Translations under genes and position numbers: made by a program
Notes under the pieces: model-generated
The model's input: only the letters and a program-made list of their open reading frames with translations
What the model was told of the DNA's origin: nothing
The model's database searches: none
Shown here: piece by piece, positions 1 through 25,339 of the stretch
Numbering within the stretch: position 1 is the stretch's first letter
Layout: the number at the start of each line of letters is the position of its first letter
Origin: a virus
IMG/VR virus record: IMGVR_UViG_3300037247_000349
Coordinates: 1-25,339 of that record
Reading direction: 5' to 3' (one strand)
DNA: 25,339 nt

Positions 1-2994
1 ATAATACTTTAATTTTCCGTCATCTGCGATATTTTCAATCACAGATAGGTATTTAGAATCATCTAATAATATGAACATATCTCCAACAGAATGATTACCT
101 GTATTTATATTTGAGCCTCTTTGACCTCTTAACAATCCTCCATTAGGTAATGTAAGTCCACCTAAATCATATACTCCAGTTTCTACCAAGGTAGCCGTAG
201 CAAATGCAATAAGTTCAGCACCACCCGTAGAATCAATAATTAAAGCATGGTTTGCTCCAGCAAATGTGAGCGCCCAGGTTGTAGATGTTAATGTCTTACC
301 ATTAGCTATTACAACCCTTGGTACATTCGTAAAATCTCTTACTCCATAATTAGGATGATCTGGTAAATCTGTTATTATAGAACCCCAAGTTGTTTCAGTT
401 GTAATGGTTGCCCACGAATTGAACGAAAACCCATCTAAACTAATAGATACCTCAGAACCAGTCCAAGTCCAACCATCAGATGATGCTCCAGCCGCAGCTA
501 TAAAACCGGGTTGGTCATGAAGATCATTTAATGATGGTGCATCAGCAGGTAAGAACTTAGTCTGTCCAACAAATGATATGATAGAATCTACGAAGTCATT
601 TATAGATGTTGATGTACGTGAGATCCCATAAACAGAATTATCTACTTCAACGCCTTTAGCTTTGATTAAATTATTAGCGCCCCAAGAATATTCAGTTATA
701 CGACTTAGATAACTCTTATTAGTCGTTGTAAGTGTAATAACATCCGTTGGGTCTAATGTTATATGTGCCCAAGTATTACTCCACTCTAAAGGACGCTCTG
801 CCCAGAAGATAGCAAGCCATTTAGCTGCTAATGTCAGAGCTTCATCAGCAGTCATCGCCACCGATATATCGATAGATTGTTCTTCAGTACTTGATACTAC
901 ATCAGTTTGACGTATATCATGTTCAGAATTTCTTTGATACTGTCTATCTTGATCGATAAAAATCACATTAAATCTGAGAGGCAATTCTTTTTCTGGAAGC
1001 CTGGTAGGTGTTATCTTCTGTATAGATTTATCATCAAGTTTTAGGCTCGCCCCTAAATCAATCTCTGGAATAGTTTTACTAGAGGCTCCCCCTCTATTGA
1101 TTCCTTTGAGTTTCCAATCAGTCATGGAGATATCAAATAGGAATCCTCTCTGTAATGCTTCAATAGCCCTACGAGCCGGAATTGGACGTTCTTGTCTAAA
1201 TCCATGAACAATCGCTGTTTGAGCAGTGTAATCGTATTCACTCGCAGCTAATCCTACTCTAGTAGAGTAGCGTTCCAGAATAGTCTTTAATGAAACACCA
1301 CCGCCAGAATATACAGGAAGATGAAGTCTACCATCTTTAAACCCCGCGTCGCCTTCAAACCATCCTTTATCATAATTAGATTCCCAGAATGTATCTGTAG
1401 CATCTACATCAACATCAGTATAATCAGTTCCATCTAATATGATTTCTGTATCATTCACCAGGTCGATGATATGGAAATCATTAGACGTGCTAGGTAATCC
1501 TATCTTACCGTTTTGTATCCAATTATTAAAAGCACTTGAACGTAAGTTTGATGATCCTCTCCAGGTGGTGGTGCTTTCTGTCCCAGTCTGCGTATTTATA
1601 TCCCAGATAAGTAACGGATCTGAACCAGTTACATTTGCTAGGACGATAGAATTTGTATCTTCCCAATACGTTAACTGTGTATAAGAAGCTCCTAAAGATG
1701 ACAAATCATTTGATTCTAGATTGGTGGCTACTACATTTGATAGATCAAGTCCAGTGATACTAGTACGTTTTAAAGTCGTCCCTGTTACTGACCACAAATC
1801 TCCATTAGCATCCCAGCAACATTCTCCGGTAGCTCCAGTCACATTTATTAGAGCAGTTAATGTTGTATTACCTAAACCTTCACCAGCATAATGAACTTGT
1901 ATGGCTGTACCATCACTAAAAGCTAACGCTACATAATTCGGGGTGGTAAATGAGTAGTTACACCTAACGCTAGATACATTAAGAGACGAAGTGTCATTAC
2001 CTGACTCAGCAATCATTGTTAAAGTTGTAGAGTTGATTTTAGTTAATCTTCTAACAACAGTATTTCTTCTAATCCAATAAAGGTTACCATATTTATCAAC
2101 GGCAGGATTAACAGTGAGAGAACCAGAATCGTATCTATTACTTAGTCCATCTGTTCTTCCTTCATAAACATCGCTACTATATGTAAGTATGGTACCTGAG
2201 AATTTATCTATCTTAACGAGTCCGGTTTCGGTTGATGCTGCGGCTTTTGCTAAAGGTGCATAGACATAATCTCTGAATGGATCGGGCGTCCAATTCTTAA
2301 CAGCATTTGTGAATACACTTGGGAAATCAAACAAATCTACATTGAAGATATCTGAAGAATTTTCGGTTAGGACGAACTCAAATGAACTAGGGATTCTATT
2401 TCCAAATTCTGATACGGGAAAATCAGGAAAAACGATATAAGATAAACCTCGGTTAGCATTAACTTCACCAACACCAAATAGATCCTCTAGATCAGAGTCA
2501 GCTACCTGAGTTTCGTTTCCAGGATACCAGGTATATTGAATGTTTAATTTTCGTGGAACCTCACTATTTCCAGTTCGGTCAATAATAAGTTCTTTGTCCG
2601 CAAATACTTGGAGTAATTGTTCCCATCCTGATGTAGAAGGTGCTCTAGCTATGCCAAAAGCTATTGTTTTTGTATAGGTAAAGGTAGTTTGTTTGGTACC
2701 TCCTAGAAAACCAATACCAAAAAGTCCTCCTGTCTTGGTGGTATCTGATTTCTCATCTAAAGGACCAGCAGCAATAGCGCGTCCTGTAAACCTCATTGTA
2801 CCGTGGCCTTCAGGGATGGGTTGTCCTAAAGCTGTACCACTGATAGCAGAATCTTCAAGTCGTGGACCTTCTATTGCTGACCCTCCGAAGAAGAGTCCAG
2901 CTAAAAAGGTACCAACAGCGAAACCAACTCCAAAGGTGATTCCAACTTGGGTACCTAAAAGTCCAACACCTAAACCTATACCTAATTGAATCAA
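1..2994 (-). CDS. Tail hub / tip attachment protein (Phage-tail_3, GTA g15-like), partial
   Basis: The frame is open from 2994 to the window edge (998 codons, no stop), so the C-terminus is missing. Residues 1-45 are a glycine-rich hydrophobic segment, then GPRL and a PIPEGHGTMRF block that matches the 'PIPxVYGxxR' motif of GTA-type hub proteins, then ADKELIID matching their 'ADGKLIYD' block. Residues about 530-990 look like the Phage-tail_3 domain, ending with a GGLLRGQRGS motif. Residues about 220-520 do not look like the GTA TIM-barrel domain; they read as beta-propeller-like blades with DKYGNLYW and DANGDLW motifs. The family forms the baseplate hub and carries host-recognition parts. The start is TTG at 2994 with AAGG eight bases upstream; the first in-frame ATG is about 70 codons further in. 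The preceding codon is the TAG stop of the NlpC/P60 gene in the same frame. Confidence 0.88.
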   Translation of the reverse strand, partial: MIQLGIGLGVGLLGTQVGITFGVGFAVGTFLAGLFFGGSAIEGPRLEDSAISGTALGQPIPEGHGTMRFTGRAIAAGPLDEKSDTTKTGGLFGIGFLGGTKQTTFTYTKTIAFGIARAPSTSGWEQLLQVFADKELIIDRTGNSEVPRKLNIQYTWYPGNETQVADSDLEDLFGVGEVNANRGLSYIVFPDFPVSEFGNRIPSSFEFVLTENSSDIFNVDLFDFPSVFTNAVKNWTPDPFRDYVYAPLAKAAASTETGLVKIDKFSGTILTYSSDVYEGRTDGLSNRYDSGSLTVNPAVDKYGNLYWIRRNTVVRRLTKINSTTLTMIAESGNDTSSLNVSSVRCNYSFTTPNYVALAFSDGTAIQVHYAGEGLGNTTLTALINVTGATGECCWDANGDLWSVTGTTLKRTSITGLDLSNVVATNLESNDLSSLGASYTQLTYWEDTNSIVLANVTGSDPLLIWDINTQTGTESTTTWRGSSNLRSSAFNNWIQNGKIGLPSTSNDFHIIDLVNDTEIILDGTDYTDVDVDATDTFWESNYDKGWFEGDAGFKDGRLHLPVYSGGGVSLKTILERYSTRVGLAASEYDYTAQTAIVHGFRQERPIPARRAIEALQRGFLFDISMTDWKLKGINRGGASSKTIPEIDLGASLKLDDKSIQKITPTRLPEKELPLRFNVIFIDQDRQYQRNSEHDIRQTDVVSSTEEQSIDISVAMTADEALTLAAKWLAIFWAERPLEWSNTWAHITLDPTDVITLTTTNKSYLSRITEYSWGANNLIKAKGVEVDNSVYGISRTSTSINDFVDSIISFVGQTKFLPADAPSLNDLHDQPGFIAAAGASSDGWTWTGSEVSISLDGFSFNSWATITTETTWGSIITDLPDHPNYGVRDFTNVPRVVIANGKTLTSTTWALTFAGANHALIIDSTGGAELIAFATATLVETGVYDLGGLTLPNGGLLRGQRGSNINTGNHSVGDMFILLDDSKYLSVIENIADDGKLKYY

Positions 2995-3474
2995 CTAAAG
3001 AACCTTAACTACAAATTGATTTAATCTGAAGATAGAATGTATTTTATCTATATCTAATCTTCTTTCGCTGCATTTCTTATTCGTAGGTACATGAATCAGA
3101 CTACGTGGTTCATATTTATCACCTACAATTCCTATATGGACCAATCCTCTATCTAAGAATCTTACAATATCTCCAATCAGTATAGCATCTGTTTTATTTC
3201 TTATGTGTGATGGTGGTATCCAGGTTAACTGTTTTTTCAAAGCTATTGTCATTAATTGGCTTGCTGGAGCTTTTGGATAGTTAAATTCATCAGTTAACTC
3301 AATTCCAGAATCTTGTGCCGCACAAATTAATAACCCGATACAATCAATACCAAATTTAGAACGGCCTTGATAATGGAAAGGTACTCCAATATATTCTCTA
3401 GCTGATTTTAGGAAATCTTCAGGTTTGGTTTTATGTTCTTGATGGAGAGAAGATTGCGTCATTGTTTGGAGCAT
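2995..3474 (-). CDS. Tail-tip NlpC/P60 peptidase (GTA g14-like)
   Basis: A 159-aa cysteine peptidase of the NlpC/P60 family, which cleaves peptidoglycan stem peptides; in tailed phages it sits in the tail tip and opens the cell wall during DNA entry. The catalytic set is visible: C45 in FGIDCIGLL, H113 in LVHIGIVGD and H128 in SLIHVP. Length is normal for the phage version. The start at 3474 has GAGG about eight bases upstream; M5 is an alternative. The gene overlaps the end of the DUF2163 gene by 44 bases and is followed in phase by the hub gene. The order DUF2460-DUF2163-NlpC/P60-hub is that of GTA-type tails and supports the call strongly. Confidence 0.93.
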   Translation of the reverse strand: MLQTMTQSSLHQEHKTKPEDFLKSAREYIGVPFHYQGRSKFGIDCIGLLICAAQDSGIELTDEFNYPKAPASQLMTIALKKQLTWIPPSHIRNKTDAILIGDIVRFLDRGLVHIGIVGDKYEPRSLIHVPTNKKCSERRLDIDKIHSIFRLNQFVVKVL

Positions 3475-4501
3475 ATGGTTCGCCTCTATAATTTAGGATA
3501 TTATCATATTGATCTCGACACATCTCAAATGTTCTATCACAACCAGCGGTAAGTCTAACACTATCACCATTACTCACAGCACGTCTCATAGGGAAGAGCA
3601 ATGTAACCGTACTCGTAGCAGTCACCCATAGCTTTATATCCATCTCGAACCCAGAATTAATACCACTCAAGAATTCTATGTGACCCACTGAAAAGATATT
3701 ATCAGGTATAGAAGCCACCAACCCAGTTATGGTAAATACTTGATCACTAGTGACTACATCGACGGTGCCTTCTTTAACGAAACCATCTTCTGTGGTCCAG
3801 ACTACCGTAGCATCAGCTGTTGTATTACCTATAGTCGTATCCCAAGTAGGTTCGCTACTATCGCTGGTTCCTGCGGTCGTTACTATATATCGTCTACCAT
3901 CTGGGGTAGTAGCCTTTACAAAATCGCCTAAAGCGTAAACTGTTGTAGCTAACCAATCATCAGGAGTGGCTACGAACTTGCATTCAGCTAATCCATCCCA
4001 ATCTCCGTGAGTTTTAACTCTACATCTCTGTGAATAGATATCACCTACTCTTTGCTGTAATAACTGATGAAGTCCCCTTAACTCAGATTGGAATTCAAGA
4101 TCACCATGAGTTACCTTACCTATCCATCCTTTAATTAATTTAATGGTTCCATCAGCTAAACCATCCCAATGCACTGCAAAAATATAGACAGTAGCACCAT
4201 CATATAACCCATCTCTTAAATCAGCTTCAGCAAAACTAGCAGAATCAAGAAAACCTCTAGCAGCGGTTCTATCAACATTTAGAGAGCTTTTAGTGGTAAT
4301 TGAATGACGGACAAAACCAGTTGATGCTCTATAAGTAAAATTACCCGCACCATCACCTATATCTATTACTAGATTTTCGTCATGTTCTGTAAACCCTAGA
4401 CTAGATAACCCAAATCTAGGTACAACCTTCCAACATAAAACAACCCTTGTTCTATCTAGTCCTAGGTGAGTTTGGAACCCAGCTGACGCTGTTTTAGTCA
4501 T
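3431..4501 (-). CDS. DUF2163 / BR0599-type tail hub protein (GTA g13-like)
   Basis: A 356-aa protein with the features of the DUF2163 family: an N-terminal 'LGLDRTRVVLCWKV...GFTEHD' pattern, a central beta-rich domain ending in a CRVKTHGDW block, and a C-terminus with GCDRTFEMCRDQY followed by NYRGEPYAPNND, matching the conserved GC(D/K)xxxxxCRxxFxNxxNFRG signature. In GTA-like tails this protein forms part of the tail-tip hub between the distal tail protein and the g15 hub. Residues about 181-240 form a small insertion with a WLATTVYALGDFV start and an EPTW...ATVVWT end, like the short aromatic carbohydrate-binding modules common in phage structural proteins. It starts at 4501, overlapping the stop of the DUF2460 gene by one base. 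Confidence 0.9.
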   Translation of the reverse strand: MTKTASAGFQTHLGLDRTRVVLCWKVVPRFGLSSLGFTEHDENLVIDIGDGAGNFTYRASTGFVRHSITTKSSLNVDRTAARGFLDSASFAEADLRDGLYDGATVYIFAVHWDGLADGTIKLIKGWIGKVTHGDLEFQSELRGLHQLLQQRVGDIYSQRCRVKTHGDWDGLAECKFVATPDDWLATTVYALGDFVKATTPDGRRYIVTTAGTSDSSEPTWDTTIGNTTADATVVWTTEDGFVKEGTVDVVTSDQVFTITGLVASIPDNIFSVGHIEFLSGINSGFEMDIKLWVTATSTVTLLFPMRRAVSNGDSVRLTAGCDRTFEMCRDQYDNILNYRGEPYAPNNDAIFSPSRT

Positions 4502-5184
4502 TAGGTAGTAATGAAGGTTTCTTGTAGAACAATTGAAGGTATTGACCTAGCATCGTAGTTCTCAATAGATTCTTCTAAACTACCATTCTCAAAGAACACG
4601 ACGCTGTAGAATTCACCACCCCAGGTAACAGCTTGTGCTGTGGTAGCTGCTGTAGTGAGGGTAATGATCCCTGATGTAGTTGACACCGACCAGGCCGCGG
4701 TTGATATCGTAGATCCCCCGATAGCTACCTTTATAGTGTTTACTTTGAGTTTGACGGTAGGCTGAAATCTATTAGCGGTTGAACCTATTGTATATCGCTT
4801 GCCAGTCTGGAATGTTAATGTCGCTCCATCTCCAAGGAAACCATTGGTAACAGTATTCTGAGCTGGTTGATCATCTTTGGTAATATTTGTCTCGTCTCCT
4901 GGCTTCATTAATCCATCTGTGGTATTCCAATCATTAGGATTCTTAGCTAGAAAAGTATCTGAATTCCCACCAACTGAATTGTAGTACTTCAGAATCTCGT
5001 AAGCATCTGTAGATCGTTGTACCGCATACCCAACATTCCACCGATGGAGCTTCTTAGACCACCTCTCATTTACCTTCCGTCGTCCACTACCTGTAAAAAC
5101 AGCCTGATTACCTGTAATCGGCCCAGATTGAGTCGCTCCTATCGCCCATCTATCAGGGAGTATGACATCATCAAAATGGGCCAT
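4501..5184 (-). CDS. DUF2460 distal tail protein (GTA g12-like)
   Basis: A 227-aa protein of the DUF2460 family, the distal tail component that caps the tail tube and starts the tip in GTA-like tails. Visible features are the N-terminal FDDVILPDRWAIGA block, GPITGNQAVFTGSGRRKVNERW, and the hydrophobic DAYEILKYYNSVGG stretch, all in the family order. The C-terminal half is beta-rich with an ITLTTAATTAQAVTWGGEF segment as usual for the family. The start codon overlaps the stop of the tape-measure gene (ATGA), indicating translational coupling. The position directly after the tape measure fits. Confidence 0.9.
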   Translation of the reverse strand: MAHFDDVILPDRWAIGATQSGPITGNQAVFTGSGRRKVNERWSKKLHRWNVGYAVQRSTDAYEILKYYNSVGGNSDTFLAKNPNDWNTTDGLMKPGDETNITKDDQPAQNTVTNGFLGDGATLTFQTGKRYTIGSTANRFQPTVKLKVNTIKVAIGGSTISTAAWSVSTTSGIITLTTAATTAQAVTWGGEFYSVVFFENGSLEESIENYDARSIPSIVLQETFITT

Positions 5185-8100
5185 CAGTTGTTCCTAGCAT
5201 CATCTAGTACCATTCTCTGGAAAATATTAGCAGCAATGTCTTCGCTCATCTCACCAAAAGCCGCCGCATCAACTCCTTCTGGAACATTGATGTTGATATC
5301 AAAGTTAACTCTACGTCCACTTAATCTATCATTTATCTCAGCTTGTTGTTCGGTCGTTAGAACCTGTTCACCTCTATGGGCAATGATTGGTACGGCGTCA
5401 GAACTAGAATTCAATCCTACGACACCACCATGAGCGAATTTAGGGAATCCTCCAGCAGCAATTGCCGCGGTAGTTCGTGAAGCTGCTCCAAAATTGCTAC
5501 CACCTCTAATTAAACCAGCGATTAAGTTAAGAGGTTTATCAACGCCTCCACCACTTGCGGTCCCTAGTAATTTTACAGCGGCGGCGGTTTCAATGCAGGC
5601 TGTACCCAAGATGCCAACCGCTGTTGTTGCCCCAGCCGAAGCACCTGCAAGTCCAACTTGTTCTGCTGTAAGAGTAGTGGTTACTGCTGATGCTGCTACA
5701 TCTGCTCCTGACTTTTGTATTATTCCTATTAAATTATCAGTGGTTGCCTTTGTTGCCGCGGCTATCTGTTCTTCATATCCTTTGGTTACACTATTGAGGG
5801 TTTTAAAGCTTTCGCTGACATCTTCGGCTTCAGGTAGAGCTAATTCAAACTTACCTTCAGAGATATTCTTAGCTGTTCCAGTAATAAGGTCAGCGACAGG
5901 ACCTCCGAAACCAGAGGTGTCTTTACCACCACTCTTTATGAAGTCTTTAAATGGATCTATGAATGTCGCCTGTAGGATTAACTTGACAAGTTCTTTTTCT
6001 AGAGCTGAGATTATGTCTAAGAAACTTTCAGCATTTAAGATAGCATCTTCAAATGCGGTAGCGAATGCGTCACTAATACCTTCCATAAACGTCTCTAATT
6101 TTTCAGCGGCTATAGTGGTTTCTATAAATGCTTTGGTTCGTAGTTCTTCTAGTTTCGCTTGAGGGCCAAGTAAATCAATTCCACGTTTAATTTGGCTCAG
6201 ATGAAGTTCATCAAGAGCTAAGATCATACGCTTTTGATCATCAGATTTATCTAGTATGCTGAGATTTAGTTGAGCTAATCTTAATTCTTCATCTAGGTTC
6301 TTTAAAACCTGGACATTTTCTAACTGAGCTCTTTCATGCTCTCGGAGTCTAATCGCTGCTTCTAATGATTTCTTACTTTTTTCATCTATATCAGACTTTC
6401 TCTTAGCTAGTTCTATTGCAACTGCATTAGCTATATTTGCTTCTATGAGAGCTTTACCTCCTTCAGTGGTTGCGTCTGTAAGTCTTCTTGTCGCGTCAGC
6501 GGCTCTTACAATTGAATCAACAAATAGACTTAATTTTACATCATCTATAGCTTTCTGTTGCTTCTTAAAGAAATCTATCATTAATTCACCGAAGGTTTCC
6601 CCCGCAGCTCCTGCCTTCCTATATGCAGCAGTTAATTCTCTTCTTATCTGGTCTCGTAAGTCTTCCCAAGTCTCAGCTAGTTTCTTGAAAGTCATATCAT
6701 CTATCTTCTTCTGAAGTATTCTTGCTTTGTCAACAGCAGTAGCTAGACCAGATGAAAAAGTTCCTTCACCAGCTTTTCCAAAAACTTCATTAGCTTTGTC
6801 TTGTAAAACACCAAGAGCAACTGTTTGTCCCTTTATCCTTTCTAGAAAAGCTCTAGCCGCTGTATCTGCAAAATCTAGTCCTTCTTTAGCTTTTTGAGCA
6901 GTTTCTTCAAGTTGTTCTCTAAGTATTTTAGCAGCATTTATGGTATTTTGGAGTACCTTATCAGCAGCATCTGCTTCCTTTTGTAACCCTATGAGAAATC
7001 TTTTACTTTTTTCAAAAGGATCTTTACCGGGGTCTTCATCAGGACCTACAGGTTCGATTCCCAGCTTTTCAAACGCGCTTTCGCCTTTTGCGATGGAATC
7101 TATAAGAGTTTTGATCTGATCGTTTAGAGCGCTAAGAGATTCACTTCTCTTTTTAATATCTTTTTCAAATCTTCTTAATTCAGCAGAATCAAAACCTTCT
7201 TTTTGTAATCTGTTGAATCTCGCTAGACGACTATTCATCGCCTCAATAGAATCTTCTATATCTTCAATAGGTTCTTTAGCCTTAGAAAAGGCTTCAAAAC
7301 TTAAAGCAGCTAATATACCAACCACCAGTCCAATTACACCAAATAAACCTCTAAAAGCTACTTTCAGACTTGTAACCGCAGCCGCAGCAAAAGTAGATCG
7401 TCGTCTTAATAAACTAAATTGAAAGTTTAGAGTTTTAAGAACACCCCCAATTCTTTTAACTCTGATGGAAAGTGCACCAAACGCTTTACCAACTAATAAT
7501 CCAATGATCGCTCCCGCGACTACATTAATATTTTTAAGCAGAAATGCGAAGGTTCCTACCAGAGAAGTCACAATAAGATTCATGGTACCACCAACAATAA
7601 TAGCACCTCCCATTGATTCACTCCATTGCTTAACGGTTTGAGCTATCTCAAATATAGCGGTTGTAAGAGAATTAACGACTCCTCCCCCTATAGAAGCTTC
7701 TTCTAAGAATCTGGTGAATGATTCTTGTAATGAATCAAAAGCACCAGCTAAGCCTAATGCGGCAGCTTTACCAGCTCCTCCTACTGTTTCGGTTATTTCA
7801 TCTAGAATGATTTTCATTGCTTGGCCGGTTTTACCAGACCGTTGGAAAGCTTTAATCATTCTTTCTTGTTGTAGAGTAAAACCAACACCTGCTCTAGCAA
7901 GAGATTCTAAGCTTTCGCCAGGTTCTAACAGGACTCTAGCGAGTCTGCGTGTAGAAGCGGTTAAATCTCCCATACCCGACGCTGATAAATCTTGTGCTGC
8001 ATCTAAAGCATGTTGGAAGTTTTCTCCAGCAAGTTCTGTTATTCCTAATAGAGTAACGATTGCATCTCTAGCTTGAGTAACACTTGTTAATGTCTCCTCA

Positions 8101-8936
8101 CCTAAGACTCTTGCCATCTCGTTAAATTGTTCGGCTGTGAATCCAGCTGCCATCCCTGAAGATCTTACTCTATTCTCAATTAAGAACATCTGCTTCTCAA
8201 ATTCAGCACCAGCTTTAATCGCTTTGAAGGTAACAGTACCAAAGGCGATAAAGCCACTGATTAGAGCAGCAATAGAGACGAGGGTTCTATTAGCAAGAGA
8301 GGTGATAGCAGTAATACGAGCAGCGACACCAGACAGAGGACCAAGAGCAATCTGGACTGATTTCGCTAGGTCAGTCATCTTATCCGCCATAAATCCAGTT
8401 TGTTTGGCAGCATTTCTAGCTGCATTACCAGATTTTTTGGCAGCGGTAGCGTTCTGATTTAGAGATTTTGTAGATTTTTTAGCTGCTTGTTCAGCTTTTT
8501 TAGTTTCGGTGGCTAACTTTTTTTCAGCAGCCGTAGCATTTTTAAGTGCTTCAGAGGCACGTGACAATTGTTTTTCTAATACACGAGTTGCTCTAGCTTT
8601 CTCTAAATCTGATAATGCAGCGTTTCGTTGGGCATCTGTATTCTTTCTTGTAGCTTCCTCCACCCTACGAATCATTAAATTTTGTTGTTGTAAGGATAAA
8701 GAAGATCTTTTAATGGTTCCTATTAAAGCATCTGCTTTTATTTGGTAAGAAGTAGTGGCTTTTTCTATTTTTATTGTTTCTTTTTCTAGCCCGGTAAGTG
8801 CTTTTCTACTTTTAGTAGCTAGAATGTCATAAGCGTCAGCTGATTTGTTTATGTTTGATATTAATTTTATGCCAGATGCAAGCGCTTTATCCACATCCAT
8901 GTCAAGTTTAATAGTAGCTTCAGCGATTGTGACCAT
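5184..8936 (-). CDS. Tail tape measure protein
   Basis: A 1250-aa protein that sets tail length and travels inside the tube. Residues about 40-180 are Ala/Lys/Glu-rich coiled coil; hydrophobic stretches lie near 193-240, 445-492 and 528-549, as usual for membrane-active tape-measure regions; a second long charged helical region follows. Residues about 940-1000 (AFATAFEDAILNAESFLDII, then ELVKLILQATFIDPFKDFI) match the lambda-type C-terminal tape-measure domain. Near 1162-1192 is a Gly-rich FAHGGVVG...PIIAHRGEQVL segment typical of tape-measure C-termini. The start at 8936 overlaps the stop of the second chaperone frame (TAATG). At the usual 1.5 angstrom per residue the protein would span a tail of about 190 nm. 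Confidence 0.95.
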   Translation of the reverse strand: MVTIAEATIKLDMDVDKALASGIKLISNINKSADAYDILATKSRKALTGLEKETIKIEKATTSYQIKADALIGTIKRSSLSLQQQNLMIRRVEEATRKNTDAQRNAALSDLEKARATRVLEKQLSRASEALKNATAAEKKLATETKKAEQAAKKSTKSLNQNATAAKKSGNAARNAAKQTGFMADKMTDLAKSVQIALGPLSGVAARITAITSLANRTLVSIAALISGFIAFGTVTFKAIKAGAEFEKQMFLIENRVRSSGMAAGFTAEQFNEMARVLGEETLTSVTQARDAIVTLLGITELAGENFQHALDAAQDLSASGMGDLTASTRRLARVLLEPGESLESLARAGVGFTLQQERMIKAFQRSGKTGQAMKIILDEITETVGGAGKAAALGLAGAFDSLQESFTRFLEEASIGGGVVNSLTTAIFEIAQTVKQWSESMGGAIIVGGTMNLIVTSLVGTFAFLLKNINVVAGAIIGLLVGKAFGALSIRVKRIGGVLKTLNFQFSLLRRRSTFAAAAVTSLKVAFRGLFGVIGLVVGILAALSFEAFSKAKEPIEDIEDSIEAMNSRLARFNRLQKEGFDSAELRRFEKDIKKRSESLSALNDQIKTLIDSIAKGESAFEKLGIEPVGPDEDPGKDPFEKSKRFLIGLQKEADAADKVLQNTINAAKILREQLEETAQKAKEGLDFADTAARAFLERIKGQTVALGVLQDKANEVFGKAGEGTFSSGLATAVDKARILQKKIDDMTFKKLAETWEDLRDQIRRELTAAYRKAGAAGETFGELMIDFFKKQQKAIDDVKLSLFVDSIVRAADATRRLTDATTEGGKALIEANIANAVAIELAKRKSDIDEKSKKSLEAAIRLREHERAQLENVQVLKNLDEELRLAQLNLSILDKSDDQKRMILALDELHLSQIKRGIDLLGPQAKLEELRTKAFIETTIAAEKLETFMEGISDAFATAFEDAILNAESFLDIISALEKELVKLILQATFIDPFKDFIKSGGKDTSGFGGPVADLITGTAKNISEGKFELALPEAEDVSESFKTLNSVTKGYEEQIAAATKATTDNLIGIIQKSGADVAASAVTTTLTAEQVGLAGASAGATTAVGILGTACIETAAAVKLLGTASGGGVDKPLNLIAGLIRGGSNFGAASRTTAAIAAGGFPKFAHGGVVGLNSSSDAVPIIAHRGEQVLTTEQQAEINDRLSGRRVNFDININVPEGVDAAAFGEMSEDIAANIFQRMVLDDARNN

Positions 8937-9115
8937 TATCTTCGAGTTCTTCTCGATTGTGCATGCGCTTTAGCTTTAGCTTCTCTTAGACTTTTCTCCT
9001 CTTCTTGTCTCTTTATCTGGAACCATGCTATCTGATCTGCGAAATCATCTGGTGTAAGTTGTTCAACCTCCCAGGAGAATTTGTGTAATTGATCACCGAT
9101 TGCATGGATAGCCAT
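8936..9115 (-). CDS. Second tail assembly chaperone frame (G-T-like), 59 aa
   Basis: A 59-aa reading frame in the -1 phase relative to the upstream chaperone. It contains VEQLTPDDFADQIAWFQIK followed by a charged tail ending SRRTRR, matching the short 'LTPxxFxxWxAYxxL' pattern of second chaperone (T-like) frames. In many long-tailed phages this domain is made only as a fusion after a programmed -1 shift and links the chaperone to the tape measure. Here the upstream gene ends GAA AAA AAC TAA, and a -1 slip leads without a stop into this frame. An internal start at 9115 is possible, but the G-rich Shine-Dalgarno-like run lies about 14 bases upstream, farther than usual. The stop overlaps the tape-measure start. 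Confidence 0.82.
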   Translation of the reverse strand: MAIHAIGDQLHKFSWEVEQLTPDDFADQIAWFQIKRQEEEKSLREAKAKAHAQSRRTRR

Positions 9116-9119
9116 TTTC

Positions 9120-9145
9120 AGACTATCCCCCCTTAGTTTTTTTCA
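9120..9145 (-). promoter_or_regulatory. Programmed -1 ribosomal frameshift site (A AAA AAC)
   Basis: On the minus strand the chaperone gene ends GAA AAA AAC TAA (9144 down to 9133). The A AAA AAC heptamer is in the exact phase of the X XXY YYZ slippery motif, with the zero-frame stop immediately after it. After a -1 slip the reading continues CTA AGG GGG GAT AGT CTG AAA ATG with no stop into the 59-aa frame. The downstream G6 run could act as an internal Shine-Dalgarno-like stimulator or as part of a structure. The fusion product would be about 178 aa. Confidence 0.85.
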
Positions 9146-9471
9146 GAGACCTCTACATTAATACCACTTAGATCGCTAAGAGCATTGTTGAAATTGGTAA
9201 GCCAATCTCCGATCGGCATCTCCATAATTCCATCGACATCTGTAGGTTCAAATACCTTATCTTTCGTACCAGGGACATAACAATGTCTAATTATAGCATC
9301 AACCAAGACTGACTTATCGTCTTTATTATCTTGCATCTTCATAATTTCCCCGACTGTAGGTTGGTGTAACTCAATTTTTACACCATCCCAATCGAAGATT
9401 TTAGTCTTGCCTTTATTTCCAGCGAAAAGCTTAGAACGTAAAGAATCTCTCTTAGAAATCTTATCAGTCAT
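9133..9471 (-). CDS. Tail assembly chaperone (gpG-like)
   Basis: A 112-aa acidic protein placed directly before the tape-measure gene, the standard position for the tail assembly chaperone that coats the tape measure during assembly. It starts MTDKISKRDSLRSKLF, has a short beta segment around DWDGVKIELHQPTVGEI, and a helical C-terminal part with GDWLTNFNNALSDLSG. The C-terminus EVSEKN is encoded over a slippery heptamer, so a minority of ribosomes should extend it into the 59-aa downstream frame. The start at 9471 has GAGGT six bases upstream. The family call rests on position and frameshift architecture more than on sequence. Confidence 0.85.
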   Translation of the reverse strand: MTDKISKRDSLRSKLFAGNKGKTKIFDWDGVKIELHQPTVGEIMKMQDNKDDKSVLVDAIIRHCYVPGTKDKVFEPTDVDGIMEMPIGDWLTNFNNALSDLSGINVEVSEKN

Positions 9472-9491
9472 TACTACCTCATTTATCTAAA

Positions 9492-10145
9492 TTATTGATC
9501 GCTCCACTTAAAAGCAGCTATTGTGTCACCGTCTAACTGTAATGAGACATCGCCTGCTTCAAGTCCTCCAACATCACCACTCTTAGATTCTGACTCAATC
9601 ACAAACCAACCTCTAGCGGTTAGACTAGATCCACCAGGATTAACTTCTACTACAATAGGAGTACCTGCTGTTATCCCAGGTGATACAGTTGAACCAATTA
9701 AATAATTGGAAAAATCTAAATCATTAGTATCCCATCTGCCCACTGACAGACTTACAGTATGTAACCCCATTTTCTTAGATCTAAATCCAGTACTTAAAAT
9801 GGTAGTGTCATCAAGTACATCAACGGTTTGTGTAAGGTTATAATTATTAGCCCCAGCAATAGAAGCCATAGGTAAATGTGTTAAATCAATTGTAACGGAA
9901 CCAGCATGAGTACTCTTAAATACCACCTTACCAAAAAGGTAATCTAAACTGCTAATATCGGTACTAGAGATAGTACTAGCAGTTTTCGCAAATGTTGGTG
10001 CAACAGTTCTATCCCAGACTCTTCTAGCTGTTGAAGTTATCTGGAAAGAAATAGTCCCAGTTAATGCAGTCATAGCATTAGCAGTTGTAGCGGTTGGAGT
10101 ACCGCTCAACCTAAGTGTAGCAAGATAACCAGCTCTACCAACCAT
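9492..10145 (-). CDS. Major tail tube protein paralogue 2
   Basis: A 217-aa beta-rich protein of the TP901-1-like tail tube type. It shares the blocks VLDDTTILSTGFRSK and SGDVGGLE with the gene just upstream, but has an extra N-terminal region of about 110 residues (Thr/Ala-rich, with TISFQITSTARRVWDRT). The pattern 'D...D.T.F.....G....S.S' followed by a C-terminal GGLE...D segment is typical of tail tube subunits. A good GGAGGG Shine-Dalgarno lies just before the start at 10145. It may be a second tube protein or a tube protein with an added surface domain. Confidence 0.8.
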   Translation of the reverse strand: MVGRAGYLATLRLSGTPTATTANAMTALTGTISFQITSTARRVWDRTVAPTFAKTASTISSTDISSLDYLFGKVVFKSTHAGSVTIDLTHLPMASIAGANNYNLTQTVDVLDDTTILSTGFRSKKMGLHTVSLSVGRWDTNDLDFSNYLIGSTVSPGITAGTPIVVEVNPGGSSLTARGWFVIESESKSGDVGGLEAGDVSLQLDGDTIAAFKWSDQ

Positions 10146-10157
10146 AAAACCCTCCTA

Positions 10158-10559
10158 TTAGAGTGTGGAGAGTTGTGATTCAGCCACTAGAGTAATATCC
10201 ACGGTTTCAAGACCACCAACATCACCTGAATGACTGAAGTTTTCTACCCAAGCAACACCACCAAATCCAACTGTAGTAGTACCAGTAGGCTGGTACTCTA
10301 CATCTAGTTTGGTACGACCTAACCAAGCACTACGAACCCGAGCGAACGCGGTGTTAGTAGTCTCAAAATTACTTGGGATTGATATCGACCAGTCACGCAG
10401 ACCTAGCAATTTACTTCTAAATCCAGTGCTTAAAATAGTGGTATCGTCAAGGACATCACCAGATAGATTTAAGGTAGCACTGGTAGCAGGAAAATCATAC
10501 CAGGTAGATTCAGCAGTCGTCTTGACTCGAACCGTCTTTTGATAACCAGCTATTGACAT
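10158..10559 (-). CDS. Major tail tube protein paralogue 1
   Basis: A 133-aa beta-rich protein, MSIAGYQKTVRVKTTAESTW, with VLDDTTILSTGFRSK, a GLRDWSISI strand and a C-terminal SGDVGGLETVDITL segment. This is the compact TP901-1-like tail tube fold. It lies between the terminator/lysin genes and the chaperones, where the tube gene is expected. Start at 10559 with AAGGG eight bases upstream. The 42-base stretch at 10417-10458 matches 9781-9822 in the next gene with six differences, so the two genes arose by tandem duplication. A candidate promoter lies in the 96-base gap upstream, which would suit a highly expressed tube gene. Confidence 0.82.
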   Translation of the reverse strand: MSIAGYQKTVRVKTTAESTWYDFPATSATLNLSGDVLDDTTILSTGFRSKLLGLRDWSISIPSNFETTNTAFARVRSAWLGRTKLDVEYQPTGTTTVGFGGVAWVENFSHSGDVGGLETVDITLVAESQLSTL

Positions 10560-10655
10560 CTAAAACACCCTTTAAGGAGTTCAGTTTCGAGGTGTATCTA
10601 GATATCTATCTGAATAGAATATAACTAAGAATATATGAATTTACAATAAAGCAAA
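10560..10655 (-). promoter_or_regulatory. Candidate promoter and leader hairpin before the tail tube gene
   Basis: This 96-base gap is one of the few non-coding gaps in the operon and is very AT-rich. On the minus strand it has TTGTAA, 17 bases, then TATATT, a fair sigma70-like match. Just downstream is the 10-base palindrome TAGATATCTA (10599-10608). Nearer the start, ACACCT can pair with GGGTGT, which overlaps the AAGGG Shine-Dalgarno, so the leader could fold over its own ribosome site. No terminator is visible after the lysin stop. All of this is by eye. Confidence 0.4.
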
Positions 10656-10961
10656 TTAAGATTTAGGGTCGAACTCTATATGGATGTGATCCTTCTCAAA
10701 TATAACATCATAATCAGATCCTAGGGCTTTTTTTATTTCTGAAGTAATACTTGGGATATCTTCTTTTAAGAGATGACGTGTTCTTATGTCTATCGCTAAT
10801 CCTTTATAATGCAGCGATCCAAGACTATGTTTTCTGTCATTAGCAGAGGTGATGATACAATCTTTATTATATTTTGCAAAGACATCATCAGAAGTTATTA
10901 GAGCCACTAGAATTTGTGGTTGTAGATTAGTTAGTTTCACATCATGTTTTATTTTTAACAT
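10656..10961 (-). CDS. M15-type peptidoglycan peptidase (lysin)
   Basis: A 101-aa protein with the zinc-site pattern of peptidase family M15 (VanY / D-Ala-D-Ala carboxypeptidase and phage T5-type endopeptidase): SLHYKGLAID, giving H51 and D58, and FEKDHIHIEF, giving E89 and H92/H94. Phage members cut stem peptides of peptidoglycan. It has only the catalytic domain, no wall-binding domain, signal peptide or membrane helix, and is shorter than most endolysins. It sits between the tail terminator and tail tube genes, so it could be the lysis endolysin or a virion-associated lysin. Start overlaps the preceding stop (TAATG). The holin-like gene is about 9 kb upstream. Confidence 0.82.
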   Translation of the reverse strand: MLKIKHDVKLTNLQPQILVALITSDDVFAKYNKDCIITSANDRKHSLGSLHYKGLAIDIRTRHLLKEDIPSITSEIKKALGSDYDVIFEKDHIHIEFDPKS

Positions 10962-11386
10962 TATAGAGATGCCCTGTTTGTACCACTTGCTGGTTCTCTA
11001 GCAATACGAAAGTTTGAAATCAAAAGAGGTCTGTCTGTATCATCATAGCCTAAAGAAAAGATATCACCTTCTTGCCAAACTCCAACATAAACGGTACCAT
11101 TGACAGTTTGTCTAGGTAATCCTAGTAAAGCATCCTTCACGGCTTGAATCTTCGCGTAAGCGGCGACATAATCTAATTTATCACCTCTTACTCGTACCTG
11201 CACTGTAGGAAAATCAAGTAACCACTTGGCACTAGGTTCAAATCCACCAGTATCGTAAACGGTTATGGTTGAGTCTGGTGAAGTTGGCTCTTTAGAGATA
11301 CGAATACTCCACCCTGATGTAGATGCAAACGTACCAACACTAGCGGTAACTAAAACATCTTTAATATCTACAGATGGAGCACCCAT
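10961..11386 (-). CDS. Tail terminator (minor capsid / DUF3168-like)
   Basis: A 141-aa protein between the gp10-like and tail genes. A strand with WSIRISKEP and a TVYDTGGFEP turn are followed by FPTVQVRVRG, a helical stretch DYVAAYAKIQAVKDALLGL and a later strand pair around DDTDRPLLISNFRI. This alternation, including 'P.VQVR.RG....Y...A....I...L.GL', is typical of tail terminator proteins that cap the tail at the head-proximal end. Start overlaps the stop of the gp10-like gene by one base (11386). The exact family name is uncertain, the role fairly safe from order and pattern. Confidence 0.78.
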   Translation of the reverse strand: MGAPSVDIKDVLVTASVGTFASTSGWSIRISKEPTSPDSTITVYDTGGFEPSAKWLLDFPTVQVRVRGDKLDYVAAYAKIQAVKDALLGLPRQTVNGTVYVGVWQEGDIFSLGYDDTDRPLLISNFRIAREPASGTNRASL

Positions 11387-11859
11387 TATTTAACAAAACC
11401 TTTAATCTTTCCCTGAAGAATCTTTTCTATATCTGTAATAGATTTATCTAATCCTCTAGTCAAGAATTTAGGTCCTCTATCACCATCTTGCTTAACAGTA
11501 CCTTCTAAGTCTTCATGAACAAGAAGCCCATACCCAACAAAGCCTGTTGGAGAGTTCTTACCTGTAATTGGTGTAGAACCTCCAGCTGATACCGTAACTG
11601 TTGCTTTACCTTTAGAAGTCTCCGAAACCTTACTTTTTATAGACTGTTCTAGAGCACTCGTATCTATTGGGGTTAATTCTCTAGAATTCTCTACCAACTT
11701 ATCACCGATATCTTCTAATATCTCCTTCGTTAAAACAGTGCCTATCTCTTTAGCCATTCCTTCAAAACCGTGAGCCATGACGTTGATAATTCTTCCAGCG
11801 TCTCTAGTATCACCTTTAAATGATCCAGTCTGAAAGAAGTTTCTAGCTAGTTTCGCCAT
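11386..11859 (-). CDS. HK97 gp10-like tail component
   Basis: A 157-aa protein with an N-terminal helix (GRIINVMAHGFEGMAKEIG), NSRELTPIDTSALEQSIK, a beta hairpin with ATVTVSAGG, and YGLLVHEDLE followed by GPKFLTRGLD and a C-terminal helix. The 'A..ltPvdTG.L..Si' and 'YA..vHe......k.L..al' patterns define the HK97-gp10_like family of neck/tail completion proteins. Its place between head closure and tail terminator fits. Start at 11859 lies inside the end of the 44-aa membrane peptide gene, a 17-base overlap. Confidence 0.85.
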   Translation of the reverse strand: MAKLARNFFQTGSFKGDTRDAGRIINVMAHGFEGMAKEIGTVLTKEILEDIGDKLVENSRELTPIDTSALEQSIKSKVSETSKGKATVTVSAGGSTPITGKNSPTGFVGYGLLVHEDLEGTVKQDGDRGPKFLTRGLDKSITDIEKILQGKIKGFVK

Positions 11860-11977
11860 CTCTAAATGCCTTTATTTTTTTAGTCAACCAATCCTTTATA
11901 ACCCATAAAATGGAACCAATTCCAAACAAAATAATAAGATTAGCGATGACCACAAGAATAAGTAGGAATAAATCCAT
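11843..11977 (-). CDS. 44-aa single-helix membrane peptide
   Basis: A small frame reading MDLFLLILVVIANLIILFG and continuing to WVIKDWLTKKIKAFRDGE. Residues 3-27 form one strongly hydrophobic helix; the rest is basic and amphipathic, so an N-out or N-in single-pass inner-membrane peptide is likely. Its start overlaps the head closure stop (TAATG) and its end overlaps the gp10-like start by 17 bases, the tight packing seen for real genes in this operon. It could be a small lysis or superinfection-exclusion peptide, but nothing in the sequence settles this. Confidence 0.65.
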   Translation of the reverse strand: MDLFLLILVVIANLIILFGIGSILWVIKDWLTKKIKAFRDGETS

Positions 11978-12309
11978 TAGAGTAAGACTCTACGTTCAAA
12001 GCTTGTGGCAGCTAAATCTGGAATCTTTCTGAAGTCTCTTATCTCTTTCGCGCCAGCCACCGTTAAAGGATCCGATGCTGTAGATGTACCAAGAAATAGA
12101 TAACCTTCAAGAACCACATCTTGTTTAAGATAGACACGCGAAGACGAACGAGACTCATTACCATTAGAATCAATAAATAGATTGGTCCTATCCTCCCATC
12201 TACCTAGTATAGCAACTGGGGTAATAAAAGTCTTGCCACCAAAACCATCAGGAGTACCCGGTGCCCAGTAAACGAGGTCTTGTTTGAGGTTTCTTTCAAG
12301 ATAACTCAT
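11977..12309 (-). CDS. Head closure / head-tail joining protein (HK97 gp9 / SPP1 gp16-like)
   Basis: A 110-aa protein: a short N-terminal helix, then WAPGTPDGFGGKTFITPVAILGRWEDR, with a DxxGG turn followed by a GRWED strand, and RVYLKQDVVLEGYLFLG. This is the pattern of the Phage_H_T_join family ('...D..G....W.....v.gR.e......'), which closes the head after packaging and docks the tail. It comes directly after the sugar cassette, while its usual partner, the gp6-like connector, lies before that cassette. Start at 12309 has no strong Shine-Dalgarno and sits two bases after the upstream stop, suggesting coupling. Confidence 0.85.
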   Translation of the reverse strand: MSYLERNLKQDLVYWAPGTPDGFGGKTFITPVAILGRWEDRTNLFIDSNGNESRSSSRVYLKQDVVLEGYLFLGTSTASDPLTVAGAKEIRDFRKIPDLAATSFERRVLL

Positions 12310-12311
12310 AA

Positions 12312-13415
12312 TTAATAGTTATTCAATATTTCGATGATTTTTCTATTAAAGTTTAGAAACACATTCCTGAGATATTCTCTTTTAGCATCCATTTTTAATT
12401 CTGGGAAATGTCTATCTAGATTACATAGCACATCTAAGAGGCCTTGGCAATCATTCTTTATACATGGAGCACTTATTTGTTGAGCAAAGAATTGGTTCTT
12501 TATATGATCTCCAAATGCTATCGTACGAGTACCTTGACCGAATGGTATTATATTAGCATGACCACGCATTCCAATCACAATATCCATTCTTCTATAGATA
12601 CCAGCTAAGAATGGCACATTTATCAATGTTTCTGGGTAGAGCCAGGGAACCCCAGTCGCTAAATCATAAAAGATGTCACCTAGGTATTCTTTAAAGACCC
12701 ACGCAATTTTATGGTCATATTTAGATACATGAGGAATCATCACCACCTTAACTTGCTTATATTGTCTTGAAAAACGTAGCAAATTGTTACAAAGTTCTTT
12801 AATCACCTTTGATTTATCTTTATTAGGAAACCTTTGATCTTCTCTATCTCCAGCCCAATTAAGACCAATACAAAAATCATCAGGTTCGATACCTGGTAAT
12901 GCAATTTTAATTGAATCACAGAACATCGCTGCATCAGGAATCACAGAAACTTCAACGATACCTAATTTCTCTAATTCAGTTCTAGTTCCTTTATCTCTAA
13001 CTGAGAATAGGGTTGATTTCTTTTTGGTGGCCTTTATATGATTTATTGTGTCTTCTGAGAATTCAGGATCGCCTTCAAACCTATTATATCCGATACCATA
13101 AATAATTAGAGGTATCTTTAGTTCTGATAATGTTGATAACTCAATGTTGAACTGCCATCCAGATACTGTATCGAACCCATCCCCTTTCATCAATAGTCCG
13201 CCGCCACCAACTATGAATAAGCTTCCAACTTCATTCATATATCTAATCTGTGCAGAATTAATTGGGGTCTCTAATTTAAAGTCAATCGGTATCGATCTTA
13301 TAGGATGGACCGACATCTTATGAAGAATATTAGTGATACTCTCATATAGAGCTAAATCACCATAATTACGACTAAGGCTACTGTAATGAAATACTGTTTT
13401 GTGGTCCATTTGCAT
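12312..13415 (-). CDS. Polysaccharide pyruvyl transferase family protein
   Basis: A 367-aa protein of the PS_pyruv_trans family (WcaK/CsaB-like), which adds ketal-linked pyruvate to sugars in surface polysaccharides. Markers are the N-terminal SLSRNYGDLALYESI, VGGGGLLMKG, PLIIYGIGYNRFEG, a SVRDKGTRTELEKLG block with VIPDAAMFC, and the C-terminal IGMRGHANIIPFGQG, which is the family's 'GxRxHxxxxA' signature with the conserved Arg and His. Start at 13415 overlaps the NeuA-like gene by 38 bases; ATG at 13409 is also possible, AAAGG lies just upstream of both. Family members differ in donor and acceptor, so the exact reaction is not known. Confidence 0.85.
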   Translation of the reverse strand: MQMDHKTVFHYSSLSRNYGDLALYESITNILHKMSVHPIRSIPIDFKLETPINSAQIRYMNEVGSLFIVGGGGLLMKGDGFDTVSGWQFNIELSTLSELKIPLIIYGIGYNRFEGDPEFSEDTINHIKATKKKSTLFSVRDKGTRTELEKLGIVEVSVIPDAAMFCDSIKIALPGIEPDDFCIGLNWAGDREDQRFPNKDKSKVIKELCNNLLRFSRQYKQVKVVMIPHVSKYDHKIAWVFKEYLGDIFYDLATGVPWLYPETLINVPFLAGIYRRMDIVIGMRGHANIIPFGQGTRTIAFGDHIKNQFFAQQISAPCIKNDCQGLLDVLCNLDRHFPELKMDAKREYLRNVFLNFNRKIIEILNNY

Positions 13416-14100
13416 TTACCTTTCTTGTCATTAATTGCACCAACAATCTAGCTACTGCTAAATCTTCGACCTCGTTGATATCAATAGAACTAATCAATGA
13501 CATATAGAAAGGTTGAGCACCGGGAATATGAAAACTCTTATATTTTTCTAGGGTTTCTGGAGAAGCTATGAACATAGCTCCATTAACATGAAATACTGGA
13601 TCTGAATCCTGTCGTTGTACATTAAGAGGAGTATCTTCAACTGGAATTAAAAATCCACCTTTCACCCATCTTAGACTTGGCATTCTAAGTGAAATAGAAG
13701 ATACTCCAATTACGCTTTCTGCTCCATTCTCGAATATTTCTAAAGCATTATCTATCATTTCTGGAGTTCTGAAAGGACTGGTAGGCAATAACATTAAGAA
13801 GGCATCAGGTAATTCCTCACCTAAACTTTTCAAGAAATCTATAACATGGAGTATGACATTTACTGCATTAACTGTTCCATCTTTCATAGGAGATGGCTGA
13901 CTTATAACTTCAACATTAAATCTTGAGGCTACTTTTGATACTTCAGTATCATCAGTGCTTACGATTATTCTATCGATTTCAGAGAATTTAGCAGCATTTA
14001 ATGTCCAGGCTATTAGAGGTTCACCTCCTAAATCAACTATGTTCTTACGTGGTATTCCCTTACTACCTCCTCTTGCAGGAATCACAGCACAGGTTCTCAT
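13378..14100 (-). CDS. neuA: CMP-nonulosonate (acylneuraminate) cytidylyltransferase
   Basis: A 240-aa nucleotidyltransferase that activates a sialic-acid-like sugar with CTP. The hallmark MRTCAVIPARGGSKGIPRKN is at the N-terminus, followed by LGGEPLIAWTLNAA, IIVSTDDTEVSKVA, LLPTSPFR, FHVNGAMFIA and the C-terminal ISSIDINEVEDL, all conserved in CMP-NeuAc, CMP-legionaminate and CMP-pseudaminate synthetases. Length is normal for the catalytic domain. I chose ATG at 14100 since the signature begins there and AAAGGG lies nine bases upstream; the frame also has an ATG at 14127. Sugar specificity cannot be read from sequence. Works downstream of the NeuB-like gene of the same cassette. Confidence 0.92.
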   Translation of the reverse strand: MRTCAVIPARGGSKGIPRKNIVDLGGEPLIAWTLNAAKFSEIDRIIVSTDDTEVSKVASRFNVEVISQPSPMKDGTVNAVNVILHVIDFLKSLGEELPDAFLMLLPTSPFRTPEMIDNALEIFENGAESVIGVSSISLRMPSLRWVKGGFLIPVEDTPLNVQRQDSDPVFHVNGAMFIASPETLEKYKSFHIPGAQPFYMSLISSIDINEVEDLAVARLLVQLMTRKVNANGPQNSISLQ

Positions 14101-14113
14101 TTCAGATACCCTT

Positions 14114-14920
14114 TTAACTAGTAGCATTTGCCCACAAAGTATCTGTCATGTCAATCTTCTGTAGTACGTTTTCAAGAGCATTATCTAAAGAAGCATCATT
14201 TAGATAATGATAGATTTTATCACCATCAGGTAAACCATCAAGTAACCATCCAATCTGATTTCCTAAAGAATATCTTTGTATCCCCTCTACTATAACATTT
14301 TCAAACCCTGCCAGTTCTATGAATTTTGTGAGAGTTTCTCTCGTATGAAGTATCAAATGATCAGACCAGAACGTAAAGTTCTTAAATTCAAGGTTATCTA
14401 GGACTTCAATTAAGAAATTCTTAGCATGTGGTACTTCTATAAATATTGTTCCTCCTTGTTTCATCTTCACTTTTATCTCTCTTAAGGTTTCGATTGGTTC
14501 CTCAAAATGCTCAAATGTGTGCATTAAAGTCACAACATCATACTTATTTGGTGCTAATCTGTCTATTGATCTAATGTCAGCAGGAAAAGTTATGTCAGGT
14601 TCTACTGTAGTACACCGTGACACGTATCTAAGCGCCGTAGACAAGCCTTTAGATCCTGAACCTATGTCTGCCCACTTCTTACTCGCTACTATTGATCGGA
14701 GCTTATCTGCGCGTCGTTGGTTATCCTTTGATTCAGCAGATTGCCATTCAGTCAGTCTATTGTAATAGGCCACACCACTTTTTTCTATCTTATCTAGAAA
14801 TAATATACCTGTTTTAGAACACTTCATGACATTGATGGTAGAATTATCTCTCGTACCTTTATGAAAGATTTTGACATCTTCAGGATCTACTAAACCATTC
14901 GTATATAAATAAGGAATCAT
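14114..14920 (-). CDS. SAM-dependent methyltransferase
   Basis: A 268-aa class I methyltransferase. An N-terminal segment with VMKCSKTGILFLD resembles that of sugar-modifying methyltransferases; the SAM site is visible as WADIGSGSKG (motif I), VEPD (end of strand 2), YDVVTLMHTFEHFEEP (motif around strand 4) and KQGGTIFIEVPH (strand 5). In this context the likely substrate is a nucleotide sugar or glycan, but that is inferred. ATG at 14920 is preferred, with GGAA just upstream and two bases after the preceding stop; a GTG at 14980 in the same frame has no ribosome site and would overlap the membrane protein gene by 59 bases. Confidence 0.88.
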   Translation of the reverse strand: MIPYLYTNGLVDPEDVKIFHKGTRDNSTINVMKCSKTGILFLDKIEKSGVAYYNRLTEWQSAESKDNQRRADKLRSIVASKKWADIGSGSKGLSTALRYVSRCTTVEPDITFPADIRSIDRLAPNKYDVVTLMHTFEHFEEPIETLREIKVKMKQGGTIFIEVPHAKNFLIEVLDNLEFKNFTFWSDHLILHTRETLTKFIELAGFENVIVEGIQRYSLGNQIGWLLDGLPDGDKIYHYLNDASLDNALENVLQKIDMTDTLWANATS

Positions 14921-14921
14921 G

Positions 14922-15173
14922 TCATTTCCGTTTTGCTTGACGAGCAATCCTTTTGAAACGCCATTCAAATAACCAGTCACTTTTTATGAATGAAATCGTA
15001 GCCATCAATAGACCTCCACCTATCATAACCCCCATGACCATGATCCAGCTATACATCTGAGAAGAAATGTAAACGACCAGACCTATGAACGACCAAAGAA
15101 GAATAAAACAAACCAATCTAATAAAAGAATTATTAGAATTTAGACCTTTGATCAGAGGTATTATAGGTATCAT
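14922..15173 (-). CDS. 83-aa two-helix membrane protein
   Basis: Two hydrophobic helices at residues about 18-37 and 42-62, separated by a short turn, followed by a very basic C-terminal tail (KRIARQAKRK). I do not recognise the family. The layout resembles small class II holins as well as small membrane anchors of glycan-modification cassettes. It is packed between the 31-aa SLOG-like frame and the methyltransferase (stop two bases before the methyltransferase ATG). No clear Shine-Dalgarno precedes the start at 15173, so translation may be coupled to the upstream mini-gene. Confidence 0.72.
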   Translation of the reverse strand: MIPIIPLIKGLNSNNSFIRLVCFILLWSFIGLVVYISSQMYSWIMVMGVMIGGGLLMATISFIKSDWLFEWRFKRIARQAKRK

Positions 15174-15179
15174 TTTAAT

Positions 15180-15275
15180 TTATTCAAAGAGCGGTTCACA
15201 AATTGCTAAACCTGCTCTTTTAGCCTGGTATTTCATATCTGCTGTTCCTTTTCCACCTGGAAATACAATAACCAT
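15180..15275 (-). CDS. 31-aa SLOG / DUF2493-like mini-gene
   Basis: A very short frame with a strong AGGAG six to ten bases upstream, reading MVIVFPGGKGTADMKYQAKR and ending in CEPLFE. FPGGKGTADM followed by a basic helix is the signature of the DUF2493 (YspA-like) branch of the SLOG superfamily, where the GG.GT loop binds a nucleotide-derived ligand and is found near the C-terminus of a protein of about 100 residues or more. Only this end is present, so this is either a remnant or a small peptide kept for another role. The intact ribosome site and tight packing with both neighbours argue for expression. Confidence 0.6.
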   Translation of the reverse strand: MVIVFPGGKGTADMKYQAKRAGLAICEPLFE

Positions 15276-15284
15276 ATCTATCTC

Positions 15285-16136
15285 CTAAAGTGTTGTTTTC
15301 TTTCTTAATCTAGGTATTTCAGCATATTCAGATTCTGCGATTTCTAATTTACCGTCACCCATTGCTTCTTCAACGAGTCTAATATCTCGACAGAGTTTTT
15401 GGAATCCTTGGACATCTAGAGAAGCTGCTTGGTCGTTACCCCAATCTGATTTACTTAGAGTAATATGTCTTTCTACCGAGACAGCTCCCAATACCACAGC
15501 GGCAACAGTAGTTGCCATTCCTATCTCATGTCCTGAATACCCTATTGGAGTCCCCGAGTACGAATATTGCAACATGGTAATAGCTTTAAGATTAATGTCT
15601 TTTGGAGAAGTAGGATACGTAGAAATGCAATGATAAAGACAAGCGACTTTACCACTATGCCATCGAACTTCTTTTACCGCTTTATCAATTATATTCTGAT
15701 CTGACATCCCTGTTGAGATCAACAAAGGACGTTTGTAGGCACAACAACTTAATAGTTCTCTATTGGTGATGCATCCTGAGGCTATTTTTAAGTAAGGGAT
15801 ATCATATCTACATAAGAAATCAGCTGAACCTTCATCCCATGGAGATGCATACCAATCAAGGTTGAGTTCTTTACAGACATGATCTATTCTATCGTATTCT
15901 TCTTTACCAAATTCAAGTCCGTGTTTTAGTTCACCATATGTGGTACCATATGGACTTTTACGTTTGGTTGCTAATTCCTCTCTGGTATAAACCTTATCAA
16001 CTGTACGTTTTTGGAATTTAACTGCATCAGCACCAGCCCAATGTGCTCCTTTAATAAGTTCTAACGCTTTATCGTAGGAACCAGAATGGTTGATACCAAT
16101 TTCTGCGACTATATAACATCTATCTTCTTGTATCAT
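15285..16136 (-). CDS. neuB: NeuB-type nonulosonate (sialic acid family) synthase
   Basis: A 283-aa TIM-barrel synthase that condenses phosphoenolpyruvate with an N-acetylated hexosamine to make sialic, legionaminic or pseudaminic-type sugars. Family blocks are in order: YIVAEIGINHSGSYDKA, AVKFQKRTVDKVYT, YASPWDEGSADFL, LKIASG, LLISTGMSD, LYHCISTYPTS, GYSGHEIG and VERHITLSKSDWGNDQAASL. It ends after the barrel and lacks the C-terminal SAF (antifreeze-like) domain of longer NeuB proteins; such short forms are known. ATG at 16136 is preceded by GGAGG, which fixes the start; the frame extends further upstream without a ribosome site. First gene of the cassette, starting 12 bases after the gp6-like gene ends. 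Confidence 0.92.
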   Translation of the reverse strand: MIQEDRCYIVAEIGINHSGSYDKALELIKGAHWAGADAVKFQKRTVDKVYTREELATKRKSPYGTTYGELKHGLEFGKEEYDRIDHVCKELNLDWYASPWDEGSADFLCRYDIPYLKIASGCITNRELLSCCAYKRPLLISTGMSDQNIIDKAVKEVRWHSGKVACLYHCISTYPTSPKDINLKAITMLQYSYSGTPIGYSGHEIGMATTVAAVVLGAVSVERHITLSKSDWGNDQAASLDVQGFQKLCRDIRLVEEAMGDGKLEIAESEYAEIPRLRKKTTL

Positions 16137-16147
16137 CTTTATACCTC

Positions 16148-16816
16148 CTAATAAATATCTGCGCGCTTCCACCTATCTAGTATTGAAAGTGAAGATGGTG
16201 GAATGCCTACCGTTCCTTGCTGTGATTCAAATAGTGTTTCGTTTGAATCACCTGTTCTTTGACTCTTTACATTAGGATCAAAAGACTTACGAAGATACCA
16301 AGACTTGACTATATCAACACAAGCTCTTTCTACATCATACGGTAATGTTCTATCACCTTGAGTTGAACCTGGTGTAATATAACCTGATACATAGATTATA
16401 TTCCAATCAAGTCTCCCAAATCTAGTCGGAGTTCTTTCAATATCAAGGATATAAAGTGTTGTAGAAGTCCAACCATCTTCTTTAAATAGAACTCCAGCAT
16501 CAGAATCTTGTATTACATATTTAGTAGATGATATGGTTGACGACGCTGTAGAAGTTCTTAAAGCTACTGAAGTGATGGATACAACTGGTGTACGTTCAAG
16601 AAGAAGCGATGGTGATCCTCTTGATGCTAATGTCTCGGTTATGTTTTCTCGTGCAAATTTGCGTCCAGTATATTGAGTAATAAAATCAGAAGCTTGTTGA
16701 ATATAGTCCCAGATAAGTTTGTCATCAGTGTTGGAGGTAATGGCTAATTCACGCTTAACTAATTCAAGCGTGGTAAGTTTATTCGTGGGAGCAGCAGATG
16801 TTACTGTAACTGTCAT
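16148..16816 (-). CDS. Head-tail connector (HK97 gp6-like)
   Basis: A 222-aa connector of the gp6-like (Phage_connect / GTA g6) family, which forms the adaptor ring under the portal. The N-terminal part has LTTLELVKRELAI, DDKLIWDYIQQASDFITQYTGR, then ITETLASRGSPSLLLERTPV with VVSITSV, the usual order of helices and strands; a helix with VERACVDIVKSWY closes the domain. It is longer than the minimal gp6 because of a beta-rich middle. Start overlaps the upstream stop (ATGA). Its normal partner, head closure, is displaced about 3.8 kb downstream by the sugar cassette. Confidence 0.87.
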   Translation of the reverse strand: MTVTVTSAAPTNKLTTLELVKRELAITSNTDDKLIWDYIQQASDFITQYTGRKFARENITETLASRGSPSLLLERTPVVSITSVALRTSTASSTISSTKYVIQDSDAGVLFKEDGWTSTTLYILDIERTPTRFGRLDWNIIYVSGYITPGSTQGDRTLPYDVERACVDIVKSWYLRKSFDPNVKSQRTGDSNETLFESQQGTVGIPPSSLSILDRWKRADIY

Positions 16817-17157
16817 ATCTGAGAAAGTTCAATCGTTACGTGACCACTGAACATTTGAGTATCATTACCAGTTGAATCAGTGATGATACACTCGTGATAG
16901 AACACACCGTATCTATCTGTATCTGTAGATGTTAGATTTAAAGTAGCTAAACCACCAGTTGAGCTTGTAACATTTATCTGAGCTGTTGATGTTGATGTTT
17001 TGGTTATGATTACTGTTTCGCCAACATCTTTAGTTAATTGCCATTTGACCGTAACTCCAGTAAGATTCTGAGCACCACCAGTACTGGTTAACAAAGAAAT
17101 AGATAAGGATTTATCTCTTTTTTTGTGTAACCTAAAGTCTTGTATCTGATGGGTCAT
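16813..17157 (-). CDS. Ig-like / BppU-N-like structural protein
   Basis: A 114-aa beta protein: RDKSLSISLLTSTGG, LTGVTVKWQLTKDVGE, GGLATLNLTSTDTDRYGVFYHE and a final strand GHVTIELSQI. This matches the common phage pattern of 'LTGATV.w.l....G....G...v.l...DT..l..G.Y..e..v.D..G', as in BppU N-terminal and Ig-like domains of baseplate and head-decoration proteins. The start at 17157 overlaps the stop of the 57-aa gene (ATGA) and the end overlaps the gp6-like start. A surface accessory role is likely; exact site on the virion is unknown. Confidence 0.7.
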   Translation of the reverse strand: MTHQIQDFRLHKKRDKSLSISLLTSTGGAQNLTGVTVKWQLTKDVGETVIITKTSTSTAQINVTSSTGGLATLNLTSTDTDRYGVFYHECIITDSTGNDTQMFSGHVTIELSQI

Positions 17158-17327
17158 GTTGGGACTTTACCAATAAGAGAGACAGATGACTTCTTACCTG
17201 TTAAATTACGAGCTTCTTCTTCACCTATTAAGGATATATCTTCTACCTTACCAGTTAGATTAGTTACTCCTAAAATAAGAGCTGCTACTTCTACTTCGTT
17301 CTGGACGAAAAGTGGTATTAGCGGCAT
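17154..17327 (-). CDS. 57-aa small protein with a duplicated NLTGK...SLIG motif
   Basis: A short frame starting MPLIPLFVQNEVEVAALILG. The C-terminal half contains two similar units, NLTGKVEDISLIG and NLTGKKSSVSLIGK, twelve or thirteen residues each. No signal peptide or helix of membrane type is clear, though the N-terminus is hydrophobic. The gene fills the space exactly between its neighbours: its start follows the upstream stop without a gap and its own stop overlaps the next start (ATGA), so it is likely real. Function unknown; probably a small virion or assembly protein. Confidence 0.65.
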   Translation of the reverse strand: MPLIPLFVQNEVEVAALILGVTNLTGKVEDISLIGEEEARNLTGKKSSVSLIGKVPT

Positions 17328-18662
17328 TTAACTGATCTCACGCCAAGTTAACGACCCTTCCACGGTCGCCGCCGACACACCGCCGATTGGACGCACGGCT
17401 AGAACGATGGTGTCCAATGTGGTCCCGTCGATGGCAACGCCGAGCATTAAGGCGTTATCAAGTTCACCGCCACCGGACCCCTGCGCACTCTGTCCGCCCC
17501 CCGTCTCGACGTACCCTCCTCCGATCTGGGTGCCACCCGTAACCGTGTTTGCGGTTGCCCCGAGGACCGTCTGCATGGCGCTGTTCGTGAGATCGCCATA
17601 AGTGAACGTGCCCGCCACGGTGGGGTTGAAAAGTAGAACCCATTCCAGAAACTCGCTCGCCGTATGCACTTGAATCGCCGCCGTGAGCATCTTGACCGTG
17701 GTGCTGACATGAGTTGATTTAAGTCGGACTCCCACAACAGCAAAAAGCAAATTCTCCGTGTCAGTAGTGACCCCGGCCCCTGCCGTCGAACGATACCGGA
17801 CTATACCAATATCGTCCGTGCCTCCCTCGGAAGTAACCGCCGAGCAGATGCAACGCATGGAGCACACGCCAGAATCCGTCGTCGTGATAATCTGGTAACG
17901 TAAAGGCAGATTGGGAGTCGAAGCCCACGGGATCGTAGCCGTATTTGCTTGAACGACCTGGTGAATGTAATGTAGGTGCCCACCAAGTTCGACACCAAAC
18001 CTCACGCGCCCGACCGACAGCCACTGGAAATCTATAACGAAAATCTGAGCCTTGGTCCAGTCGACGGTATCTCCGCTCGGGTTAGCAGAATCATCGTCGC
18101 CATCCATAGTATCAAGATTCCAATTAGCCTGTGTGACCGTAGCATCCACCGGAGAACCGGAATCGTTGGTCCGCACCGTCACGCCGATGGTGCCGGCATC
18201 GCTCTCAAAGAAGGCACCGTTGTTATCGTCGAAATAGCCGATGAGCCTCTCACACCCGGTCTTCACGCCGCTGGCGAGTTCCAACACCCCAGTCATCTGA
18301 ATGAGTTGAGATTTGCCGGGTTGGTAATTGAACCGGCGGAACGTTTGGCGGGTGCGTTGTCCGGCCGTTACATTCGTACTAGTAAAATCGATATACGGCT
18401 TGGCGGCAGTCGGCGTCGTGGTCGCCATCGTGCCGGAATCGAGTTGTTCGTCCCAGAACAAGGGTGCGCTATCCAGGTTGAGCAACTTGGTATCGAATAA
18501 TGTCGTCGGATTGCTGACACGCCACCGATGGAAGGCATCGACGGACGGGCTGCTAAGTTCCGACTCAATAACGACATTCTGGAACTTTACGCCACCTCGA
18601 TCATCGGAGGCATAAACGTCACCAGTGCCTGGAAGAGTTGAATTATCGACCATTAGCCCCAT
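17328..18662 (-). CDS. GC-rich virion structural protein of unknown function
   Basis: A beta-rich protein of 444 aa (441 if ATG at 18653 is used). It contains VDAFHRWRVSNPTTLFDTKL near the N-terminus, repeated aromatic/Gly strands, GVELGGHLHYIHQV and LRYQIITTTDSG in the middle, and a Gly-rich C-terminal part with GGGYVETGGGQSAQGSGGG. The pattern 'RWRVSxPxTLFDxKxxxD' is one I recall from phage virion proteins without assigned function. No signal or membrane segment. Base composition is far above the neighbours (42/60 G+C at 17461-17520), with sharp edges near the stop and near 18715, so it was probably acquired as a single-gene unit. The second ATG overlaps the stop of a 27-codon frame (TAATG), which favours the shorter form. 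Confidence 0.75.
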   Translation of the reverse strand: MGLMVDNSTLPGTGDVYASDDRGGVKFQNVVIESELSSPSVDAFHRWRVSNPTTLFDTKLLNLDSAPLFWDEQLDSGTMATTTPTAAKPYIDFTSTNVTAGQRTRQTFRRFNYQPGKSQLIQMTGVLELASGVKTGCERLIGYFDDNNGAFFESDAGTIGVTVRTNDSGSPVDATVTQANWNLDTMDGDDDSANPSGDTVDWTKAQIFVIDFQWLSVGRVRFGVELGGHLHYIHQVVQANTATIPWASTPNLPLRYQIITTTDSGVCSMRCICSAVTSEGGTDDIGIVRYRSTAGAGVTTDTENLLFAVVGVRLKSTHVSTTVKMLTAAIQVHTASEFLEWVLLFNPTVAGTFTYGDLTNSAMQTVLGATANTVTGGTQIGGGYVETGGGQSAQGSGGGELDNALMLGVAIDGTTLDTIVLAVRPIGGVSAATVEGSLTWREIS

Positions 18663-18736
18663 TCCCCATGAATGGACGTCGTACCATCATCCGAGATCGC
18701 CGAAAAAGCGTAAGGATTTGTCTTATTCCTATACAT
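18653..18736 (-). CDS. 27-aa frame at the edge of the GC-rich island
   Basis: Between two solid genes a small frame reads MYRNKTNPYAFSAISDDGTT and ends GEWG. Its ATG follows the upstream TAA directly (TAAATG) and its TAA overlaps the 18653 ATG of the next gene (TAATG), the junction style common in this operon. The first nine codons are AT-rich and the rest GC-rich, so the seam of the inserted unit falls inside it. No Shine-Dalgarno of its own. It may be a translated coupling peptide or a chance frame. Confidence 0.35.
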   Translation of the reverse strand: MYRNKTNPYAFSAISDDGTTSIHGEWG

Positions 18737-19000
18737 TTATTTCGTGATATAACCAGAATTACCATCACGTTCTGCTATTACATCTTTGAGCTGTGCTCTT
18801 TCTCTAATCGGTCTCTTTTCTTCTTCCTTACTTTCTTTTACATCTTCTACAGGTTCTACAGGAGTATTCTGAGTATCTGGAGCAGCAACAGCTATAGCCA
18901 CCTTACGAGAAACCAACAAATCAGCCATTTTGTCATCAAAGCCAGCGATTTCACCTTCACGATAAGGAGCATTACTTAAGATAAATTTAACTAGTTTCAT
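18737..19000 (-). CDS. Small head-associated protein with acidic tail
   Basis: An 87-aa protein, MKLVKFILSNAPYREGEIAG and then FDDKMADLLVSRKVAIAV, followed by a charged low-complexity tail with VEDVKESKEEEKRPIRERAQ. The first 45 residues resemble a small SH3-like domain often found near phage capsid genes ('..f....Y..Ge.AgF....a..L...g.A'). The role is not established. I prefer ATG at 19000; a GTG at 19012 in the same frame is possible, and neither has a strong Shine-Dalgarno. It overlaps the end of the GT-like gene, so coupling is likely. Confidence 0.7.
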   Translation of the reverse strand: MKLVKFILSNAPYREGEIAGFDDKMADLLVSRKVAIAVAAPDTQNTPVEPVEDVKESKEEEKRPIRERAQLKDVIAERDGNSGYITK

Positions 19001-19796
19001 TAGATTTCTCACTTTCTTCTTTAATCAAATTAGGGTTGGATCTTCCTTTAGACCCAGGCTTATAAGAAAATCCGCGTTCTTTATGCGTTAATATCTCTAA
19101 AATCTGTCTAGATTCTTGTCGTGCACCATCAGAAGTGTAGAATTCCGCCATAGCTTTCTGCCACTTATTATCGTATTCCTTTATTCTTTCTTTCATCATA
19201 TCTGTAGTAATGATACCTTCAAGTGGTGGAAGTTCATATCCATATCTATGACTAAAGGTACAAAGAGCAGCGTTGGAGGGTATATAAACCTGTTTACCTA
19301 GACCTCTAGCAACTCCTACTAGATATTCAGTATTGGGACGCTGATACGAGTATTCACCATCTGTGATTAAATCAATTCCATATATATGTATCTCTTCAAA
19401 ATCATCTATGATTGCCAATCCTAACATGAATGCTATAGATGAAGCAAAATAATCTCCACTTGAATATGGATCTAAACTCTTACCTAAAGCTTCAATTACC
19501 TGTTCTATAGGATATCTAATGGTATTTCTAACATTAGCTATCTTCTCTTGAGTGAATACTGGCTTTTTAAGATCTGATAGCCATTTTAAATAATTAGGTG
19601 GGACATTTATCCTACCAGGACCCATCTTATGCATGTCAAAGTAGACATCGCACCTTTGTAGTTTCCGCCAAGCTAAACCCCAAATCTCTACATTAGGATC
19701 ATCCCAAGGAGTTTCATCTAAAGTGGAGGAAGCAGAACCAACAATCGCAACAATCTTAGGTCTTATCTTGTTAGGCTTACTTACCTTTTTTACCAT
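18987..19796 (-). CDS. Rossmann-like protein, possible GT42-type glycosyltransferase
   Basis: A 269-aa protein. KIVAIVGSASSTLDETPW (from residue 14) is followed by VEIWGLAWRKL and CDVYFDMHKMG; later come YSSGDYFASSIAFMLGLAI (111-129), EEIHIYGIDLITDG (134-147) and YQRPNTEYLVGVARG. The order 'IvGsgpSl...vei.g.n......sSg..a...A..lg..eI.iyGiD' parallels the GT42 sialyltransferases (CstI/CstII) and the related DUF115/MptE fold. Proteins of this type are frequent in phage genomes without assigned function. The nearby NeuB/NeuA cassette makes a CMP-sugar transferase role attractive but unproven. ATG at 19796 has AGGAG nine bases upstream, fixing the start. The C-terminal 70 residues are charged and helical. 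Confidence 0.6.
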   Translation of the reverse strand: MVKKVSKPNKIRPKIVAIVGSASSTLDETPWDDPNVEIWGLAWRKLQRCDVYFDMHKMGPGRINVPPNYLKWLSDLKKPVFTQEKIANVRNTIRYPIEQVIEALGKSLDPYSSGDYFASSIAFMLGLAIIDDFEEIHIYGIDLITDGEYSYQRPNTEYLVGVARGLGKQVYIPSNAALCTFSHRYGYELPPLEGIITTDMMKERIKEYDNKWQKAMAEFYTSDGARQESRQILEILTHKERGFSYKPGSKGRSNPNLIKEESEKSNETS

Positions 19797-20145
19797 CTGT
19801 ATATCTCCTGATGCCACTGTCATCTCTATCTTCTGAACAGACTATCTTTTCAACAGTCTTACCCTGATCATTACAGATATAAACCAGGGTTGAAAAGACA
19901 ACCATATAGGGTTTCGCAAGTTTCGTGAAGTTCATGATGCAAACTTTTAGAGGGTTAGCATCATTTATCTTATCTCGATCTATTCCAGGTAAGACAAAAG
20001 TTACCTGAGTAAAACCATCATCAGGCACAAGATAATTCAATTCACTATTAGAGACAAATGTTACTGGAGTGGTATCATATTTGATAAGTTCTGCATTATC
20101 AAACATTACCCATCTATTACCACTATCTTTGACTTTAATAATCAT
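19777..20145 (-). CDS. Hypothetical 122-aa protein
   Basis: No family recognised. The protein is beta-rich and soluble: MIIKVKDSGNRWVMFDNAEL, a PVTFVSNSELNYLV stretch, FTQVTFVLPGIDRDKI, then PYMVVFSTLVYICNDQGKTV and a basic end RRYTDGKKGK. It starts with a strong GGAGATA leader nearly identical to that of the 31-aa SLOG-like gene at 15275. It lies between the holin-like gene and the GT-like gene and overlaps the latter by 20 bases. Could be an accessory (moron) protein rather than a virion part. Confidence 0.7.
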   Translation of the reverse strand: MIIKVKDSGNRWVMFDNAELIKYDTTPVTFVSNSELNYLVPDDGFTQVTFVLPGIDRDKINDANPLKVCIMNFTKLAKPYMVVFSTLVYICNDQGKTVEKIVCSEDRDDSGIRRYTDGKKGK

Positions 20146-20166
20146 ATCTATCTCCGAAATTAATTG

Positions 20167-20331
20167 TTATTTTTTAGATTCTCCTAAGATAATCGACACA
20201 AACGCGAAAATTCCAGCAGAAGCATTGATCCAATTTTGCCATTCTTCAGTCTGGAAACCTAGTAGAAGAGCAAGACCGGCTAGACCTGCATAAGTACTTG
20301 GTTCTTTTAATCTTGAAAGAAGGCTTTCCAT
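20167..20331 (-). CDS. Small holin-like protein, 54 aa
   Basis: A 54-aa protein, MESLLSRLKEPSTYAGLAGL, then ALLLGFQTEEWQNWINASAG and IFAFVSIILGESKK. The 'RLKEPSTyAGlA.L' start followed by two short hydrophobic helices (about 14-25 and 37-50) with a WQ..I linker matches a common group of small phage holins, which make the inner-membrane lesion that releases or activates the endolysin. GGAGATAATAAA directly upstream gives a strong ribosome site. It is far from the M15 lysin (about 9 kb), so lysis genes are not clustered here. A 98-base AT-rich gap lies upstream with no convincing promoter. Confidence 0.78.
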   Translation of the reverse strand: MESLLSRLKEPSTYAGLAGLALLLGFQTEEWQNWINASAGIFAFVSIILGESKK

Positions 20332-20429
20332 TTTATTATCTCCAGATAATACATTAAATTATTTTTACTTCTACACTATTTAAGATTAATTCTCAAAACT
20401 AGATCCGCTACTCTACTATGTTCCAATGT
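20332..20429 (-). other. AT-rich 98-base gap before the holin-like gene
   Basis: No frame with a ribosome site fits here. A TTGAGA (near 20396) has no good -10 partner at the right distance, and no stem with a U-run is visible after the stop of the GC-rich gene. It marks the edge between the GC-rich gene and the AT-rich backbone, so it may simply be an insertion junction. The last bases carry the GGAGATA ribosome site of the holin-like gene. Confidence 0.4.
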
Positions 20430-20921
20430 TTATAGCCAAACCCCACGCCGCTGCTGTGGCTCGTCTATGGTGATGTCCAGCCATTCGGTGCCGTCCGTCC
20501 AACGAAACCACCGCATGTCGGCCCTGCCGGATCGCGGGTGCTCGACGGCGGTGTCCAGACGCTCGACGCCGTTGTTCTTCATCCAGCGTTTCAGCTTAGA
20601 CTTGTCCAGTGTCGGATCATTGAAATCTGGATCGCTCGGGTCCGTGATGAACAGGCCCGTCCAGCCGCGCCATACCCCCGGCCAAGGCCAATCATGTGTT
20701 CCACCCGTGACACGAAGGTTGTAGTGGATGTCGCTGGATAGGGTTGGAGGCTCACCGTCCTTAAGCATGAGGCTGTTGATCGGATCAATATTGACGCCGG
20801 GTAATTCAATCCATATGCTTTCCGGCTTGTGGATCAGCTTGAAGTTCGTCGGCAGTGCACCGTTGAAGGCGACTAGGCTGGCCGGTCGGCGGGCGCGGAG
20901 GAGGAAGTCCTGGGAGGCCAT
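20430..20921 (-). CDS. GC-rich hypothetical protein, 163 aa
   Basis: No family recognised. It is rich in Trp, Asp and Pro: LRARRPASLVAFNGALPTNF, WIELPGVNIDPINSLML, WPWPGVWRGWTGLF and a C-terminal RWFRWTDGTEWLDITIDEP. Looks like a compact beta protein of the virion surface. G+C is far above the flanking AT-rich DNA (42/60 at 20521-20580), and the change at the 3' end falls within about ten bases of the stop. The start overlaps the stop of the 625-aa fibre gene (TAATG), so the two are probably used together, for example as fibre plus tip or chaperone. Confidence 0.65.
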   Translation of the reverse strand: MASQDFLLRARRPASLVAFNGALPTNFKLIHKPESIWIELPGVNIDPINSLMLKDGEPPTLSSDIHYNLRVTGGTHDWPWPGVWRGWTGLFITDPSDPDFNDPTLDKSKLKRWMKNNGVERLDTAVEHPRSGRADMRWFRWTDGTEWLDITIDEPQQRRGVWL

Positions 20922-22798
20922 TATGCAGTCTCCGAGACTAGGAAGGCATTGGGCTTGCGAACGTTCCAGAATTTGATGGCTTGGATATAACCGTTCCAGT
21001 AATCCAGCTCACCTATACGGAAGCCAATACTAAATGTGTCATAACCTATATCGGTTTGATAAGGCTGGTCGAATGTCTCATCATCCACATCTCCATCAAA
21101 CACCAAGGACTCGGTATTAACATCAAATGCCACTGCCATCTGATGAACGGTGTTAGCTACTTCTTCTGCCGCACTGTTCATAGATGGATTAGTGGTGTCT
21201 TGTTGAGAAACGTTCACCTCCCAATTGCTACCTGACCCACTCGCACGAAAATCGACCTTTGGTTCGTTAGAACCTTGTGCATTAGACGCAATTTCGAATA
21301 TTTTAGCAGATGTAGTATTGATAAACGGCCGACTGGCTGACACATACCAAGTCTGAGCAGCCACATTATGCCAGCTAACGTCCGTCGTGCTGCACACGTC
21401 CTTCGCGCGGGTGACGGTGGCGGACGTGGTGGGGATGTAGGAGGTGAGGAAGGCGCCGAGTTCGACCTGCATACCCCAGACGATAATAGACCCAATAGCT
21501 GCGGCGGTCTCTGTCTGAAGATCAGCATTCGCACCAATGGCAGGGAAAATGGTGAAGCCCAAAACGGTATTGCCGGTGGCATCGTTTGTGAATGTGCCAA
21601 AGAAACGCCAGTAGTCACCAAAATCTACAGCACCTACGTCACCAACTGTACCGGCGCCACTAAATTTATTTGAATTAGTGGCGCCGGATTGTGTGTCTAA
21701 AAAGAAATCGGTCCCCGTACTAGTTCCACCACTATATTCCAAGCGAATAGCTGGGAATCTAGTCGTCGGTGCAATGGCGTCTTTTAGTATATAAACAGAA
21801 AATGTATATGACTGGTTATCACTGACTACATAGCCTGATGTTGTATGAACCTCTCTAAACGCAACCGCACTGTCGTCCTCAATGGTATCTGCCGTAGTGT
21901 TGCCGTCTGGAGCAACAGTAGAATCAGCCGTTAAAACACAACCACCATTCGTCCATCCTGTCGCAGTAATTTGTTCGCTCTGTAAAGTGAGATTCGTCCG
22001 CTGCTCCTCCACCAGCAGCCCGAGCGCCGCGTTGCCGTTGGCCGGGTCGTGGTCGAAGCGGGGGTGGTCGTACAAAGGCTCGTCGCCGTCGTCCGTGCCG
22101 ATCCAGCGGCCGAGGGGCTCACCGGAGAGCTTGGCAGGGACGTTGACGCCTACGCCGGGGAGGAGACCCTTGACGATGCCGGGGCGGGATATGGTGACAG
22201 TGCCAGTAGCTGGAGCCGTACCACCAGCCCCAATTCGTAATGTAACATCCGTATCAGCCCCCATTGTGAAACCGACGGCGTACCATCCTGCGACACCACC
22301 CAAAGAAACCCAGTCGCTATGCGTAATATCTCCGTCCGTACCGTTTGAACCTACTGTTATTAAAATAACTTCATTTTCTGCTGTTATCGCACTTTCAGTT
22401 ATGTAAGCAAACGCGGTATATGTAGTTGAAGCGACAACAGTTACGGCGTTCTGTAGGGTTTGTCTTGTAGACGAGACAGAAAATACTCCCTGAGAATAAG
22501 AGCCAGGGTCTGTCCATACCACTGACCCCGTCTCTACCTGCCATACCCACCCACTTGGCAAATCTCCCGTCCGCGTCCCTAACTTTGAATTCTCAAGTTC
22601 ATTGTTCGGCGCGTACTGAAGCACCCCGCTCTCGTTCCACACCTTGCCGTTGGACGCGCGGGTGAAGGTGAGCGTGGGGCCTGTAATTTTAGCCTGGTCA
22701 ATGGTTGAGGCAGTAGTAAGAAGGAAATTTTGGCGAAGAGTTAATGATGGGTCACCGCCGCCCATCTCTGGAATCCCTATTCGGATTCCGATGAACAT
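20921..22798 (-). CDS. Multi-domain lectin-like fibre/spike protein
   Basis: A 625-aa protein made of modules. Residues 36-72 hold LTFTRASNGKVWNESGVLQY; 73-205 form a jelly-roll, carbohydrate-binding-like domain; 206-270 are a second conserved block with GLLPGVGVNVPAKLSGEPLG and NAALGLLVEEQRTNL; 271-445 form a second CBM-like domain (TGWTNGGCVL...SYTFSVYIL); 446-480 hold ELGAFLTSYIPTTSATVTRA; and 480-625 look like a LamG/concanavalin-type lectin domain ending YWNGYIQAIKFWNVRKP. Such proteins bind sugars on host cells or decorate heads. The conserved linkers are strongly GC-rich and the domains are not. Its place among head genes suggests a head fibre, but a tail-side role is possible. Start overlaps the upstream stop. 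Confidence 0.75.
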   Translation of the reverse strand: MFIGIRIGIPEMGGGDPSLTLRQNFLLTTASTIDQAKITGPTLTFTRASNGKVWNESGVLQYAPNNELENSKLGTRTGDLPSGWVWQVETGSVVWTDPGSYSQGVFSVSSTRQTLQNAVTVVASTTYTAFAYITESAITAENEVILITVGSNGTDGDITHSDWVSLGGVAGWYAVGFTMGADTDVTLRIGAGGTAPATGTVTISRPGIVKGLLPGVGVNVPAKLSGEPLGRWIGTDDGDEPLYDHPRFDHDPANGNAALGLLVEEQRTNLTLQSEQITATGWTNGGCVLTADSTVAPDGNTTADTIEDDSAVAFREVHTTSGYVVSDNQSYTFSVYILKDAIAPTTRFPAIRLEYSGGTSTGTDFFLDTQSGATNSNKFSGAGTVGDVGAVDFGDYWRFFGTFTNDATGNTVLGFTIFPAIGANADLQTETAAAIGSIIVWGMQVELGAFLTSYIPTTSATVTRAKDVCSTTDVSWHNVAAQTWYVSASRPFINTTSAKIFEIASNAQGSNEPKVDFRASGSGSNWEVNVSQQDTTNPSMNSAAEEVANTVHQMAVAFDVNTESLVFDGDVDDETFDQPYQTDIGYDTFSIGFRIGELDYWNGYIQAIKFWNVRKPNAFLVSETA

Positions 22799-23061
22799 TA
22801 AACTAATCCAACAAGATTTGTCGCTGTCGTAGAAGTCGAACGTAAACGTTTAACACGAAGGGGTAATACAGTCCCAGCAATAGCACCAAGAAAAGTTACA
22901 GCAACAGTGTCACCTTCTAGAATCACAGAGATGTTTCCACCTACACCAATATATAATCCTCGTGTTGTCGTAGTAAGATCATTACTATCATCTGGAGTTA
23001 AAGCAACAGCATTTAATGCTGGTGTGGTTAATCCTGATTCTGCAACAAAAGAGTCGGCCAT
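22798..23061 (-). CDS. Small conserved head-associated (spike-base-like) protein
   Basis: An 87-aa beta protein: MADSFVAESGLTTPALNAVA, LTPDDSNDLTTTTRGLYIGVGG, VILEGDTVAVTFLGAIAGTVLPLRVKRL and TTATNLVGL. The pattern 'ltpsD.tdL....RalyvG..Gdi.v.l.g....f..v.aG..lpvrv.rv..tgTtA..iv.l' is common in small phage proteins encoded next to capsid genes. It is thought to be a virion part; its exact site is not known to me. GGAG lies seven bases before the start. It directly follows the two hairpins after the decoration gene. Confidence 0.75.
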   Translation of the reverse strand: MADSFVAESGLTTPALNAVALTPDDSNDLTTTTRGLYIGVGGNISVILEGDTVAVTFLGAIAGTVLPLRVKRLRSTSTTATNLVGLV

Positions 23062-23074
23062 TTATGTCTCCATC

Positions 23075-23105
23075 AAAAATAAAGGGCAGTTTCAAGACAT
23101 GCCCT
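23075..23105 (-). terminator. Rho-independent-type terminator after the capsid/decoration genes
   Basis: On the minus strand AGGGCA (23105-23100) pairs with TGCCCT (23088-23083) across an 11-base loop, followed by TTATTTTT. This is a short stem with a good U-tract, so partial termination after the highly expressed capsid genes is likely, with readthrough into the rest of the late operon, since only about 13 bases separate it from the next start codon. Confidence 0.6.
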
Positions 23106-23113
23106 AGGTCTCA

Positions 23114-23131
23114 TCGGGCCTTCGGGTCCGA
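23114..23131. other. GC-rich stem with UUCG loop on the plus strand
   Basis: TCGGGCC-TTCG-GGTCCGA on the plus strand is a seven-pair stem (one G-U pair) closed by the very stable C(UUCG)G tetraloop. On the minus (coding) strand the loop is CGAA and the same position becomes an A-C mismatch. It begins at the stop codon of the decoration gene and precedes the terminator hairpin. It may protect the 3' end of the capsid messenger or slow the polymerase. Confidence 0.55.
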
Positions 23132-23617
23132 TTAGTCAGCAGGTAGAGTATCACTACCACCAAACACAAGGATACCAGCGTAATCTAATGTATTGGTAGC
23201 GGTAGAGGTCATAGATGGAGTGACTTGGATTCTAATATACCGTTTTGCGGTAGATATATCAAGGTCGTACTCCAGCTCACTTACAGTAGTAAACGCTGCT
23301 GTGGAATCAGTAGCACCTAAAGTAAGAGTGTTGACTGTGCTTCCGTCTTTATCATCAAAATCAGCGAAAGCAGTAGATACGGTTGTTGCACTATCCTGGG
23401 CATTAGAAATAACAGTACCTTCAACACCAGTTGTAAGGTTAGGGTATACAGGGATAATTACCTTAGCACTAAAGTAAAGTTCCCCAAGACCTAACCTGTC
23501 GATAACGGTACCATTAACCTGAGTACCATCAGTACCCGCACCAGCGGTAACGATGACAGGGTTGAGGCAAGCTTCGCCTTTGATGAGTGCCCCGATATCA
23601 TGAGATCTAAACGTCAT
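23132..23617 (-). CDS. Probable head decoration / capsid-associated protein
   Basis: A 161-aa beta-rich protein directly after the major capsid gene, the usual place for a decoration protein. It reads MTFRSHDIGALIKGEACLNP, then LGELYFSAKVIIPVYPNL, GTVISNAQDSATTV, and a C-terminal LDYAGILVFGGSDTLPAD. No catalytic motif, signal or membrane helix. AGAGGTGA lies nine bases before the start, a strong ribosome site fitting high expression, and two hairpins follow the stop. The sequence is compatible with a jelly-roll-like capsid-bound protein, but the family was not recognised by name. Confidence 0.65.
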   Translation of the reverse strand: MTFRSHDIGALIKGEACLNPVIVTAGAGTDGTQVNGTVIDRLGLGELYFSAKVIIPVYPNLTTGVEGTVISNAQDSATTVSTAFADFDDKDGSTVNTLTLGATDSTAAFTTVSELEYDLDISTAKRYIRIQVTPSMTSTATNTLDYAGILVFGGSDTLPAD

Positions 23618-23639
23618 TTCAATTCACCTCTATGATCTA

Positions 23640-24884
23640 TTAGGCGCCCCAGGTAACATTACTAATTAACGCGACACTTTCCTCATGGCGCATTGCAAAG
23701 TCATGCCTGGAGATGGCTCTCACCAATGTTTCGTCTCGCGCGAACGCAGACACAAGAGTACTACCGTCGAGATAAGAAGCAGACGAATCCACCTGAATCT
23801 CAAGAGTAGAAGCTTCACCGATAATCGCATCAATCATATCGACGAAGTAAACCTCAGTCTCGGTCCCAGCACCCAGGTTACGAGGAATGTTTGTGCTGAC
23901 GAACACAGGCCACCCATAAAGCATTGGTGACGGACCTCTGATCTCTGGGAAGATCAAGTTACCATTTGCATCACGTAGGTTGAACAAATGGTTCTTCGAA
24001 CGTGGATGCATAAACCACACAGGTCTAAGCAACCTAACATCGTTATTTTCAAGGGCGTTAATAAGAACCTTGAAATCAGTCTCGATGTTCGTTGCAGTAG
24101 TACCAGCAGATGTGAGGATATTAGCAGCGAGTGCCCAGTTACGAATACCCTTAGGAGTCTCAGACAATCCATTATCACGCAAGAAAGCCTGGTCTTCTCT
24201 AGTAGCGATACTAGCTACCAAGTCATCACGGATGAACTCATCAGCATTTGGTCCAGACGTGAAACTAAGAAGTTCGTTACTGACAGGGACGATAGCGGCG
24301 AGCTTCTTCGCCGTCAAGCGAATCTGACCACCAGCTGGTTCTGTACTGGTGATAGCAACACTTTCACCAACATACGAAGTACCAGCAGTCGCAGTCTGCT
24401 TTCTAATGGTCAGCGATCCTGTAGGCATTGGAAGAATTCTAGGATTCGCTGCACGGACAATCGAGAAGGCTCTAAGTAGTTCAATAATCTCGGGGATAAA
24501 ATCCTCGGGGATCATAAAACCACCGGCGGTGAAATCACCAGCCTGCATAACCTTATTAAAATCAAGCTTGTCTGCAATTTTGTCACCGAGATCATCATTC
24601 CAAGCCTTCTTAGCGAAGAACTTAGCTTTTTCGAGATCACCCTGACCAAAAGCAAGAGCACGGACAAAACGAGCGGCACCAATACCCTTATTAGGGGAAG
24701 CGGTATCACGCACCTTTTGTTTTTCGGCAGCAGTCGCAGCCTGTTGGATCTGATCCATCCAGTTAGTCTGCTGCTTCTTCAGAGGCTCAAGGGCTTCTAC
24801 AACTTGGTCTTGAACCACGTCGCGAATCATGTCCTTGAGTTCGTCCTTGGTAAGAGTCTTCTTCTTACCTTCTTCACTATCCAT
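23640..24884 (-). CDS. Major capsid protein (HK97 fold)
   Basis: A 414-aa capsid protein. Residues about 12-60 are a charged coiled coil (the delta/scaffold domain of HK97-type capsids), followed by a linker and the shell domain with GGFMIPEDFIPEIIELLRAFS (from 121), PTGSLTIRK, SYVGESVAITSTEP, VPVSNELL, REDQAFLRDNG, a WFMHPRSKNHLFNLRDANG loop, PMLYGWPVFVSTNIP, and a C-terminal LVRAISRHDFAMRHEESVALI. These are the classical blocks of the phage major capsid family. The delta domain is probably cut off by a protease encoded outside the window. AGGA lies nine bases before the start. Codons are more selective and GC-richer than the tape measure, as expected for an abundant protein. Confidence 0.97.
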   Translation of the reverse strand: MDSEEGKKKTLTKDELKDMIRDVVQDQVVEALEPLKKQQTNWMDQIQQAATAAEKQKVRDTASPNKGIGAARFVRALAFGQGDLEKAKFFAKKAWNDDLGDKIADKLDFNKVMQAGDFTAGGFMIPEDFIPEIIELLRAFSIVRAANPRILPMPTGSLTIRKQTATAGTSYVGESVAITSTEPAGGQIRLTAKKLAAIVPVSNELLSFTSGPNADEFIRDDLVASIATREDQAFLRDNGLSETPKGIRNWALAANILTSAGTTATNIETDFKVLINALENNDVRLLRPVWFMHPRSKNHLFNLRDANGNLIFPEIRGPSPMLYGWPVFVSTNIPRNLGAGTETEVYFVDMIDAIIGEASTLEIQVDSSASYLDGSTLVSAFARDETLVRAISRHDFAMRHEESVALISNVTWGA

Positions 24885-24898
24885 TTAAATAATCCTAA

Positions 24899-24915
24899 TC
24901 TAAGAGCAAAGCTCT
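24899..24915 (-). other. Small stem-loop between capsid and upstream gene
   Basis: In the 34-base gap the minus strand reads AGAGC-TTT-GCTCT, a five-pair stem with a three-base loop, followed by a mixed AT stretch rather than a clean U-run. It may be a processing or stability element before the capsid messenger. Weak as a terminator. Confidence 0.3.
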
Positions 24916-24918
24916 GGA

Positions 24919-25339
24919 TTATTTATCGTCAACGATACCACGAATCTTATTCAATTCTGATTTGACCACATCTTGAAGAATCTCAGCTAAAGACTCTTTA
25001 ACAACTTCACTAAAGAGATCTTTATCAATTGAGCCTTCAGGTACAGTCTCCTCGGTTTCGTCGACTTCATCAACTACAATCTCAATAACTTCCTCATCTA
25101 TATCTTGGTTACTGCCTTTATCTTCGCTTTTTTCTACAGTAAGCTCATTCTTTTCTTCTTGCAACTCTTTATTCTTTATACTCAATTCACCAGTCATCTC
25201 AATATCAAATTCCGGAAATACCATATCGACGTGGACAGTTGTTAATTTACCAACGTGAGCTTCGATCGTAAAACCAACGATATTTTCAATTACATCACCA
25301 GTCTCATCATCAATACAAAGTACTTTGTAAGGATTAGAG
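24919..25339 (-). CDS. Protein upstream of capsid gene, C-terminal part
   Basis: The frame is open to the right edge, so the N-terminus is missing; the ATG at 25224 is probably internal. The visible part has a beta stretch (NPYKVLCIDDETGDVIENI, GFTIEAHVGKLTTVHVDMVF, then PEFDIEMTG), a pattern I associate with small beta proteins of phage head regions, then about 60 residues of highly acidic low-complexity sequence (EEVIEIVVDEVDETEETV) and a final amphipathic helix (DLFSEVVKESLAEILQDVV). The position before the capsid gene is that of a protease, scaffold or connector accessory; I see no protease motif. The acidic helix-rich tail would suit a scaffold-like role, but this is only inference. Confidence 0.7.
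   Translation of the reverse strand, partial: SNPYKVLCIDDETGDVIENIVGFTIEAHVGKLTTVHVDMVFPEFDIEMTGELSIKNKELQEEKNELTVEKSEDKGSNQDIDEEVIEIVVDEVDETEETVPEGSIDKDLFSEVVKESLAEILQDVVKSELNKIRGIVDDK

Follow-up and report, generated by a model that had tools for sequence, protein, structure and literature searches.

A putative CMP-nonulosonate synthesis cassette within the head-tail operon of a phage

Results

The stretch of viral DNA analysed here (hereafter the window; 25,339 nucleotides of IMG/VR record IMGVR_UViG_3300037247_000349) carries six consecutive open reading frames on the minus strand, between two structural genes of the head-tail operon. They encode a NeuB-family sugar-acid synthase (15285..16136), a 31-codon product (15180..15275), an 83-residue protein with two hydrophobic stretches (14922..15173), a class I SAM methyltransferase (14114..14920), a NeuA/PseF-like CMP-nonulosonate synthetase (13378..14127) and a polysaccharide pyruvyltransferase-like protein of the PS_pyruv_trans family (12312..13415), with neighbouring genes overlapping or separated by gaps of about 1-12 nt. 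The upstream flank is a gp6-like head-tail connector (16148..16816, minus strand; phrog_442, 2.6e-28; PF05135, Phage_connect_1, 8.5e-9) and the downstream flank a head-closure gene (11977..12309, minus strand; phrog_797). PHROGs describes gp6 as a head-tail adaptor and the genes downstream as Neck1 and then a head-tail connector/terminator. An initial annotation had placed this gene order exactly between the connector and head-closure genes, in agreement with the PHROGs and Pfam assignments. Its statement that the two flanks normally lie side by side is true of Brevundimonas phage StAshley, where the gene in the connector position directly adjoins the head-closure homologue (HMM E 5.4e-20), and, for gp6, of phage contig L101, where it abuts the gene that follows. 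Also as it had described, no promoter or terminator signal stands out within the cassette: promoter-like sites number 21 vs 21.1 expected from shuffled sequences and terminator-like sites 3 vs 3.9, an absence of signal that is no proof of late expression.

The NeuB gene starts at ATG 16136, preceded by AGGAGG, and its 283-residue product scores 231.7 bits against PF03102 (cut-off 22.1; 1.1e-68). Aligned with Neisseria meningitidis NeuB (1xuu), residues E12, K40, Q42, K117, S120, H203, E222, H224 and D235 match the meningococcal E25, K53, Q55, K129, S132, H215, E234, H236 and D247, which we take to be the catalytic and metal-binding positions. The protein falls below the cut-offs for canonical sialic and pseudaminic acid synthases (TIGR03569, 220 bits vs 399.65; TIGR03586, PseI, 180 vs 340.25). 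Both of these matches stop short of the SAF region, and the protein, a TIM barrel only, ends at residue 283. In canonical synthases the C-terminal SAF (antifreeze) domain completes the active site of the partner subunit. All 54 viral NeuB homologues span 245-287 residues and, judged by its sequence, the window NeuB belongs to a SAF-less clade. In large marine viral contigs, NeuB sits within broad glycan islands.

The NeuA-like protein matches Pfam CTP_transf_3 (1.8e-20) and a CMP-NeuAc synthetase in the PDB (E 1.7e-31). It carries the ARGGSKGIPRKN motif and a C-terminal DID-type metal motif in which the second Asp is replaced by Asn, as also occurs in its Roseibium and L048 relatives, and its 108.8 bits against the PseF equivalog lie under the cut-off. 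The pyruvyltransferase-like protein belongs to PF04230 (84.6 bits vs 25.3; 1.4e-23) and is a putative pyruvyltransferase, with R137, R281-x-H283 and K303 kept in the aligned relatives; it reaches 36.5 bits of the 213.1 needed for the CsaB equivalog. The methyltransferase (Methyltransf_23, 8.1e-14) most likely starts at ATG 14920 rather than at GTG 14980, and PDB look-ups returned no informative relative for it or for the pyruvyltransferase. The catalytic residues are intact, which supports the earlier reading of these genes as a CMP-nonulosonate pathway.

The 31-codon frame, previously called a SLOG-like mini-gene, resembles the C-terminus of YspA/DUF2493-type SLOG proteins and that part only; no Pfam family scored when it was searched alone. 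As it is too short and not conserved, it was rejected as a working SLOG protein and is probably a remnant; the related phage contig L056 encodes a full-length SLOG protein of this type (PF10686) at another place. The 83-residue protein matches no family and was not seen in the sister cassettes.

Three other phages (L056, L092 and L099) carry NeuB, NeuA and pyruvyltransferase genes at the same site, with head-closure homologues in the same place, although one of the three shows the head-closure side only. Since the insertion recurs in these phages, it is not due to chance. Their identity to the window is 47-48% for gp6, 55-62% for head closure and 48-55% for NeuB, and across the four phages the motifs of the three core enzymes are retained at 34-55% identity. 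The initial annotation had proposed to look for the same insertion in relatives, and would have counted against it a loss of catalytic residues or a location of the genes outside the late operon in related phages; neither was encountered, the residues being intact and the cassette kept in the virion operon of four divergent phages. Trees unite the four phages for NeuA (support 93/90) and for the pyruvyltransferase (90/95), and by this sequence evidence the two genes share an origin among them. In the NeuB tree the same phages group with a Roseibium copy nested among them (100/100), which rules out strict monophyly of the four phage NeuB proteins. The tailoring genes vary: a homologue of the window methyltransferase occurs in L092, and L056 has two FkbM methyltransferases, a sulfotransferase and a GT9-like gene next to the head operon.

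Searches with other queries were less productive. Neither gp6 nor NeuA as a lone query found close relatives, and the capsid alignment retrieved L056 only. Because the phages fetched by the structural-protein scan share mostly that one gene, it says little about the cassette, with the exception of G003, an unrelated phage in which NeuA lies just upstream of the portal gene. At 1e-5, neither the NeuA nor the pyruvyltransferase of the window matches a genuine phage among the 50,697 phage records deposited; the single NeuA match, from Moritella viscosa, proved to be a bacterial capsule contig.

Cellular counterparts were found in Stappiaceae, where NeuB, methyltransferase, NeuA and pyruvyltransferase genes, all common to the window, form clusters together with a TPR protein of FlmG-like type. 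One such cluster adjoins the flagellar genes flgI/flgH/flgA, and in gene content the clusters resemble those of flagellin glycosylation. The closest cellular parallel of the cassette is cytoplasmic flagellin glycosylation, rather than capsule or LPS synthesis. A FlmG-type system would also encode a TPR plus GT-B transferase with the pathway; a tblastn search with the Stappiaceae TPR proteins found no homologue in the window or the sister phage contigs, which are partial.

A candidate for the transfer step, which the initial annotation could not place, is g25 (18990..19823, minus strand), a gene of the head operon that lies downstream of the one for the major capsid protein and 3 kb from the cassette. 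Its sequence matches no Pfam family and no other family above threshold, and the single PDB chain reached by a profile of 43 homologues was that of a CMP-Neu5Ac sialyltransferase, at a weak E of 0.76. Residues H65, S128 and E157 of g25 are invariant. For the AlphaFold model (pLDDT 84), the top ten solved structures are all GT42 enzymes (CstII/Cst-I; Z 9.4-10.1 over 145-157 residues), but the predicted fold is tied with MptE-type HPPK at Z 9.2 and also lies near thiamine pyrophosphokinase (Z 8.7-9.2 for the two kinase folds). A second homologue, in L104, overlaps the NeuA gene of that phage; its model gives similar GT42 matches and also resembles 5mu5, a flagellin glycosyltransferase of the Maf type (Z 9.8). 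An obligate pairing of g25 with sugar genes can be discarded, as NeuA is missing from 10 of the 14 phage records with g25 that were searched.

Several observations bear on the substrate of NeuB. In L056, and likewise in one bacterium, a KdsC-type phosphatase gene lies beside NeuB; the window itself shows none. The 106-kb sister phage contig has no recognisable Epimerase_2, DegT or SDR epimerase, an absence that is no proof given that the phage contigs are partial. A stronger argument comes from the bacteria, four of the five genomes with the cluster lacking Epimerase_2 (the NeuC/WecB-type epimerase), at a genome completeness that is not stated. Together with the SAF-less clade, these observations therefore point to a Kdn-type or other substrate independent of NeuC, and a Kdn-like product is favoured by the sequence data over a NeuC-dependent sialic acid. 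The earlier proposal that the phage draws on a host hexosamine is accordingly doubtful, and of that interpretation it is the CMP-nonulosonate pathway in a virion operon that stands.

Discussion

Nonulosonates occur on bacterial, archaeal and vertebrate surfaces. We consider the chances about even that the cassette serves late CMP-nonulosonate synthesis for cytoplasmic O-glycosylation of virion structural proteins, a reading in which we infer the substrate, the time of expression, the transfer by g25 and the acceptor. NeuB would condense PEP with a hexose, free or phosphorylated, supplied by the host, and the product would more likely be of Kdn type, made from mannose-6-phosphate and dephosphorylated by a host enzyme or, in L056, by the KdsC-type phosphatase of the phage. 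NeuA would convert the nonulosonate into its CMP-sugar, the methyltransferase and the pyruvyltransferase-family enzyme would tailor the sugar either ahead of its transfer or afterwards, and g25, as a sialyltransferase/Maf-like enzyme, would attach it to Ser/Thr residues on a structural protein. Candidate acceptors are the capsid protein (23640-24884), g30 (23132-23617), the structural protein at 17328-18662 and the tail tube proteins. Because distantly related viruses keep the gene set at the same place, it is probable that the virus covers its particles with the sugar, in the way that certain marine bacteria seem to treat their flagella. More tentatively, and with a probability somewhat short of even, we propose that a phage lineage with probably alphaproteobacterial hosts makes its own Kdn-like, methylated and pyruvylated CMP-nonulosonate with genes placed inside the head-tail operon and coats its virion proteins by means of its own sialyltransferase/Maf-like enzyme, an autonomous virion sialylation related to flagellin-glycosylation clusters.

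A less likely explanation, which still deserves weight, is that host FlmG-type flagellin transferases, or LPS/capsule transferases, use the CMP-sugar, and that the altered flagella or envelope keep other phages or released progeny off the dying host. Such a use at the host surface would account for the same enzymes. The nearest cellular homologues sit with a FlmG-type TPR protein, in one genome beside flagellar genes, and a host transferase could be used since none of this type was found in the partial phage contigs. The membrane protein of the cassette and the glycan islands around NeuB in marine viral contigs also fit host remodelling. Against this, the position inside the head-tail operon is retained in four divergent phages, whose operon, as seen in the window, also encodes a sialyltransferase-fold protein whose homologue in L104 has a link to NeuA; the window shows neither a flippase nor a polymerase, and remodelling would bring little benefit if expression is late.

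It is improbable that the genes are moron-like cargo, that is, a glycosylation cluster acquired from bacteria in a single event, which is co-transcribed with the connector operon and has no particle-specific role (used, for example, only in a lysogen). Phage and Roseibium copies are intermingled in the NeuB tree, which shows that gene transfer between phage and bacteria has taken place. The tailoring genes differ from phage to phage, and the probable SLOG remnant points to gene turnover at the site. However, the conservation of core motifs at such divergence in four phages indicates long-standing selection, genes expressed only in a lysogen would be badly placed among essential virion genes, and no integrase or repressor is visible within the window; the window and most of its relatives are contig fragments.

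That the target of the sugar is DNA or a further component of the phage, neither virion protein nor host surface, is very improbable, as neither the window nor the sister contig has a recognisable gene for modified-base synthesis and we know of no precedent for the use of a CMP-sugar on DNA. Its one attraction is that phage glycosyltransferases hypermodifying DNA exist, according to work cited in PMC12619734.

Known systems offer partial parallels. In Caulobacter, NeuB and a CMP-nonulosonate synthetase feed FlmG, a cytoplasmic O-glycosyltransferase of flagellin (PMC7591256), whereas no TPR transferase was found in the partial phage contigs, the phage candidate being the GT42/Maf-like protein of the head operon; the Caulobacter NeuB has the antifreeze domain and the window NeuB does not. 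The nonulosonate transferases Maf and GT42 (CstII) resemble the g25 models (Z about 10 to CstII/Cst-I), but g25 has no significant sequence match to them and is equally near the MptE/HPPK fold. The Kdn-9-P route of Bacteroides and Prymnesium, through Kdn-9-P synthase, phosphatase and CMP-Kdn synthetase (PMC6200933), needs no NeuC, and its phosphatase has a counterpart by NeuB in L056 and one bacterium though not in the window. Mycobacteriophages Che8 and Rita encode glycosyltransferases that modify a capsid or tail-tube protein (Freeman et al. 2023, as cited in PMC11256854); the reports on this virion glycosylation deal with transferases, whereas the window also encodes a putative pathway of sugar-acid synthesis and activation. 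Giant viruses make glycans with their own machinery (review PMC9614988), although they infect eukaryotes and use other sugars. In a literature search that covered few subscription papers, we found no account of a phage making and activating a nonulosonate for its own particles, and no direct precedent for phage nonulosonate synthesis, a SAF-less NeuB or 'norphogenetic' proteins.

The SAF-less NeuB represents a wide, uncharacterised marine viral clade. If the sugar is carried on virions, it would cover them with negative charge and so influence how they adsorb, how stable they are and how they are recognised, it would link virion glycosylation to the flagellin-glycosylation machinery of the likely hosts, and phage self-sialylation would become directly testable.

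Location and composition of the cassette

The structural genes of the 25,339-base window, an IMG/VR virus record, lie throughout on the minus strand, in the order capsid, g30 (23132-23617), fibre-like genes, g25 (18990-19823), a virion structural protein, small proteins, gp6 connector (16148-16816), cassette (12312-16136), head closure (11977-12309), neck, tail terminator, tail tube, tape measure and tail. A small protein with an M15 peptidase-like pattern (HSLGSLHYKGLAIDIR ... HIHIEFD) and weak Pfam matches is encoded between the tail terminator and tail tube genes (10656-10961). The cassette comprises NeuB, a 31-codon ORF, a small membrane protein, methyltransferase, NeuA and pyruvyltransferase, packed with overlaps or short gaps and with a good AGGAGG ahead of NeuB. 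No promoter-like or terminator-like signal exceeded those of shuffled sequence, in agreement with the initial annotation, which had described the run as free of both. The GC content of the cassette (0.35-0.38) is the same as that of gp6 and g25, so in base composition it does not look foreign beside its immediate neighbours; the structural protein (17328-18662), fibre and capsid genes have higher values.

The insertion in other phages and its bacterial relatives

The initial annotation had proposed looking for the same insertion in related phages; it recurs in three divergent contigs. L056 (106 kb), found with the pyruvyltransferase query, reads gp6, NeuB, KdsC-type phosphatase, NeuA, pyruvyltransferase, LCM-type methyltransferase and head closure. 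Alignment queries added L099 (gp6, NeuB, NeuA, pyruvyltransferase, LCM methyltransferase, start of head closure) and L092 (NeuB, methyltransferase, unknown gene, NeuA, pyruvyltransferase, head closure), where the site is seen from the head-closure side only, gp6 lying beyond the contig end. The unknown L092 gene (L092:1731-2477) encodes 248 aa that match no Pfam family and look oxygenase-like by eye. Sites lacking the insertion are those of Brevundimonas phage StAshley, where head closure is encoded by a genuine homologue, and of phage contig L101. In trees the four site phages group together for NeuA (support 93/90) and pyruvyltransferase (90/95), while their NeuB sequences group only with a Roseibium copy inside (100/100). 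These groupings suggest that their ancestor probably already had the cassette, and that NeuB was probably exchanged with bacteria afterwards and tailoring genes swapped.

Scanning a one-genome-per-species collection (84,980 species) for the pyruvyltransferase matched three contigs; the gene is present in 5 of 87 genomes of the Roseibium limicola family and in 1 of 385 genomes drawn from across the class. The five clusters of the family combine NeuB, NeuA, pyruvyltransferase and a ~620-aa TPR protein with the cassette's methyltransferase, which is encoded on the opposite strand; L188 has a NeuB fragment where the contig ends, and L191 a different NeuB lacking the C-terminal antifreeze (SAF) domain.

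Cassette enzymes and the probable sugar

Aligned to 1xuu with HMMER, the window NeuB retains the catalytic set of meningococcal NeuB and stops where the SAF domain would start. This short form (245-287 aa) was found in all 54 viral NeuB homologues; the nearest solved protein of such length is 6ncs, a Leptospira synthetase chain of 290 residues (PDB). The N. meningitidis enzyme receives substrate-binding residues from the antifreeze domain of the other subunit (PMC7591256). Large marine viral contigs (L002-L055) widely carry NeuB genes of the SAF-less kind, often several per contig, in glycan islands with divergent NeuA genes. The motifs of NeuA and pyruvyltransferase are kept in the site phages. 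The cassette is likely to yield a CMP-nonulosonate.

Epimerase_2, DegT and SDR epimerase were not found in the window, L056 and L099 records. Of the five cluster-bearing bacterial genomes, four also lack Epimerase_2, which removes NeuC and the NeuC-like step of legionaminate synthesis. The phosphatase adjoining NeuB in L056 matches KdsC and the Bacteroides enzyme 3e81, the Kdn-9-P phosphatase; the L191 bacterium has a phosphatase 43% identical to that of L056. The missing epimerases and this phosphatase count against the host hexosamine substrate proposed initially. The described Kdn-9-P route (PMC6200933) fits, and pseudaminate may be the sugar instead.

A candidate transferase and sugar genes beside virion genes

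The g25 gene, which follows capsid and g30 in relatives too, matches no Pfam family. Its predicted model (pLDDT 84) has CstII as best Foldseek match (E 7.8e-4), and in VIA-align ten GT42 sialyltransferases rank first (Z 9.4-10.1), followed by MptE-type HPPK (9.2), thiamine pyrophosphokinase (8.7) and mammalian sialyltransferases (about 7-7.6). The L104 phage homologue, modelled separately, matches CstII at E 4.7e-5, and its N-terminal domain retrieves CstII, Cst-I, Pasteurella sialyltransferase and Maf 5mu5 at Z 9.6-10.2; rows with higher Z there reflect matches between long helices. The genes of L103/L104 are arranged as capsid, g30, g25, NeuA and gp6, with a 4-nt overlap between g25 and NeuA. 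Most other g25 phages lack NeuA, so that g25-like proteins may use host CMP-sugars or have another role. In Microcystis phage Mvi-Yong1342-1 the homologue (L087:5905-6708), directly before terminase, is annotated as a type 11 methyltransferase; the fold predicted for the family indicates that this label is probably wrong.

In L056 the region immediately upstream of the head operon encodes two FkbM methyltransferases, a sulfotransferase, and proteins resembling GT9 and, weakly, DUF6716. The different phage G003 has just upstream of its portal (L198:10440-14678) two MptE/GT42-looking ORFs that match nothing in Pfam, a radical SAM/SPASM protein, a PglD-like acyltransferase, and a NeuA gene that continues into a truncated NeuC-like N-terminus, the NeuC-like stub and portal being our own reading. 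Phage G489 encodes a NeuB-like protein, class III aminotransferase and SpsF-like cytidylyltransferase near terminase (L199:1674-6700), together with SDR genes, and g25 after the capsid gene. From these contexts, sugar-acid genes recur beside virion genes. G003 also shares the window's virion structural protein (17328-18662; L198:514-1839) at 93% amino acid and 85% nucleotide identity, the gene having a GC of 0.56 against 0.37 in its neighbours; this is apparently a recent exchange between otherwise unrelated phages, and the protein is a possible glycan acceptor.

Use of the sugar

The conserved cassette position and the sialyltransferase-fold gene favour use of the CMP-nonulosonate on the virion, which at roughly even odds would be the best single reading; its use on the host surface is the less likely alternative. 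In the bacterial TPR protein Pfam shows TPRs only, and we read its C-terminal half as presumably GT-B transferase-like, as in FlmG. In L190 the genes flgI, flgH and flgA are found within a few kb of the cluster. FlmG, which combines TPR and GT-B parts, puts pseudaminic acid on flagellins in the cytoplasm (PMC7591256). Because the bacterial clusters carry such an FlmG-like protein, one of them near flagellar genes, what the cassette is used for would best be judged by analogy with protein O-glycosylation.
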